Below are positions 1-64,000 of a DNA stretch of 64,000 nt, one piece after another. This DNA is from Nitratiruptor tergarcus DSM 16512 (lineage in GTDB: Bacteria > Campylobacterota > Campylobacteria > Campylobacterales > Nitratiruptoraceae). How positions within the stretch are numbered: position 1 is the stretch's first letter; every line of letters starts with the position of its first letter. A program made the position numbers and the translations under genes. Where the stretch lies: assembly GCF_027946175.1 (NCBI RefSeq), contig NZ_AP026671.1, positions 124,001-188,000 on the forward strand, written 5' to 3'. The notes beneath the pieces are model-generated. The model ran no database searches. It had not been told where the DNA came from and was given only the letters and a program-made list of their open reading frames with translations.

Positions 1-528
1 GGTGTACCGGGCAGAGGGTATCAAATAATTGAAGATCTCAATCTTGCAATCGTTAATGTTATGGGATATTTCACAATGCCTATGGTAGAAAATCCGTTTA
101 TTGCTGCAAACAAAATCGTGGATATTCTCAAAAGTGAGGGAATAGAGAATATCTTTATCGATTTTCACGCTGAAGCTACGAGTGAGAAGCGGGCTATGTT
201 TTTGATGCTAAAAGATCGCATCAGTGCACTTGCTGGAACGCATACGCATGTAGGGAGTGATGATTTGCAAATAGATGGAGGAGCTGGATATGTGACAGAT
301 GTTGGGCTTACAGGCTGTAGAGATAATGTGATTGGTATGGGGGCAGATGTACCAATAAAGCGATTTTTAACAGGTCTTCCAGGCCATTTTGATGTACCTG
401 ATAAATGTAAAGCAATTTTACAGATGGTGGTTTTTACGTTTGAGAATGGAAGATGTAAGGATGCTTTGAAAATTAAAGCTTATGATGATGAAGGGTGGCA
501 GATAGTACAAAAGGCAAGGATAGAATGA
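1..528 (+). CDS. YmdB-family metallophosphoesterase (5' partial)
   Basis: The reading frame is open from base 1, so the N-terminus lies upstream of the window. About 175 C-terminal residues are present. Motifs of the TIGR00282/YmdB calcineurin-like phosphoesterases are visible: a DFHAEATSEK block, a GTHTHVGS block whose histidines are expected metal ligands, and a DVGLTG block. Family members are dinuclear-metal phosphodiesterases; Bacillus YmdB hydrolyses 2',3'-cAMP and influences RNA turnover, but the substrate here is unknown. The TGA stop overlaps the ATG of the next gene (ATGA), so the two are probably translationally coupled. The family call is firm; the biological role is inferred. Confidence 0.85.
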   Translation, partial: GVPGRGYQIIEDLNLAIVNVMGYFTMPMVENPFIAANKIVDILKSEGIENIFIDFHAEATSEKRAMFLMLKDRISALAGTHTHVGSDDLQIDGGAGYVTDVGLTGCRDNVIGMGADVPIKRFLTGLPGHFDVPDKCKAILQMVVFTFENGRCKDALKIKAYDDEGWQIVQKARIE

Positions 529-1202
529 TAGCTTATGAGCTTATAAAAAGACTTAAAGAGCTAGGATATATTAAAGATGAAAGAGATCCCTACTGGTGGC
601 CAAAGAGTGGAAGCTTTGAAGTAGTAATTGGGGCAGTTTTAACGCAAAATACCAAATGGGAAAACGTTGAGAAGGCTTTAGAAAATCTCAGGAATACTGT
701 AGGAGGAGAGATAGCACCAGAAAAGATTGTAGCAATTGAACAAAAGAGGTTAGCTGAGCTCATTAAACCAGCTGGATTTTACAATACAAAAGCCTTTCGC
801 ATCCAAAAGTTAGTGACAAATATGCTTGAAGAATATGGAAGTTTTGAAGCTTTTGCAAAGAGGCCTTCTCGCAGTTGGCTGCTTAGTCAAAAAGGAATAG
901 GCTTTGAGACAGCAGATAGTATCCTCAACTATGCTTGCTACAGAGATTTTTTAGTAGTTGATGCGTATACTGCAAAAATCATGCGATTTTTGGGATATGA
1001 GTTTGAAACATACAGCGAACTGCAAGAGTTTTTGAGTGATTCTATTATTGAAAATTTAGATAGAATTTATGATCTTTACGATAAAGAGCTACCTCTAGCA
1101 CAAATTTATGCAAGATTTCATGGAAAGATTGTGGAGTTTTGTAAAGATGAATGTAAAGGAAAAAATAGAGAAGAGAAAATAAGAAAATTGCTCTCTTATT
1201 AA
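525..1202 (+). CDS. MagIII-type 3-methyladenine DNA glycosylase (endonuclease III family)
   Basis: This encodes a 225-residue HhH-GPD base-excision-repair glycosylase. The ATG at 525 is chosen over an upstream in-frame start because it overlaps the preceding stop and follows AAGGA. Near the N-terminus is a VLTQNTKWENVEKAL block typical of the family. The helix-hairpin-helix is LSQKGIGFETADSIL, followed by VVDAYT with the catalytic aspartate. The size is close to Helicobacter pylori MagIII (about 218 residues). The four-cysteine Fe-S loop of classical Nth is absent; only a CKDEC pair remains near the C-terminus. It should remove N3-alkylated adenine from DNA. Confidence 0.85.
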   Translation: MIAYELIKRLKELGYIKDERDPYWWPKSGSFEVVIGAVLTQNTKWENVEKALENLRNTVGGEIAPEKIVAIEQKRLAELIKPAGFYNTKAFRIQKLVTNMLEEYGSFEAFAKRPSRSWLLSQKGIGFETADSILNYACYRDFLVVDAYTAKIMRFLGYEFETYSELQEFLSDSIIENLDRIYDLYDKELPLAQIYARFHGKIVEFCKDECKGKNREEKIRKLLSY

Positions 1203-1264
1203 ATGAATTTAAACAATAATAGAAAAAATACTGTTAAGAAATTTTTTCTTAGTTAAGTTATATT

Positions 1265-1490
1265 TTATTGTATAACAAGTAGCTTTTTGAAGCTGTACCT
1301 ATAGATTTCCATACCTGTTGAAGCTTGTTAGGTTTTATTTTATAGGTTGTATAAGTTTCTTTCAATCTTTAGCTCTTTATATATTCCATCAGATACGTAG
1401 CAATAAGCCAAAGATATGATTCTTTTGGATAGAAATATTGTCATTATTTTATAATTTTTTCTTATCTGCTTATTGATTCTTTCAAGAACA
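1265..1490 (-). pseudogene. IS256-family transposase 3' remnant
   Basis: Read on the minus strand, this stretch aligns by eye with the 3' end of the IS256-type transposase at 6090-6264: the segments for ERINKE, the FPSKES region, the LLRIATY-like region and the IERSY region can be matched, with many substitutions and broken frames. It is a decayed fragment, not a gene. It shares the 469-bp gap 1203-1671 with the palindrome at 1491-1514 and the short promoter region of the next lipoprotein gene; I see nothing else in that gap. Confidence 0.65.
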
Positions 1491-1514
1491 CTAGGATAGT
1501 GTACACTATCCTAG
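1491..1514. repeat. Perfect 24-bp palindrome sharing the IS256 terminal-repeat tip
   Basis: CTAGGATAGTGTACACTATCCTAG is a perfect dyad. The half GGATAGTGTACAC also forms the outer tip of the IS256-type inverted repeat at 3993. It sits where the transposase remnant at 1265-1490 breaks off, so it is probably a junction left by a deletion or abortive transposition. It could alternatively be an operator or hairpin upstream of the lipoprotein gene at 1672. Confidence 0.6.
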
Positions 1515-1671
1515 TTTATCCTTATTTTCCTTATTACATATTATTTCTATTAAAATATTGTAAAAACAAATTATTACTATAAATAGTTTTAGTTTAAGTA
1601 AAAATTAATACAAGTAGGAGCATAATGTAAATAAAGTATTTATAAAAGATACAAAACATAAAGGATTTATC

Positions 1672-3597
1672 ATGAAAAAGCTCCTTTTGTTTATCGCATC
1701 AACGATATTATCACTTGCATGTTCGATAGATACAAACTATCTTGATTGTTTGACAAAGCATATAACAAAATCGGATGGTTTTGCTGTCAATGGTTTTTTT
1801 TATTTGTATGATTTCAATAAAAATGGTCAAATTGAAAGAAACGATTGGATATATTATTCCAATGATAGTAAGAAATCTTATAGACTGTTAGGAGTACAGC
1901 CAACATCCGATAATGCATTTGGATGGCAGCAACTCGCTTCATTACCTCAGGATATGGATGAACTACCTACAGGATTTTTTATATACTTAGGATTTTATGG
2001 AGATGAGTCGACAGCTTTTTCTTGGATTTATGTGCCTAACAGAAGTGAACCATTTGAAGTATATAAATTGATGGGAACTACACCAACTGGTAGCTTTGTT
2101 TACTTTGATCTTGACTGTGATGGATATCCAAATCCACTACCAGATATAGGCTTACAAGCTTTTCAAAAACCTCATGTTCCTTTGCCAGGAGAGGAGACTG
2201 GTCAAAATGGTTATAAAATGATTTTCAATTACACAGGGCAATATCAACTCAATTGTGATCCAACTGTTTTTGGTAGTAGTTCCAGTAGCAGTAGCTCAAG
2301 TAGTCCAATTATAGGAAAAGCATCTGTACGAATAAAAAGCAATATGCAAGGTTCTGTTTCTCTGCCAGATGGAGCAAAAATATTTGTACCAACTGGTGCG
2401 GTGCCATTGGAAGAGAATGGCAGTATAGGAGAGATGATATTTACAATAGAGAAAAAGAATCTCTCAACTCCATATTCTTCAGGTGGAATAAGAATGGAAA
2501 ATCACATATATGAATTAGGTCCAGAGGGCTTTATATTTTCTAATCCTGTAAAAATTACATTACCTATTTTACCAGGAACAGATCCCAATAAAATAGTAGG
2601 TATTGCGACAAAGGACCAGCAAACTGGAAAATGGCATGTAATTCCAAGTAATGTTGATAAAGCAGCTCGTATAGTTACTGCTTCCATTCTACATTTTTCT
2701 CCTTATGGTCTTGCATCTTTTGAAGCTGGAACTGATTCTGGAGCATGGGAAAGATGGAAACAGCAACATGGTGGCTATATATATGTTTCAGGTGGGACAG
2801 ATACTTATGCGCCAAATCCTTTTATGTCTATTGGAGGAAATCCTGGATTACCGGTAAAAGCTGAGTATGGAGTATGTACCGATGGGTATACGATAAGTGA
2901 TACTGAAGCATATAACAATTGGTTTCAATTTACCAATGACTATAACGTTATTGCAGAAAGTACTGCTGATAACCATCGTAATGATCCTCAAAAAGCTTTT
3001 CTTCCAAGTGGTAGTTATAACTTGATAGAATTTGTGTGTAGATCAGAATACAATAATAGAGACCCTTTGTATTTACCAAAATATGATACATATTGGCGCA
3101 GGATTTCCCCAACGCCTACGATAATTTCTCCGGGAACCGCATTATATTTTGTTCGTACTGATGATCTTAATGATGGCTCATGGACAAAAGGAACGCCACC
3201 TTGTTGGGGAGAGCCGACAGCAGCTACTGGAACTGGTAAGTTACAAATTACATTGACTTGGCATGTGAAAGCGGACATTGATCTTTATGTAACTGATCCA
3301 AATGGCAAAACTATCTATTGGTACAATACTATAGTCCCCTCTGGCGGAAAATTAGATAGGGACAATCAATGTGGCAATTTCGAAATGGGTAAACCAGAAA
3401 ATATCTATTGGGAAAATACTCCTCCAAATGGGACATATAAAGTTGCAGTGGAGTATTATGATTACTGTGGACAAGAAGTACATAATGTTGCATACACAGT
3501 GCGAATTGTAAAAAATGGACAACTTCTCGGTACATATACTGGAACATTATCTTCTGAAGGTGATAGGAAAGATGTTACAACTTTTACATATCCATAG
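1672..3597 (+). CDS. Secreted lipoprotein with serine linker, ZU5-like and YfaP/DUF2135-like domains
   Basis: This is a 641-residue predicted lipoprotein. The signal peptide MKKLLLFIASTILSLAC has a lipobox ending at Cys17. An N-terminal domain (about 20-200) contains an EF-hand-like loop, DFNKNGQIERNDW. A serine run follows at about 203-213. A middle domain (about 215-350, NMQGSVSLPDGAKIFVPTGA onward) resembles ZU5-type beta-sandwiches. The C-terminal 110 residues (LTWHVKADIDLYVTDPNGK, then ENIYWENTPPNGTYKV) resemble YfaP/DUF2135 domains. The first 200 residues are paralogous to the repeat lipoprotein at 6521, as is the DNA just before the ATG (AAAGGAT ribosome site). It is probably anchored at the cell surface; function unknown. 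Confidence 0.75.
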   Translation: MKKLLLFIASTILSLACSIDTNYLDCLTKHITKSDGFAVNGFFYLYDFNKNGQIERNDWIYYSNDSKKSYRLLGVQPTSDNAFGWQQLASLPQDMDELPTGFFIYLGFYGDESTAFSWIYVPNRSEPFEVYKLMGTTPTGSFVYFDLDCDGYPNPLPDIGLQAFQKPHVPLPGEETGQNGYKMIFNYTGQYQLNCDPTVFGSSSSSSSSSSPIIGKASVRIKSNMQGSVSLPDGAKIFVPTGAVPLEENGSIGEMIFTIEKKNLSTPYSSGGIRMENHIYELGPEGFIFSNPVKITLPILPGTDPNKIVGIATKDQQTGKWHVIPSNVDKAARIVTASILHFSPYGLASFEAGTDSGAWERWKQQHGGYIYVSGGTDTYAPNPFMSIGGNPGLPVKAEYGVCTDGYTISDTEAYNNWFQFTNDYNVIAESTADNHRNDPQKAFLPSGSYNLIEFVCRSEYNNRDPLYLPKYDTYWRRISPTPTIISPGTALYFVRTDDLNDGSWTKGTPPCWGEPTAATGTGKLQITLTWHVKADIDLYVTDPNGKTIYWYNTIVPSGGKLDRDNQCGNFEMGKPENIYWENTPPNGTYKVAVEYYDYCGQEVHNVAYTVRIVKNGQLLGTYTGTLSSEGDRKDVTTFTYP

Positions 3598-3604
3598 TTA
3601 TAAA

Positions 3605-3638
3605 TTTATAAAAGAGAAAATACTTTCTCTTTTATAAA
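3605..3638 (+). terminator. Hairpin after the lipoprotein gene
   Basis: A perfect 15-bp inverted repeat (TTTATAAAAGAGAAA and its complement) surrounds a 4-base loop, starting 8 bases after the stop codon. The stem is A/T-rich with A-rich sequence after it, so it may act from either side. It is the only strong hairpin between this gene and the insertion-sequence relics. Confidence 0.65.
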
Positions 3639-3651
3639 AATTGGCTCAAGA

Positions 3652-3992
3652 CTAGTTTAGAGGATTATTTTCAAATTTTTTTATAAGAATTTTGAATAAG
3701 TCGTTATGACGATTATTGAATCTAAATTCACACTCTTTTAAGTGTAAATTGAATTTATCTTGTGAAAGACCTCTAAATTTATACAATCTCATTTTCTCAC
3801 AGAGAGTGCAAGCACAAGAGCATAACTCCAAAAAGATTCTATTCCATTGATATGATTCTTACCTCTTGCAAATTCATTATTTCCATGATTGACTCTAAAA
3901 TGTTTATCATAGCCAACATCGACAAGTACATCATATCCTCTCCATTTATCTGAATAGATTATGCTATCAAATGAAATTTTCCCTCGAATAAT
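3652..3992 (-). pseudogene. IS1595/ISXO2-like transposase remnant, truncated and frameshifted
   Basis: Translated on the minus strand, this gives the C-terminal half of an ISXO2-type DDE transposase: YSDKWRGYD, then HGNNEFARG, then HINGIESFWSY. A frame change near 3795 follows, after which RLYKFRGLSQDKF and ECEFRFNNR appear and a TAG closes the frame at 3652. The 5' part is missing because the reading frame stops abruptly at the IS256-type terminal repeat at 3994. No continuation was recognised beyond 6333. It is dead, and older than the IS256 element that cut it. Confidence 0.8.
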
Positions 3993-4128
3993 GGATAGTG
4001 TACACTTTTGTTCGCAATTTAGCTTGAAGACTCTTTAGGGACTTTTCAAGATTTCAAGAATTGAAAAGAGAGAAGAGAGTTGGAAAGACTTCCCAGTGAG
4101 AAAAAAGCTTAACGGAGGAAGCCTATCC

Positions 4129-4977
4129 ATGAGGAATAATAGCAAAAAAGAGCTAAAAAATATTTAAAGAGATAATGACACAATTTGTGCTTGAAGATGA
4201 TCCACTGCTTGCAATGCTGAAATGGATGATGGAGCAGTTGATGCAAATAGAGTCAGAAGCAAAAGTTGGAGCTAAAAAAGGTGAGCATAATAGTGAGAGA
4301 AAGAGCTAGTTTAGCGGTTATAGACCAAGAAGATTTGATACAAGACTTGGCGCTGTGTATTTTCGTTTCACTACGTTCACATCACTGCAAGCAGAAGATG
4401 GTTCCAAAGATTAGAAAAGGAGGCTATATTCCTTTTTTCATCACAGAGAGAAAAAGGAGTGAGCAGGCATTGATTGCAATGGTATGCAGGCTATGTAAAC
4501 GGAGTTTCAACAAGAAAGATAGAGCGTTTGGCAAAAGAGCTTGGAATTGAGAATATCAGTGCATCTCAGGTGTCACAAATCAATAAAGGACTCGATGAGC
4601 AAGTTGAAGAGTTTCGTAATCGTCCTTTGCAAAAAGAGTATCCTCTCAAATGGGTAGATGCTTTGTATGAGAAAGTGAGAGACTATGATGGTAAAGTAGT
4701 TTCTACAGCAATAATGATAGCCTATGGAGTAAATTTAGAAGGAAAAAGAGAAGTATTGGCAATAGAGCTATTTATCAATGAATCCTATGAAACTTGGAAA
4801 AACTTCTTTGATAGACTTAAAGCAAGAGGTTTGCAAAAAATAGCACTACTTGTCAGCGATGCACATTTAGGAATCCAAAAAGCTTTTAAAGAGGTTTTTC
4901 TTGGTGCTTCTTGGCAAAGATGTAAAGTCCATTTTATGCGTAATATCCTGGCACATGTTCCCCACAAAGCAAAAGAG
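4129..4977 (+). pseudogene. IS256-family transposase, 5' part (multiple frameshifts)
   Basis: The presumed start is the ATG at 4129 behind GGAGG. The N-terminal pieces SKKELKNI and LEDDPLLAMLKWMMEQL lie in different frames, with stops between them. YRPRRFDTRLGA, then GGYIPFF and RKRSEQALIAM, then YVNGVSTRKIERLAKELG through VSDAHLGIQKAF and GASWQRCKVHFMRN are all IS256 (mutator-like) transposase motifs spread over three frames. The catalytic DDE set is incomplete because the gene is broken at 4978 by the inserted IS. It is not functional. Confidence 0.85.
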
Positions 4978-6027
4978 TGTATAAGTCCAATACATATGGC
5001 ACTCATAATGATTTTCAAGAAGGTATTGTACCGGAGATTTAAAATTAAGAGAAGAGTGAGGTATTTTGGTATTGTAATCGATGAGCCATTGGGCTAATTT
5101 TTTATTGAATGCATCTAAGTCTGTAAAGAGTAGATCTTCATGGTAATTGATAAACTGTTCTTGGATGGTTCTATTAAATCTCTCATTGTGTGCATTCATT
5201 TTAGGGCTCCTTGGATATGTCCAGTAGTGTGTAAAGCCTTTTTGTTCAAGCAGAGCGTCAAACTCTTTTTTAAATTCACTGCCATTATCTGAAAGAATTG
5301 CAAGTTTACGTTTTTGTTTGATGGAAGTTATTCCATCAATTAAAGCTTCAAGAGCATATGCAGTATGTCTTGCTCTTTTGGATGGAATCGCCACTGCGAA
5401 TGCAATACGTGTGAGTGGGTCAATCATAGTAAGGATATATCGTTTTATACCGTTTGATACTATTTGGATGGTATCGACTGCCCAGAGTTCAAATGGTTTA
5501 GATTTGAGGTTTTTTGGTTTTCTGTTTTTTTGTGTCTTCTTTTTTGGTTTCACTTTTCCTTTTGTATCGATGCGGTAGGGAAAAAGTCTCATTGTATCTG
5601 GTGCTTTTGCGATTATTCTTCCTATTGTGGATTCCGAGGGAGTTTTAAGTTCTTTTTCTTCACAAAAAGGTTTAAGCAGGTGGTAGAGTTTTGCTTTGCC
5701 GATGTTGGGATATGCTTTTCTTAATCGTTTTATCTCTTTAATAACTTCTATTGGAACTTTTGACTCTCTTACTCTTTTTGGTCTTCGTGATTTTGGATTT
5801 AAGGCTTTTATATCGCCATCTGCATCATTTAAACTCTTTTTCCATCGAAAGAGTGTTCTTCTGCTTACTCCAAAAGCTTCAGTTGTTGCTGCTAGTCCAT
5901 ATTTTTCCCAAAACTCCAATATCTTTTTTCTTCTTTTTGCCTCTTCGCTTATCATAAGCGAATTGTAGTATATCCTCTCTAATCTTTTATATCCTTTGAG
6001 CCCTGGCAACGTGTATTTGATTTGCAC
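4867..6027 (-). CDS. IS481/IS3-type transposase, copy 1 (reads out of the element)
   Basis: This is a DDE integrase-core transposase. An N-terminal helix-turn-helix region (about 35-70, LAATTEAFGVSRRTLFRWKK) precedes the catalytic core: Asp in ELWAVDT, Asp in ILSDNGSEF, Glu in NAHNERFNRT. The start is GTG at 6027; an internal ATG at the MISEEAKRR position is an alternative. The 350 element-encoded codons lack a stop, so the frame runs 36 codons into antisense of the IS256 relic before terminating. It differs from copy 2 by a handful of residues, mostly near the C-terminus (NYHEDL versus QYYEDL). Probably active or recently active. Confidence 0.8.
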   Translation of the reverse strand: MQIKYTLPGLKGYKRLERIYYNSLMISEEAKRRKKILEFWEKYGLAATTEAFGVSRRTLFRWKKSLNDADGDIKALNPKSRRPKRVRESKVPIEVIKEIKRLRKAYPNIGKAKLYHLLKPFCEEKELKTPSESTIGRIIAKAPDTMRLFPYRIDTKGKVKPKKKTQKNRKPKNLKSKPFELWAVDTIQIVSNGIKRYILTMIDPLTRIAFAVAIPSKRARHTAYALEALIDGITSIKQKRKLAILSDNGSEFKKEFDALLEQKGFTHYWTYPRSPKMNAHNERFNRTIQEQFINYHEDLLFTDLDAFNKKLAQWLIDYNTKIPHSSLNFKSPVQYLLENHYECHMYWTYTLFCFVGNMCQDITHKMDFTSLPRSTKKNLFKSFLDS

Positions 6028-6073
6028 TCCTCACTCTCCCTCTCGGAGTGCCATATGTGTTTGAACTTATGCA
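4978..6073 (-). mobile_element. 1096-bp IS481/IS3-superfamily element, copy 1
   Basis: It is identical in length and nearly identical in sequence to 17342-18437. The ends are short inverted repeats, TGTATAAGT on the left and TGCATAAGT (complement) on the right, extending imperfectly to about 27 bp with a shared ACATATGGCACTC block. It carries one transposase gene on the minus strand. The flanks do not show a target duplication (AAGAG left, GAAGG right). About 80-90 codons of the IS256 transposase are missing at the insertion point, so a deletion accompanied or followed insertion. Confidence 0.85.
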
Positions 6074-6264
6074 GAAGGATTAGTTCAACAAATGTGTTAG
6101 AAAGAATCAATAAAGAGATTAGAAGGCGTTCAAAGGTTATTTCTATATTTCCATCAAAAGAATCTTACTTAAGGCTCATTGCTACATATTTGATGGAATA
6201 TACTGAAGACTGGAAAATTGAAAGAAGCTATATACAATCTGAAAAGCTTCAAAAAGCTGCTTGA
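6074..6264 (+). pseudogene. IS256-family transposase, 3' part
   Basis: After the inserted IS, the IS256 transposase resumes at RRISSTNVLERINKEIRRRS, then ISIFPSKESYLRLIATYL, ending in TGA at 6264. This is the conserved C-terminal block of the family. Compared with full-length transposases, the stretch between the VPHKAKE region at 4970 and the RISSTN region here (roughly 80-90 codons) is gone. The fragment at 1265-1490 is a diverged copy of this segment. Confidence 0.85.
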
Positions 6265-6520
6265 ATTGATAACTTAAATTTATGATTTGAAAAATTCACT
6301 GGGAAGAAATTGCGAACATTTCTTGACATTATCATTTAAGAATCTTTGGTTTACTAAAGCAATGATTATATCAAATAAAAATTTTGCGTGTATTAAGAAA
6401 ATTCTAATCTTACATTTTGAGATCAAAGCAATTATCTAAGATGGGTAGTTTTTAATGTTATATTAAAAATATAAAAGATAAAATACAATTAAAGATACAT
6501 AAAAATATAAAGGATCTTCC

Positions 6521-9500
6521 ATGAAAAAACTCCTCTTGTTTTTCCTCTCAGCAATATTTTCACTGGCATGTTCAATTGATACTAATTATCTTAATTGTTT
6601 GACAAAGCATATTACGAGAGATGAAGGTTTTGCTATTAATGGTCTTTTTTTTATGTATGATTTTAATAAAAATGGGGATATTGAGAGTAACGATTGGCTT
6701 TTCTTTTCTCTTGAATCAAATAAAGCTTACCGGCTTTTAGGGACATCTCCTACTTCATTCAACAAATTCGGATGGAAAGAGCTTGTAACAATACCAAAAG
6801 ATCTCGATGTCAAGAATCCACTTGCAATGTTTATCAATCTTCGTTTTAAAGGTGATTATGACTCTGCATATTCATGGATAGTTATTCCTTTCTCTGAACC
6901 ATTGCATATTTATAAACTGACGGGACTTACGCAAACAGGAATAATGGAATATTTTGATCTTAATTGTGATGGAAGAGGAGATCCATTACCAAATATTGAG
7001 TTGAAATGTCTTAAAACTCTTCATAAAGTAATTCCTGGAGCAGTACAAGGAAGTTATGAGTTACGCATATATTTCAAATATACTGGAAGTATTCCATTGC
7101 AGTGTGACATGGAAGCACTCTCATCTGGAAGCAGCTCAAGTAGCTCAAGTTCTCAAAGTAGCTCTTTATCTTCAAGCTCTAGCATATCAAGCTTAAGCAG
7201 TTCAAGTTCAAGTTCTCAAAGCAGCTCTTCATCTTCAATCTCAAGCAGTAGCTCCAGTTCCACTTCCACTTCCTCATGTAGTGCTGCATATGACCCTGCA
7301 AAACAAAATACTCTTTTCCCAGGACACTATCCTGGCATGTGGGCAAATGATAGTGCATTTGCAGCACTAAGAAGCGATGGAACAGTTGTTACCTGGGGTG
7401 CATTTGGAAATGGAGGTGATAGTTCAAAAGTAGCTGATAAACTAACAAATATAAAAGCTATATACTCTACTTCAGCGGCATTTGCTGCATTAAAAAATGA
7501 TGGAACAGTAGTTGTATGGGGTAGTACTTATTATAATGCGGGTGATGCAAGTACTGTACAGAATAGATTAACAAATGTAAAAGCTATTTATTCTACTAAG
7601 GGTGCTTTTGCAGCATTAAAAAATGATGGAACAGTTGTTACATGGGGTTCATCTGTAAATGGAGGTGATAGTTCGGCTGTAGCTGGCAAGCTTAAAAATG
7701 TAAAAGCTATTTATTCTACTAAGGGTGCTTTTGCAGCATTAAAAAATGATGGAACAGTTGTTACATGGGGTTCATCTGTAAATGGAGGTGATAGTTCGGC
7801 TGTAGCTGGGAAATTAACTAACATAAAAGAAATCTATCCTAGTGGATGGGCGTTTGCAGCATTGAGAAATGATGGTACAGTTGTTAGCTGGGGAGGTAAT
7901 TCTTGGGGTGAAAGTATAGATTTATTAACACCGGAGTTATATGAAAAACTTACAAATGTAAAAGAAATCTATCCTAGTGGATGGGGATTTGCAGCACTAA
8001 AAAATGATGGAACGGTCATTAGTTGGGGCGGTTATGCGGATAGTTCAGCTGTCAAGAATAAATTAACAGATGTAAAAGCAATATATTCTACCGAATATGC
8101 ATTTGCAGCACTGAAAAATGACGGAACAGTTGTTACATGGGGTTCATCTGTAAATGGAGGCGATAGTTCGGCTGTAGCTAGCAAGCTTAAAAATGTAAAA
8201 ACAATATATTCTACTGCAGGAGCATTTGCAGCACTGAAAAATGATGGAACAGTCGTTACATGGGGTGATAGCAATCATGGGGGCGATAGTTCTACTGTAG
8301 CTGACAAGCTTAAAAATGTAAAAGCGATATATTCTACTGGATTTGCTTTTGCGGCATTGAAAAATAATGGAACCGTTGTAACATGGGGAAACGGTGCTTT
8401 TGGCGGAAATAGTTCAGCAGTAGCACATCAACTAAATAATGTAAAAACTATATATTCTAATCAATTTGCATTTGCAGCACTTAGAAATGACGGAACTGTT
8501 GTTACATGGGGTGATTATAATTCTGGAGGAATTAGCTCAGCAGTAGCAGATCAACTTCATAATGTAATTGATTTATCTCCGCCATATACAAGAGTAAACT
8601 ATGAAAGTTGCACTGCTTCCAGCAGTTCAAGTTCCAGCAGTTCCAGCAGTTCAAGTTCCAGCAGTTCCAGCAGTTCAAGTTCTAGCAGTACAAGCTCCAG
8701 CAGCAGTTCTAGCAGCAGCTTAAGCTCTCAAAGCAGCTCTTTCTCTTCAAGCTCCAGCAGTAGTTCCAGCTCCACTTCCACATTTGGTATTGCAAATGAC
8801 CCTGCCAAACAGACTACTCTTTTCCCAGGACATTATCCAAGTATGTGGTCGAATATAGCAGCATTTGCAGCATTGAAAAATGATGGTACAGTAGTTACTT
8901 GGGGTGATAGTGAGAGCGGTGGAGATAGTTCTGTAATTGTTAGTGAATTGCATGATGTAAAAGTAATATACTCTAACGCATCGGCATTTGTTGCACTGAG
9001 AAATGATGGAACAGTTGTTACATGGGGTGATAGAGATTTTGGAGGAGATAGTTCCGCAGTAGCGAATCAACTCCATAATGTAAAAGCGATATACTCTACA
9101 GGTGGAGCATTTGCTGCACTGAGAAATGATGGAACAGTCGTTACATGGGGTGATAGAGATTTTGGAGGAGATAGTTCCGCAGTAGCGAATCAACTCCATA
9201 ATGTAAAAGTGATATATTCTACTTGGACTGCATTTGCGGCACTAAAAAATGATGGAACAGTAGTTACTTGGGGTTTATATGGTGGAGACAGCTCCGCAGT
9301 AGCGAATCAATTGCATAACATAAAAGCTGTTTACTCAAATTATACGGCATTTGCGGCACTAAAAAATGATGGAACAGTAGTTACTTGGGGTTTATATGGT
9401 GGAGATAGTTCGGCAGTAGCGAATCAACTCCATAATATAAAGGCAATATACTCTACGGAGCATGCATTTGCGGCACTAAAAAATGATGGAACAGTCGTTA

Positions 9501-11530
9501 CATGGGGTGATCCAGATGAAGGTGGAGACAGTTCCGCAGTAGCGAATCAACTCCATAATGTAAAAGTGATATATTCTACTTGGCATGCTTTTGCGGCATT
9601 AAAAAATGATGGAACAGTCGTTACATGGGGTGATCCAGATGAGGGTGGAGACAGTTCAGTAGTAGCGAATCAACTCCATAATATAAAGGCAATATACTCT
9701 ACTTTTGATGCGTTTGCGGCATTAAAAAATGATGGAACAGTCGTTACGTGGGGCGATAGTTATGATGGTGGAGACAGCTCCGCAGTAGCGAATCAATTGC
9801 AAAACATCAAAGAGATATACTCTACTGATGGCGCTTTTGCGGCATTAAAAAATGATGGAACAGTCGTTACGTGGGGTGATAGTAATTATGGTGGAGACAG
9901 CTCCGCAGTAGCGAATCAATTGCAAAACATCAAAGAGATATACTCTACTGATGGCGCTTTTGCGGCATTAAAAAATGATGGAACAGTCGTTACGTGGGGT
10001 GATAGTAATTATGGTGGAGACAGCTCCGCAGTAGCGAATCAACTCAATAATATAATAGATTTCTCTCCACCGTATACAAGAGTGAGCTATGAAGGTAGTG
10101 GTGCTTCTTCAAGTTCAAGCTCCAACAGTTCAAGCAGCTTAAGTTCGCAAAGTAGCTCTTCCTCTTCAAGCTCTAGCAGTAGTTCCAGTTCTATTTCACA
10201 GAGTGAAATCGCATACGATCCTGCGAAACAAACCACTCTTTTCCCAGAGCACTATCCTGGAATGTGGGCTAATGGAGATGCTTTTGCAGCACTAAGAGAT
10301 GATGGAACAGTGGTGATGTGGGGATTTGGTTATATTCTTCCTACAGAATCTGCTAATTTATTCCAAAACGTAAAAACGATTTATTCTAATTCTATTGGCT
10401 TTGCATTTTTGAGAAATGATGGAACAGCCTTTAGTTATAGCGGAGGAAATTTGGAGGAAGTAGAAGATAAGCAACATAAAATAAAGGCAATATACTCTAC
10501 TACATCAGCTTTTGCAGCATTAAGAACCGATGGAACTGTCTATACATGGGGTTCTAGGGGTTGGGGCGCAGATAGTTCTTCTGTAGCAGATCAGCTTTAT
10601 AATATAAAAGCTATCTACACTAGTGGAGGTGCTTTTGCAGCATTAAGATATGATGGGACAGTTGTAACATGGGGTGATAGTAATGATGGTGGAGACAGTA
10701 CTGCAGTAGCAGAACAGCTACATAATATAAAAACAATATTCTCCACGCGGATGGCATTTGCGGCATTGAAAAATGACGGTACTGTAGTTACATGGGGGTA
10801 TGGCATATATGGTGGAGACAGTTCTTCTGTAACAGAACGACTACATAATATAAAGGTTATTTATTCTACCGAACAAGCATTTGCAGCACTGAAAAATGAC
10901 GGAACAGTTATTACATGGGGTTGGAAGGGTTCTGGAGGAGACAGTTCAGTAGTGGCGAATCAATTGCATAATGTAAAAATAATATACTCTACTGATAAAG
11001 CATTTGCAGCATTGAGAAATGATGGGACAGTAGTTACATGGGGCGATAGTAGTTCTGGAGGAGATAGTTCAGCAGTCGCGAATCAACTGCATAATATAAA
11101 AGCTATATACTCTACTACATCAGCTTTTGCGGCGCTAAGAAATGATGGAACAGTCGTTACGTGGGGTGATAGTAATTATGGTGGAGATAGTTCGGCAGTA
11201 ACGAATCAACTCCATAATGTAAAAGCTATATACTCTAGTAGATCAGCTTTTGCCGCGTTAAGAAATGATGGAACAGTTGTTACGTGGGGTGATAGTAATT
11301 ATGGTGGAGACAGCTCCGCAGTTGCGAATCAACTCCATAATGTAAAAGCTATATACTCTAGTAGATCAGCTTTTGCCGCGTTAAGAAATGATGGGACAGT
11401 TGTTACATGGGGTAATAGGTTTGAAGGTGGAGACAGTTCAGCAGTAGCAAATCAGCTTCATAATGTAATTGATTTCTCTCCACCATATACAAGAGTTAAT
11501 ATTGAAGAGAACTCTGCTGCTTCTAATTAA
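6521..11530 (+). CDS. Giant lipoprotein with three blocks of ten RCC1-like repeats
   Basis: This 1669-residue lipoprotein has a signal peptide MKKLLLFFLSAIFSLAC with a lipobox cysteine. Its N-terminal domain (about 18-198, EF-hand-like DFNKNGDIESNDW) is paralogous to the protein at 1672. Three serine-rich linkers (about 199-252, 700-753, 1193-1227) each precede a block that opens with DPAKQ.TLFP.HYP.MW and closes with a SPPYTRV motif. Each block holds ten repeats of about 41 residues, consensus AFAALKNDGTVVTWG, GGDSSAVANQL, NVKAIYST. They resemble RCC1/alpha-tubulin-suppressor repeats and probably fold as beta-propellers. Surface display and adhesion or ligand binding are inference only. Confidence 0.75.
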   Translation: MKKLLLFFLSAIFSLACSIDTNYLNCLTKHITRDEGFAINGLFFMYDFNKNGDIESNDWLFFSLESNKAYRLLGTSPTSFNKFGWKELVTIPKDLDVKNPLAMFINLRFKGDYDSAYSWIVIPFSEPLHIYKLTGLTQTGIMEYFDLNCDGRGDPLPNIELKCLKTLHKVIPGAVQGSYELRIYFKYTGSIPLQCDMEALSSGSSSSSSSSQSSSLSSSSSISSLSSSSSSSQSSSSSSISSSSSSSTSTSSCSAAYDPAKQNTLFPGHYPGMWANDSAFAALRSDGTVVTWGAFGNGGDSSKVADKLTNIKAIYSTSAAFAALKNDGTVVVWGSTYYNAGDASTVQNRLTNVKAIYSTKGAFAALKNDGTVVTWGSSVNGGDSSAVAGKLKNVKAIYSTKGAFAALKNDGTVVTWGSSVNGGDSSAVAGKLTNIKEIYPSGWAFAALRNDGTVVSWGGNSWGESIDLLTPELYEKLTNVKEIYPSGWGFAALKNDGTVISWGGYADSSAVKNKLTDVKAIYSTEYAFAALKNDGTVVTWGSSVNGGDSSAVASKLKNVKTIYSTAGAFAALKNDGTVVTWGDSNHGGDSSTVADKLKNVKAIYSTGFAFAALKNNGTVVTWGNGAFGGNSSAVAHQLNNVKTIYSNQFAFAALRNDGTVVTWGDYNSGGISSAVADQLHNVIDLSPPYTRVNYESCTASSSSSSSSSSSSSSSSSSSSSSSSTSSSSSSSSSLSSQSSSFSSSSSSSSSSTSTFGIANDPAKQTTLFPGHYPSMWSNIAAFAALKNDGTVVTWGDSESGGDSSVIVSELHDVKVIYSNASAFVALRNDGTVVTWGDRDFGGDSSAVANQLHNVKAIYSTGGAFAALRNDGTVVTWGDRDFGGDSSAVANQLHNVKVIYSTWTAFAALKNDGTVVTWGLYGGDSSAVANQLHNIKAVYSNYTAFAALKNDGTVVTWGLYGGDSSAVANQLHNIKAIYSTEHAFAALKNDGTVVTWGDPDEGGDSSAVANQLHNVKVIYSTWHAFAALKNDGTVVTWGDPDEGGDSSVVANQLHNIKAIYSTFDAFAALKNDGTVVTWGDSYDGGDSSAVANQLQNIKEIYSTDGAFAALKNDGTVVTWGDSNYGGDSSAVANQLQNIKEIYSTDGAFAALKNDGTVVTWGDSNYGGDSSAVANQLNNIIDFSPPYTRVSYEGSGASSSSSSNSSSSLSSQSSSSSSSSSSSSSSISQSEIAYDPAKQTTLFPEHYPGMWANGDAFAALRDDGTVVMWGFGYILPTESANLFQNVKTIYSNSIGFAFLRNDGTAFSYSGGNLEEVEDKQHKIKAIYSTTSAFAALRTDGTVYTWGSRGWGADSSSVADQLYNIKAIYTSGGAFAALRYDGTVVTWGDSNDGGDSTAVAEQLHNIKTIFSTRMAFAALKNDGTVVTWGYGIYGGDSSSVTERLHNIKVIYSTEQAFAALKNDGTVITWGWKGSGGDSSVVANQLHNVKIIYSTDKAFAALRNDGTVVTWGDSSSGGDSSAVANQLHNIKAIYSTTSAFAALRNDGTVVTWGDSNYGGDSSAVTNQLHNVKAIYSSRSAFAALRNDGTVVTWGDSNYGGDSSAVANQLHNVKAIYSSRSAFAALRNDGTVVTWGNRFEGGDSSAVANQLHNVIDFSPPYTRVNIEENSAASN
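7574..7810 (+). repeat. 123-bp direct repeats inside the RCC1-like gene, block 1
   Basis: Two successive repeat units, offset by exactly 123 bp, are identical over about 114 bp (starts at 7574 and 7697) and encode the same SSVNGGDSSAVAG repeat. This indicates very recent tandem duplication or gene conversion. The unit is 41 codons, so copy-number change keeps the frame. Confidence 0.85.
8617..8780 (+). repeat. Serine-coding 24-bp tandem repeat
   Basis: The linker before block 2 is built from AGCAGTTCAAGTTCC-like units with a 24-bp higher-order period. All units are multiples of three bases. Slippage would therefore lengthen or shorten the serine spacer without switching the gene off. Confidence 0.8.
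9767..10012 (+). repeat. 123-bp direct repeats inside the RCC1-like gene, block 2
   Basis: The ninth and tenth repeats of block 2 (DSNYGGDSSAVANQL) are nearly identical at the base level at a 123-bp offset (9767, 9890, with the same junction recurring at 10013). This is the second place where this gene shows fresh duplication. Confidence 0.85.
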
Positions 11531-11610
11531 TATAGCGGCAAATTCTCTTTATCAGTTATGAAAAAGGTATGGGAGTAGGAGGATCATTTGAAATTCTTTC
11601 TATAGTTTAA

Positions 11611-11625
11611 TATATATATATATAT
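11611..11625. repeat. Short (TA)n run
   Basis: A simple TA dinucleotide run lies in the 266-bp gap between the repeat lipoprotein and dnaX, which converge here. I see no gene or clear terminator hairpin in this gap. Confidence 0.8.
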
Positions 11626-11796
11626 GATATCAACAATTATCATTTCTTGCTAAAAGGTAATAATGTTTGTATTTTTTTAGTGGAAATGTAAAAAACTGTA
11701 ATATATCGTTTTGATCATCTCTTTTTCAATGATGTATGGATAAATAAATATCTTAGAACTTGAAGTATTTCAAAAGGATAATATAGAAAAATTCTT

Positions 11797-13347
11797 TCAC
11801 ACCTTCGGTTTCACCACGACCCGTTTGGCCTTAAAAAGCTCTTTTGCTTTTTGTACTAGGGGGTCGTTGAGGATATCTTGCGCTTCGATCTCTTTTGCTG
11901 CAAGGCCTGCCTCTTTTTGGATGCAACTACCGCCAAACTCTGCCTCTTCTACCATAGATGAGCAGCTACTCTCATCCTCCTTTGGAGGTTCTACTTTTTG
12001 AATCTTTGTCTCAACACCAAAGATCTCTTGGATAAAGTGGCGAATAGTGGGAAAGGAGAGCTTGAGTTTTTCTTTGCATGCTCCTTGTGGATTGCTTTGC
12101 CATTTGAGCACACCATTTTCAAAGCTTACAAATTTTACACTCTTTTCAAAGCACTCTCCTAGCTCATAATTGCGATCATAGAGTTTATCGATAAGCTTTT
12201 GGAAAGGATCTTTGCTGCTTTTTTCTGCTGACTTTATAAGAGGTTTTTGAATATTTTGGGGTTGCTTGGGCTTTTGCGTAGTAGTTGGTATTGTATCGCT
12301 TTGTTCGATTTCATTAATAATATCTTCAATTGTTTTAATTTTAGTTGCTTCAAGGAGTTTGAGCATTGTAAGAGTCAAAACAAACTCATCATCACTGCTA
12401 TAAAAGAGAAGATTTTTACTCTCACTCAAAATCTTAAAAAACCTCTCATAGAGCATCAAAGAAAATTTTGGGCTTTTCTTAAAAAGCTCCTCTTTGAGAT
12501 AGATTATCATTTCATCAAGAACCATTTCACTCTGATAATCACGAATAGAGGTGATTTTTTCTAAAACTTTTTCCCTCTCTTGATTTAAAATGAGTGAATA
12601 AATTTCTTCTATCTCTTTTGGATCCACTAGACCCAACATATTTGTGACACTCTGTACGGTAATCTTACCTTTAGCATAGATGATAGCTTGATCCAAAAGG
12701 GTAAGAGTGTCGCGTAAGCTTCCGCTGCCACTTCTAGCAATTATCTGCAAAGCCTCTGGTTCAAACGCTACATTTTCGAGGTTAAGAATATGTTCAAGAT
12801 GGTTAAGAATATCTTTTTGGGCAATCTTTTTAAAGCGAAAATGCTGTGTACGGCTAAGAATCGTTGCAGGAAGTTTCAAAGGATCGGTAGTAGCGAGTAT
12901 AAATTTCACATACTCTGGCGGCTCTTCAAGAGTTTTTAAAAGAGCATTGAAAGCCTCTTTTGTAAGCATATGGACTTCATCGATAATAAAGATTTTAAAT
13001 CTGCCTTGAGCTGGTTTATATTTTGTATGCTCAATTAAGTCTCTAATATCATCAATCTTTCTATTGCTTGCAGCATCCATCTCAATAATATCAATATGGC
13101 GATTTTCATTAGCTGCGGTGCAGTTTTCACACTTTTCACAAGGTGTACTAGTAGGTCCTTCATCGCACAGGAGGCATTTGCTAAAGATTCGAGCAGTACT
13201 TGTTTTTCCGCTACCGCGAAGACCACTAAAGAGGTAGGCATGGCTGAGTTGATTGGTATCGAGTGCACGTTGGAGTGTCTGAGAAATCGCCTCTTGTCCT
13301 ATCAAGTCTTCGAAGCGCTTAGGACGGTATTTCAGAGCCAATGTCAA
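11797..13347 (-). CDS. dnaX: DNA polymerase III subunit tau/gamma
   Basis: This 516-residue clamp-loader ATPase starts at TTG 13347, behind AAAGGA with six-base spacing. The opening LKYRPKRFEDLIGQE is diagnostic. The Walker A is GLRGSGKTSTARI (about 44-52), followed by the zinc module with four cysteines (CLLC to CEKCENC region), Walker B DEVHML and the sensor-1 region ILATTDPLKLP. The C-terminal third is variable, rich in K, P and E. No obvious slippery heptamer for a frameshifted gamma form was noticed. It loads the beta clamp at the replication fork. It is divergent from the gene at 13404 across a 56-bp shared promoter. Confidence 0.97.
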   Translation of the reverse strand: MTLALKYRPKRFEDLIGQEAISQTLQRALDTNQLSHAYLFSGLRGSGKTSTARIFSKCLLCDEGPTSTPCEKCENCTAANENRHIDIIEMDAASNRKIDDIRDLIEHTKYKPAQGRFKIFIIDEVHMLTKEAFNALLKTLEEPPEYVKFILATTDPLKLPATILSRTQHFRFKKIAQKDILNHLEHILNLENVAFEPEALQIIARSGSGSLRDTLTLLDQAIIYAKGKITVQSVTNMLGLVDPKEIEEIYSLILNQEREKVLEKITSIRDYQSEMVLDEMIIYLKEELFKKSPKFSLMLYERFFKILSESKNLLFYSSDDEFVLTLTMLKLLEATKIKTIEDIINEIEQSDTIPTTTQKPKQPQNIQKPLIKSAEKSSKDPFQKLIDKLYDRNYELGECFEKSVKFVSFENGVLKWQSNPQGACKEKLKLSFPTIRHFIQEIFGVETKIQKVEPPKEDESSCSSMVEEAEFGGSCIQKEAGLAAKEIEAQDILNDPLVQKAKELFKAKRVVVKPKV

Positions 13348-13368
13348 TGCTGATCCTTTGTAAAGATT

Positions 13369-13380
13369 GTATAATTATAC
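13369..13380. promoter_or_regulatory. Symmetrical divergent -10 region
   Basis: GTATAATTATAC is a 12-bp palindrome that offers a perfect TATAAT to both strands (13370-13375 plus; 13379-13374 minus). It lies between dnaX (start 13347) and the gene at 13404. Distances to both start codons fit short leaders. -35 elements are not obvious. The two promoters would overlap physically. Confidence 0.55.
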
Positions 13381-13403
13381 TTCATCATCTTTAAAGGTTC
13401 GCT

Positions 13404-13949
13404 ATGAAAGCGGGATTACTTTTTGTTATCATCGTGCTCTTGCTCTTTCTCTTTTATAGAGATAATTCAAGAAAAGTTGCACTGCACAATGGAGTGCTTA
13501 AAATCTACGATAAAACATGCTCTTTACAAATACCTGTGCAACCATTGAAACATGAAAGCGATCTCATAGATGAACTGATGATTGAAAGGGACTATTTAAA
13601 GCTGCCAAATAATCAAGAAATAGTTTTAGAAAGCATTGATCTTACAAATGTGCAGCATACAATAGGTATTCCCTATAATGAATTAGTGACATATATTTTT
13701 GACATGCATGTTAAAGAGTTTTGGCAAAAGAGTGGAGTTGCTATATATGAGGGAAAATTTTATGTAGCAGTTTTTTACAAAACAAAACATGAATTGGAAC
13801 TTTTATATCCTCTTGATAAAACTTTAGCTATGGCTATAAAAGAGTGCAAGAAGCCAGAGTGGAATGCGGTAAAACTTCCCACACCTCCAAAACCAAAATG
13901 GGATATGCGCCTTATCATTACAGAAGGACTTATAAATAAAAATATATAA
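13404..13949 (+). CDS. Hypothetical membrane-anchored protein
   Basis: This 181-residue protein is not recognised by family. A single hydrophobic segment (about 3-17, LLFVIIVLLLFLFY) follows MKAG and probably anchors it in the inner membrane, or acts as an uncleaved signal, with the rest periplasmic. A tail with several prolines (PTPPKPKWD) lies near the C-terminus. AAAGG precedes the ATG at 13404. Its 3' end overlaps the presumed start of the CAP-domain lipoprotein by about 14 bases, so the two are likely made together and may act together at the envelope. Confidence 0.7.
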   Translation: MKAGLLFVIIVLLLFLFYRDNSRKVALHNGVLKIYDKTCSLQIPVQPLKHESDLIDELMIERDYLKLPNNQEIVLESIDLTNVQHTIGIPYNELVTYIFDMHVKEFWQKSGVAIYEGKFYVAVFYKTKHELELLYPLDKTLAMAIKECKKPEWNAVKLPTPPKPKWDMRLIITEGLINKNI

Positions 13950-15148
13950 AATATTTACGCTTTTAAGCATTTTAGTCCTCTTTTTTGGTTGTGCGCAAAA
14001 AGCTTCTTTACAAAAGCATTCCAATGAATATATTGGCTATAACTACCTTAATTCGTTCCGTAATGTTCTTGGAATGATTCTTTTACAAAGAAATATTGCA
14101 TTAGAAAAAGCTGCTTCTTCACATGCGGCATATTTGGCATATCACCAAACTCATGGGCATATAGAATCACAAGATAGTATTGGCTTTAGTGGAGAGAATG
14201 CAGGTAGAAGGGCAGTACATTTTGGCTATGCAACTTATGATGTGAAAGAAAATATTGCCTACAGTAAAGATCTTAATAGGTCAATTGCAATACTCTTTGC
14301 TACTATCTATCATAGATTAGGCTTTATGGACTGGAGTATCGATGAAGTGGGCATAGGGTATGCAAAGAGTGGTGCTACCGTTTTTGTTATGGGAAATAAT
14401 GCTTTGCAAAAAGCTTGTCAAAAAACTTTTGCCAAAAGTGGCAGAGTATTTACAAATGTATGCAAAAGACCTCTTACTACTGCGCAGTATCAAAAGGCTA
14501 TACAAACAAATCAAAAGAAAAACCCACCAATTATTTTTTGGCCAGTAAAAGATATTCCAGTTGTGCCTTTTGCTTATCCTGAATCACCTAATTCTTTGAA
14601 GTATAAAATTGTAGGATATCCTATTGCAGTTCGTTTTAATCCCTACTATTTTAGCGAGCCACCAAAAATAGTTGCATTTTCATTGCAAGATATGAATGGT
14701 ACTCCTGTGCAAATTCTTCAACAAATAGATAGTTCTGAAGATCCCATACATATTTTTTTCAGATTTTGATTTTGCCTTTGTTCCAGAAGTTTTGGAGTGC
14801 GACAAAAGATATAGAGCAGTTTTTGTCTATCGATATAGAGGAGAAGAGTATCTTCTTCGTTGGTATTTTTCAACTAAAAAGCTTCCAAAAAATTTTTTAC
14901 AAGCTAACCAAAAACTCCTATTTGTTCGCCCCAATGTGTGGTACAATCTATACTGGAGAGCGCAAAATCCACAAGACAAAATAACTACCTATCATTACTA
15001 CTGCTCTAAAAGCGTAGAAGTAGAGGGGTATATAAAAGATATAAATACTATTGTGCTTTGTGTGCGAAGAGAAATTGGCCAAAGAGTAAAAATAGTGCTT
15101 TCTAACGGAGAGTCTATTTTTTATATTTGCGAGAGTGAAAGCCACTGA
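13936..15148 (+). pseudogene. CAP-domain lipoprotein, frameshifted at a T7 run
   Basis: From 13951 the frame encodes IFTLLSILVLFFGCAQ, a clear lipoprotein signal, but no ATG, GTG or TTG precedes it before a TAA at 13933. The best start is ATA at 13936, behind AAGGA. An SCP/PR1-type CAP domain follows (ASSHAAYLAYHQTHGH, FSGENAGRR, VKENIAY, IYHRLGFMDWSIDEVGIGYA). The frame stops at 14769, but the next frame continues with SDFDFAFVPEVLECDKRYRA through 15148. One extra T in the T7 run at 14753-14759 would join the two parts into a protein of about 400 residues. It may be phase-variable, newly mutated or a sequencing error. Confidence 0.65.
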
Positions 15149-15870
15149 GCAGCAACGCGTTTGAGCTTTTCAGGATTTTCAGAGGCAAAGAGTTTAAGTG
15201 AAGGTGTTTTGTTTGATTTTTTTATATGAAATGTGCTTTCTAAATGCTCAACAATTGCTTCTCCTGAATGGATGAGAAGGGCTTTATTGTAAAAGTAACT
15301 ACTTATTTGCTGTGCAATAAGTGGGAAATGGGTACATCCTAAAATAATGGCTTCAGGATGGAAATCTTGAAAATAGTGGTGCATTGTAGCTTTTAATACT
15401 TCGCCTTCAAAAATCTCCTCTTCAACTAGTGGTACAAAAAGGGGAGTAGCTTTGGCGGTGAAATTTGTGTAGCCTCTTTGTTGCAAGAGATTTTGATATT
15501 TTTGGCTCTCTATTGTTGCTTTAGTCCCAATAATGAGGATATTACTCTTTTTATTTCGCAGTTTTTTTTCAAGGGCTAACACTCCCGGCTCAATGACACC
15601 TACCACAGGAAAGGAAGCTACCTCTCGCAGCTCCTCGATTGCGTGGGCACTCACAGAGTTACAAGCAGTTATTAATATATCGGGCTCAAAATTTTTAAAA
15701 AACTCTAATGCTTCTAATGAGTAGCGAATAATTGTGTTTTTATCTTTTGGCCCGTAAGGTACGCGTGCAGTATCTCCAAAATATACAATCTCATCAAAGA
15801 GTTTGTGTGCTAGGAGACTCTTAACAACAGTAAGCCCCCCTATCCCACTATCAAAAACAGCTGCACGCAA
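15121..15870 (-). CDS. murI: Glutamate racemase
   Basis: This 249-residue protein converts L- to D-glutamate for peptidoglycan. FDSGIGGLTV with catalytic Asp7 is at the N-terminus. The two catalytic cysteines are Cys70 (ITACNSVSAHA) and Cys179 (ILGCTHFPLI), and YFGDTARVPYG lies at about 30-40. It begins 3 bases after the rho stop, so rho and murI form one transcript. Its 3' end overlaps the converging C-terminal extension of the CAP lipoprotein gene by 28 bases. Confidence 0.97.
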   Translation of the reverse strand: MRAAVFDSGIGGLTVVKSLLAHKLFDEIVYFGDTARVPYGPKDKNTIIRYSLEALEFFKNFEPDILITACNSVSAHAIEELREVASFPVVGVIEPGVLALEKKLRNKKSNILIIGTKATIESQKYQNLLQQRGYTNFTAKATPLFVPLVEEEIFEGEVLKATMHHYFQDFHPEAIILGCTHFPLIAQQISSYFYNKALLIHSGEAIVEHLESTFHIKKSNKTPSLKLFASENPEKLKRVAAQWLSLSQI

Positions 15871-15873
15871 ATA

Positions 15874-17247
15874 TTATGCACCTTCGTTCATGATAGAGAG
15901 AAACTCTTCATTATTTTTAGTTTTGAGCATTTTAGAGTACAAGAATTTGAGTGCTTCCACTTCATCCATAGACTGCATCGCATTGCGTAGTGCCCATATT
16001 TTTGGCAGTGTGTTTGGATCTACTAAGAGCTCCTCTTTGCGGGTACCAGATTTGAGCACATCAATTGCAGGATAGATTCGTCTATCGGCTATGCGCCTAT
16101 CAAGTACGATCTCACAGTTTCCTGTACCTTTAAACTCTTCAAAAATCACCTCATCCATGCGTGATCCCGTATCGATAAGTGCAGTTGAGATGATTGTGAG
16201 GCTTCCTCCCTCTTCAATATTACGCGCTGCACCAAAAAACCTCTTAGGTTTATGCAATGCATTTGCATCAACACCACCGCTCAGCACTTTACCACTGGAA
16301 GGTGTGACGGTATTGTATGCTCTTGCAAGGCGTGTAATGGAATCGAGCAAAATAACTACATCTTTTCCCATCTCAACGCGCCTTTTTGCTTTTTCTATGA
16401 CAAGTTCTGCTACGCGTACATGGTTTTTTGCTGGCATATCAAAAGTAGAGCTATACACTTCGCCCCGCACGCTTCTCTCCATATCTGTAACCTCTTCAGG
16501 ACGCTCATCTACAAGAAGGACAATGAGCTCAACTTCAGGATGGTTTTTGGCGATCCCATGGGCAAGCTCTTTCATAAGCTCAGTTTTCCCGCTTCTTGGA
16601 GGCGCAACAATGAGTGCACGCTGCCCTTTTCCGACTGGTGTGAAGAGATCAAGCACGCGTCCAGTGAGTCTAGTAGGATCATATTCAAGTTTAAGGCGCT
16701 CTGTTGGGTAGAGTGGGGTAAGGTTATCAAAAAGGGGACGTTTTTTTGACTCTTCAGGTGGAAGATAGTTGATTGCCTCAATTTTTAAAAGCGCATAGTA
16801 ACGCTCTTGATCTTTTGGAGGTCTTACTTGGCCAGTGACAATATCTCCCGTACGCAATGCAAAACGTCTAATTTGTGTAGCACTTACATATGCATCATTC
16901 GCACTATTTGAAAAGTTCTCATTGATAGCGCGTAAAAACCCATATCCCTCTTGTGTTACTTCCAATATTCCTGTAAAGAGGATATAACCGCCTTTGCTCA
17001 CCTGGTTTTTAAGGATCTCAAACATGAGGTCTTGGCGTTTGAGCTCTTGAGGGTTTTCGATACCAAGCTCTAGTGCGATATCAAGAAGCTCATCGATAGT
17101 TTTTGTACGAAGCTCTTCGATTGTGTAGCCTTCTACGGGAATATGTGTGCGTTTTGAGCCGTTGTTTTTATTTTTTTGGGCATTCTCTTCAGCAAGAGTG
17201 GTTTCAGATAATGAATTACTCATTGCGTCACTATTTTTTTCGCTCAT
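15874..17247 (-). CDS. rho: Transcription termination factor Rho
   Basis: This 457-residue RNA-dependent helicase has an N-terminal Asn/Lys-rich extension of about 40 residues, then a Rho N domain ([18 protein letters not shown]) and the RNA-binding cold-shock-like region ([14 protein letters not shown]). The primary Walker A is in [18 protein letters not shown], Walker B is [15 protein letters not shown], and the ring segment [20 protein letters not shown] is intact. The start ATG at 17247 follows AAGGAAAT. A good promoter lies 60 bases upstream, right beside an inserted IS. Confidence 0.97.
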
Positions 17248-17307
17248 GATTTCCTTCTTCGGTAGTATTTGCAGAATTTTTGAAGTGTAAACTCTTGTGT
17301 TTTTGCA

Positions 17308-17336
17308 ATTTTAAACAAAATAGCAGCTTTAGTCAA
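17308..17336 (-). promoter_or_regulatory. Sigma-70-type promoter of rho
   Basis: On the minus strand TTGACT (17336-17331), a 17-base spacer and TAAAAT (17313-17308) form a near-consensus promoter pointing at rho. The 5-bp duplication GTTTG (17337-17341) and the IS end at 17342 directly abut the -35 box, so everything further upstream was displaced by the IS while the core promoter was kept. Confidence 0.7.
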
Positions 17337-18391
17337 GTTTGTGTATAAGTCCAATACATATGGCACTCATAATGATTTTCAAGAAGGTATTGTACCGGAG
17401 ATTTAAAATTAAGAGAAGAGTGTGGTATTTTGGTATTGTAATCGATGAGCCATTTTGCTAATTTTTTATTGAATTCATCCAAATCTGTAAAGAGTAAATC
17501 TTCATAGTATTGAATAAATTGTTCTTGAATTGTTCTATTGAATCTTTCATTGTGTGCATTCATTTTAGGGCTCCTTGGATATGTCCAGTAGTGTGTAAAG
17601 CCTTTTTGTTCAAGCAGAGCATCAAACTCTTTTTTAAATTCACTGCCATTATCTGAAAGAATTGCAAGTTTACGTTTTTGTTTGATGGAGGTTATTCCAT
17701 CAATTAAAGCTTCAAGAGCATATGCAGTATGTTTTGCTCTTTTAGATGGAATTGCTACTGCGAATGCAATACGTGTGAGTGGGTCAATCATAGTAAGGAT
17801 ATATCGTTTTATACCGTTTGATACTATTTGGATGGTATCGACTGCCCAGAGTTCAAATGGTTTAGATTTGAGGTTTTTTGGTTTTCTGTTTTTTTGTGTC
17901 TTCTTTTTTGGTTTCACTTTTCCTTTTGTATCGATGCGGTAGGGAAAAAGTCTCATTGTATCTGGTGCTTTTGCGATTATTCTTCCTATTGTGGATTCCG
18001 AGGGAGTTTTAAGTTCTTTTTCTTCACAAAAAGGTTTAAGCAGGTGGTAGAGTTTTGCTTTGCCGATGTTGGGATATGCTTTTCTTAATCGTTTTATCTC
18101 TTTAATAACTTCTATTGGAACTTTTGACTCTCTTACTCTTTTTGGTCTTCGTGATTTTGGATTTAAGGCTTTTATATCGCCATCTGCATCATTGAAACTC
18201 TTTTTCCATCGAAAGAGTGTTCTTCTGCTTACTCCAAAAGCTTCAGTTGTTGCTGCTAGTCCATATTTTTCCCAAAACTCCAATATCTTTTTTCTTCTTT
18301 TTGCCTCTTCGCTTATCATAAGCGAATTGTAGTATATCCTCTCTAATCTTTTATATCCTTTGAGCCCTGGCAACGTGTATTTGATTTGCAC
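17333..18391 (-). CDS. IS481/IS3-type transposase, copy 2
   Basis: This 352-residue transposase has a helix-turn-helix N-terminus and an integrase-core catalytic triad (WAVDT, SDNGSEF, NERFNRT). The GTG start at 18391 overlaps a GAGGAG ribosome site closely; an internal ATG at 18319 is the alternative. The element contributes 350 codons and no stop; the last two codons (CAA ACT) and the TGA come from the target duplication and adjacent DNA. It shares nearly all residues with copy 1. Confidence 0.88.
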   Translation of the reverse strand: MQIKYTLPGLKGYKRLERIYYNSLMISEEAKRRKKILEFWEKYGLAATTEAFGVSRRTLFRWKKSFNDADGDIKALNPKSRRPKRVRESKVPIEVIKEIKRLRKAYPNIGKAKLYHLLKPFCEEKELKTPSESTIGRIIAKAPDTMRLFPYRIDTKGKVKPKKKTQKNRKPKNLKSKPFELWAVDTIQIVSNGIKRYILTMIDPLTRIAFAVAIPSKRAKHTAYALEALIDGITSIKQKRKLAILSDNGSEFKKEFDALLEQKGFTHYWTYPRSPKMNAHNERFNRTIQEQFIQYYEDLLFTDLDEFNKKLAKWLIDYNTKIPHSSLNFKSPVQYLLENHYECHMYWTYTQT

Positions 18392-18437
18392 TCCTCACTC
18401 TCCCTCTCGGAGTGCCATATGTGTTTGAACTTATGCA
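17342..18437 (-). mobile_element. 1096-bp IS481/IS3-superfamily element, copy 2
   Basis: It has the same boundaries and inverted repeats as the copy at 4978. Here a clean 5-bp target duplication GTTTG is visible (17337-17341 and 18438-18442), so this is a simple, probably recent insertion. Removing the IS and one copy of the duplication restores ATG CAA ACT TGA at the end of the upstream membrane-protein gene, followed at once by the rho promoter. The insertion therefore fell on the stop codon of one gene and beside the -35 box of the next. Confidence 0.9.
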
Positions 18438-18826
18438 GTTTGCATAAAAGCAATAAATAAAAGGAGAGGAAAGAGTATTACATTAATATAACTCATCCAG
18501 CGCTCTATTTTTATATCTAAAGGAATAGGTAAAATTTCATGAAGTTTTTGTTCTTGGAGTTTTTGAATGACAACTAGTTCAAAAGAGATATTGAGGAATT
18601 TAAAAAAGAGGATTGTGAGAAACCAAAAATTGGTAAGATCGTATTTAATTCCAAGATAGAGAGCATAGATAAAACTTGGATGGGAAAAGAAGAAATAAAA
18701 AAGTCCTTTTTGGTATTTTGTATAGAGATTGTTAATGACCTCTTGCAAAGTTGCACCACTTTGCCAGGATGATTCATAAAATTCAAAAAGTGCTAATACA
18801 AAAACGTATATAATAACCTCATTCAT
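18431..18826 (-). CDS. Small integral membrane protein, unknown
   Basis: This 131-residue protein has about four hydrophobic segments (near 2-13, 46-60, 67-85, 110-128) and is not recognised by family. Its last codons now read M Q T A stop because the IS supplies the TAA; before insertion they read M Q T stop, so the protein is practically unchanged. It is divergent from the asparaginase-domain gene with 23 bases between start codons and ran into rho before the IS arrived. Confidence 0.7.
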   Translation of the reverse strand: MNEVIIYVFVLALFEFYESSWQSGATLQEVINNLYTKYQKGLFYFFFSHPSFIYALYLGIKYDLTNFWFLTILFFKFLNISFELVVIQKLQEQKLHEILPIPLDIKIERWMSYINVILFPLLLFIAFMQTA

Positions 18827-18832
18827 TGATAT

Positions 18833-18843
18833 CCTTTTAAAGG
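18833..18843. promoter_or_regulatory. Back-to-back ribosome binding sites
   Basis: CCTTTTAAAGG gives AAAGG to the plus-strand GTG at 18850 and AAAAGG to the minus-strand ATG at 18826, each with six-base spacing. With only 23 bases between the two starts there is no room for promoters, so each gene must be transcribed from within or beyond its neighbour. Confidence 0.7.
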
Positions 18844-18849
18844 TCTGGT

Positions 18850-19332
18850 GTGATTATACTAAATACAGGGGGAACCTTTAATAAAATCTATGATCCAATC
18901 AAAGGCTTACTTATTGTGCCAAAAAGCAATAGAGCAGTGGAAGAGATTATAAAGAATATTAATCAAAATATTGCGTACAAGGGACTTATCTATAAAGATA
19001 GTCTTGAATTTACAGATGAGGATAGAGAAAAACTTGTTGCTACTATTGAAAAATTGGATGAAAAAAGCATAGTAGTAGTGCATGGAACAGATACGATGGA
19101 TAAGAGTGCTGCGTATGTAGCGCAGCGGGTAAAAGATAAATGTATTATTTTTACAGGTTCAATGATACCTTATAGTATAGATAAGGCTGAAGCAAGCTCC
19201 AATCTTACGCTTGCTATCGCAAAGGGGCTCTATGCGTATGAAGAGGGTGTCTTCATTGCTATGCACGGCATTGTTGCAAAGCATAACCGAGTTTATAAAG
19301 ATCGTCAAAGGGGAGTTTTTTGTCTAAAGTAA
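18850..19332 (+). CDS. Single-domain asparaginase-like protein
   Basis: This 160-residue protein corresponds to the N-terminal half of type I/II asparaginases. It has the NTGGTF motif with the nucleophile threonine (about 6-11), the VVVHGTDTMDKSA motif (about 77-88), and IIFTGSMIP. The C-terminal domain of the usual 330-residue enzyme is absent and there is no sign of truncation damage. GTG 18850 follows AAAGG. The 3' end overlaps ccoI by 13 bases. Activity as an asparaginase is doubtful without the second domain; a ligand-binding or related amidohydrolase role is possible. Confidence 0.8.
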   Translation: MIILNTGGTFNKIYDPIKGLLIVPKSNRAVEEIIKNINQNIAYKGLIYKDSLEFTDEDREKLVATIEKLDEKSIVVVHGTDTMDKSAAYVAQRVKDKCIIFTGSMIPYSIDKAEASSNLTLAIAKGLYAYEEGVFIAMHGIVAKHNRVYKDRQRGVFCLK

Positions 19333-21719
19333 AATGTGATCACTGCCATTTGGAGTTCGATGAGAGTGTGATGATTAAAGATGGAGATCTCCACTTTTGC
19401 TGTAAAGGCTGCCAGGGAGTATACCATCTGCTAAAAGCTGAGGGGCTTGATAGCTTTTACGATAAGCTTGGTGATACTAAACTGCAGCCAGCTACAACGC
19501 AAACAGAAGATCTCCAAAAATTTGATCTTGAGGGATTTATAAAGCGCTATGTCAAGCAAAGAGATGATGGATTGTATGAAATACATCTCATTATTGAGGG
19601 GATTCACTGTGCAGCATGCGTGTGGCTTAATGAAAAGGTGCTGCATAAACTCCCAGGCATCATTGAAGCATCTATAAACTATTCAAATAATAAAGCCAAA
19701 ATCATCTGGGATCCAAGTGAGCTCAAACTCTCCAAAATCATTGAGACAATTCGCTCTATTGGTTATAACGCTTACCCGTATGATCCAAAGCTTCAAGAGG
19801 AGCGGGCTATCAAGCAGCGCCGTGATTATTATGCACGTATTTTAGTAGCAGTTTTTGCTACGATGAATATTATGTGGATTGCTATAGCACAGTATATAGG
19901 CTTTTTTACAGGTATGCGCAGTGATATTAAAAATATTTTAAATATTGCTGAGTTTGCACTTGCAACGCCAACACTTTTTTATAGCGGTTGGGTATTTTAT
20001 CGTGGGGCATACTATGGGCTGAAAAACCGCTTTATCAATATGGATTTTTTGGTAGCTGCTGGCGCAACTCTAGCTTATATCTACTCAATCTATGCGATGC
20101 TCACACATACAGGTGAGGTCTACTTCGATTCAGTGACGATGATTATTACGTTTGTTTTAGTAGGGAAATATCTTGAGGTGCTCAGTAAAAAGCAAGCTGT
20201 TGATACTGTTGATTCACTTTTAGGTTCACTGCCAGCTGAAGTAGTGGTGGTCAAAGATGGCCAAAAGGCGCTTGTGAGTATAGAAAATGTTTTAGTTGGA
20301 GATATTATCGAGATAAAGCCCGGTGAAAAGGTAGTAATTGATGGTGTGATTGTGAGTGGTGAGGGAAGCTTTGATGAGAGCAGTCTTACCGGTGAGAGTG
20401 AGCCAGTGTATAAGAGAAAAGGCGATGAGGTGCTAAGCGGCTCCATACTGCTTGATAGTGTGATTCGCTATAGAGCTACGAAAGAGTTTTCAACTTCACT
20501 CCTTTCAAATATCGCAACGCTTTTAGAAGATGCAGTGACAAAAAAGCCGTATCTTGAGCAGCTTGCAAACCAGATAAGCGGATATTTTAGTGTGACAATT
20601 CTCTCTATTGCACTACTCACCTTTTTGGGCTGGCTTTGGTATACGCAAGACTTTGAGAGAGCCCTTATTGTAGCAGTCAGTGTGATTGTCATAGCGTGTC
20701 CATGTGCTTTAGGGCTAGCTACGCCAATGGCAACGTTAGTAGGAATTGGTGAAGCGCTTAAAAGGGGTATTCTTTTTAAGGAGGCTAGCTTTTTAGAAAC
20801 TACTGCCAAAGCTAATACACTTGTACTAGATAAGACTGGCACTATCACTAAAGGAAAACCGAGTGTGGTGAGTGAGGAGAGATTTAAGGAGTTTGATGAG
20901 AGTATTGTCTATACTTTAGTAGAGCAATCAAACCATCCCATTAGTAAAGGTGTATGGGAGTATCTCAAGTCTAAAAATGAGTTTACACTATTGAATGTAA
21001 AGGATGTAAAAGAGATAAAAGCAAAAGGGGTTGAGGCAAATATTCAAGGGCATAGTGTCGTAGGTGGAAGTCTAGAGTTTTTACGCGAAAAGAATATAAA
21101 AATTGCATATAGTGGAGATAACTCCCTCTTTGCTGTAGCGATCGATGGGGAGTTAGTGGTACTTTATGAGTTGAGTGATGAAATTCGTGAGCAGGCTGCT
21201 TATGCGATAGGTAAAATAAAAGAGCTAGGATTTACAGTCTGGATACTTACAGGCGACAATGAAAAAGCTGCAGCAAAAGTAGCAAAAAAAGTTGGTATAG
21301 ATAACTATAAAGCGAAGCTCTTACCACAAGAAAAGAGTGCTTTTATAGAGCAGTTGCATAAAGAGGGAAGAGTGGTTATAATGGCTGGTGATGGGATTAA
21401 TGATGCCATAGCTCTTGCATGTAGTGATATTGCTATTGCTATGGGAAGTGGGGCTGATATTGCACTGAGTGTAAGCGATGTGGTACTTTTAGACGAAAAA
21501 CCTATAAAAATTTATGAAGCAGTGGTGATAAGTAAAAGAGTTTTTCGCGCTGTCAAAGAGAATCTCGCTCTCTCACTCCTCTATAATGTTGTGGCTGTAC
21601 CGCTAGCAGTATTAGGGTATGTCAATCCACTCTTTGCAGCACTCGCAATGTCTCTTAGCTCTTTAACAGTTGTTGGAAATAGCTTTCGCATAAAAGGAGT
21701 CAAATGGATGCTTGGGTAG
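19320..21719 (+). CDS. ccoI: Copper-translocating P-type ATPase for cbb3 oxidase assembly
   Basis: This 799-residue P1B ATPase starts at TTG 19320, behind AAAGGGG. An N-terminal cysteine module (CDHCHLEF, then HFCCKGC at about 26-31) typical of CcoI/FixI precedes an HMA domain with HCAAC (about 98). CPCALG (about 460) is the transmembrane metal site, DKTGT (about 503) holds the phosphorylated aspartate, SNHPIS (about 538) binds nucleotide, and GDGINDA (about 690) is the hinge. It exports copper into the periplasm for the Cu-B centre of cytochrome cbb3 oxidase. It overlaps ccoS by 16 bases, the expected partner. Confidence 0.92.
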   Translation: MSKVKCDHCHLEFDESVMIKDGDLHFCCKGCQGVYHLLKAEGLDSFYDKLGDTKLQPATTQTEDLQKFDLEGFIKRYVKQRDDGLYEIHLIIEGIHCAACVWLNEKVLHKLPGIIEASINYSNNKAKIIWDPSELKLSKIIETIRSIGYNAYPYDPKLQEERAIKQRRDYYARILVAVFATMNIMWIAIAQYIGFFTGMRSDIKNILNIAEFALATPTLFYSGWVFYRGAYYGLKNRFINMDFLVAAGATLAYIYSIYAMLTHTGEVYFDSVTMIITFVLVGKYLEVLSKKQAVDTVDSLLGSLPAEVVVVKDGQKALVSIENVLVGDIIEIKPGEKVVIDGVIVSGEGSFDESSLTGESEPVYKRKGDEVLSGSILLDSVIRYRATKEFSTSLLSNIATLLEDAVTKKPYLEQLANQISGYFSVTILSIALLTFLGWLWYTQDFERALIVAVSVIVIACPCALGLATPMATLVGIGEALKRGILFKEASFLETTAKANTLVLDKTGTITKGKPSVVSEERFKEFDESIVYTLVEQSNHPISKGVWEYLKSKNEFTLLNVKDVKEIKAKGVEANIQGHSVVGGSLEFLREKNIKIAYSGDNSLFAVAIDGELVVLYELSDEIREQAAYAIGKIKELGFTVWILTGDNEKAAAKVAKKVGIDNYKAKLLPQEKSAFIEQLHKEGRVVIMAGDGINDAIALACSDIAIAMGSGADIALSVSDVVLLDEKPIKIYEAVVISKRVFRAVKENLALSLLYNVVAVPLAVLGYVNPLFAALAMSLSSLTVVGNSFRIKGVKWMLG

Positions 21720-21937
21720 TTGCTATGATGATCTTTATCTCTACGCTGTTGGGCGCATTTGGGCTTTTTGCACTTGTGTGGGGACTTAAAACGGGGCAGT
21801 TTGATGACACAGGAAAATTTTTAGATGGTGCAAGATTTGATGGTGAAGAGGAGCTTAAAGATGCAGTAATGATGGAAGAGAAAAAGAAAAAGCTTTTAGA
21901 AAAGAGGCGTCAAGATAAACGGATTATGCCAGATTAG
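21704..21937 (+). CDS. ccoS: Cytochrome cbb3 oxidase assembly protein CcoS
   Basis: This 77-residue protein has one N-terminal transmembrane segment (about 4-27) followed by WGLKTGQFDDTGKFLDGARF, the family signature, and a charged tail rich in K and E. It is needed with CcoI for metal insertion in cbb3-type oxidase. It overlaps ccoI and lies back to back with a small minus-strand reading frame. Confidence 0.92.
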   Translation: MDAWVVAMMIFISTLLGAFGLFALVWGLKTGQFDDTGKFLDGARFDGEEELKDAVMMEEKKKKLLEKRRQDKRIMPD

Positions 21938-22041
21938 CGCTTTTGATGCTCAAGAAGATACCAAAGTACAGCAAGAAGTATAGGGAGTGCGATCCATACT
22001 GCAATTTGGGGAAGTGCAGGATTTTTTAGAATATCATGCAT
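21934..22041 (-). CDS. Possible 35-residue single-pass membrane peptide
   Basis: This short frame reads MHDILKNPALPQIAVW, then a hydrophobic stretch (IALPILLAVLWYLL) and EHQKR. The composition fits a tail-anchored small membrane protein like small oxidase subunits. It lies 27 bases after the cytochrome c553 stop on the same strand. Against it: no purine-rich ribosome site precedes the ATG (the strand reads CCTCC), and the stop overlaps ccoS. Kept as a candidate only. Confidence 0.35.
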   Translation of the reverse strand: MHDILKNPALPQIAVWIALPILLAVLWYLLEHQKR

Positions 22042-22068
22042 TGTCTGGAGGGGCGTATGCCCCTGTGA

Positions 22069-22368
22069 TTACTGCTTAGAGATGAAATCAGCGATAGCTT
22101 CAATATCAGCGTCGCTAAGAGTAGCAACCTGACCTTTCATCAAAGCGCCCATTCCGTGTACATTTCTTGTACCAGCTTTGTAGCCTTTGAGAGCTTCAAC
22201 AGTTTTTTCTTTTGGCCAACCTTTGATAACTTCAGATTTACCAAGAGCTTTTTTCTCACCATGAGCGCCATGGCATCCTGCACACTTTTTGTAAAGTGTT
22301 GCACCATCAGAAGCCATGAGAGTCATTGCAGTTGCTGCTGCGAGTCCTACTATTGCCAATTTCTTCAT
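22069..22368 (-). CDS. Cytochrome c553-like periplasmic c-type cytochrome
   Basis: This 99-residue monoheme class I cytochrome has a signal peptide MKKLAIVGLAAATAMTLMAS. The haem site is CAGCHG at about 33-38 and the probable axial methionine is in GMGALMKGQ. The ATG at 22368 follows AAGGAGTAAGA, so the in-frame extension up to 22446 is discarded. It probably donates electrons to the cbb3 oxidase whose assembly genes lie beside it. It is divergent from gmhB. Confidence 0.92.
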   Translation of the reverse strand: MKKLAIVGLAAATAMTLMASDGATLYKKCAGCHGAHGEKKALGKSEVIKGWPKEKTVEALKGYKAGTRNVHGMGALMKGQVATLSDADIEAIADFISKQ

Positions 22369-22398
22369 TCTTACTCCTTTTTTGCTAAAATACACAAA

Positions 22399-22404
22399 AT
22401 TATA
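22399..22404 (-). promoter_or_regulatory. -10 box of the cytochrome c553 gene
   Basis: A minus-strand TATAAT sits 31-36 bases before the start codon at 22368, in an AT-rich 72-bp divergent spacer. No matching -35 is convincing, as is common for Campylobacterota promoters. Confidence 0.5.
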
Positions 22405-22440
22405 TTTGAAATTTTCTTTAGTAAAAATTAAAGGCTTTAT

Positions 22441-22917
22441 TTGCAAAGAGCTCTTTTTTTAGATCGTGATGGTGTAATTAACGAAGATACGGGGTATGTA
22501 GGGAAAATAGAAAATTTTCATTTTATTGATGGAGTTTTTGAAGCGCTTAAAAAAGCGCAAGAGAGAGGATTTTTACTCATTATTATTACAAATCAATCTG
22601 GCATAGGCAGAGGCTACTACACGCCACAAGATTTTCAAGAGCTTAGTAACTATATGGTAGAGGAGCTGCGCAAAAGGGGTATTGAAATTACCGATATCTT
22701 CTTTTGTCCCCATGCTCCAGAAGAAAACTGCAGCTGCCGCAAGCCAAAACCTGCTATGATATTGGAAGCTGCAAAAAAATATAATATTGATTTACAAAAT
22801 TCATATATGCTGGGTGATAAACAAAGCGATATTGAAGCTGCACGCAATGCTGGTGTGGGAAAAGCTATCTTGCTATGCGATAAAAGGCTAATAGATGTTA
22901 TTGAGGAGATTGTATGA
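22441..22917 (+). CDS. gmhB: D-glycero-D-manno-heptose 1,7-bisphosphate 7-phosphatase
   Basis: This 158-residue HAD-family phosphatase has LFLDRDGVIN near residue 5 with both nucleophile aspartates, ITNQSGIGRG at about 50, the zinc loop CPHAPEENCSCRKP (about 90-103) that marks GmhB, and GDKQSDIEAA as HAD motif 4. The TTG at 22441 is the only suitable start. It performs the third step of ADP-heptose synthesis and is the first gene of a twelve-gene overlapping chain; its stop overlaps hldD by 4 bases. Confidence 0.93.
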   Translation: MQRALFLDRDGVINEDTGYVGKIENFHFIDGVFEALKKAQERGFLLIIITNQSGIGRGYYTPQDFQELSNYMVEELRKRGIEITDIFFCPHAPEENCSCRKPKPAMILEAAKKYNIDLQNSYMLGDKQSDIEAARNAGVGKAILLCDKRLIDVIEEIV

Positions 22918-23906
22918 TAGATTTTAACAGAAAGACTATTTTAATTACAGGGGGAGCCGGTTTTATTGGGAGTAATCTCGCTTTTTACTTTCAAGAAAAA
23001 TTCCCAGAAGCTAAAGTGATTGTATTTGATAAATTTCGCGATGAGAGCCGTTTTAGTAACGGTAACCGCACCAGTTTTGGCCACTTTAAAAATCTCATAG
23101 GTTTTCAAGGTGAGATTATAAGTGGCGATATTACCAATAAAGAGGATTTAGCGAGACTCAATGATTTTAAATTTGATTATATTTTTCATCAAGCTGCTAT
23201 TAGTGATACGACTGTTCAAGATCAAAAGATAATGATTGATACCAATCTCAACGCTTTTCGCGATCTTTTACAAATGGCAAAGCGCCATAAAGCAGCAATG
23301 ATCTATGCAAGTAGCGGTGCTGTGTATGGAAAACTACCTGCTCCCCATAAAGTTGGCGTTGAGGCTCCAGCAAATATCTATGGTTTTAGTAAACTTGCTA
23401 TGGATTATCTTGCCTATGAAGAGATGAAAAAAACAGATCTGCCAATTGTGGGACTACGCTACTTTAATGTCTATGGACCAAGGGAGTACTTTAAAGAAAA
23501 AACTGCTTCTATGGTGCTGCAGTTTGGGTTGCAGCTCTTGCGAGGAGAAAAGCCAAGACTCTTTGAAGGGAGCGATAAGATAAAAAGAGATTTTATATTT
23601 GTTGAAGATGTGATACAGGCTAATATCAAAGCCTGCTTTGCTAAAAAAAGTGGGGTATATAATGTTGGAACAGGCAAAGCAAGAAGTTTTAAAGATATAG
23701 TTGATATCTTGTGTAAAGAGCTTGGCATTCAAAGGGAGTATGAGTATATACCAAATCCTTATGTAAAGCAGTATCAATTTTTCACTGAAGCAGATATTGC
23801 ACCAACGTGTGAATATTTAGGATATGAGCCAAATTACTCTCTTGAAGAGGGAATAAAAGCAGATATCCCCTATATTAAAAAGATTTACGATGAGGAGATA
23901 GTGTGA
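22914..23906 (+). CDS. hldD: ADP-L-glycero-D-manno-heptose 6-epimerase
   Basis: This 330-residue short-chain epimerase has an N-terminal Rossmann motif ITGGAGFIGSNLA. SGDITN and FHQAAISDTTVQ follow the HldD pattern, with YGFSKLAMDYL carrying the catalytic Tyr and Lys and FNVYGPRE after it. It converts ADP-D,D-heptose to ADP-L,D-heptose, the donor for core heptosyltransferases encoded downstream. It overlaps both neighbours by 4 bases. Confidence 0.93.
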   Translation: MIDFNRKTILITGGAGFIGSNLAFYFQEKFPEAKVIVFDKFRDESRFSNGNRTSFGHFKNLIGFQGEIISGDITNKEDLARLNDFKFDYIFHQAAISDTTVQDQKIMIDTNLNAFRDLLQMAKRHKAAMIYASSGAVYGKLPAPHKVGVEAPANIYGFSKLAMDYLAYEEMKKTDLPIVGLRYFNVYGPREYFKEKTASMVLQFGLQLLRGEKPRLFEGSDKIKRDFIFVEDVIQANIKACFAKKSGVYNVGTGKARSFKDIVDILCKELGIQREYEYIPNPYVKQYQFFTEADIAPTCEYLGYEPNYSLEEGIKADIPYIKKIYDEEIV

Positions 23907-25312
23907 TTAGCCATCTGCGCACGCAACATCCAAAGATATTGGTTGTGGGTGATTTGATGGTTGATCACTATCTCTTTGGAAGTTGTGAGCGCATAAGCCC
24001 TGAAGCTCCTGTGCAGGTGGTACAGGTACAAAAAGAGCAGGATCTCTTAGGGGGTGCTGGAAATGTTGTGAATAATCTTCTCTCCTTTGGAGCGAAGGTG
24101 AGTGTAGCAAGCGTAATTGGTAAAGATAGTGCGGGGGAGTGGATTAAGCAGAGATTAGATAAAAAAGGTGTAGAGACGCTATTAATACAAGAAGATCGCC
24201 CTACTACAAAAAAGAGTAGGGTCATAGCTTCGCACCAGCAGATTGTACGCATAGATAAGGAAGAGGCTAAACCAATTACCAAAAAGAGTGAAGAGCAAAT
24301 AATTGAAATTATCTCTCAAAATAGTTTTGATCTTATTCTCCTTAGTGATTATGGTAAAGGGGTACTTACACCTACTCTTACGCAGCAAATTATTGCAATG
24401 AGCAACGTACCGATTTTTATAGATCCAAAAGGAAAAGATTATAGCAAATACAAGGGTGCTGATCTCATAACTCCCAATAAAAAAGAGGCGAGTGAGGCAA
24501 GCGGTATTACTATAAAAGATGATACGTCATTGCAGCAAGCTGGCTTTTTTCTCAAAAAAAACTTTGATCTTAAAAATGTAGTCATAACGCTTTCAGAAGA
24601 GGGAATGGCAATATTTGATGAGAAGATGTCAAAGATCCCAACCTTTGCTAAAGAGGTGTATGATGTAACAGGTGCAGGGGATACTGTACTTGGGGCATTT
24701 GGCTTTGCATGTGCAAGTGGGTTGAGTCTCCATGAGGCTGCACATTTTGCAAATTTGGCTGCGGGAGTTGTTGTTGGAAAAGTTGGAGCAGCTACTGCAA
24801 CGCTTGATGAGATAGAGGCTTATGAGAAGGCTTTAGGGCATAGAGGTGCAGAAGATGCAATTAAAAGCTTTGATGAGATAGCAGCAATTGCAAAGAGGGC
24901 AAAGAAGAGCGGTGCAAAAGTTGTTTTTACCAATGGGTGTTTTGATATTTTACATTTAGGCCATGTTAAATATTTGCAAAAAGCAAAAGAGCTTGGAGAT
25001 ATTTTGATTGTAGGGCTCAATTCTGATAGCAGCGTTAAGCGTCTCAAGGGCAAAAGCCGCCCTATCAATCCACAATACGATAGAGCATATATTCTAGCCT
25101 CTTTAGAAGCGGTCGATTATGTAGTTATTTTTGAAGAGGATACGCCATACGAGCTTATTAAAAAAATTGAGCCAGATATTTTGGTAAAAGGGGCTGATTA
25201 TAAAGATAAAGAGGTGGTTGGCAGTGATATAGCCAAAGAGACAATTTTGATAGAGTTTGTTGATGGAAAAAGTACGACAAAAATTATAGAGAGGATCCAA
25301 AATAATGATTGA
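23903..25312 (+). CDS. hldE: Bifunctional heptose 7-phosphate kinase / heptose 1-phosphate adenylyltransferase
   Basis: This 469-residue fusion has a ribokinase-type domain in the first about 310 residues, with [15 protein letters not shown] and the anion hole [12 protein letters not shown] near 254. The nucleotidyltransferase domain starts at about 335 with [17 protein letters not shown], containing the HxGH motif. GTG 23903 is in phase with a 4-base overlap to hldD. It supplies the two activation steps of the ADP-heptose route. It is full length compared with E. coli HldE (477). Confidence 0.95.
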
Positions 25313-25868
25313 GATAATAGAAAAAGAGCTTTTAGCACACCAAAAGGCTTTTGAAAGAGTATGGGAAGAGCTTCGTTTTCATATCTATACTGCAAGTGTG
25401 ATTTGCACTGAAGCATTGAAAAATCAAAAAAAGATAATGCTTTGTGGTAATGGTGGCAGTGCAGCTGATGCGCAGCATATTGCGGCTGAACTTGTGGGAA
25501 GATTTAAAAAAGAGCGCAGAGGCCTTCCTGCAATTGCGCTAACCACTGATACTTCAGCACTTACTGCAATTGGTAATGATTATGGGTATGCCCAAGTATT
25601 TGCACGTCAAGTGGAGGCTCTTGGAAAGAGAGGGGATGTGCTCATTGCTATCTCTACAAGCGGAGAGAGTGAAAATGTATTGCGTGCAGTAGAGGTTGCA
25701 AGAGCACAGGAGTGTAAAGTAATAGGGCTTCTTGGCAAAGATGGAGGACGCATAAAGGATCTCTGTGATACAAGTATTGTAGTGCCAGTGCACGATACTC
25801 CTCGCATTCAAGAAATGCATATTCTCATTGGCCATATTTTGTGTGCACTTATTGATGAGAGTTTTTGA
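25305..25868 (+). CDS. gmhA: Sedoheptulose 7-phosphate isomerase
   Basis: This 187-residue SIS-domain protein has [41 protein letters not shown] and [11 protein letters not shown], all hallmarks of GmhA. It makes D-glycero-D-manno-heptose 7-phosphate, the first step of the pathway whose later steps are encoded just upstream. It overlaps hldE by 8 bases and touches the next gene in a TGATG junction. Confidence 0.95.
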
Positions 25869-26785
25869 TGAAAATTTTAGCGATACGCTTTTCTGGGCTT
25901 GGTGATATTGTAATGCTGCTTCCTACTTTGAAGGCATTAAAAGAACGCTATGATGCTGCTATAACACTCCTTTGTGATGAGGCAAATATAAAAATAAAAG
26001 AGATCTCATGCGGTATTATAGATGAGGTAATTGGGATCGATAGAGAAGCTTTCCGCCAAAAAAATGTTGTAAGATCGTTGCAAAGCATATTGCAAATATT
26101 TAAACTATGGAAAAAGTTTGATAGAGTTTACGATTTTCAAAGTTTTGGAGAGAGTGCAATTATTTCCTGTATAACAGGAGGGGAGCGTTTTGGAGCGGTT
26201 AAGAGAGAGTGGATGAGAAAGTGTTATACGCATAGTGTGCCTTATAATACCAAATGTCATCGTAGTGAATTTTTTGCAAAGATTGCAGGTATACAAAAAA
26301 TCCGAAAACCTAAGCTCTGTGTGACACAAAAGAGTCGCTATGCTACCTTTTTAGATCCGCATAAAAAAACAATTGGGTTCAATATCGGTGCAACAAAAGA
26401 AAATAGGCGTTGGAGTGAAAAAAAGTTTTTTGAGCTTGCTCAGCAACTATTGCCTCGTTACAATGTGTTAGTTTTTTTTGGACCAAAAGAGAAGCGATTT
26501 TTACATCTATTTAATGATAAACGAATCATAAAAGTTTATGATATTGATCTTGTAGAACTTGCAGCGGCTTTACAGCTTTGTGATCTTGTTGTAAGCAATG
26601 ATACCGGCCCTGTGCATATGGCAGCTGCATTAGGAGTTCCTACACTGACACTCTTTTCAACAGGTGATGACTGGCAGGTAGGGTGCTTGAATGAAAAAAA
26701 GGATTTTATTAAAAAATTACCAATTGATAGTATCAGTGTTGATGAAGTAATGCAAAAAATAGAAGGTCTTTTGCTCCATGCGTGA
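25868..26785 (+). CDS. Glycosyltransferase family 9, heptosyltransferase
   Basis: This 305-residue GT-B enzyme begins [24 protein letters not shown], the GT9 signature. The C-terminal half has IGFNIGATKENRRW and SNDTGPVHMAAALGVPTLTLF, the ADP-heptose binding region. The ATG at 25868 is preferred to the TTG one codon earlier. It lies next to the ADP-heptose genes, so it should add heptose to the lipooligosaccharide inner core, like WaaF; the exact acceptor cannot be told from sequence. Confidence 0.88.
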   Translation: MKILAIRFSGLGDIVMLLPTLKALKERYDAAITLLCDEANIKIKEISCGIIDEVIGIDREAFRQKNVVRSLQSILQIFKLWKKFDRVYDFQSFGESAIISCITGGERFGAVKREWMRKCYTHSVPYNTKCHRSEFFAKIAGIQKIRKPKLCVTQKSRYATFLDPHKKTIGFNIGATKENRRWSEKKFFELAQQLLPRYNVLVFFGPKEKRFLHLFNDKRIIKVYDIDLVELAAALQLCDLVVSNDTGPVHMAAALGVPTLTLFSTGDDWQVGCLNEKKDFIKKLPIDSISVDEVMQKIEGLLLHA

Positions 26786-27587
26786 ATGGTTTGAATATGG
26801 TGTTGCAAAGACACTTTTGGCATTTTCACGCATTTTGCCACAAAGTTTGCTTTATGCCCTCTTTGAGGGACTAGCTACTCTTTATTACTATATTGATTCA
26901 AAAAGAAGAGAGCTGACAAAAGAGAACCTCCAACATGCAGGCTTTTCGCCCTCTCTAGCACTACAAAGCTATTGCGAGATTGCAAAAAGCCTGACAGAAA
27001 TGCTTCTTATTTTCACGGGACGGTTTGACTTTACCAAAATCAAAGGCGAATTTAAGCTAAAAAGCTCCAAACCAAAAATATTTGTTACTGCACATTTTGG
27101 TAATTGGGAGGCGTTGGCACACTACATGGCGCAGCAGGGCTATCCCATGGCAGTGGTTGGGAGAGAGGGAAATAATAAGCTTATTGAAAGAAATATTACT
27201 ACTCCTTTTCGGCAGCTATATGGCAATAAGCTTGTGTATAAAGAGGGTGCAATGCGTAAACTCATAGCATCTTTGAAAAAGGGAGAAAATATTGGACTCC
27301 TCATTGATCAAAAAGCAGGAAATGATGGAATAGATACTACTTTTTTTGGTAGGAGATGTAAAACAGTACCAACGATAGCGATGCTAGCAAAGCGGTTTGA
27401 TGTGGAGGTTGTGCCTATATTTTTGGCTAGAGAAAAAGACGGCTTTAAAATTATCCAAAAAGAGTTTTCTTGTGAAGGATGTGATATAAAAGAGTTTACA
27501 CAAAAGCTCAATGATATTATCGAAGAGGTAGTAAGAGAGTATCCAACCCAATGGTTTTGGATGCATAATAGGTGGAAACTTGGATAA
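26778..27587 (+). CDS. Lipid A biosynthesis late acyltransferase (LpxL/HtrB family)
   Basis: This 269-residue membrane-associated acyltransferase has an N-terminal hydrophobic helix, then TAHFGNWEALAHYM with the HX4E catalytic motif (about 106-111), IGLLIDQKAGNDGI and FFGRRCKTVPTIAMLAKR. It ends WFWMHNRWKLG, typical of the family. It transfers a secondary acyl chain to Kdo-lipid A. The overlap of 8 bases with genes on both sides places it within core assembly. Confidence 0.9.
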   Translation: MREWFEYGVAKTLLAFSRILPQSLLYALFEGLATLYYYIDSKRRELTKENLQHAGFSPSLALQSYCEIAKSLTEMLLIFTGRFDFTKIKGEFKLKSSKPKIFVTAHFGNWEALAHYMAQQGYPMAVVGREGNNKLIERNITTPFRQLYGNKLVYKEGAMRKLIASLKKGENIGLLIDQKAGNDGIDTTFFGRRCKTVPTIAMLAKRFDVEVVPIFLAREKDGFKIIQKEFSCEGCDIKEFTQKLNDIIEEVVREYPTQWFWMHNRWKLG

Positions 27588-28437
27588 GGTACTTATAGTC
27601 AGTGATGGCAAAAAGGGGCATGAGAATCAAGCAATTGCCTATGCAAAACTACGTAATGCCTCCTATACTATAGTGTATGTACGTTTTAAAAGCACTTTAC
27701 ATAAGATTCTTGGGTATCTTTTTGATTGGTTAGGTATTTACACAAAGGCGCTCTTTGAGCCATTTGATTTTACATGCGAGTATGATGCGGTTGTGAGTGC
27801 TGGAAGTAGTACTTATTATGCTACAAAGCTTATAGCAAAAGCGTGCAATATTCCAAGCATTGCACTCATGCAGCCAAAAGGCTTTCGCAAAAATTTTACA
27901 AAAATCTATGCACAAAAACATGATGGGGGATTGCTACCAATCAATTTTGCTGTGAGTCAGCCCCAAGGAGTCTATAAGTGTGAGGGAAAATGTGTGGCTT
28001 TGGTTGTAGGGGGAAGCAACTCTGTATTTACAATGCAATTAAAAGATATTCAAGAGGTTGTTGCATATATATTCAAACATTTTCAAGGCTATAAAAAGGT
28101 TTTGAGTACCTCTCCAAGAACGCCCAAAGAGATAGAGGAGTATCTTGCCAAGCAGCCTTTTGATTTTAAAATCATCTACTCCAAAGATCCCCGCAATCCG
28201 ATTGGAGATTTTTTGGCATGTTGTGACTATTTTTTTATCACCATTGATTCAACCTCTATGATTAGCGAAGCAGTTAGTAGCGGCAAAGCTGCAATAGAAG
28301 TTGTACCATTGGAAGCAAAAGGAAAAAACAAATATGAAGTTATGGTACAAGAATTAGCGAACGATGGATACTTGCATATCTTTGATGGTACCATCGATAA
28401 AGCTAACAAAAAAATCGATTTGAGGCAGTATATATGA
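27580..28437 (+). CDS. ELM1-family (mitochondrial fission ELM1-like) GT-B fold protein
   Basis: This 285-residue protein belongs to the ELM1/DUF1022 family, bacterial relatives of plant ELM1. It has SDGKKGHENQAIAYA near the start, AGSSTYYATKLIAKA, PKGFRKNF, ALVVGGSNSVF and ITIDSTSMISEAVSSGKAAIEVVPL. The fold resembles GT-B nucleotide-sugar enzymes, and family members commonly sit in LPS clusters, but no reaction is established. TTG 27580 follows AGGTGGA. Confidence 0.82.
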   Translation: MDKVLIVSDGKKGHENQAIAYAKLRNASYTIVYVRFKSTLHKILGYLFDWLGIYTKALFEPFDFTCEYDAVVSAGSSTYYATKLIAKACNIPSIALMQPKGFRKNFTKIYAQKHDGGLLPINFAVSQPQGVYKCEGKCVALVVGGSNSVFTMQLKDIQEVVAYIFKHFQGYKKVLSTSPRTPKEIEEYLAKQPFDFKIIYSKDPRNPIGDFLACCDYFFITIDSTSMISEAVSSGKAAIEVVPLEAKGKNKYEVMVQELANDGYLHIFDGTIDKANKKIDLRQYI

Positions 28438-29507
28438 GAGTTGTCCAGCTGTTACCAGAACTGCATGAGGGAGGAGTAGAGCGCGGCGTTGTTGAGATGA
28501 ATAGGGAGTTTGTACAAAAGGGCGTGGAGAGTTTTGTGATAAGTGCAGGAGGAAAACTTGAAGAGCAGATCATAAAAGATGGTGGTGTGCATATGAGGTT
28601 TGATGTTTGTAGTAAAAATCCGCTCACAGCGCCTTTGCGCACCGCTGGGCTTAAAAAGATTTTTGGGCAAATCCAGCCAGATATTATTCATGCAAGAAGC
28701 CGCGTTCCTGCATGGTTGAGTTACTTTGCAAGAGGAGATATCCCATTTGTAACTACAGTACATGGATTTAATAGCGTCAATCCCTATAGCGCTATTATGA
28801 CAAAAGGGGAGAGGGTAATTTGCGTGAGTAATCCAGTAAAAAAGTATATCTGCCAGAATTATGCTATAGATGAAGCAAAAATTCGTGTTATTCATAGAGG
28901 TGTGGATCTTGAAAAATTTGATTTGCAAAAAATAGATAAGAGTTTTATAGCTACTTTCAAAGAACAATATGATCTTCAAAATAAATTTATCATCACCTCT
29001 GTGGGGCGTATAACGCAGCTCAAAGATTATGAGACATTTATCGAAGCCATTGCATTACTCAAAGAGCAAAAACCAAATGTAAGAGGGCTTATTGTTGGGG
29101 GAGTGCGCAAAGATAAAGAGGAGTATTTTAAAAAGCTCCAAGACCTTGTAAAGAGACTCGGTGTAGAAGAAAATATTATTTTTACTGGATCTATTGCAAA
29201 GGTGAGTGAGATTTATGCGCTGAGTGATGTGGTGGTAAGTAGCTCCAAAAAGCCAGAGAGTTTTGGCAGAAGCATAGCTGAAGCGATGGCTATGAATACT
29301 CCTGTTGTAGCAACTGCTCATGGAGGAGCTTTAGATATTTGCAAAGAGGGTTTTGGAGAGCTTTTTAGCCCAGGTGACGCAAGAGAGCTTGCACAAAAGA
29401 TCTTGCACGTCAAAAAAAGGAGTGATTTACGAGAATATGTAGCAAAAAACTTTTCACTCCAACAGATGGTAGAAAAGACTTTAGCGGTCTATGAGGAGCT
29501 TTTGTGA
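28434..29507 (+). CDS. Glycosyltransferase family 4
   Basis: This 357-residue GT-B enzyme has the N-terminal LPELHEGGVERGVVEMNREF, a donor-binding half with SVGRITQLKDYETFIEAI, and the E-x7-E region PESFGRSIAEAMAMNTPVVATAHGGA. It is likely to add a hexose or related sugar to the core; substrate not predictable. It overlaps both neighbours by 4 bases. Confidence 0.88.
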   Translation: MRVVQLLPELHEGGVERGVVEMNREFVQKGVESFVISAGGKLEEQIIKDGGVHMRFDVCSKNPLTAPLRTAGLKKIFGQIQPDIIHARSRVPAWLSYFARGDIPFVTTVHGFNSVNPYSAIMTKGERVICVSNPVKKYICQNYAIDEAKIRVIHRGVDLEKFDLQKIDKSFIATFKEQYDLQNKFIITSVGRITQLKDYETFIEAIALLKEQKPNVRGLIVGGVRKDKEEYFKKLQDLVKRLGVEENIIFTGSIAKVSEIYALSDVVVSSSKKPESFGRSIAEAMAMNTPVVATAHGGALDICKEGFGELFSPGDARELAQKILHVKKRSDLREYVAKNFSLQQMVEKTLAVYEELL

Positions 29508-30487
29508 AGATAATGCAGTTTATGGCAAGTCCCAAATTTGTTGGGGCTGAACGAAGCTTTGTGGAGCTGTGCAATGAGCTTGCTAAAAGTGATGAGGTTA
29601 TTGCAGTTGTTGTAAAAGGGTGTGAGTATAAAGATCGCTTCAGTAAAGATGTAAAAGTGATAGAACTGCGCTCCAATCCTTCCAGATACAATCCACTGCT
29701 CTATTTTGAGATTGCTAACATTATTAGACAGTTGCAGCCAGATGTAGTACATACACATTCAGCAAAAGCTACGCAGATACTCTATGTGCTATGGAAATTT
29801 ATGCGCTTTGCTTTTATTGCTACAAAGCGCAACTCTTCACTCAAAGCCACTATTTTTAACAAAGTCCCCTTTGCTATAGGAGTGAGCAAGGAGGTAGTTG
29901 CAAGCATCGCTAATCCTTCTAAAGCTCTTGTCTACAATGGTATAGAGCCAAAACCTCTTGGCGATGTTGCAAAAGAAGATATTTTTACAATGGTAGCTAT
30001 TGGTATATTGCAGCCAAGAAAAGGTTTTGCCGAGCTTATAGAGGCTGTGAAGGATCTTCCATTTGACTTTCGCGTCTGGATTGTAGGTGAAGGAGAGCAA
30101 AGAGGAGAGCTGCAAGATTTCATTGAGAAATTTAATTTAGAAAAAAAAGTGCTGCTTCTAGGACAAAGAGAAGATACACATCTTTTGCAAGCGCGTGCTC
30201 ATTTGCAAATAATCAATTCAAAAAGAGAAGGCTTTAGCAGAGTTTTAATAGAGGGCTTTTTTTATAGTGATGTGGTAATCTCTACAAAAGTAGCCGGAAG
30301 TATAGAGATGCTTCCAGATATCTTTTTATTTGATGATCCTAAGGAGAAAATTCAAGAGGTTTCTGCCAATTACGATTTTTACAAAGAGCAGTTTGGTGTT
30401 TTAAAAAAGCAGTACCAAAAGCGCTTTACTCTTGCAAATGTGGCAAGAGAGTATCGCAAAATCTATAAGAGAGTTGCAGGTGTGTAG
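29504..30487 (+). CDS. Glycosyltransferase family 4 (second)
   Basis: This 327-residue enzyme, GTG start at 29504, has an N-terminal MQFMASPKFVGAERSFVEL and VVHTHSAKATQILY motif, then VAIGILQPRKGFAELIEAV and NSKREGFSRVLIEGFFYSDVVIST, the GT4 donor site with the E-x7-E pattern slightly altered. It is shorter than the preceding GT4 and is not a close paralogue. Probably the next core-sugar transferase; substrate unknown. Confidence 0.85.
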   Translation: MKIMQFMASPKFVGAERSFVELCNELAKSDEVIAVVVKGCEYKDRFSKDVKVIELRSNPSRYNPLLYFEIANIIRQLQPDVVHTHSAKATQILYVLWKFMRFAFIATKRNSSLKATIFNKVPFAIGVSKEVVASIANPSKALVYNGIEPKPLGDVAKEDIFTMVAIGILQPRKGFAELIEAVKDLPFDFRVWIVGEGEQRGELQDFIEKFNLEKKVLLLGQREDTHLLQARAHLQIINSKREGFSRVLIEGFFYSDVVISTKVAGSIEMLPDIFLFDDPKEKIQEVSANYDFYKEQFGVLKKQYQKRFTLANVAREYRKIYKRVAGV

Positions 30488-32183
30488 GATCTTTGGATTT
30501 AATGGTAAAAATAGAGAAACTTTAGAGCGAATGAGTGAGGTTTTAGCTCCCGGAGGCCCAGATGATTATGGATTTTTTGAAAGTGAAGCTTTTTCTTTGG
30601 GACATAGGAGGCTCTCTATTATCGATTTGAGCTCCCATGCAAAGCAGCCGATGAAGTTTGATAATCTTGTAATAAGCTACAATGGTGAAGTTTACAACTA
30701 CAATGAGATTAAAAATGAGCTTAGCGAATATAGTTTTTCAACTACTAGTGATACAGAAATTATCCTCAAAGCCTTGCACAAATGGGGATTGGAGGCAGTG
30801 CATAAATTTCATGGGATGTTTGCTATAGCGCTGTGGGATAAAAGTACGCAAAAACTCACTCTCATTCGTGATAGAGCAGGAGTGAAGCCACTCTATTACT
30901 ATTTTGATGGAAAAACATTTATTTTTGCGAGCGAACTCAAAGCTCTCATTCTCCATCCTAAATTTAATAAAAACCTCGATATACGTGCCTCTTCACTCTA
31001 TTTTCAACTCGGATTTGTACCGGGCAAACACGCTATTTTTCAAAACACATTTAAGCTTCTCCCCGGTCACTATCTCCTCTTTGATGGCAAAAGTGTTGTT
31101 ACAAAAGAGTATTGGAAACTTCCACAAAAAAAATTAGCAATCTCTTACGAAGAAGCAAAAGAGCAAACAAGAGCGTTGCTGCAAAAAAGTTTTGCATATA
31201 GATTGGTAAGTGATGTTGAGGTGGGTCTTTTTTTAAGTGGCGGGATCGATAGCTCCCTGCTAGCAAGCTATCTTGTAAAAAAGAGAAATATCAAGACTTT
31301 TACAATTGGTTTTAAGGATGAGCGCTTCAATGAAGCCAAAATTGCTGCACAAACAGCAAAAATTTTAGGAACCAAGCATTATGAGCTCTATTTTGATGTG
31401 GATGATCTTTTGCAGCTTTTGCCAAAAATTGCAGAAATTTTTGATGAGCCCTTTGGAGATAGCTCAGCGCTTCCAACCTATCTTGTAGCAAAATTAGCAA
31501 GAGAGCATGTCAAAGTAGCGCTCTCAGCTGATGGGGCAGATGAGCTTTTTGGGGGGTATCCTCTCAATTTCAAAAACCAAAAGCGCTTCTTTTTTTATAA
31601 GATGCTACGTTTTTTGCGTCCATTCTTGCGAAAAAAGAGAAAATATATGGCTACAAAGAGCTTTTGGGAGTATAAATTAGCACTGCGTTATCGCATCTAT
31701 CCTGATGAGCTACAAGAGGAGTTTTTGCTTGATGTTTTGGAGTGCGACGAATTATTAGAATGTATGTTTTTATTTGATTTTCACTATTTTTTAGCCGATG
31801 ATGTGCTTGTCAAAGTTGATCGCACTACAATGGCAAACTCCCTAGAAGCGCGCGAGCCCTATTTGGATCATGACTTAATAGAGTTTGCTTTCTCTTTGCC
31901 ACTTGCTTATCGACACCATAAGCAAATATTGCGAGATCTTTTGTATGAAGAGCTTCCTCATCTAGCAAAACTTCCAAAACAGGGATTTTCTGTACCTATA
32001 AAGTATTGGCTCAGAAACGAGCTCAAAGAGCAGGTATTAGATCTTTTACATACACCAAGTGCAATCGATAGCATCGTCAAAAAAGATACAATTATCAAAG
32101 AGTTTTTACGCAGTGGCAAGCGCACCAATGCCATTTGGCTTATGTATATGTTTAGGCTTTGGGAAGAGAGGTATATGCAATGA
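30480..32183 (+). CDS. asnB: Glutamine-hydrolysing asparagine synthetase (AsnB-like)
   Basis: This 567-residue protein starts at GTG 30480 so that Cys2 (M-CRIFGF) becomes the N-terminal nucleophile of the class-II glutaminase domain; a longer frame beginning at 30432 would bury it. SYNGEVYNYNEIK and GLEAVHKFHGMFAIALWD belong to the glutaminase half. SGGIDSSLLASYL (about 253) is the ATP pyrophosphatase loop, and SADGADELFGGYP follows. It may amidate a sugar acid or other acceptor in the surface glycan, or simply make asparagine; location among core genes favours the former as inference. Confidence 0.88.
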   Translation: MCRIFGFNGKNRETLERMSEVLAPGGPDDYGFFESEAFSLGHRRLSIIDLSSHAKQPMKFDNLVISYNGEVYNYNEIKNELSEYSFSTTSDTEIILKALHKWGLEAVHKFHGMFAIALWDKSTQKLTLIRDRAGVKPLYYYFDGKTFIFASELKALILHPKFNKNLDIRASSLYFQLGFVPGKHAIFQNTFKLLPGHYLLFDGKSVVTKEYWKLPQKKLAISYEEAKEQTRALLQKSFAYRLVSDVEVGLFLSGGIDSSLLASYLVKKRNIKTFTIGFKDERFNEAKIAAQTAKILGTKHYELYFDVDDLLQLLPKIAEIFDEPFGDSSALPTYLVAKLAREHVKVALSADGADELFGGYPLNFKNQKRFFFYKMLRFLRPFLRKKRKYMATKSFWEYKLALRYRIYPDELQEEFLLDVLECDELLECMFLFDFHYFLADDVLVKVDRTTMANSLEAREPYLDHDLIEFAFSLPLAYRHHKQILRDLLYEELPHLAKLPKQGFSVPIKYWLRNELKEQVLDLLHTPSAIDSIVKKDTIIKEFLRSGKRTNAIWLMYMFRLWEERYMQ

Positions 32184-32812
32184 TCTTAGCGCTAGGAGAT
32201 TGTAACATTGTAGGTGCAAACAGCTTTAAGGGAAAAAACTATATCGATATAGTAGCTGAAAATTTGCAAACAAAAGCGAAAAATTGCGGTATTACTATGA
32301 GTACTACAAGAGAAGGGGTAATTCTTTTTAATGAATTTAGCTCTTACAATCCATCTTTAGTGGTTGTTGCATACGGGCTTGTTGATAGCTGGCGTACATT
32401 TAAGTATGCTCCCTATGTGCTCTACTATCCAGATAATTTCTTGCGTAAACTTGCTAGAAAAGTTGTAAAAAAGTATAAAAAATTGGCTCGATCATTTGGG
32501 CTCAATGAAAAACTAGGACAAAAGTTTGTAGTACCGCCTCAAGAGTATATGCAAAATCTCTCTTTCATTGCAGCAAAGAGCAAGAGAGTACTTTTTATTG
32601 AAACTCCTCCCCATCTTACTGAGACCTTTCGCAATCCAGATATCAAACACTATAACCAGCTTATGGCAAAGGTTGCTGCCCAGTATCCTCATGCAGATGT
32701 GGTGAAAATTTATGAAGATTTTGCGAAGGATAGCTCACTGTATCTTGATGAGATCCATCTCAATCAAAAAGGGTATGATCTCGTTGCACATAAAATTTTG
32801 GAGCGGCTATGA
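32180..32812 (+). CDS. SGNH/GDSL-type hydrolase
   Basis: This 210-residue protein starts at ATG 32180 in an ATGA overlap with asnB. Block I is degenerate (LALGDCNIVGANS in place of GDS), but block V is clear: DEIHLNQKGYDLVAH with the catalytic Asp-x-x-His pair. The nucleophile could therefore be Cys9 or a different serine. Such proteins often deacylate or deacetylate glycans. No signal peptide is seen, so it probably acts in the cytoplasm on a core intermediate or precursor. Confidence 0.75.
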   Translation: MILALGDCNIVGANSFKGKNYIDIVAENLQTKAKNCGITMSTTREGVILFNEFSSYNPSLVVVAYGLVDSWRTFKYAPYVLYYPDNFLRKLARKVVKKYKKLARSFGLNEKLGQKFVVPPQEYMQNLSFIAAKSKRVLFIETPPHLTETFRNPDIKHYNQLMAKVAAQYPHADVVKIYEDFAKDSSLYLDEIHLNQKGYDLVAHKILERL

Positions 32813-33678
32813 GTATAGGTGTTTTTCGCTATAGTGCTTTAGGCGATATTGCAGCTGCAATTCCTGTATTGCGTGCTTTTAGAAAAAAGCCATTGATTCT
32901 CACTTCGCCTCTAGGCCACGCACTTTTAAAAAATGAGTTTGATGATTTTGTCATTTTACAAAATAAAAGTCCTTTTGAAGTAGCACGATTTATCTATACT
33001 CTTAAAAAGAGACAACTTGAGCTCTTTATCGATTTGCAAAATAACGATAGAAGCCGTTTTATTCGCTTCTTTTTTAAATCAATCGATAATAGTGGAGTAA
33101 GTTTTGAACAAAACGTTACACATATTTTTTATGATATTGCAAAAAAGAGTAATCTAGTGGAGCCTCTTGATTACTCTTTTACAAAAAAGGAGCCAACCTA
33201 CATTGTGCTCAATACTGGATCGAGCTCAAAATGGGTATCAAAAAGATTACCAGTGCATAAATGGAGGGAGTTTAGTCAAATTCTCACAGATCGCTTTGGG
33301 CTCCCTTTTATTCTGACTGGTGATGAGAGTGAGCGGGAGTATGTAGAAGAGATTGCAAAAAATATTGTTGGAAAAAAAGAGGTAGTTGCTGGTAAAACTA
33401 CTATTCAAGATCTCAAAAAAATTTTACGTGAAGCATATTTGGTTGTCTCGACGGATTCAGCACCTATGCATATAGCTGCTGTACAAAAGACTCCGACAAT
33501 TGGTCTTTTTGGTGCTACTAACTGGATAGTCTCAGCTCCTTTTGGTCCTTGGAGTGTGGCACTGTGGGATAAGAAGCGCTTTGCAAGGCCTCCGGCAAAA
33601 AATCTTCAAATTGTGGGTGACTACTATGAGGGAATTAATCTTCAAGAGGGCTTGCAAAAGCTTGCGTCCTACTTATGA
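32809..33678 (+). CDS. Glycosyltransferase family 9 (second heptosyltransferase-like)
   Basis: This 289-residue protein begins MSIGVFRYSALGDIAAAIPVL, with a C-terminal STDSAPMHIAAVQKTPTIGLFG motif of ADP-heptose transferases. It closes the twelve-gene chain. It has about the length of the GT9 at 25868 but only moderate similarity, as expected for HepI/HepII-type pairs. The last 6 bases overlap the end of the converging membrane-protein gene. Confidence 0.87.
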   Translation: MSIGVFRYSALGDIAAAIPVLRAFRKKPLILTSPLGHALLKNEFDDFVILQNKSPFEVARFIYTLKKRQLELFIDLQNNDRSRFIRFFFKSIDNSGVSFEQNVTHIFYDIAKKSNLVEPLDYSFTKKEPTYIVLNTGSSSKWVSKRLPVHKWREFSQILTDRFGLPFILTGDESEREYVEEIAKNIVGKKEVVAGKTTIQDLKKILREAYLVVSTDSAPMHIAAVQKTPTIGLFGATNWIVSAPFGPWSVALWDKKRFARPPAKNLQIVGDYYEGINLQEGLQKLASYL

Positions 33679-34875
33679 TTTTTTAAATTGTGCAAAAGGT
33701 GAAGGCTTCTTTTTATAAGTAAAATAGATTCTTACTGGCTTCAAAAGATTTACTCCAAGCAAAACAATAGAGAGAGCAAAAAGCGCTCCAAATATTTTAA
33801 GATTGATAAAAAGAGCAAGGAGTGTTGCTATATGTACTCCAAGATGGATGAATGCCAGTTTTTCATTAATCATCTCTTTCATTGTTGGCATATCGAAAAA
33901 TCCCCATGAGCTAATATGAAACCAACTAAGAAAGGGGATGATTTTATAGAGCATGCCAAAGATGATAGAGGTTGCGAAACCAAAGAGAAACAGCAGAGCA
34001 AACTTTTCACTATCTATAAAAAAAAGCAGTGGCAAGAAAAAGAGTGTTATAAGTCCCAACTGCCAAAAGGCTATGCTTGGCTCTTTTATAGCACGCTTGC
34101 GCCTCTTTATCTGCTGCAAGAGTAAAACTGCATAGAAAATATAAATAAAAAGGAGCGTTACAAACAGCATAAGAGAGAGCTTTTTATTTATAAAAAGCGT
34201 TATGGCACTCAAAACTATGAGTGAAAATCCTACAGGGGCGAGCCACTTTTTATAAAGCTCTGGGATCTCTTGTGTTACATAAAACATGGGAATAACTTGA
34301 TAGCTCACTCCCATGATTAACAGTCCTACCCATCCAAAGCCAGCAAAGAGTGCATGAGTCAGAAGAAAAGAGGAGTTGGGAGCTTTTTGCAAACCAAAAG
34401 AGGCAAGAATATGTGCTCCTAAAGCTGCTGCTATGAAAAAAGAAAAAAGAGCTAGACGCATAGCTATGACTGTATCAGTTGTATGTGGCGCTTTGAAAAG
34501 TTTATAAAGCGTTGTGAGTGTAAAAAAGGCTATTGCAAGAAAGAGAAAGAGTGAAGCTAAAAAAAAGAGATTATACCCCTTTTCTAGTGTGAGAAAAAAA
34601 AGAATCAAACCGGCTGTAAGTGGGAAAAAGAGTAGAAGTGAAAAGAGTATAGGTCTTTTGAAACTCACTCCCACTACTACTGGTAGCATTTGTTGCAAGG
34701 CTCCTATCATGATATAGCCTAAAAACCCAAGAGTAAAGAGATGCAAAGTTCCAAAGGAACTATTTCCAAAAAGGATACTAACCCCTGTAGCTAAACCAAA
34801 GATTAAAGCTTCTGTGAAAAAGAGCAGGGGCGCTTCAAAAGGTGGAGCTTGATCGAGCGAGAGCCCTTTAAACAT
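33673..34875 (-). CDS. Polytopic membrane protein, NnrS / heme-copper-oxidase-subunit-like
   Basis: This 400-residue protein has about 12 transmembrane helices. Conserved-looking histidines sit in or beside helices (LHLFTLGFLGYIMIGA, LTHALFAGFGWVGLLIMG, MLYKIIPFLSWFHISSW), recalling haem or metal ligands in NnrS and oxidase subunit I-like proteins. It overlaps the DUF2249 gene by 8 bases and follows hemerythrin, which together suggest a nitric-oxide or oxygen-stress role. The family assignment is by pattern and context only. Confidence 0.65.
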   Translation of the reverse strand: MFKGLSLDQAPPFEAPLLFFTEALIFGLATGVSILFGNSSFGTLHLFTLGFLGYIMIGALQQMLPVVVGVSFKRPILFSLLLFFPLTAGLILFFLTLEKGYNLFFLASLFLFLAIAFFTLTTLYKLFKAPHTTDTVIAMRLALFSFFIAAALGAHILASFGLQKAPNSSFLLTHALFAGFGWVGLLIMGVSYQVIPMFYVTQEIPELYKKWLAPVGFSLIVLSAITLFINKKLSLMLFVTLLFIYIFYAVLLLQQIKRRKRAIKEPSIAFWQLGLITLFFLPLLFFIDSEKFALLFLFGFATSIIFGMLYKIIPFLSWFHISSWGFFDMPTMKEMINEKLAFIHLGVHIATLLALFINLKIFGALFALSIVLLGVNLLKPVRIYFTYKKKPSPFAQFKKS

Positions 34876-35122
34876 CGATCTGCTCCAGTACTTTTTCTCT
34901 ATCGCTTGGATAGAAGTAGTAGATATGGTAGATGCTATCTTGCTTTTTTACGAGATACTCTATGCCCATCGGTTTGAGGCGATTAAAGAGATTTACTGGC
35001 TCAATGCGATGAATTTGGTGAATAAAGCTCTCACCTTCAAACATACTTTGCAGTTCACTGAGTATCATTTGCATAGGAGCGGGAGGTTCAAAATCGCGCG
35101 TATCAACCACGATCTCTCTCAT
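34868..35122 (-). CDS. DUF2249 domain protein
   Basis: This 84-residue single-domain protein has VDTRDFEPPAPMQMIL at the N-terminus and NRLKPMGIEYLVKKQD in the middle, matching the DUF2249 pattern. Family members recur beside hemerythrins, NO reductases and denitrification regulators. It overlaps hemerythrin by 4 bases and the NnrS-like gene by 8. Confidence 0.82.
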   Translation of the reverse strand: MREIVVDTRDFEPPAPMQMILSELQSMFEGESFIHQIHRIEPVNLFNRLKPMGIEYLVKKQDSIYHIYYFYPSDREKVLEQIDV

Positions 35123-35550
35123 ACATCCACCTCTTGCATCTTTTGCATGATCTCTTCTTTGTTAAATGGAAGTTGCTCAGCCATTGTATAGAGGATCTGC
35201 TCCTCTTTCATGTTGTGCTGCTGTGTCATTATCATAAACGTCTCACCTAGACCCAATGCTTTATCGCGATTTTTTGCTTCAATCGCTTCGCCAAGTTGAT
35301 TGATGATGGATCTAATCTGATCATGTTCCATCTTCATCACATAAATTGGCCCTTCACCACTACCGACAAACTCCTCCATTGCCGGAAAAAGGACATCCTC
35401 TTCCATTGCAAAATGCTTGAGCATTGCTCTTTTAAAAGGCATAAAAAGCTCTAACGCTTTTTCAAAATCACCTTGGCTGAGTGCCTCTTCTAGTGGTGCA
35501 TAGAGATTATCACACTCTCTGTGATCTTGTGTCATATACTCTTTTATCAT
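35119..35550 (-). CDS. Hemerythrin HHE-domain protein
   Basis: This 143-residue four-helix protein has iron-ligand candidates DHRECDNL near the N-terminus, LKHFAMEEDVLFPAM, KMEHDQIRSII and TQQHNMKEEQILYTMAE. These follow the H...HxxxE...H...HxxxE spacing of the HHE family. It probably binds a di-iron centre that senses or stores O2 or NO. It sits between the GT39 gene and DUF2249 with 4-base overlaps on both sides. Confidence 0.87.
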   Translation of the reverse strand: MIKEYMTQDHRECDNLYAPLEEALSQGDFEKALELFMPFKRAMLKHFAMEEDVLFPAMEEFVGSGEGPIYVMKMEHDQIRSIINQLGEAIEAKNRDKALGLGETFMIMTQQHNMKEEQILYTMAEQLPFNKEEIMQKMQEVDV

Positions 35551-37058
35551 TGTTCATCCTTTAGTTGTATAAGTGCTACACCATTTTTTTGAAAAAGTAT
35601 AGCAAAATTCTTAAAATGTTTAAGGTTGCTGCGTTTTGTAAAGACAATATTATTTGGCTTTGGCTTGGTGCGAGGAGTGATGTGCCCAAGATAGAAACTA
35701 AAAGATGGAGTGTTTATGCCTACCATTTTGATGCTTGTGAGATTGTGCTTCTTTGCATACTGTGCAGCCTCTTTGATAGGCTCTTCTGCAGCGTTTGCAT
35801 AGACTTTTGCTATGAAGAAATTGAGTGAAATGAGTGTAACAAATCCCATAACGATCGCTGCTTTTTCTTTGGTGCTGCGTAAGAGAAAAAAACTTAAAAG
35901 TGTAGCAAAGAGAAAATAGATGATGTAGAGGAGATTAAATTCTAAGCCTTGGACTATATAGTATTCGTAGCTTCCTTGGCGTATCGATTGTAAAACCACA
36001 TTTTTGATAAAAGGCAGAAGCAAAAAGAGCGCATGAAAAAGAGAATAAGGTAGCAGCAATAAAAAATTTGAGCGCACTTTATCAAAGTAGAGAGCCATAA
36101 AAATAAAAAGAGGTGTGTAGCCGTAAATGATATAGTGGGGTAGCTTTGTATGGGAAAATGAGAAAAAAGCAAATACAAACAAAAACCAGATAGCAAGATA
36201 CTGCTTTAGAGGCGCATCAAACCAGTTTTTAATAAAGCGAAGAGATTTGAGAAAGATGGAGGTAAAAGGCAAAAGCCCAATGAGTATAACGGGAATATAG
36301 AAAAAAAAGCCTCCTCTATGCCCCTCCATTGCTTGTGCTGCAAAGCGGTTGAGGTTATGCTTGAGCAAAAAGCCTTCAATAAAGTTTTGCCCCTGATCGA
36401 GATACTCTGCTATGTACCAGGGGGCTGCGATTGCAAGAAATATCATAATCCCTACTGGATTAAAGACACTTTTAGCCCAAAAACGCAGATCTTTTCGTAA
36501 AAAAAGCAGACTCACAGCCAATGGAATGAGGATAGCCACCGGCCCTTTAGTGAGTACTCCAAAGCCGATTGCTGCAAATGTGAGGTACAAATAGCCTTTT
36601 TGGCGAGATTGATAGTAGATGTAGAATGCAAACATACTTGCAGCAATAAACATATTAAGTAGTGCATCAGCTATGGCTGCTTTAGCAATGATAGAGATTT
36701 GCAAAGATCCAGCCATAAAAAAGCTTGCCCAAAAGGCGGTTTTTTCATCAAAAAATCTTTTCGTAAACCGGTAGAGCAGATAGACCCACAAAGTTGCAGC
36801 TAAAGCGCTAGGAAGGCGCATTGCAAATTCATTGAGTCCAAAAACAGATGCACTAGCAGCTTGCAGCCAGTAGATGAGGATTGGCTTATCAAAACGTAAA
36901 TTTCCATTGAGGTAGGTAGTAATAAAATTGTGCGAAGTGAGCATCTCTCTTGTAGCTTCGCTAAAAGCTCCTTCATCAAGATTAAAAAGCGGATAGAAGC
37001 CAAGTGTAGCGTAAAAACTTAAAAAAACGATAGCAAGAAGGAGTGCTCTATTTTGCAA
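35547..37058 (-). CDS. Glycosyltransferase family 39 / ArnT-like membrane transferase
   Basis: This is about 503 residues with roughly 12 transmembrane helices. The first periplasmic loop has FNLDEGAFSEATREM with the catalytic acidic pair of GT39/ArnT-type enzymes, then NLRFDKPILIYW. TTG 37058, behind AAAGGA and overlapping the PAP2 stop, is preferred to the start at 37088. It would transfer a sugar from a polyprenyl phosphate donor to lipid A, core or protein. The PAP2 phosphatase and epimerase upstream fit such a pathway. Confidence 0.85.
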   Translation of the reverse strand: MQNRALLLAIVFLSFYATLGFYPLFNLDEGAFSEATREMLTSHNFITTYLNGNLRFDKPILIYWLQAASASVFGLNEFAMRLPSALAATLWVYLLYRFTKRFFDEKTAFWASFFMAGSLQISIIAKAAIADALLNMFIAASMFAFYIYYQSRQKGYLYLTFAAIGFGVLTKGPVAILIPLAVSLLFLRKDLRFWAKSVFNPVGIMIFLAIAAPWYIAEYLDQGQNFIEGFLLKHNLNRFAAQAMEGHRGGFFFYIPVILIGLLPFTSIFLKSLRFIKNWFDAPLKQYLAIWFLFVFAFFSFSHTKLPHYIIYGYTPLFIFMALYFDKVRSNFLLLLPYSLFHALFLLLPFIKNVVLQSIRQGSYEYYIVQGLEFNLLYIIYFLFATLLSFFLLRSTKEKAAIVMGFVTLISLNFFIAKVYANAAEEPIKEAAQYAKKHNLTSIKMVGINTPSFSFYLGHITPRTKPKPNNIVFTKRSNLKHFKNFAILFQKNGVALIQLKDEQ

Positions 37059-37614
37059 GCCCCATCCTTTTATATAAAAGCACTGCACTTAAAGTCCCTA
37101 TCAAAGCTCCAATGAGTACATCACTTATGTAGTGTTGTGCTAGGACAACGCGACTTGCTGCAACTAAAAGAGCAAGAAACCAAAAGATATAGCGATATTT
37201 TGGAAAAATGAGTCCTAAACTTACCATAGCAGCAAATGCGGTAGTGGTATGGCCTGAGGGCATAGACCAAAATTTTCCTTTGAGCTCGAAAAACTGTGGA
37301 GTAGTAAGATGCTCACTAAAAAAGAGCTTTGGACGAGGACGGCTGATGAGAATTTTAAGTGCAGTTGTAATGAGACCAGCAACAATGACACTTGTAAATA
37401 AAAAGAGTCCTTTTTTTGCTTTGGCAGGATCACTTTTTCTAAAAAAAAGATACGCCCCTAAACCTGCAAGGAGATAGGGAACGGCGTTGCCAAGATGTGT
37501 AATGAGAGAGAAAAAGGGATAGGAGTGATTATGAAAAAAGAGTGCTACATCGTAATCAAGCCATAGGATACTTGCAATTACAATGAGTAAAACAGCTACG
37601 ATCTTATACGCCAT
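37048..37614 (-). CDS. PAP2-family membrane phosphatase
   Basis: This 188-residue protein has five to six membrane segments and all three phosphatase signatures: KILISRPRP, SMPSGHTTTAFA and SRVVLAQHYISDVLIG. ATG 37614, behind AGGGAG, is preferred to the further upstream start. It could dephosphorylate undecaprenyl pyrophosphate or lipid A phosphate. It overlaps the epimerase and GT39 genes by 11 bases each. Confidence 0.88.
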   Translation of the reverse strand: MAYKIVAVLLIVIASILWLDYDVALFFHNHSYPFFSLITHLGNAVPYLLAGLGAYLFFRKSDPAKAKKGLFLFTSVIVAGLITTALKILISRPRPKLFFSEHLTTPQFFELKGKFWSMPSGHTTTAFAAMVSLGLIFPKYRYIFWFLALLVAASRVVLAQHYISDVLIGALIGTLSAVLLYKRMGLAK

Positions 37615-38656
37615 AAAACTCCCTATACCATTTAACAAATTGCTCTACGCCGTATTCGATTGGAGTACCTGGCTTATAGCCAAGATCGCGCTCAAGAGCA
37701 GTAGTATCAGCCCACGTAGCTGGTACATCACCAGGTTGAATTGGCAGCATATTTTTCTTTGCTTCTTTGCCTAGCGCTTTTTCTATCGCTTTGATAAAGT
37801 CCATAAGCTCTACTGGAGATCCATTACCGATATTATAAACGCGATATGGGGCATTGGAGCTTGCAGGATTTGGTCTGCGTCCGCTCCAGCATGCGTCCGG
37901 TTGAGCTGGATTATCAATGACACGTACTACACCTTCTACAATATCATCGATATATGTAAAATCCCTCTTCATCTTTCCATAATTAAACACATCTATAGGC
38001 CTATCTTCTAAAATTGCTTTCGTAAACAAAAAGAGCGCCATATCTGGTCTTCCCCAGGGACCATAGACAGTAAAGAAACGCAGACCCGTTGTAGGAATAC
38101 CATACAGATGACTGTAGGTGTGTGCCATAAGCTCATTGCTCTTTTTACTTGCTGCATAGAGACTAATTGGGTGATCTACATTATCTTCCACGCTAAAGGG
38201 CATGCGCTCATTAAGCCCATAGACGCTTGAGCTAGAAGCATAGGCAAGATGTTCTACCTCGTTGTGGCGGCAGGCTTCCAAAATATTGAGAAAACCCACT
38301 ATATTGCTTTGGATATAGGCATCAGGATTGGTCAAAGAGTAGCGCACGCCTGCTTGAGCTGCGAGATTGCAGACATGTGTTGGTTTATGCTCTTTGAAGA
38401 TAGCTTCAATTGCAGATTTATCTTCAAGATCGATGCGGTAAAATATGTGATTGGGATATTTTTTGCTCTTGTAGCGCTTTGCAAATGTATAATCCTCCTT
38501 TTCAAAGCCTAGCTCTTTGAGCCTTCCATATTTAACGCGAATATCGTAGTAGTCATTGATATTATCTATTCCAATAACCTCATCGCCGCGCTCAAGCAAT
38601 CTCTTTGCTAAGTGAAATCCTATAAATCCAGCTGTGCCAGTTACAACTATTTTCAT
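37604..38656 (-). CDS. NAD-dependent UDP-sugar epimerase, UDP-glucuronate 4-epimerase-like
   Basis: This 350-residue extended short-chain dehydrogenase has TGTAGFIGFHLAKRLLERG at the N-terminus, CNLAAQAGVRYSL, and SLYAASKKSNELMAH with catalytic Tyr and Lys. RFFTVYGPWGRPDMALFLFTKAI is characteristic of UDP-glucuronate 4-epimerases. Its product, UDP-galacturonate, would feed surface-polysaccharide or lipid decoration, perhaps through the GT39 enzyme. Substrate is by similarity. Confidence 0.88.
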   Translation of the reverse strand: MKIVVTGTAGFIGFHLAKRLLERGDEVIGIDNINDYYDIRVKYGRLKELGFEKEDYTFAKRYKSKKYPNHIFYRIDLEDKSAIEAIFKEHKPTHVCNLAAQAGVRYSLTNPDAYIQSNIVGFLNILEACRHNEVEHLAYASSSSVYGLNERMPFSVEDNVDHPISLYAASKKSNELMAHTYSHLYGIPTTGLRFFTVYGPWGRPDMALFLFTKAILEDRPIDVFNYGKMKRDFTYIDDIVEGVVRVIDNPAQPDACWSGRRPNPASSNAPYRVYNIGNGSPVELMDFIKAIEKALGKEAKKNMLPIQPGDVPATWADTTALERDLGYKPGTPIEYGVEQFVKWYREFYGV

Positions 38657-40191
38657 TGAAGTTTTCCTTTTTTTGTGTAGCGTAAAAATCCCTTTTCACC
38701 AGCTATTCCTACACCATTAATATAGTAGCTGCCATCTTCATTGGGATTATGAACTGCAAAACCTAAAGTTTTAGCTATGATTTTACCAAATTGGTAGTGA
38801 GAAATGACACTACTTAAGTTAAAATCTTTTGTAATTTGGATTGGGCACGATTTTGTATAGTATATGAGCAGTGGTACTTTTGCATCTGCAAATCCCAAAT
38901 AGACATGCCCAAACCTTCCACCCTCATCTTTATCTCCCATCATCTCTCCATGATCAGAGGTAAAAAAGACCACACTGCATCCAGGCAGCGTATCTGCTTT
39001 TTGAAAAACAGTATGGAGGATATAGTCTGTATAACGCACAGAGTTGAGGTAACTATGGAACATATACCCTTTATAGGGAAGGTCTTTAAATGGAAATTGG
39101 TAAAAGCGAGGTGGAGTATATTTTTCATAAGGTGAGTGGGAGTTGCGCTGGTGCAAGATGATGAAGTTGGATCTATTAAAATCGACTGTGTCGAGATAGT
39201 TGGCAAGAAGCTCATCATATCCATGGAAAACTTTAGTTACATCAGAAAAGTCTGAAAGCACACCTCCTATGACAAAGAGATTTTGTGTGGTGATGTAGTG
39301 TGTTTTGTAGCCTTGCTCTTTTGCTAAATGTAAAAGGTTGGTATCTGGTTTTACAAGGGGCGTTATGTTTTGCGGTTCACGCTTGAGAGCAAAGAAGGTA
39401 GGCACACTTACATCTGTTGTTACACCAGCACTATAACCCCAAGTGTAGTGAAAATTTGGTGCAAATTTGAGTTTGTCAAGGTAGGGGGTTGATTCTTTTG
39501 GATATCCAAAAAGGCTCATATATTTTGCGTTGAGACTCTCCCCCATGACAACTATAATATTTTGCGGGAGAGGTTTTTTGAGTTTTGTGACTTTATATGG
39601 TTTAAAGTGCGGTTTGTTTTGCTTTTTGAATGCCTCTTTTGCTATATACCATGAGAGTGCGTTGAATGTGTTTTTAAAAGAGAAAGAGGTTGCTTTTGGC
39701 AGATAGATATATGCTCTTTTGCGTTTAATTGCTGATATTGGTCCAATGAGGAGTAAGAATAGGATAAAAAGAGGCATATACTTTATACGCACAGCTTGCG
39801 CTCTTCGTAAAAAGAGGCTTAAAGCGATTATTTGGATGAGATAGAGCAAAAGAGGTACATAGGTATAGCGGATAACATCAGCAAGCGTATCGATGATTTC
39901 TGGGATCTGATCTGCCAAGCCAATTTCGTAGGGCATGAGGTATGAGTGAAAATAGCTAAAGTGAAAGAGTTGTACAAAAGAGAGTGTTGCGATAAAAAGA
40001 GCGAAGATTAAACGTATCCAGTACTTTTGTACTGTCAAAATCAAAAATGAGAGGAGATATAAAGCTGCAAGCTCTTTGAAAATGGAGGGAACAAATACGA
40101 AAAAGTTTTTATGGATAAGCATGAAGAGGATATCTGGAAATAAAAAGAGTATTGTAAGAATAAATGCATTGATGAAATGTCTTTTTAGCAA
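38653..40191 (-). CDS. Phosphoethanolamine transferase-like sulfatase-fold membrane protein
   Basis: This is about 512 residues. Five N-terminal membrane helices (to about 170) are followed by a periplasmic sulfatase-fold domain with NIIVVMGESLNAKYMSLFGY, which carries the catalytic position, and FFTSDHGEMMGDKDEGG plus GRFGHVYLGF supplying metal ligands. TTG 40191, behind AAAGGA, avoids overlap with the divergent exonuclease gene. By family (EptA/EptC type) it would move phosphoethanolamine onto lipid A, core or flagellar protein. Confidence 0.85.
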   Translation of the reverse strand: MLKRHFINAFILTILFLFPDILFMLIHKNFFVFVPSIFKELAALYLLSFLILTVQKYWIRLIFALFIATLSFVQLFHFSYFHSYLMPYEIGLADQIPEIIDTLADVIRYTYVPLLLYLIQIIALSLFLRRAQAVRIKYMPLFILFLLLIGPISAIKRKRAYIYLPKATSFSFKNTFNALSWYIAKEAFKKQNKPHFKPYKVTKLKKPLPQNIIVVMGESLNAKYMSLFGYPKESTPYLDKLKFAPNFHYTWGYSAGVTTDVSVPTFFALKREPQNITPLVKPDTNLLHLAKEQGYKTHYITTQNLFVIGGVLSDFSDVTKVFHGYDELLANYLDTVDFNRSNFIILHQRNSHSPYEKYTPPRFYQFPFKDLPYKGYMFHSYLNSVRYTDYILHTVFQKADTLPGCSVVFFTSDHGEMMGDKDEGGRFGHVYLGFADAKVPLLIYYTKSCPIQITKDFNLSSVISHYQFGKIIAKTLGFAVHNPNEDGSYYINGVGIAGEKGFLRYTKKGKLQ

Positions 40192-40231
40192 AGAGAATCC
40201 TTTTTCAGTATAATTCCAATAAAGGAGAGTA

Positions 40232-41017
40232 ATGATTTGTGTTTTTGATTGTGAAACTATACCAGATATAGAGCTTGTGCGCAAAACCTTTGATGTAAAA
40301 GGTGATGATTATGAAGCAAGTATGCAAGCTCTTGCACAATTTCAATCACAAAACAGTACTACTTTTTTGCCTCATCCATATCATAAAGTAGTAGCCATCA
40401 GTGCTGTCTTTGCAGATGATTTGGGGCGATTTATAAAAGTTGGAACCTTTCCAGGAGAGAGTGAAAAAGAGATAATTGAGGAGTTTTTAGGCTATTTAGA
40501 TAGGAGCAATCCTAAACTAGTCTCTTTTAATGGAAGAGGTTTTGATATACCGATGCTTTTGCTGCGAGCTATGAAATATAATCTCTCCTGCCCAGCCTAT
40601 TTTGAGCAAGATAATGTGGAGCTAAACAAAACTAAATGGGAGAATTACCGTTCACGCTATTCGGAGCAGTTTCATCTAGATCTTTTGGATGTACTTGGCA
40701 ATTATGGTGCTGTAAGAAGCTTAAAACTCGATACCCTCTGCCAAATGGTAGGTATTCCTGGTAAATTTGATGTTAGTGGCGATCAGGTAATGGAACTTTA
40801 TTATAAAAATGAAAAAGAAAAAATTAAAGAGTATTGTGAAAGCGATGTTATAAATACATATCTACTTTTTTTAAAATATGAACTGCTCAAAGGAAACCTC
40901 ACGCACACAGACTATAGGGCAATTTTGGCGCGTATGCAAGAAAAATTCCCTCAAGATAAAAGCTACTCGCAAACCTTTTTAGATTTTTTGCAAAAGGAAA
41001 TAGATGATAGTAACTGA
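40232..41017 (+). CDS. PolB-like 3'-5' exonuclease (PF10108 type)
   Basis: This 261-residue DnaQ-fold protein starts at ATG 40232, behind GGAG. ExoI motif is FDCETIPDIEL (first catalytic Asp and Glu), ExoII SFNGRGFDIPMLLLRA, and ExoIII YCESDVINTYLLFL. It resembles the stand-alone exonuclease domain related to family B polymerases and should trim single strands during repair. It is divergent from the phosphoethanolamine transferase gene across 40 bases that contain a plus-strand TATAAT at 40209. Confidence 0.85.
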   Translation: MICVFDCETIPDIELVRKTFDVKGDDYEASMQALAQFQSQNSTTFLPHPYHKVVAISAVFADDLGRFIKVGTFPGESEKEIIEEFLGYLDRSNPKLVSFNGRGFDIPMLLLRAMKYNLSCPAYFEQDNVELNKTKWENYRSRYSEQFHLDLLDVLGNYGAVRSLKLDTLCQMVGIPGKFDVSGDQVMELYYKNEKEKIKEYCESDVINTYLLFLKYELLKGNLTHTDYRAILARMQEKFPQDKSYSQTFLDFLQKEIDDSN

Positions 41018-41912
41018 GATTGAAGAGTTTTCAGAGATACGTGTACGGGCAAGGGCTTATCTATGTTTTTTGCTCCAAAGATATATTCCCAACTATGTTC
41101 CTGAGCCTTCACTAGACAATATTATCAATGCTTTAAAGATTTTGAAAAAAGAGCTACCACAAGCAGAAGCTTTTTATATTTTGGATAAGAAGGGTATGCA
41201 GATAATTGATGCAATTTCCAATAATCCTGAATATAGAAGAGGCAAAGGGATCAATAGAAGTATGCGCGCTTACTATTACCGTGCTGTAAGAGAGAAACGG
41301 TGTATTCTTACAGATCCCTATCCCTCTTTGCTTTCTCACAATCTTACCGTAACTGCTTCGTATCCTGTTTATGATGATAATAAGCAGCTTGCTTTTATTG
41401 TTTGTGTTGATATCTCGTTAAAAGATCTTTTGAAGCTTTTTCACCCTTCCTCAATCGATTCCTATTTTGGCCATTTTACCAAGATCTCCTATAGCTTTTT
41501 TTCTCTTGCGCTCTTAATCGTTGCGATATTGCTACTTTTAAAAGGTGTGGGAAGTTTTTTTATAATGGCATTTGAGCTGAGACATATAAATATAAAAGAG
41601 ATTTTTGAATCGACTATTTTGATTACCCTTTCTCTGGCCATTTTTGATCTTGTTAAAACGCTTTTTGAAGAGGAGGTTCTTGGGCGGCATAAGAAGCGAG
41701 AAGCAAGCGATATTCACAAAACTATGATTAGATTTTTGGGATCAATCGTGATAGCACTCTCTATAGAAGCCTTGATGCTCGTATTTAAATTTGCTATTAT
41801 TGACCCGCAAAAAATTATGTTTGCAGTATATCTCATAGGGGCTGTGACACTGCTGCTTTTTGGCCTCTCATTTTATCTCAAGTCAATTAGCAACATCAAA
41901 GAGGAAGAATGA
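41004..41912 (+). CDS. PDC (Cache-like) sensor membrane protein without output domain
   Basis: This 302-residue protein has a Cache/PDC-like sensor in its first about 150 residues (AFYILDKKGMQIIDAIS, RGKGINRSMRAYYYRAV, YPVYDDNKQLAFIVCVDIS). Four membrane helices follow (about 168-190, 210-228, 248-265, 272-290). No kinase, GGDEF or methyl-accepting domain is attached. There is no obvious N-terminal membrane segment, so the sensor may be cytoplasmic. It overlaps the exonuclease by 14 bases and hisH by 4; function unknown. Confidence 0.75.
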   Translation: MIVTEIEEFSEIRVRARAYLCFLLQRYIPNYVPEPSLDNIINALKILKKELPQAEAFYILDKKGMQIIDAISNNPEYRRGKGINRSMRAYYYRAVREKRCILTDPYPSLLSHNLTVTASYPVYDDNKQLAFIVCVDISLKDLLKLFHPSSIDSYFGHFTKISYSFFSLALLIVAILLLLKGVGSFFIMAFELRHINIKEIFESTILITLSLAIFDLVKTLFEEEVLGRHKKREASDIHKTMIRFLGSIVIALSIEALMLVFKFAIIDPQKIMFAVYLIGAVTLLLFGLSFYLKSISNIKEEE

Positions 41913-42523
41913 AGATAGCAATTATTGATTATAATATGGGAAATCTTCGCAGTGTATCAAATGCTTTTGAAAAGATTGGAAACCCAGCAACTATCGAAAA
42001 AGATCCAGAAAAACTCAAAGAGTACGATAAACTTATCCTCCCAGGAGTAGGTGCTTTTGGTGATGCGATGGAGCATTTGAGGCAAAGCGCTCTTCAAGAG
42101 GCAATTATAGAGTTTGCTCAAAGTGGAAAACCTATACTTGGAATTTGCCTTGGGATGCAGCTTCTTTTTGAAAAGAGTTACGAGTTTGGCGAGCATCAAG
42201 GGCTCGGACTTATTCCAGGAGAGGTTGTACCATTTGATAAGAGCCGCTTTGAGCATAGGCTCAAGGTTCCGCATATGGGATGGAATGAGCTTTTTGTGCA
42301 AAAAGAGACCCCCATTTTTCGAGGACTTCCCCAGGCCTTCTATCTTTACTTTGTTCATAGTTACCATGCTGTGTGTGACGATGCATATGCGATAGGCAAA
42401 ACAGTGTATGGGTATGAGTTTGTGAGTGCTGTGCAAAAAGAGAATATCTTTGGCTTGCAGCCGCATCCAGAAAAATCCCATGAGAACGGTTTGAAGATTT
42501 TAAAAAATTTTGTGGAGTTATAG
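41909..42523 (+). CDS. hisH: Imidazole glycerol phosphate synthase glutaminase subunit
   Basis: This 204-residue class-I amidotransferase has DYNMGNLRSVSNAF, the oxyanion motif LPGVGAFGDAM, GICLGMQLLFEKS with the nucleophile cysteine, YFVHSYHA and FGLQPHPEKSH with catalytic His and Glu. It pairs with HisF (not in this window) in histidine synthesis. hisA follows immediately. Confidence 0.95.
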   Translation: MKIAIIDYNMGNLRSVSNAFEKIGNPATIEKDPEKLKEYDKLILPGVGAFGDAMEHLRQSALQEAIIEFAQSGKPILGICLGMQLLFEKSYEFGEHQGLGLIPGEVVPFDKSRFEHRLKVPHMGWNELFVQKETPIFRGLPQAFYLYFVHSYHAVCDDAYAIGKTVYGYEFVSAVQKENIFGLQPHPEKSHENGLKILKNFVEL

Positions 42524-43240
42524 ATGGAAATATTACCGGCAATTGATTTAAAAGATGGAAAATGTGTGAGACTGACAAAAGGATTGATGGAGAGCGCAAA
42601 GATCTATAGTGATGAGCCTGCGGAGATTGCAAAACGCTTTGAGCAGATGGGTGCAAGGTGGTTACATCTTGTGGATCTCAATGGTGCCTTTGCAGGTGAG
42701 CCAAAAAACTTGAAGCAGATTGAAAAGATCCGCAAAAATACAAATCTCAAAATTGAACTAGGTGGCGGAATTCGTGATGAAGAGACTATCAAGCGCTATA
42801 TAGATTTAGGCATCAATAGAGTTATACTAGGATCCATCGCAGCCAAAAACCCTTCTTTTGTAAAAGATATGGCTGCGAAGTATCCAGTTGCAGTGGGTAT
42901 TGATGCGATAGATGGATATGTGGCAGTAGAAGGTTGGGCAGAGACTTCAACAATGAAGGCAACTGATCTGGCAAAAGAGTTTGCAAAAAGTGGCGTTGAA
43001 GCAATTATCTGCACAGATGTTAGTAAAGATGGCACTCTTAGTGGAGTAAACAAAGATTTTACTTTATCTATAGCAAAGGCGAGTGGTGTGCCCACAATTG
43101 CTAGTGGAGGGGTAAAAGATCTGCAAGATATTATTACGCTATTGCGAACCAGAGGAATTGCGGGAGTAATTGTGGGAAAAGCTTTCTATGAAGGAACACT
43201 CGATCTGCGCAAAGCATTTGAGCTCGTAGAGCGTCGATAG
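42524..43240 (+). CDS. hisA: ProFAR isomerase HisA
   Basis: This 238-residue TIM barrel has [14 protein letters not shown] (catalytic Asp near residue 8), [33 protein letters not shown] (second Asp) and the C-terminal [11 protein letters not shown] phosphate-binding motif. It isomerises ProFAR in histidine synthesis. It starts on the base after the hisH stop. Confidence 0.95.
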
Positions 43241-43248
43241 GTAGGGTG

Positions 43249-44085
43249 ATGCAAGAGTATTATTATGAGACATCTATTACAGTAGATAAGTTTCGTGATG
43301 AAATAGAGAGCTTTTTGATGGATCATTTCTATAATGGTATAGAAGAAAGGGGTAATACACTCATTTTGCGTAGTGAAGATCCTCTTTCATCTACTCTCAA
43401 AAAGTTGGAAGAGTATGTGAAATCTTTGGAAGAGATATTTGATGAAACAATTTCACTCAAAATAGAGCAAGAAAAAAAGAGAAACAGTGACTGGATTGAG
43501 AAATTCAAAAAAAGTATTACTCCTGTAGAGGTAGGGGAGTTTTATATCTATCCAGGTTGGTATGAGCCAAAAGAGGGAAAGATTTCTATACAAATCGATC
43601 CAGCTCTTGCTTTTGGAAGTGGTCATCATGAAACTACTCGCGGCTGTTTGCTAGCTTTACAAAAATATGTTAAAAAGGGTGATAGCGTTTTAGATGTTGG
43701 AACAGGAAGCGGTATTTTAGCAATTGCAGCTACGAAACTTGGGGCAGATGTAGATATTTGTGATACAGACGAATTAGCTATAAAAGAGGCAAAAAAGAAT
43801 TTTGCCTTAAACAGTGCTGAGTTTCAGCATGCTTGGATAGGTTCAGCAGCTAACGCTAAAAAAAAGTATGATATAGTAATAGCCAATATTGTCGCAGATG
43901 TTTTGATGATGATAGCCAGAGATCTCAAGAATGCCACAAATGAGGGAGGTATCCTAATCCTCTCTGGCATTATAGAAAAGTATCGCGACAAAGTATATGA
44001 AAAATTTGCACTACCACTAGTAGAAGAGATACAAGAAGGAGAGTGGATAACAATGATTTTACAAAACAGGGGAGCGAATGAATAA
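43249..44085 (+). CDS. prmA: Ribosomal protein L11 methyltransferase
   Basis: This 278-residue SAM-dependent methyltransferase has an N-terminal substrate domain, then DPALAFGSGHHETTRGCLLAL and the SAM loop VLDVGTGSGILAIAA, followed by IVIANIVADVLMM (NPPY-like position). ATG 43249, behind TAGGG, is preferred to the adjoining GTG. It trimethylates L11 lysines. It overlaps ftsH by 8 bases. Confidence 0.93.
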   Translation: MQEYYYETSITVDKFRDEIESFLMDHFYNGIEERGNTLILRSEDPLSSTLKKLEEYVKSLEEIFDETISLKIEQEKKRNSDWIEKFKKSITPVEVGEFYIYPGWYEPKEGKISIQIDPALAFGSGHHETTRGCLLALQKYVKKGDSVLDVGTGSGILAIAATKLGADVDICDTDELAIKEAKKNFALNSAEFQHAWIGSAANAKKKYDIVIANIVADVLMMIARDLKNATNEGGILILSGIIEKYRDKVYEKFALPLVEEIQEGEWITMILQNRGANE

Positions 44086-46090
44086 GACACCAAATAAAAA
44101 ACCGCAAAATGACAATTTTTTCAATAAAAATCCATTACTAACTTTTGCGATTTTTTCGGTTATTTTAATACTACTTTTCAAATCAATTTTGGAGCCTTCT
44201 AACACTTTAGGACAGGGTGCCAAGCAGCATATGATGGGTGCCCCTATTCAAAAAACCAAAGAGATAAGTTATAGTGAGCTCAAAAAGCTCATTGAGCAGG
44301 GGCAGGTACAGTATGTAGCAATTGGACAAAAGGTTATTAAAGCGGTTGCTAATGAAGGCGGTTATAAAGTAATCTATTTTGCTAATAGAGTGCCAGACGA
44401 TACCTCTTTGATTCCACTGTTAGAAAAGAAGGGGATCGATTATGGTGGCTTTAGTGAAAGCAACTGGTTAACGGAGATGATTTTTGGATGGGTAATACCT
44501 ATCTTTATCTTTTTTGCTATCTGGATGTTTTTGGCAAGCCGCATGCAAAAGAGTGTGGGAAGTGGCATTCTTGGCATGGGGAGTGCTAAAAAGCTCATTA
44601 ATTCAGAACGCCCAAAAGTTAAATTTAGTGATGTTGCTGGAGTTGAGGAGGCAAAAGAGGAGGTTAAAGAGATCGTGGACTTCCTCAAACATCCTCAGCG
44701 CTATATTCGTTTAGGAGCCAAAATTCCTAAAGGTGTTCTTTTAGTTGGACCTCCAGGAACCGGTAAGACGCTTCTTGCAAAAGCTGTAGCAGGTGAAGCG
44801 GATGTGCCTTTTTTTGCTGTAAGTGGAAGTAGTTTTATAGAGATGTTTGTAGGTGTTGGTGCTGCGCGTGTACGCGATCTCTTCGAGCAGGCAAAAAAAG
44901 AGGCACCAAGTATTATTTTTATTGACGAGATTGATGCGATTGGAAAGAGTAGAGCTGCAGCAGGTCCTATTGGTGGAAATGATGAGAGAGAGCAGACGCT
45001 TAACCAGTTATTGGCTGAAATGGATGGTTTTGATAGCTCTGAATCTCCAGTGATAGTTTTGGCTGCAACCAATAGACCAGAAGTACTAGATCCTGCTCTT
45101 TTAAGACCAGGGAGATTTGATAGAACTGTTGTGGTAGACAAGCCTGATTTTGAAGGGCGTTTGGCTATTCTTAAAGTACATGTCAAACATATCAAACTCG
45201 ATCCAAATGTGGATCTTGAAGAGATTGCTAGACTTACTGCTGGGCTTGCTGGAGCAGACTTGGCAAATATAGTTAATGAAGCAGCACTTTTAGCTGGTAG
45301 AAAAAATAAAGAAAAGGTTGAGCAAGAGGATCTCCTTGAAGCTGTTGAGCGAGCAATTGCAGGTTTAGAGAAAAAGAGTAGACGTATCAGTCCAAAAGAG
45401 AAAAGAATTGTTGCATACCATGAGAGTGGACATGCGCTCATTGCTGAAACTACGCCGGGAGCAAAAAAGGTTACAAAAGTCTCTATTATTCCTCGTGGTT
45501 TAGCAGCACTTGGATATACACTCAATACTCCTGAAGAGAATAAGTATCTTATGACAAAAAGTGAACTTGTAGCTGAAATTGATACACTTCTTGGTGGACG
45601 TGCGGCTGAGGAAGTTTTTATAGGTGAGATTACAACAGGTGCAGCAAACGATCTTGAACGTGCTACTGATATAGTTAAAGCTATGATAAGCATGTATGGA
45701 ATGAGTGAAGTAGCTGGACTTATGGTCTTAGAAAAACAGCGCAATATGTTTTTAGGTGGCGGTATGCAACCAGTAAAAGAGTATAGTGAGAAGTTAGCAG
45801 AAGAGATTGATGAGTTTATTAAGCATTTTCTCAATGATCGCTATGAGCATGTGAAAAATCGTCTCAAAGAGTATGCACCAGCAATTGAGCAGATGGTAAA
45901 AGTCCTCTTTGAAAAAGAGGTGATAGAGGGAAAAGAGGTAAGAGAGATTATTAAAGAGTTTGAGGAAAAAGAGGGCAAAGAGTCGCTTCTTGTAGATGAG
46001 AATGGTGATGATATTGAAAAAGCAAAAAAAGAGGCACAAAAACATAAAGAAGAGCAGAATCAAGAAGAGCATAAGAGTGAAGGGGCTTAG
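44078..46090 (+). CDS. ftsH: ATP-dependent zinc metalloprotease FtsH
   Basis: This 670-residue membrane protease has two N-terminal transmembrane helices (about 19-38 and 138-154), Walker [15 protein letters not shown] (about 224), Walker [12 protein letters not shown] (about 285) and arginine-finger region RPGRFDR. The zinc site HESGH is at about 448-452. The C-terminal tail is highly charged (K, E, Q). It degrades misfolded membrane proteins and LpxC-like regulators in other bacteria. It overlaps pssA by one base. Confidence 0.97.
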
Positions 46091-46842
46091 TGGAGAAACA
46101 TTCTTTTGATATTCGCTATCTATTTCCAAATTTTTTTACTGCACTAAGTGCATTTTTAGGAGTGATAAGCATTATCGCTTCTATACATAATGAGTATGAA
46201 AAAGCAGCATGGCTGATATTCATCTCACTCATTTTAGATGGAATAGATGGAAGAGTTGCAAGAATGACAAATGCTACAAGTAAATTTGGTGTAGAGTTTG
46301 ATTCATTAGCCGATCTTGTAGCATTTGGAGTGGCCCCTGCCATACTTCTTTATCAAGCCATTGGGAGCCACTTTGGAAAATTTGGATCATTGGTAGCTGC
46401 ACTTTTTGTTGTGTTTGGAGCTATCAGGCTTGCGAGATTTAATGTCATGGCTCCAAGCAGTGAACCATCAGTTTTTATAGGTGTCCCTATTCCTACTGCA
46501 GCTGTCTTTGTCGCCGGTTGGGTGATGCTTTACCAAAAATATGGATTAGCACATTTCTCTTTTGCAATTTTAGTTGGAGCACTCTGTGTTGCGCTTTTGA
46601 TGGTGAGCAATATTCGTTATCCAAGCTTTAAAAAAATAGATTTTAAAAAGCATCAGGTTGTAAAAATTTTGGTCATAATGGTTATTGTTCTTGCAGTTCT
46701 CTATCTCTATCCTGCTGAATTTGTTACAATAATGATTACTCTCTTTATTTGTGCAGGAGTTGTGAGAACGGTCTATTTTCTCTTCAAAAGAAAAATACGC
46801 TATAATAATGGAAAAATTTTATCAAAGGAAAAAGATGAGTGA
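46090..46842 (+). CDS. pssA: CDP-diacylglycerol-serine O-phosphatidyltransferase
   Basis: This 250-residue membrane enzyme begins at GTG 46090, overlapping the ftsH stop. The CDP-alcohol phosphatidyltransferase motif spans DGIDGRVARMTNATSKFG and VEFDSLADLVAFG, with the required aspartates. There are about seven hydrophobic segments. It makes phosphatidylserine, precursor of phosphatidylethanolamine, which supplies the phosphoethanolamine used by transferases such as that at 38653. Confidence 0.92.
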   Translation: MEKHSFDIRYLFPNFFTALSAFLGVISIIASIHNEYEKAAWLIFISLILDGIDGRVARMTNATSKFGVEFDSLADLVAFGVAPAILLYQAIGSHFGKFGSLVAALFVVFGAIRLARFNVMAPSSEPSVFIGVPIPTAAVFVAGWVMLYQKYGLAHFSFAILVGALCVALLMVSNIRYPSFKKIDFKKHQVVKILVIMVIVLAVLYLYPAEFVTIMITLFICAGVVRTVYFLFKRKIRYNNGKILSKEKDE

Positions 46843-46912
46843 TATAGGTGTCATCAAGGCACAAAAATATTTGCCAAAAATAGAAATCAAAAATCTTCTC
46901 CTACGCTTCTAA
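46835..46912 (+). CDS. 25-residue small reading frame before leuA (possible leader peptide)
   Basis: ATG 46835, behind a strong AAAGGAAAAAG site, encodes MSDIGVIKAQKYLPKIEIK followed by NLLLRF and a stop. Three consecutive leucine codons (CTT CTC CTA) lie just before the end, 60 bases ahead of leuA. This recalls leucine-responsive leader peptides, but no clear antiterminator/terminator pair follows, and a leuA promoter lies downstream of it. Overlap with the pssA stop suggests it is cotranscribed with pssA. Confidence 0.4.
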   Translation: MSDIGVIKAQKYLPKIEIKNLLLRF

Positions 46913-46929
46913 TCTCCTATCATACTATT

Positions 46930-46935
46930 TATAAT
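46930..46935 (+). promoter_or_regulatory. Probable -10 box of leuA
   Basis: TATAAT, followed by AC, lies 38 bases before the leuA ATG. A weak -35 (TTCTAA, 46907-46912) is 17 bases upstream and overlaps the stop of the small reading frame. Confidence 0.5.
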
Positions 46936-46972
46936 ACAATAATTAAATTACAATTATGATAAAGGATCTACT

Positions 46973-48523
46973 ATGAAAGAGCAAGTAAAAATTTTTGATA
47001 CAACTTTGCGTGATGGAGAGCAGAGTCCTGGTGCTTCAATGAATACTGAAGAGAAGATACAGATAGCAAAGCAGCTTGAAAAGTTGGGAGTAGATATTAT
47101 TGAGGCTGGTTTTGCAGCTGCAAGTCCAGGGGATTTTGAAGCAATTAGAAAGATTAGCGAAGTGGTGAACAAAAGCACTGTATGCTCACTTGCGCGTGCC
47201 CTTGAAAAGGATATCAAAGCAGCGGGTGAAGCGATTGCTCCAGCTAAATTCAAGCGCATTCATACATTTATTGCTACGAGCCCGATTCACATGAAATACA
47301 AACTCCGCATGGAGCCAGAAGAGGTTATTAAAAGGGCAATTGAAGCGGTAAAGTATGCAAAAACTTTCGTAAATGATGTAGAGTTTAGCTGTGAAGATGC
47401 TGGACGAAGTGAGATGGCTTTTTTAAAAGAGATAATTGCTGCAGTCATTGAAGCCGGTGCAAAGACTATCAATATTCCTGATACTGTAGGATACCGTTTT
47501 CCTCATGAAATGGGTGAGATGATAAAAGAGCTCAAAGATTTTATAGGAGAGAGGGCAATTATATCGGTGCACTGCCATAACGATCTTGGCTTGGCAGTGG
47601 CCAACTCTCTTTATAGTGTTTTAAATGGTGCAAGACAGGTTGAGTGTACCATCAATGGACTTGGAGAGAGAGCAGGTAATGCTGCTTTGGAAGAGATTGT
47701 GATGGCTATAAAGACAAGAAAAGATATCTTTGATGGCATTGATACAAACATCAATACAAAAGAGATCTATCCTACAAGCCGCCTTGTAGCAGCAATTACT
47801 GGTATTGAGCCGCAACCTAACAAAGCGATTGTAGGTAAAAATGCTTTTGCCCATGAGAGTGGTATTCATCAAGATGGAGTTTTAAAACATCAAGAGACTT
47901 ATGAGATAATGCGTGCAGAAGATATTGGCCTTGATCGCAATGCAATTGTACTTGGCAAACACTCTGGACGACACGCCTTCAAAAAGCGTATAGAGGATCT
48001 TGGGTTTACTTTAAGTGAAGAGGAGATCAATAAAGCCTTTGAACGCTTCAAAGTACTTGCAGATAAGAAAAAAGAGATAACTGATGATGATATTCGCATG
48101 CTTATTACCAATGAGATTGCTAGTGCGCCAGAAGTCTATAAGCTCAAAAAACTCCAAATAAGTGATTGTAGTGAAGGGGTTCCAAGTGCGGCTGTGACAA
48201 TTGAGTTTGATGGCAAAGAGATAACTGATGCAGGAATTGGTGATGGAACAATCGATGCGATTTTTAAAACAATAGATCGTATAAGTGGTTATAAAGGTAC
48301 GCTCAACGATTATCAAGTAGCAGCGGTAAGTAAAGGAAAAGATGCATTAGCAAAAGTAGTGGTTAAAGTTGTATTTGATGAGAAGAAACCAGCAGTTATA
48401 GGGCATGGTTTAAGTATCGATACGATGATAGCAAGCGCTAAAGCTTATGTAAGCGCGCTCAATAGCTATATATCTATGAAAGATATGCTAAAAGTCAAAA
48501 AAATGTCAGAAAATGATATATAA
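46973..48523 (+). CDS. leuA: 2-isopropylmalate synthase
   Basis: This 516-residue protein commits to leucine synthesis by joining acetyl-CoA and 2-oxoisovalerate. [16 protein letters not shown] binds metal and substrate; [15 protein letters not shown] and [16 protein letters not shown] hold further metal ligands. The C-terminal about 120 residues ([20 protein letters not shown] onward) form the LeuA dimer regulatory domain that binds leucine, so feedback control is expected. AAAGGATC precedes the ATG. Confidence 0.96.
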
Positions 48524-48524
48524 A

Positions 48525-48551
48525 AAAGAGGAGTAGTTACTGCTCCTCTTT
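48525..48551. terminator. Bidirectional hairpin terminator between leuA and the EI24-type gene
   Basis: AAAGAGGAG and CTCCTCTTT form a 9-bp stem around a 9-base loop, with A-runs on the left and T-rich sequence on the right. It begins 2 bases after the leuA stop and includes the last codons and stop of the converging gene, which ends at 48537, so one hairpin serves both. Confidence 0.7.
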
Positions 48552-49550
48552 CTCTTCTTGATATTCTTGTACATCTTGTTTTTCTTGTTCAGGTAGCGAA
48601 GGCTCCTCTTGAGAAGTAACTTCTTCATGATTTATAAACTTTTCTTCTATAATCCAGTGAAAATAGAGGTCCATAACAAAAAATGGTGTAAAAATACTAA
48701 TAATTGGTATAAAATTTAAAAGGGCAGAGACCAAAGATGCCAAGAGAAAATATCCTTTATGCTCGCGAAAACTTTGCATCTCTTCATTCGTACATAATAG
48801 TGAACAAACCCCTAAAAATGCAGACTCTTTATAGAGCCAAGCCCAGATGAACCACACGGCCAAAAAGTTTGCGATAGGAATAAAAAGGATAGGCAAAATC
48901 AACAGAGATGCTATAAAAAACCACACTATATCCCAATAGAGTCTTCCGTATGTTCTTACATTAGAAATATCCGTTTTTGTAAGCTCAGTGTCACCTAAAT
49001 GTTTTTCCATTAAAGCTCTAATAAAAGCTTCACGAAAAGTAAAGATAACGAGATACTCACTAATGAGAAAACAGTTGTAAAAAAGATAGGCTGCAAGGAG
49101 CCATGCAAGTCCTTGTGAGACGGTGTCAAATGGTAAAAGTGTCAAAAAACGGCGAATTTCATAGTCAATAAAATCCCACCGATACATAATTGCTGCTGCC
49201 CAAAAAACTGAAAAGAAAAAGATGAGTGTGAAATTGATTGCTTCAAAACGTTTCTCTTTTTTACCACCAAGCAAAAATCCACTAAAAAGTCCGATAAAGA
49301 GCGCATAACTTACCAAAACTGCTACAAACCAGATAAAAAATGTAATGATAAAAGCACCATTTGCTCTTATAATTGAAAATGGGACCCATGAAATGATGTG
49401 TGCGGTAAAACTTGTTACTGGATCCCAAAAGAGCCAACCAAGGCCTAACCATACAAAAAGTAAAGGGATACCGGTAATGAGGGCCAACTTAATAGTATCG
49501 AGACTTAACATATCATTGATAGATTGGATAATGAAACTATTGATTTTCAT
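48537..49550 (-). CDS. EI24 / CysZ-like membrane protein
   Basis: This 337-residue protein has about seven hydrophobic segments and the pattern of PF07264: LEYLVIFTFREAFIRAL-like middle region and VWFIWAWLYKESAFLGVCSLL. A charged C-terminal tail (about 305-337) is rich in E and Q. CysZ members transport sulfate, but the family is broad, so no substrate is proposed. It follows serS by 8 bases. Confidence 0.75.
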   Translation of the reverse strand: MKINSFIIQSINDMLSLDTIKLALITGIPLLFVWLGLGWLFWDPVTSFTAHIISWVPFSIIRANGAFIITFFIWFVAVLVSYALFIGLFSGFLLGGKKEKRFEAINFTLIFFFSVFWAAAIMYRWDFIDYEIRRFLTLLPFDTVSQGLAWLLAAYLFYNCFLISEYLVIFTFREAFIRALMEKHLGDTELTKTDISNVRTYGRLYWDIVWFFIASLLILPILFIPIANFLAVWFIWAWLYKESAFLGVCSLLCTNEEMQSFREHKGYFLLASLVSALLNFIPIISIFTPFFVMDLYFHWIIEEKFINHEEVTSQEEPSLPEQEKQDVQEYQEEKEEQ

Positions 49551-49558
49551 AATGGCTC

Positions 49559-50803
49559 CTATATATAAGGGTGTAAAACTTCAGGGATCTCAATCGTTCC
49601 TTCTTTCGTTTGGTAATTTTCCATAATAGCGATAAGTGTCCTTCCAACTGCTAGGCTAGATCCGTTGAGCGTGTGGACAAGGAGATTTTTCTTGCCATCT
49701 TTGTAGCGAATTTGTGCACGGCGGGCTTGAAAATCTCTTGTATTGGATATAGAGCTAATCTCTCTATATTTTCCCTGCCCTGGAAGCCACACTTCAAGGT
49801 CAATTGTTTTTGCTGCGCTAAAACCAAGATCACCTGTACAAAGCATCACATGACGGTGGGGAAGTCCCAGTTTTGTAAGCAGACTACTTGCACACTCTAC
49901 CATCTCTTCAAAGACATTGTCGCTCTCTTCTGGCTTCGTGATTGCAACGAGCTCTACTTTGTCAAACTGGTGTTGGCGTATCATTCCTCGCACGTCTCGA
50001 CCACCGCTTCCTGCCTCTTTACGAAAACATGGCGTGTAAGCTGTGAGTTTTATAGGACTTTCAAGATCTTTTATAATCTCATCTCTGTAGAGGTTTGTAA
50101 GAGGCACTTCTGCAGTTGGTATAAGATAGAGATCTTCATCACAGACTTTGAAAAGATCCTCTTCAAATTTTGGTAATTGTCCTGTTCCAAGTAGAGTTGT
50201 GCTGTTCGCCATAAAAGGCACGCAAACCTCTTCAAAGCCATACTCTTTATTATGATCGAGCATAAAGTTAACAAGGGCTCTCTCTAGTCTTGCTGCTTCC
50301 TTTTTAAGCACACTAAAGCGGCTTTTGGCTAGCTTTACACCTCTTTCAAAATCGATCCAGCCAAGGCTTTCTCCTAGTTCCCAATGCTCTTTTGGCGTAA
50401 AATCAAACTCTTTGGGCTCTAAAATAGCTTTTATAACAACGTTATCCTCTTCATTTTCACCAACTGGTACATCTGGATCTGGGGGATTTGGGATTGTTAG
50501 AGCAAGTGAAGAGAGTTTCTCTTCTAAATCTCGTACCACTTCTTGGTGTGCTGCAATTTTTCCTTTATTGATTTCAAGCTCATTTTTCAGCTCATTGATA
50601 TCTTTGCCTTCTCTTTTGTAGACTCCAAACATCTTAGATAAGCTGTTCTGTTTTGCCTGAAGTTCTTGCAGAGCTGTTTTTTCTCTTTTGTACTCTTCAA
50701 ATAGTTCTTTGAGTTCAGCTAAGAGTTTCTCTTCAACTCCTTTTGTTTGCAGTCTTTGTGCAATTGTGTCAAAATCTTTTTCTAGTGCTTTGAGATCGAT
50801 CAA
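49559..50803 (-). CDS. serS: Seryl-tRNA synthetase
   Basis: This 414-residue class II synthetase has an N-terminal coiled-coil arm (about 20-105) followed by the catalytic domain with motif 2 [20 protein letters not shown] and motif 3 [23 protein letters not shown] 50803 is chosen because GGAGG lies five bases before it and the protein then starts MIDLKAL, like its homologues. It charges tRNA-Ser. Confidence 0.96.
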
Positions 50804-50849
50804 CACTGCCTCCAATACTCTTTTTGTTAATTATAATGCAAATATGCTT

Positions 50850-51506
50850 TTAAAGGTTTGAATCTTTAGCAAAATAGGCAAAGAGTTTTCTGTGTGGCTG
50901 TATGTAGGGGAGATACTCAGGATGCCACTGCACGCCAAATATTGGTAGTTCTATGTGTTCTATTGCTTGGATGATGCTATTTTTATCTTTTGCTGCTACT
51001 CTTAGACCTTTCCCAAGTCTATTAACAGCTTGGTGATGCAAGGCATTTGCTTTGATGGTGGAGGCTTGGAGAACTTTATGAAGTTTTGTATGTGGGAGAA
51101 TTTCTATAGTTTGGAGGGGTAGAGGAGTGTAGGGGTGATGAAAGGTGAGATCTAAATTTTCTATGTGAGGATGGAGATCGCCTCCTAGTGCTACATTGAT
51201 AAGCTGCATACCTCTGCATATTCCAAAAACAGGAAGTGCTTTTTGGAGGGCTTTTTCAAAAAGAGCAAACTCTAAAGCATCTCTTTTTTTATCACAAGCA
51301 TGCTCTAGATTCATGCCATAGGCACTGGGGCAGATATCTATGCCGCCACTTATAAGCAGTGCATCAAAATCTTTTGGGGGTGTTGCGTCTGGATGGACAA
51401 AGAGAGGTTTAGCACGAGAGAGTCTGAGTAGAAAACGTATAAAAAACCAACTTCTAAGACTCTTATATTTTGAGCCAGTTACAACAATCCGTTTTTCTCG
51501 AGCCAC
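50850..51506 (-). CDS. Class-I glutamine amidotransferase / gamma-glutamyl hydrolase (C26)
   Basis: This 218-residue protein has LISGGIDICPSAYG, GICRGMQLINVALGGDLHP with the nucleophile cysteine, ALHHQAVNRLGKGLRV and FGVQWHPEYLPY with catalytic His and Glu, as in PuuD-like gamma-glutamyl hydrolases. The only usable start is GTG 51506, giving a 28-base overlap with the amidoligase gene. The pair suggests it releases or recycles a gamma-glutamyl or isopeptide product made by the amidoligase. Confidence 0.85.
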   Translation of the reverse strand: MAREKRIVVTGSKYKSLRSWFFIRFLLRLSRAKPLFVHPDATPPKDFDALLISGGIDICPSAYGMNLEHACDKKRDALEFALFEKALQKALPVFGICRGMQLINVALGGDLHPHIENLDLTFHHPYTPLPLQTIEILPHTKLHKVLQASTIKANALHHQAVNRLGKGLRVAAKDKNSIIQAIEHIELPIFGVQWHPEYLPYIQPHRKLFAYFAKDSNL

Positions 51507-52447
51507 TTGTAAACTTTATCTATCCAAAGATCTTTGATAAACCATAGAGGTGTATGTTGAAATTCCTGGTATTCATGCATGAGATCATATAGCTTTTGCT
51601 TATCAAATGCCACTTTTTCTACAAGGCTCCATTGATTGAACTCAAATGCGATGCTCCAGGTAGGATCATCTATTTTTGAGTTTGGAAGGCGGTAGTGAAA
51701 AGCCGGTCTTGGATTTAATTTTTGTTCCGGTAATTTTTCTTTTAGTGAAGGCTCTATAAAAATGAGCAGTGGTAAAAGATCCAAAGCTCTGTTTCTTGTC
51801 GGATTGTAGAAGATATAATCATTGGCAAAATGCTCAAAATCTGGAGTGTATGAAAAATCTAAAATGAGATCAATATACTCCTGCTCAAATGGTTCAATAA
51901 ACCATGTGAGTTTTCTTGTGAGGTCCACATCGATTTTTTCGGAAATATAATCTTGTAGTAGTACAAAACTGCGTAAAATATTTAAAAGAATTTCTGCTTC
52001 AAATGAAGGCGCCTCAATATTGATATGCATTCCAAAAGCGTATAGAGTTGATGCACCTGTACCAAGGGCTCCATTTTTGCGAAGATTTTCTTTGAGTTGC
52101 TCTATGCTTTGGAGTTTATTAAAAGGAATTGGTGGAGTGACGATCTCATAAGGAATAACAAGCTCGGACAGAGAGTAGATAAGTTCTTTGAAAAGATCAA
52201 AATCTTTAAAGAGATAGTGCTCACTTGTTTTACGCAAATATACTGAATCAAGATAAATTGAAAAATCTCCAAACTCTGTCTGTTTGATGATGGTTTCATA
52301 CTCATCGACTACTTCTACCTGGCCGCCAAAGAGGCTTTGAACAATATGAGCACACTGGAGAGGTTTAAGTCCAGCATACTCTATCTCAAAGCCCGCTTTT
52401 CTAGTTTGGCCATTCGCATTTTTTATAAGGGGAGGCAGCTTGAACAT
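51479..52447 (-). CDS. Putative amidoligase (PF12224 type, glutamine-synthetase fold)
   Basis: This 322-residue protein matches the amidoligase_2 pattern: RKAGFEIEYAGL near the N-terminus with the first acidic ligands, YEIVTPPIPFNKL at about 100, GMHINIEAPSFEAEIL at about 140, and LDLLPLL and RPAFHYRLPNSK blocks later. These enzymes are inferred to form amide or isopeptide bonds with ATP. It is fused in an overlapping pair with a class-I amidotransferase and preceded by a 77-residue protein, a context described for novel peptide-modifying systems. Substrate unknown. Confidence 0.8.
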   Translation of the reverse strand: MFKLPPLIKNANGQTRKAGFEIEYAGLKPLQCAHIVQSLFGGQVEVVDEYETIIKQTEFGDFSIYLDSVYLRKTSEHYLFKDFDLFKELIYSLSELVIPYEIVTPPIPFNKLQSIEQLKENLRKNGALGTGASTLYAFGMHINIEAPSFEAEILLNILRSFVLLQDYISEKIDVDLTRKLTWFIEPFEQEYIDLILDFSYTPDFEHFANDYIFYNPTRNRALDLLPLLIFIEPSLKEKLPEQKLNPRPAFHYRLPNSKIDDPTWSIAFEFNQWSLVEKVAFDKQKLYDLMHEYQEFQHTPLWFIKDLWIDKVYKWLEKNGLL

Positions 52448-52677
52448 TAGATCTCTTTTGGACAGCTCATCTCCACAGAGATTCTAATCTCATCGCCCTC
52501 TTCATAGGCGTAAAATCTATGTTTTTTGCACCAATTAGCATTGGCGTGATTTGCAAGTCTAAGCGCTTCAATTTCTGCTTCTTCTTTCGTTTTAAAACTT
52601 TTATTGAGCCATTTTTCATGTAGAGTCTCATCTTTTTTTGCACATCCACACATCTTATCCATAACAATTTTATACAT
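52447..52677 (-). CDS. Small conserved-looking protein beside the amidoligase
   Basis: This protein of about 76 residues starts at ATG 52677, behind GGAGG, overlapping the crcB stop; its end overlaps the amidoligase start by one base. It has an N-terminal MYKIVMDKMCGCAKKDE and further cysteines in NWCKKH and EMSCPKEI, with lysine-rich stretches. It could bind metal, or serve as the substrate or partner of the amidoligase. No family recognised. Confidence 0.65.
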   Translation of the reverse strand: MYKIVMDKMCGCAKKDETLHEKWLNKSFKTKEEAEIEALRLANHANANWCKKHRFYAYEEGDEIRISVEMSCPKEI

Positions 52678-53063
52678 CACAAACCTCCATAAATTTTTTT
52701 GAAAAGTATTATAGCAGCAAATGTTGAAGAGATTGTGAGCGTGACATTGAGGATGATATTTAAAAGCCCTTTTAAATATAACCCCTCTTGAAAAAGCAGA
52801 AGAGTTTCCAGGCTAAATGTAGAAAATGTAGTAAGTGCTCCCAAAAAACCGGTCACAAGCATAGCTTTGTATAAAGGATTGATAGTCTGCTCGAAATAGA
52901 GATACAAAAAACCTATGATAAAACTTCCAAGTACATTGACTGTAAGCGTGCCTACGGGAAAAAAGAGGCCACTTAGTTTTTGTACATAGGTTGCAATGAG
53001 GTAGCGGCTGATTGCTCCAAAAAATCCCCCGATACCTACCGCCAAAACAGTACTAAAGTTCAT
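52677..53063 (-). CDS. crcB: Fluoride exporter CrcB/Fluc
   Basis: This 128-residue protein has four transmembrane helices. GIGGFFGAISRYLI at the start, TLTVNVLGSFIIGFLY with the conserved Asn, and VTGFLGALTTFSTFSLE with the Phe-box are Fluc signatures. It lowers cytoplasmic fluoride. The gene before it encodes a DUF190 protein, a frequent partner. No fluoride riboswitch is possible here because trpS ends 10 bases upstream of that partner. Confidence 0.93.
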   Translation of the reverse strand: MNFSTVLAVGIGGFFGAISRYLIATYVQKLSGLFFPVGTLTVNVLGSFIIGFLYLYFEQTINPLYKAMLVTGFLGALTTFSTFSLETLLLFQEGLYLKGLLNIILNVTLTISSTFAAIILFKKIYGGL

Positions 53064-53407
53064 TGCTCAAACTTTGGATGTTTGTAGAGGAGCACTTCTA
53101 TATCTTCAAGAGTCACTAGTGCTTCAGTGAGCATTGAATCGATGCTATTCAAAAATCCTCGTATCTTAGCCTCGCTATCAATCATCTCAATAATAAGCGG
53201 AAGCTTTTGACTCATACTCCAAACATTGAAAGTATGTATTTCACTGTGGGCTCCCATTCCTGCTGCTGCTTTGTAGACAGTAGCACCAGCGACACCATAC
53301 TCTTTTGCTTGATGTAAAATTGCCTGCCATAGAGGTTTACCATTGCTTCTATCGTCATTGTCTATATAGATTTTGAGTTTTTTTCTGTTTCCTAAGTAGC
53401 GTTTCAT
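53060..53407 (-). CDS. DUF190 family protein
   Basis: This 115-residue PII-like fold protein has LKIYIDNDDRSNGKPLWQAIL, VAGATVYKAAAGMG and SQKLPLIIEMIDSEAKIRGFL. DUF190 proteins recur with CrcB and may regulate it. It overlaps crcB by 4 bases and follows trpS by 10. Confidence 0.85.
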   Translation of the reverse strand: MKRYLGNRKKLKIYIDNDDRSNGKPLWQAILHQAKEYGVAGATVYKAAAGMGAHSEIHTFNVWSMSQKLPLIIEMIDSEAKIRGFLNSIDSMLTEALVTLEDIEVLLYKHPKFEQ

Positions 53408-53417
53408 ATGGGATCCT

Positions 53418-54407
53418 TTATTGTGTTTGGCAGCTTACCTCGAAAATCGCTTTGTTAACAGCTTGCATTTTTTTTGCAGCCTCTTGTTTTGCTTTTTGCT
53501 CCCCTTTTTGAAGTATTATAGCGATATCTTCATTACTAACACTCTCTCTTCGCTCCCGCATAGGCTCAAGCACTTTTTCGATCGATGCAGCGCACCACTT
53601 TTTACACTCTACACATCCAATACCTGCGCTACGACAGCCCTCTTCAACTTTTTGAATAGTCTCTTCATCACTGAAAGCTTTATGATAATCGTATATGAGG
53701 CATACTTCTGGGTTTCCAGGATCGGTTCTTTTGACTCGTTGTGGATCTGTTTTGGCTACTCGTAATTTACTCCATACCTCTTCAGGGGTATCACTTAAGA
53801 AGATGGCATTATTGTAACTTTTGCTCATTTTTCTACCATCAAGTCCAAGAAGTCTAGGTGTTGGGCTTAAAAGCTCTTTTGGCTCGGTAAATATTTCACA
53901 TTCAAAAAGATGATGAAAACGTCTGACAATCTCTCTTGCGATCTCTAAGTGGGGCTTTTGATCCTCGCCGATTGGCACAGCCTGGGCATCATAGAGCACA
54001 ATATCTGCAGTTTGCAAAACAGGATAGGTCAAAAATCCAGCTGTGTGGATATCTTTATTTTTGATTTGTGCAAGTTGGTCTTTGTAGGTAGGATTTCTCT
54101 CAAGCCATCCAAGAGGGGTAATCATATTAAGAAGCACATAGAGCTCCGCGTGCTCTTTGATAGCACTTTGGATAAAGATAGTACTTTTTTGCGGATCGAT
54201 TCCAGCAGCTATCCAGTCTCTTACTAACTCGATGCTAAGATTTTTGAGATTGAGTTTGTCTTCATAACTGGTTGACAATGCGTGCCAATCAGCAACAAAG
54301 AAAAAACACTCATTTTCCTTTTGCAACTCTACCCAGTTTTTCAAAACTCCAAGATAGTGTCCAAGATGCAATTTCCCAGTAGGTCTCATTCCACTAACAA
54401 TACGCAA
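53418..54407 (-). CDS. trpS: Tryptophanyl-tRNA synthetase with probable Fe-S site
   Basis: This 329-residue class I synthetase has HLGHY (residues 14-18) as the HIGH motif and GLDGRKMSKSYNN as KMSKS. In the C-terminal half, four cysteines are spaced C-x21-C-x6-C-x2-C (from NPEVC through EEGC and GIGC to VEC). This is close to the four-cysteine [4Fe-4S] site known from Thermotoga TrpRS (C-x22-C-x6-C-x2-C). It charges tRNA-Trp. It follows der by 11 bases. Confidence 0.94.
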   Translation of the reverse strand: MRIVSGMRPTGKLHLGHYLGVLKNWVELQKENECFFFVADWHALSTSYEDKLNLKNLSIELVRDWIAAGIDPQKSTIFIQSAIKEHAELYVLLNMITPLGWLERNPTYKDQLAQIKNKDIHTAGFLTYPVLQTADIVLYDAQAVPIGEDQKPHLEIAREIVRRFHHLFECEIFTEPKELLSPTPRLLGLDGRKMSKSYNNAIFLSDTPEEVWSKLRVAKTDPQRVKRTDPGNPEVCLIYDYHKAFSDEETIQKVEEGCRSAGIGCVECKKWCAASIEKVLEPMRERRESVSNEDIAIILQKGEQKAKQEAAKKMQAVNKAIFEVSCQTQ

Positions 54408-54418
54408 AATCTTCTCCT

Positions 54419-55807
54419 TTAATAGCTTTCTTCTTCAATATGTTCATCTCTCTCACCCCGTTTTCTTGGACGAAGAATAATAGGAGTGCCCTCCAAATCA
54501 AAATTTTCTCTCAAGACGTTTGCAAGATAGCGTTTGTAACTAAAGTGCAAGCCTTCAGGTCTATTCATAATAAGGGCAATTTTTGGTGGTTTTGTATCAT
54601 ACTGTGTTGCATACAGTATTTTAACCGGTTTTCCTTTGTATGAAGGGATTTGATGGCGAATTTGTGCCTCTTTTATAACACGGTTGAGTTGTCCTGTTGG
54701 AATCCAGGTAGAGTAGTTTTTATAGACTTTTAAAATCAGCTCAAAAAGTCTATCTACACGTTTTCTTGTTTTTGCACTGAGTGTAATAATAGGTGCATAG
54801 CTTAAAAATTTAAACCTATCTCGCACCTCTTTGATAGACTCTTCATAACTTTTTTGGGCAATATCCCATTTATTAAGCACGATTATACATGCTAGCTTGT
54901 ATTTATCGATATAGCCGGCGATCCTCTCATCCTGCTCAGTGATTCCTTTGCTTGCATCCAAAACCAAAAGCGCCACATCAGCACGCTCAAGCATCTTTTG
55001 GGTGCGATTGAGGGCATACTTCTCAATCCCTACAATCTTTCCTCTTCTTCTTATTCCTGCTGTGTCGATAAAGGTTATAACTTTATCATTATAAAGAGTA
55101 CTCTCATCAATCGTATCTATAGTTGTTCCTGCAACGTCACTCACAATGGAGCGCTCCTCTTTGAGGAGGGCATTTAACAAAGAGCTTTTTCCAACGTTGA
55201 CGCGTCCAAGAATCGCTACATTGATTTCATTCGATTCTTCTTGCTTTTTCTCTCCCTCATTGATAGCTAACAGCTCATCAAAATCTGGCTCTTCGTCAAT
55301 TTGTAACTCTATGGTCTCTTTTTTTGGAAGCTGGCTCTCTACCCAATCGAGCAGCCTTTTTACTTTTCGATTGTGACTGACTGAGATGGGAAAGATATCT
55401 TGTGTGCCAAACTCATAGAAGTTCCAGACATTCTCTTCTTCTTTGTCGTTATCGATTTTGTTGACAACAAGAGCAATTTTTTTGCCAAGTTTTTGCAGTG
55501 ATCGAAAGATCTGTTTATCCTCTTCATCAGGAAGTTTTTTGCCATCTACCATGTATAGGATGATATCGGCATCTTTGGCAGCTTCGAGGCTTTTTTGTTT
55601 TACTTTTTCAAAAAGCTCATCTCTCTCTTCAATGCCTCCGGTATCTAAAATTTCAGCCTCTTTTTGGCCAATCTGCGCAATACGCCGCTTTACATCTCTT
55701 GTTGTACCCTCTGTTTCACTCACAATTGCATCCCGCTGTTTTAAGATTCTATTGAACAGACTGCTTTTGCCAACGTTTGGTTTTCCTATAATTGCTATCT
55801 TTTTCAT
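54419..55807 (-). CDS. der: Ribosome-assembly GTPase Der (EngA)
   Basis: This 462-residue protein has tandem G domains: GKPNVGKSSLFNR (about 7-19), DTGGIEERDE and NKID in the first; GRVNVGKSSLLNA, DTAGIRRRGK and NKWD in the second. A KH-like C-terminal domain follows (TGQLNRVIKEAQIRHQIP onward). It is needed for 50S maturation. It overlaps the mechanosensitive channel gene by 4 bases. Confidence 0.96.
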   Translation of the reverse strand: MKKIAIIGKPNVGKSSLFNRILKQRDAIVSETEGTTRDVKRRIAQIGQKEAEILDTGGIEERDELFEKVKQKSLEAAKDADIILYMVDGKKLPDEEDKQIFRSLQKLGKKIALVVNKIDNDKEEENVWNFYEFGTQDIFPISVSHNRKVKRLLDWVESQLPKKETIELQIDEEPDFDELLAINEGEKKQEESNEINVAILGRVNVGKSSLLNALLKEERSIVSDVAGTTIDTIDESTLYNDKVITFIDTAGIRRRGKIVGIEKYALNRTQKMLERADVALLVLDASKGITEQDERIAGYIDKYKLACIIVLNKWDIAQKSYEESIKEVRDRFKFLSYAPIITLSAKTRKRVDRLFELILKVYKNYSTWIPTGQLNRVIKEAQIRHQIPSYKGKPVKILYATQYDTKPPKIALIMNRPEGLHFSYKRYLANVLRENFDLEGTPIILRPRKRGERDEHIEEESY

Positions 55808-57762
55808 TCTTTTTCCGGTAATTTTTCTATATAAAGTGATTCACTTGGAAATGCAAAGTCGCTTCCATGTTTGCTGACAATTTCCATAATTTTTAGATTG
55901 ACATCTTCTCTGATTTCTAAATATTTAGCCCAATTGGCGGTATTGGTAAAGCAGTAGATAAAGATGCTTAGACTACTATCTTCAAACTCATCAAAATTGA
56001 CCAAAAGGGTTGCGTTTTTTGCAATTCCAGGATGGGATTTTAGCATATTTCTCAAATCTTCAACAATCGCTTGCATCTGCTCATGTGTTGTGGAGTAGAC
56101 TAGACCTATGCGCATCTTGATACGTCTGATATTACGCCTGGAAAAATTTTCTATAGGATTGTTCGCAATCATCTGATTTGGAACAGTCACAAGCGATTTT
56201 TCAAAGGTTCTTACCTTTGTGGTGCGCAGACCTATATCTTCCACTGTTCCTTCTACATTGCCCACTTTGATCCAATCATCGATTTTAAGTGCACGATCGG
56301 CTAAGATACTAAGCCCTCCAAAAAGATTGGCTGCTGTATCTTTTGCTGCGAGTGCAAAAGCTAAACCACCAAGTCCAAGGGAAGCTAAAAAGGCGCTTAC
56401 ATTGATGTCCCAAACTTGTAAAATGGAAACAAGCCCAATAGCAAGGATAAAAATCTTCAATGTTTTTATGAAAAAAGCACCAATCTCACGGTAAAGCTCT
56501 CTTCCAAATCGCTTAGCAAATTTATAAATTGTCTCATCTAAAACTTGTACCATATTGTAAAAGATCCAAAAAATCTCAAAAAGTATTAAAGATTGTATTG
56601 TTTTATTAAAAATTGCATTTTCAATATCCATTACAATAAAAGCAAAATAGAGCCCTACAATAATAAACGCAAATTTAAGTGGCCCTTCTATGACTTTAAG
56701 AAGCTTATCATCAAATGTTGTAGTAGTAAGTTTTGCCAATTTATGAACGACTCTCAGTACAATAAAGGTAAAAACTCTACGAAAAACTAAAAAAAGCAAG
56801 AATATTCCAAATCCCTCAGCAAACTTATATAGAGGCATACCTAAAAATGTGTTTGTAGTAGCAAAAAGTATGATCTCTTTTTTAATTTGGGCAAATTTTA
56901 TCTTCCAATCACCAACCTTTTTATTGAGCATATAGATCATTGTTGTCTCTATTGCATTGCTCAGATACTTATTTGTTGCATGCTGCGTGATATAGTTTTT
57001 TATCTGTTCGGCTATGTCGATTGCTTTGGTTGAGTGCTTTTTGAGATAGTAAAAGAATGTGTTTAAATTGTATGTAAGCCACTGATCGATAAGTTTCTCT
57101 TTTTTCCTATTTTGGTAGTTGATGAGTTTTTGCAAATATGCAACTTTATCTTGATTTTCTAAAATCTGCCAACGCTCTTTTTCTATGGAGAGTTTATTTA
57201 TTTTCTTTTCGATATATGCGATGCCTTTTTCTGTTTTTTCTATTTTTATTTTGTTTGTTTTTTGAAAATCTATAAATTTGATTTTAGCAAGGAGCCTATC
57301 AAGCCATTGAGGATAGGATTTGAGTACTGTATCAATGAAATTTTGATTTTTTTGTAGCTGTTTTTGGTAGTAGATCTTTTCGAGCTTGAGTGTTGGATTA
57401 TTTGGATCATCTTTTAAATTCTCTTCTATATCGTCTAATTGGTCTTTGATATTGTGGATAGTCTCTTTTGTTGCATAGGCTTGTGCTATGAGATCTGTGA
57501 TTTTTTTATATGTTTGAATAAAATTACTGTTTGATTTGATTTGAAAATCGTCATCTTGCAAAAGTTTTGGCTTAGATTGAAGCGTATCAATAATCTTTTT
57601 AATGAGCGTTTGCTGCAGTTTGTAATCTGGTGATGATTTATTGAGGTCTTGCAAAAGTTTTTCAAAAACTTTTGGATCGTTTTGCCCTTCTATAGAAGCG
57701 TTAATATCAAAGGCAAAAAGGCTAAGTCCAAGTAGTAGTATTGAAAAGATCTGTTTTAGCAT
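55804..57762 (-). CDS. MscS-family mechanosensitive channel with long periplasmic domain
   Basis: This is about 652 residues. A signal peptide (MLKQIFSILLLGLSLFAFD) is followed by a periplasmic coiled-coil-rich region to about 285, then about four membrane helices and the MscS pore and beta domain: LASLGLGGLAFALAAKDTAANL, GGLSILADRALKIDDWIKVG, VEDIGLRTTKVRTFEKSLV, VPNQMIANNPIENFSRR. It resembles the large MscK/YbiO-type channels. It should open on hypo-osmotic shock. ATG 57762 is taken in place of the preceding GTG. Confidence 0.88.
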   Translation of the reverse strand: MLKQIFSILLLGLSLFAFDINASIEGQNDPKVFEKLLQDLNKSSPDYKLQQTLIKKIIDTLQSKPKLLQDDDFQIKSNSNFIQTYKKITDLIAQAYATKETIHNIKDQLDDIEENLKDDPNNPTLKLEKIYYQKQLQKNQNFIDTVLKSYPQWLDRLLAKIKFIDFQKTNKIKIEKTEKGIAYIEKKINKLSIEKERWQILENQDKVAYLQKLINYQNRKKEKLIDQWLTYNLNTFFYYLKKHSTKAIDIAEQIKNYITQHATNKYLSNAIETTMIYMLNKKVGDWKIKFAQIKKEIILFATTNTFLGMPLYKFAEGFGIFLLFLVFRRVFTFIVLRVVHKLAKLTTTTFDDKLLKVIEGPLKFAFIIVGLYFAFIVMDIENAIFNKTIQSLILFEIFWIFYNMVQVLDETIYKFAKRFGRELYREIGAFFIKTLKIFILAIGLVSILQVWDINVSAFLASLGLGGLAFALAAKDTAANLFGGLSILADRALKIDDWIKVGNVEGTVEDIGLRTTKVRTFEKSLVTVPNQMIANNPIENFSRRNIRRIKMRIGLVYSTTHEQMQAIVEDLRNMLKSHPGIAKNATLLVNFDEFEDSSLSIFIYCFTNTANWAKYLEIREDVNLKIMEIVSKHGSDFAFPSESLYIEKLPEKE

Positions 57763-57812
57763 CACTGCTCTTTTATAAAGTTTTGTTACAATTTTATCAA
57801 AAAAGTGGGATT

Positions 57813-58550
57813 ATGCGTTTTTTTCTCCTCTTTCTTTGCATTGTATCAGTTTATGCAAAAACAGTTGATGCTGAGTATAAAGTTACATTTGGACTTTTTG
57901 GAACAGTTGGAAAAGCGTATGCCCATTTTGAGAGTAATGCTACCAATTATGCAATTTCTATCAAAGCAAAAGCAGCAGGAATTGCAAAAGTCTTTGCAAA
58001 TAATAGGGTTGAGGAGTATGGGAGCCAAGGAACTGTCACCAAAGAGGGTATTTTAAAACCAAAAATTTTTTATCGACTTAAGCAAACTTCCAAAAGAAGA
58101 GATTTTAAAAAGTATATATTTGATTATGAAAAGAAAACAATAACACTTTTGACAGATAAAGAAAAGTATGGAGTATTTCATACACGCAACAAAGAGATTT
58201 TGTCCTATTTTACCAAGAATGATGTTTTAACACTCTATTACAATCTTCATTTCTATCTACGCCCTAATCAAAACCTATATAGGTTTCAAGCTGTAGGAGG
58301 ATCTGAGCAAGATGGCAAGATTGATGTGAAAATTTTGCAAGGAAAAGAGAGGGCTAAAATCCAAAAACTTCTAAAAGTTGATGGACTCTATCTTGCGGTG
58401 AAACTCTATCAAAAGATCTTTGCTAGCAAAGAGGGGCAACTGTATGTGGTATTGGGCAAAGATAATATCGCAAAAAGAGGACTTTTAAAAGATGTGATCT
58501 TTTTTGGGGATGTGAAAGGGATTTTGGTAAAAAAGGAGGTGCGTGAGTAG
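57813..58550 (+). CDS. DUF3108 periplasmic protein
   Basis: This 245-residue protein has a signal peptide MRFFLLFLCIVSVYAK. TVDAEYKVTFGLFGTVGKA and a beta-rich body resemble DUF3108. ATG 57813, after GTGGGA, is chosen because the signal peptide starts there; the frame open from 57741 would place it internally. It is divergent from the MscS-family gene with 50 bases between starts. Role unknown, probably outer-membrane or polysaccharide related by family trends. Confidence 0.8.
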   Translation: MRFFLLFLCIVSVYAKTVDAEYKVTFGLFGTVGKAYAHFESNATNYAISIKAKAAGIAKVFANNRVEEYGSQGTVTKEGILKPKIFYRLKQTSKRRDFKKYIFDYEKKTITLLTDKEKYGVFHTRNKEILSYFTKNDVLTLYYNLHFYLRPNQNLYRFQAVGGSEQDGKIDVKILQGKERAKIQKLLKVDGLYLAVKLYQKIFASKEGQLYVVLGKDNIAKRGLLKDVIFFGDVKGILVKKEVRE

Positions 58551-59421
58551 GATTGATAAGGGTGTTTTGTATATGCTTTTTGCTTCACTCCTCTTTGCTG
58601 GTATGGGTGTGTTTGCCAAGCTTTTAAGTCAAAATCTACCAAGTTTAGAAGTGGTCTTTTTTAGAAATGTTTTTGGAGTTTTTTTAGTTGGTGCATCTTT
58701 AGTGCACAAACCTATGAGACATGAGGGAGGAAGGCCATGGCTTCTCTTCTTTCGTGGATTTATCGGTTTTTTAGCTCTTTTAATGTTTTTTTACGATATT
58801 GCCCATATCCCTTTAGGGGAGGCTATGACCTATTCAAAAACCTCACCTATTTGGACAGCAATTTTTGCATATCTCTTTTTACATGAGGTTCTCAATAACC
58901 GGCAATGGATGGCTATTATTATAGGATTTTTAGGAATTGTTCTCATAACCGATCCTTTCAATACCCCATTTGATAAGTATGATCTTTTGGGCATATTAAG
59001 TGGTATGGGAGCAGCACTTGCTTATACCAGTGTTCGAGAGCTCAAGCGTTATTATGATACGAGGGCTATCGTGCTCTCATTTATGGGAGTAGGCACTGTT
59101 GGACCGGTTATTTTGATGCTTGCAGCTCCATATATACAAAGTAAGGAGCTTGATTTTTTGTTTGCTTCATTTGTTATGCCACAAGGGATACTTTGGATTG
59201 AGATTGTTTCTATGGGACTTTTGGCAACTTTGGCTCAGATCTATATGACAAAAGCGTATGGAGTAACAAAGGCTGGAATTGTAGGAGCGGTGAGTTATTC
59301 TAATATTGCGTTTTCAATTCTTTTTGGCATTCTTTTTTTAGACGATCCATTGCCAGAGACTATTAAGATTTTGGGTATAATCTTTATTGTCATAAGTGGA
59401 ATAATGGTAGCAAGGAAATAG
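58543..59421 (+). CDS. EamA/DMT-family transporter
   Basis: This 292-residue protein has ten predicted helices in two EamA repeats. KTSPIWTAIFAYLFLHE and SYSNIAFSILFGILFLDDPLP are the typical ends of helices 4 and 9. GTG 58543 overlaps the DUF3108 gene by 8 bases. It exports or imports a small metabolite; the substrate cannot be inferred. Confidence 0.87.
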   Translation: MSRIDKGVLYMLFASLLFAGMGVFAKLLSQNLPSLEVVFFRNVFGVFLVGASLVHKPMRHEGGRPWLLFFRGFIGFLALLMFFYDIAHIPLGEAMTYSKTSPIWTAIFAYLFLHEVLNNRQWMAIIIGFLGIVLITDPFNTPFDKYDLLGILSGMGAALAYTSVRELKRYYDTRAIVLSFMGVGTVGPVILMLAAPYIQSKELDFLFASFVMPQGILWIEIVSMGLLATLAQIYMTKAYGVTKAGIVGAVSYSNIAFSILFGILFLDDPLPETIKILGIIFIVISGIMVARK

Positions 59422-59422
59422 T

Positions 59423-59959
59423 ATGGCTGCACTGGAACTTTTGGATAGATATACGTATGAAGATTATAAAAAATGGGAAGGGCGTTGGGAACTTATCGAT
59501 GGTATTCCTTATGCTATAAGCCCAGCACCATATCCGAAACATCAACGGTTACTTCTTAGAACAGCAAAAGAGTTGATAGATACGTTGGAGTGTAAGGAAT
59601 GTGAAGTATTTATTTCACCTATTGATTGGAAAGTAAAAGAGGATACTATTGTGCAGCCAGATGTTGCTATATTTTGCGAAGATACAGAAGAGCAATATTT
59701 TACAAAAACGCCTCCTGTAGTAGTGGAGGTGCTCAGTGAAGCAACAGCATATAAAGATTTGACGACCAAATTTGAACTTTATGAAAAAGCTGGTGTGCAC
59801 TATTATGTGGTGATCAATCCAAAACGAAAAGTTGCAGAAGTGTTTTACAATAAAGGCAAAAAGTTTGAACTTTTAGGATATTTTGAAAAGGATGGAAAAG
59901 TAGATATGCAGTGGGATGGGTGCAAAGCTTCAATCGATTTTACAAAGGTGTTTGCATGA
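59423..59959 (+). CDS. Uma2 family (DUF820) putative nuclease, copy 1
   Basis: This 178-residue PD-(D/E)XK-fold protein has [36 protein letters not shown] and [25 protein letters not shown] with candidate catalytic Asp and Glu, then [15 protein letters not shown]. Uma2 proteins are multicopy in some bacteria, and nuclease activity is predicted rather than shown. Its TGA overlaps kdsA by 4 bases. Confidence 0.85.
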
Positions 59960-60762
59960 TTTTGATAGCAGGACCATGTGTTATTGAGAGCCAAGAGCAG
60001 TTAGAGATAATTGCTACTGATCTTAAAAAATACCATAAGTCGGAGCAAATTGATTTCTATTTCAAAGCCAGTTTTGACAAAGCTAATAGAACAAGTCTTG
60101 ATAGCTACAGAGGTCCAGGTCTTGAAAAAGGGCTAGAGATGCTAGCTAAAATCAAAGAGGATTTTGGCTACAAGATCCTCACAGATGTGCATGAGAGCTA
60201 TCAGGTGCCTAGAGTAGCTGAGGTAGCAGATGTGATTCAGATTCCAGCATTTTTGTGTCGCCAAACAGATCTGCTTGTAGCTGCTGCAAAAACAAAAAAA
60301 ATCGTCAATATCAAAAAGGGACAGTTTATGCACCCTGAGGATATGAAATATAGTGTTTTAAAAGTCCTTAAAACTAGAGGCATTGAAACAGCAGATTATG
60401 AATCAAGTAAAAAAGCTGGTATATGGCTCACTGAGAGAGGTACAACCTTTGGATATAGAAATTTGGTAGTGGATATGCGCAGTTTAGTTATTATGCGAGA
60501 GTTTGCTCCAGTTATTTTTGATGCGACTCATGCAGTGCAGATGCCAGGGGGAGCAGGAGGAAAAAGCAGCGGGAATAAAGAGTTTGTAGCACCTCTTTCA
60601 CGCGCTGCAGCTGCTGTTGGAGTAGATGGATTTTTCTTTGAAACTCATTATGATCCAACATGCGCTTTGAGTGATGGACCAAATATGGTTACGCCAAGTG
60701 AGCTTGAAGCAATAGTAGAGGATATTTTTAAGATTAAAACAGTTTTAGAGGAGAAAAAATGA
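59956..60762 (+). CDS. kdsA: 3-deoxy-8-phosphooctulonate (Kdo-8-P) synthase
   Basis: This 268-residue TIM barrel has [16 protein letters not shown] at the start, [33 protein letters not shown] and [18 protein letters not shown] 59956 is used; the longer frame from 59911 is the tail of the Uma2 gene in another frame. It makes the Kdo precursor for the inner core that carries heptose. It overlaps ribH by 4 bases. Confidence 0.96.
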
Positions 60763-61223
60763 GAGTTATAGAGGGAAAACTACGATTAGATGGAAGTGAA
60801 AAAGTTGCGATTATTGCAAGCAGATTCAATCATATCATCACAGATAGATTGGTTGAAGGGGCAAAAGATGCCTTTTTGCGGCACGGAGGGGATGAAGATA
60901 ATTTGGATCTTATTTTAGTTCCTGGCGCTTTTGAGCTTCCTTTTGCTTTGGATAAAGTATTGTCAGCACAAAAATATGATGGAGTCTGCTGTCTTGGAGC
61001 AATTATAAGAGGCTCAACGCCCCATTTTGATTATGTGGCAGCAGAAGCCACCAAAGGTATAGCCAATACAACACTTAAATACCAAAAACCGGTGACTTTT
61101 GGCGTCTTGACGACCGATACAATTGAGCAGGCGATTGAGCGAGCAGGGAGCAAAGCTGGTAATAAAGGGTTTGAGGCTATGACTGGGCTTATAGAATTAA
61201 TTGATCTTTACAAAGGGCTTTAA
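60759..61223 (+). CDS. ribH: 6,7-dimethyl-8-ribityllumazine synthase
   Basis: This 154-residue protein has [32 protein letters not shown] and [15 protein letters not shown], with the catalytic His, all diagnostic of lumazine synthase. It is the penultimate enzyme of riboflavin synthesis and usually assembles as a large shell. It touches nusB by one base. Confidence 0.96.
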
Positions 61224-61642
61224 TGGCAACGCGTCATCAAGCACGAGAAGCGGTTATTGGGCTTTTGTATGCCTATGATTTAGGTAATCCCGAAATTAAG
61301 AAGTTTGCTGAAGATATTTTGGAAGAGAAAAAGATCCGCAATAAGCAAAGAGAGTTTGCTTTGGGGCTTTTTAAAGGAGCGGTAGAGCATCTTGAAGCGA
61401 TCGATGAAGCGATTAAAAAACATCTTGAGTCTTGGGATATGGAAAGAGTGGGGCATATAGAGCGAGCAATTTTGCGCTTAGGTGGCTATGAACTGCTCTA
61501 TACCGATCTCGATCCTGCTATTGTTATCAATGAAGCAGTAGAGCTAGCCAAAAAGTTAGGAACCGATCAGAGTCCAAAATTTATCAACGGTGTTTTGGAT
61601 GCTATTGCAAAAGAGGCAAAAGATGGAAGCAAGAAAGCTTGA
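61223..61642 (+). CDS. nusB: Transcription antitermination factor NusB
   Basis: This 139-residue all-helical protein has ATRHQAREAVIGLLYAYDLG, ERVGHIERAILRLGGYELLY and VVINEAVELAKKLGTDQSPKFINGVLD. It binds boxA RNA with S10 for rRNA antitermination. The kdsA-ribH-nusB order is common in Campylobacterota; here a Uma2 gene flanks each side. Confidence 0.95.
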   Translation: MATRHQAREAVIGLLYAYDLGNPEIKKFAEDILEEKKIRNKQREFALGLFKGAVEHLEAIDEAIKKHLESWDMERVGHIERAILRLGGYELLYTDLDPAIVINEAVELAKKLGTDQSPKFINGVLDAIAKEAKDGSKKA

Positions 61643-62165
61643 GCATTATGCTTATCAAGATTATCTAGAAATTGATAAGAATACAAAAGAGCGAGTAGAG
61701 CTTATATTTGGGCGTATCTACATGATGGCAGGAGCTAGTGCAAAGCATCAAGATGTTGTATTAAATATTGCCATTACACTTCGCAATGAAAGTAAATGCA
61801 AGCCTCGCGTAGCTCCGTATGATTTGAAACTACAATGCAGTTTTGATTCCAGTGTAGAGCCAATCAATGTAGTTCAACCAGATGTGATGCTTTTTTGTGA
61901 AGATGAAAAGCTTCCATGTGCTATTTTTGAAGTATTGAGTCCCTCAACTGCTTCCAAAGATAAAACGGACAAATTGGCTTTGTATGAGTGCGCCGGGATT
62001 AAAGAGTATTTTATCGTGGAGCCTGAATACAAGGTTGTAGAGCGGTTTGTTTTGGAAGGAAAGAAGTATCGATTTGATGCAAACTATACGCAAAATATGA
62101 AGATGTGGATTGAGTGTATCGGCAAAGAGGTGGATGTGAGTGCTTTTTTTGAAGGAGTGGAATGA
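61623..62165 (+). CDS. Uma2 family (DUF820) putative nuclease, copy 2
   Basis: This 180-residue protein starts at ATG 61623, overlapping nusB by 20 bases. YQDYLEIDKNTKERVELIFG, NVVQPDVMLFCEDEK and AIFEVLSPSTASKDKTDKLALYE carry the PD-(D/E)XK-like acidic residues, and YFIVEPEYKVVERF follows. It is a paralogue of the gene at 59423 but well diverged. It overlaps mqnC by 4 bases. Confidence 0.85.
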   Translation: MEARKLEHYAYQDYLEIDKNTKERVELIFGRIYMMAGASAKHQDVVLNIAITLRNESKCKPRVAPYDLKLQCSFDSSVEPINVVQPDVMLFCEDEKLPCAIFEVLSPSTASKDKTDKLALYECAGIKEYFIVEPEYKVVERFVLEGKKYRFDANYTQNMKMWIECIGKEVDVSAFFEGVE

Positions 62166-63208
62166 GATTATCAAAAAAAGATGCGATTGATTTAATTAAA
62201 AATGCAGACTTAATTGAGCTTGGGCAGATGGCCTTGGCAAAAAAGAGAGAACTGCATCCCAAAAAAATCACCACATTTATTGTTGATCGCAATATCAATT
62301 ATACTAATATCTGCTGGGTAGATTGCGATTTTTGCGCATTTTACAGAAAGTCAAAAGACGAAGATGCCTATATTTTAAGCTATGATGAGATTGATCAAAA
62401 AATAGAGGAGCTTTTAGAAATTGGTGGAACGCAGATCCTCTTTCAAGGCGGTGTCCATCCAAAGCTGAAGATTGACTACTATGAAGATCTAGTTGAGCAT
62501 ATCCACAAAAAATATCCTGAGATTACTATCCATGGATTTAGTGCCGTAGAGATTAGCTATATTGCTAAGGTAAGCAAGCTGAGCTTCAAAGAGGTTTTAC
62601 AGCGCCTCAAAGCTAAGGGGCTCAGTTCTATTCCAGGTGCTGGAGCAGAGATCTTAAGTGACAGGGTGCGAGATATCATTAGCCCGAAAAAACTAAGCTC
62701 CCAAGAGTGGCTCGATATCCATCAAGCTGCTCATGAAGTGGGAATGAAGACAACGGCAACGATGATGTATGGAACAGTGGAGAGTGATGAAGAGATAGTA
62801 GAGCATTGGGAGAAGATCAGAGATCTTCAAGATAAGACGGGTGGATTTCGTGCCTTTATCATGTGGAGCTTTCAGCCACACAATACAGCGTTACAAAAAA
62901 AAGGAATCGTAACCCACAAAACAAGCTCTAACCGCTATTTGCGGCTTCTTGCAGTAAGTAGGCTCTTTTTAGATAATTTTAAAAATATCCAGTCTTCTTG
63001 GGTAACACAGGGAAGCCATATAGGTCAAATGGCACTCCTTTATGGTGCAAATGACCTTGGTTCAACAATGATGGAAGAGAATGTGGTAAAAGCAGCAGGC
63101 GCGCAAAACAGGATGAACCAAGAGGAGATGATACGACTCATTAAAGATATCGGTGAGATTCCTGCAAAGCGCAATACGGCCTACGAGATATTGGAGGTCT
63201 ATGAATGA
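62162..63208 (+). CDS. mqnC: Cyclic dehypoxanthinyl futalosine synthase
   Basis: This 348-residue radical SAM enzyme has its cluster cysteines at 51, 55 and 58 (CWVDCDFC). TQILFQGGVHPKLKIDYYE, GAGAEILSDRVRDIISPKK and FRAFIMWSFQPHNTAL match MqnC. It cyclises dehypoxanthine futalosine in the futalosine route to menaquinone, the quinone of Campylobacterota. It overlaps both neighbours by 4 bases. Confidence 0.93.
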   Translation: MRLSKKDAIDLIKNADLIELGQMALAKKRELHPKKITTFIVDRNINYTNICWVDCDFCAFYRKSKDEDAYILSYDEIDQKIEELLEIGGTQILFQGGVHPKLKIDYYEDLVEHIHKKYPEITIHGFSAVEISYIAKVSKLSFKEVLQRLKAKGLSSIPGAGAEILSDRVRDIISPKKLSSQEWLDIHQAAHEVGMKTTATMMYGTVESDEEIVEHWEKIRDLQDKTGGFRAFIMWSFQPHNTALQKKGIVTHKTSSNRYLRLLAVSRLFLDNFKNIQSSWVTQGSHIGQMALLYGANDLGSTMMEENVVKAAGAQNRMNQEEMIRLIKDIGEIPAKRNTAYEILEVYE

Positions 63209-64000
63209 GGTTTGTTTTTTTACTTATTCTTTTAGTACAAGGGGTGTTGATGAGTGCAGAGTTAAAGCACATTGAGATAAAAGGTGTAAAAATTCCAGTT
63301 ATTTATGAAAAGGATACCAATTTACCTATAGCTGGGTTACAAATAGTTTTTCAAAAGAGTGGAAGTATTGAAGATGGGGAACTGCCAGGTCTAGCAAAAA
63401 TGAGTGCAAAGATGCTGAGTCAAGGCACCAAAAGTCTTGGTAATGTAGGATTTGCTAAAAAACTTGAAGAGCGTGCAGTTCGTTTTAGTGTTACCACTGG
63501 TGTAGAGACTATGGTAATGGAAGTAAGCTCTCTCAAAGAGGAGTTGAAAAACGCAATTGAGCTTGTAAAAAAGATTTTTGTCGAGCCAAATTTGACTCCA
63601 AAGGCCTTAGAGCAGGTGAAAACAACTACACTTGGATATCTCTCTCGCAAAAAGAAAGATTACGACTATATTGCAAGTATCAATCTTAAAAAGATTCTCT
63701 TTGCAGGTACGCCTCTGCAAAATCCAAGTGATGGAACCCAAGAGAGTATTCAAAAAATATCACTCCAAAATATTGAAGAGTTTTTGCAAAAACACTTGGT
63801 GCTCAAAAGAGCAATTGTAGTAGTGGGGGGAGATCTTGAGTTTTCCGAGGCAAAGAAGTTAATTCAAGAGCTTTTAGAACCACTTGCAGTTGGCAAAAGC
63901 GAGCCATTGCCTTTTTATGAGGCAAGTAGCAAGCAGCAAGAGATAGTTCAAAAAGAGAAAGAAACAAAGCAAGCTTATATCTATTTTGGAAGTCCATATA
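63205..64000 (+). CDS. M16-family (insulinase-like) protein without the zinc motif, 3' partial
   Basis: The first 265 residues are present and the gene continues beyond the window. A signal peptide (MRFVFLLILLVQGVLMSA) precedes an M16 N-terminal domain (PVIYEKDTNLPIAGLQIVF, SGSIEDGELPGLAKMSAKML). Where active M16 peptidases carry HxxEH, this has KxxAK, so it is probably the non-catalytic member of a periplasmic pair or a structural homologue. ATG 63205 overlaps mqnC by 4 bases. Confidence 0.85.
   Translation, partial: MRFVFLLILLVQGVLMSAELKHIEIKGVKIPVIYEKDTNLPIAGLQIVFQKSGSIEDGELPGLAKMSAKMLSQGTKSLGNVGFAKKLEERAVRFSVTTGVETMVMEVSSLKEELKNAIELVKKIFVEPNLTPKALEQVKTTTLGYLSRKKKDYDYIASINLKKILFAGTPLQNPSDGTQESIQKISLQNIEEFLQKHLVLKRAIVVVGGDLEFSEAKKLIQELLEPLAVGKSEPLPFYEASSKQQEIVQKEKETKQAYIYFGSPY

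Follow-up and report, generated by a model that had tools for sequence, protein, structure and literature searches.

Does the small cysteine-containing protein encoded next to a predicted amidoligase and its amidotransferase-like partner belong to the same biochemical unit, and what might the enzymes do together? The locus lies in a window of 64,000 nucleotides from Nitratiruptor tergarcus DSM 16512 (positions 124,001 to 188,000 of contig NZ_AP026671.1), where the genes follow one another on the minus strand, in the sense of transcription, in the order der, trpS, a DUF190 gene, crcB/fluC, SML, ALIG, GAT and serS. Here, SML is our label for the small protein of 76 amino acids, ALIG stands for the amidoligase and GAT for its partner with the amidotransferase fold. 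The features, in window coordinates, are as follows.

53060..53407, minus strand: DUF190 gene (PF02641), upstream of CrcB
52677..53063, minus strand: CrcB/FluC fluoride channel gene, immediately upstream of SML, given for context
52447..52677, minus strand: SML, small protein of 76 aa with CxC...CxxH, a putative metal site; co-located, judged to lie outside the ALIG-GAT unit
51479..52447, minus strand: ALIG, GS-fold amidoligase of 322 aa (PF12224, Amidoligase_2), ATG start
50850..51506, minus strand: GAT, predicted Peptidase_C26/PuuD-like hydrolase with the class-I amidotransferase fold, 218 aa, GTG start
49559..50815, minus strand: serS, flanking GAT downstream

The three open reading frames claimed in the original prediction (50850-51506, 51479-52447 and 52447-52680) are present on the minus strand and their overlaps are real: ALIG and GAT share 28 nucleotides, with the GAT start inside ALIG; SML and ALIG overlap by one nucleotide in TAATG; and the CrcB stop overlaps the SML start in TGATG. 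Relatives conserve all three at the protein level, so these are not chance reading frames. The cysteine protein had been described as 77 residues long; the protein and its CxC are real, but its length is likely to be 76 residues, the start being most likely the ATG of 52677 and not the GTG one codon upstream, since relatives keep the sequence MYKI while the codon before it varies (GTG, GTA, ATA, CTG or TTA). Further upstream, the DUF190 and CrcB/FluC genes (52677-53407) also overlap and are found together in nearly all relatives, an association that points to a DUF190 function connected with fluoride export. One close relative carries a nucleotidyltransferase/HEPN pair of the MNT-HEPN toxin-antitoxin type inserted between trpS and the DUF190 gene (L047, 6587-7284), and an HEPN-like gene also occurs in a second relative (L046, 6526-6909).

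ALIG and GAT form a conserved, overlapping and co-diverging two-gene unit. A profile search of named genomes retrieved 61 ALIG loci, spanning Campylobacterota, Balneolota, Bacteroidota, Thermodesulfobacteriota, Pseudomonadota and Acidobacteriota, and 58 of them have a GAT relative immediately downstream, 56 identified automatically and two (L105 and L146), in which a long open frame masks the gene, recovered by inspection; in the other three, GAT is absent beside ALIG. Among Campylobacteria, the two genes adjoin in 19 of the 20 genomes with ALIG, the 20th ending at a contig end, and in an independent sample of 299 genomes from another phylum, that of genome G321, in 12 of 15. The pairing of amidoligase and amidotransferase that had been described for this locus is thus borne out well beyond it. 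Wherever both frames were cleanly called they overlap (42 of 42 loci, by 4 to 64 nucleotides when the longest frame is taken), and in a mirror-distance comparison the pairwise divergences of the two proteins are correlated (r = 0.88, with none of 1000 permutations as high), shared ancestry contributing to the figure. Such constancy suggests that both proteins work in one pathway or one complex. Iyer and colleagues (2009, Mol Biosyst 5:1636) reportedly put forward the broad concept of GS-like amidoligases working with hydrolases, predicting associations with peptidases, and are reported to have noted an association with GATases more widely. For phages, an association of amidoligases with GATases has been noted already (PMC10580990), and the present survey defines the pair better.

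Around this unit, no third gene or gene cluster recurs across lineages; judged by eye from the sequence, the neighbours are unrelated housekeeping genes (aspS, prfB, a deaD-type helicase gene, and HI0933-like and phoB-like genes). Oxidase or dehydrogenase genes of a catabolic kind keep no consistent company with the pair, unlike in the puu or atd clusters. Potential functional clues from neighbours, namely RidA-like (L142), EctA/EctB (L088), aldehyde dehydrogenase (L174) and MBL-fold (L149) proteins, were set aside as each is confined to one lineage. About eight ligases have no linked GAT; placing these on the tree takes five changes, one of which is a contig-end artefact, and this speaks against a single ancient branch of solo ligases and for loss or separation of GAT several times. 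On plasmids, 11 distant ALIG matches were found, part of them paired and part solo. In Azospirillum, a solo amidoligase gene overlaps a response regulator gene that is followed by a sensor kinase gene (L194, 3058-5924), an arrangement unlike the GAT-linked form.

The assignment of ALIG to its family is clear: it matches PF12224 with an E value of 4.4e-69 and 233.5 bits (curated cut-off 22) over profile positions 2-244 of 245, and all 45 of its relatives match the family too. Across these 45 sequences the invariant residues include R16, E21, E23, D67, E101, N143, R178, R218, D223, R247, H251 and R253, among them those expected at the ATP/metal site (E21, E23, E101, N143, R178, R218, R247 and R253). 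Loss of the acidic residues of the ATP site had been named beforehand as an argument against a working amidoligase; E21 and E23 are kept throughout. From what is generally known of the GS family, and not from a superposition, we take the strand with GFEIE and the motif GxHIN to be those expected for its metal and nucleotide sites; on the same grounds, a catalytic role is suggested for the invariant acidic and basic residues. The AlphaFold model of ALIG is confident (pLDDT 92.4, pTM 0.90), and its top matches in the PDB are GS, plant glutamate-cysteine ligase and YbdK, with the 43 best-ranked all being GS, GCL, YbdK, PafA or relatives; these matches are consistent but weak, the best E value being 4e-3 with TM below 0.4. 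Among viral models, phage amidoligases match best, with E values down to 3e-6. The predicted fold would thus place ALIG at the level of the superfamily, and the view of it as a divergent branch of the GS superfamily is supported but not proven. No NCBIfam synthetase model matched and the protein is not PuuA-like in sequence; among solved structures, the only sequence match was a short one to a fibronectin-binding protein (E 4e-4), which we judged spurious.

GAT matches Peptidase_C26 (PF07722; E 2.6e-44, 152 bits, cut-off 20.5) and, at a lower level, GATase (PF00117; E 9.8e-19), and each of the two profiles is matched by all 35 partner proteins. Its catalytic triad, C97 (codon 51216-51218), H195 and E197, is invariant in these 35, as are the motifs GGxD, RDxxE, GICRGxQ, N[SA]xHxQ and HPE. 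The nearest solved proteins are Lin1909 (3fij), entries named as probable glutamine amidotransferase (7d4r, 7d50 and 7d53), which we take to be Pseudomonas SpuA, and PuuD (6vtv); GMP synthase subunits rank behind all of these. GAT falls below the NCBIfam cut-offs both for the PuuD equivalog, gamma-glutamyl-GABA hydrolase (NF008471; 73.6 vs 266 bits), and for gamma-glutamyl-CDP-amidate hydrolase (62.8 vs 250 bits). By sequence, then, GAT leans to the C26 hydrolases of the PuuD/Lin1909 group and away from synthetase subunits; of the two names that the original prediction offered for this gene, gamma-glutamyl hydrolase fits better and amidotransferase less well.

We consider it most likely, at about an even chance, that ALIG makes an amide of the gamma-glutamyl type and GAT hydrolyses it, the two forming a self-contained metabolic unit in which SML is neither substrate nor partner. 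As far as family membership can tell, ALIG would activate a carboxylate with ATP, the likeliest being the gamma-carboxyl group of glutamate or of an acid like it, and couple this group to an amine; its co-translated partner from Peptidase_C26 would cut gamma-glutamyl amides by means of its Cys-His-Glu triad and thereby either free a finished product or stop the amide from accumulating. In the Nitratiruptoraceae, the unit sits within an operon of housekeeping genes, with the DUF190-CrcB-SML block on one side and serS on the other. Three things favour this ligase and hydrolase reading: GAT belongs with stand-alone hydrolases; about eight ligases do without it, which fits a ligase working without a glutaminase subunit; and pairs of a GS-like ligase with a GAT-like hydrolase are known. 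In AtdA1/AtdA2 (acting on aniline) and NpaA1/NpaA2 (1-naphthylamine), a gamma-glutamyl-arylamide synthetase is encoded beside a GAT-like hydrolase of its product, and AtdA2 keeps the toxic gamma-glutamyl compound in check (PMC11335346); the putrescine pathway of E. coli similarly has a GS-type gamma-glutamyl ligase, PuuA, and a gamma-glutamyl hydrolase, PuuD (PMC9397018). The genes at our locus are predicted to have the arrangement of the Atd and Npa pairs, and GAT, like PuuD, is a member of Peptidase_C26 with PuuD among its closest solved relatives. The parallels have their limits, however: AtdA1 is a classical GS-type enzyme (GoaS) while ALIG belongs to PF12224, no dioxygenase genes accompany ALIG-GAT, and the Puu proteins form a multigene pathway with oxidase and dehydrogenase genes. 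PF12224 enzymes being only distantly related to synthetases of the PuuA/AtdA1 type also weighs against the gamma-glutamyl reading as such, and so do the weak fold matches of ALIG to solved GS-family structures and the lack of consistently accompanying catabolic genes.

The strongest competitor, which we regard as a real though less probable possibility, is glutamine-dependent amidation on the model of MurT-GatD: GAT would hydrolyse glutamine and pass the ammonia to ALIG, and ALIG would use it to turn a carboxylate, on either a metabolite or a peptide, into a primary amide. The very features that define the unit, the near-obligate adjacency, overlapping frames and correlated divergence, are typical of synthetase and glutaminase subunits, and such tight coupling would favour a glutamine-dependent complex; the match of 35 of 35 partners to PF00117 points the same way. 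Yet the closest relatives of GAT are stand-alone gamma-glutamyl hydrolases, PuuD and Lin1909, whose CRG and N[SA]xHxQ signatures it shares, and the ligases that stand alone would have no ammonia-supplying subunit beside them.

It is improbable that the pair serves in the modification of peptides, the cell wall or the surface, a scheme in which ALIG would attach an amine or an amino acid to some peptide or wall constituent, for GAT to trim. The idea draws on the phage amidoligases, which share PF12224 with ALIG and are its best structural matches: cell-wall modification has been proposed for them (PMC10580990, citing Iyer and colleagues 2009), and a similar role suggested for phage amidoligase/GATase pairs. 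However, the phage GATase reported in PMC10580990 belongs to class II (PF13522) and differs in fold from GAT, which is of class I/C26; the sequence of ALIG was matched by none of the phage records searched; and the pair has no conserved neighbour among wall, peptidase or export genes.

The original prediction went further and allowed that SML could be substrate or partner of the enzymes. On such a reading, SML would serve ALIG as its protein substrate or, like LysW, as a carrier, and GAT would take the modification off again. At home, the case looks good: SML adjoins ALIG in all 16 Nitratiruptoraceae genomes with both (within a set of 40 relatives), it is the best conserved of the three proteins in that family (mean identity 78%, against 64% and 57% for the other two), it ends there in a conserved SCPKE tail, and across 298 Campylobacteria genomes the co-occurrence of SML and ALIG is above expectation (Fisher p 2e-6), if phylogenetically clustered. 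The same 298 genomes nevertheless tell against it, with SML in 65, ALIG in 20 and both in 14, so that 51 of the 65 SML carriers lack ALIG and six of the 20 ALIG carriers lack SML; outside the Nitratiruptoraceae the genes are adjacent in none of the seven genomes with both, and SML touches ALIG in that one family only. Elsewhere, SML lies by queH (L064, L066 and L154-L156, QueH confirmed) or by unrelated genes, or as a tandem pair between trpS and serS (L065). Most telling is a genome of family f4 (G148), which groups with the named Hydrogenimonas loci in the tree: it keeps the order trpS-DUF190-CrcB-SML-serS with no ALIG-GAT there, its ALIG and GAT being at the ends of other contigs, and the apparent trio is therefore a pair plus a neighbour. 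Conversely, in G017 ALIG-GAT follows CrcB without SML, no remnant of which was seen in the 178 bases between. In the phylum of G321, none of the 299 genomes has SML and 15 have ALIG, a weak absence as the search was run without an SML positive control. SML is thus separable from ALIG-GAT, and the simplest history is that their side-by-side placement arose in one lineage. While the pair holds together, the trio does not: SML is routinely unlinked, a LysW-like system, with its small metal-binding carrier encoded with the ligase, is not matched, and a role as substrate or carrier is very unlikely. A version confined to the Nitratiruptoraceae, in which SML was recruited as a carrier or target, its C-terminal tail modified by ALIG and restored by GAT as a lineage-specific analogue of the LysW type, seems to us more doubtful still.

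We regard SML as an independent small protein that probably binds metal. Of its four cysteines, C10, C12 and C50 are invariant in 41 relatives, together with H53 and F55, and GCCGGGHC or SCCGNGCC forms the C-terminus of many relatives. Searches against Pfam and NCBIfam gave no family at a meaningful score; HolB_lid was hit weakly by 3 of the 41 members (best E 3e-4), a match judged to be chance. In the model (pLDDT 86.9), a single strand is followed by a long helix and a further two strands, and no fold in the PDB matches it (best E 1.4). Among the genomes sampled, SML represents a separate, uncharacterised family of Campylobacteria only (loci L154-L173 and L038-L045 besides that of the window). 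In some genomes it is present in up to five copies, some of them in tandem (L065, L173).

Removing SML as the substrate does away with a false lead and flags an uncharacterised, putatively metal-binding family in its own right. For the amidoligases, it reduces the question to two genes that form a clean unit, the overlapping hydrolase coming from a family with known gamma-glutamyl chemistry. Amidoligases of PF12224 occur widely among bacteria and phages, and our searches found no record of a solved structure or proven substrate; with so clean a unit, comparing the metabolomes of strains with and without the two genes could show directly what the substrate is. In three genomes of one Campylobacterota genus (L088, 2733-3985, and also L090 and L092), the ectoine genes ectA and ectB lie next to ALIG-GAT in divergent orientation. 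Marine or halophilic organisms are numerous among the other carriers of the pair, and this may be a hint of an osmolyte.
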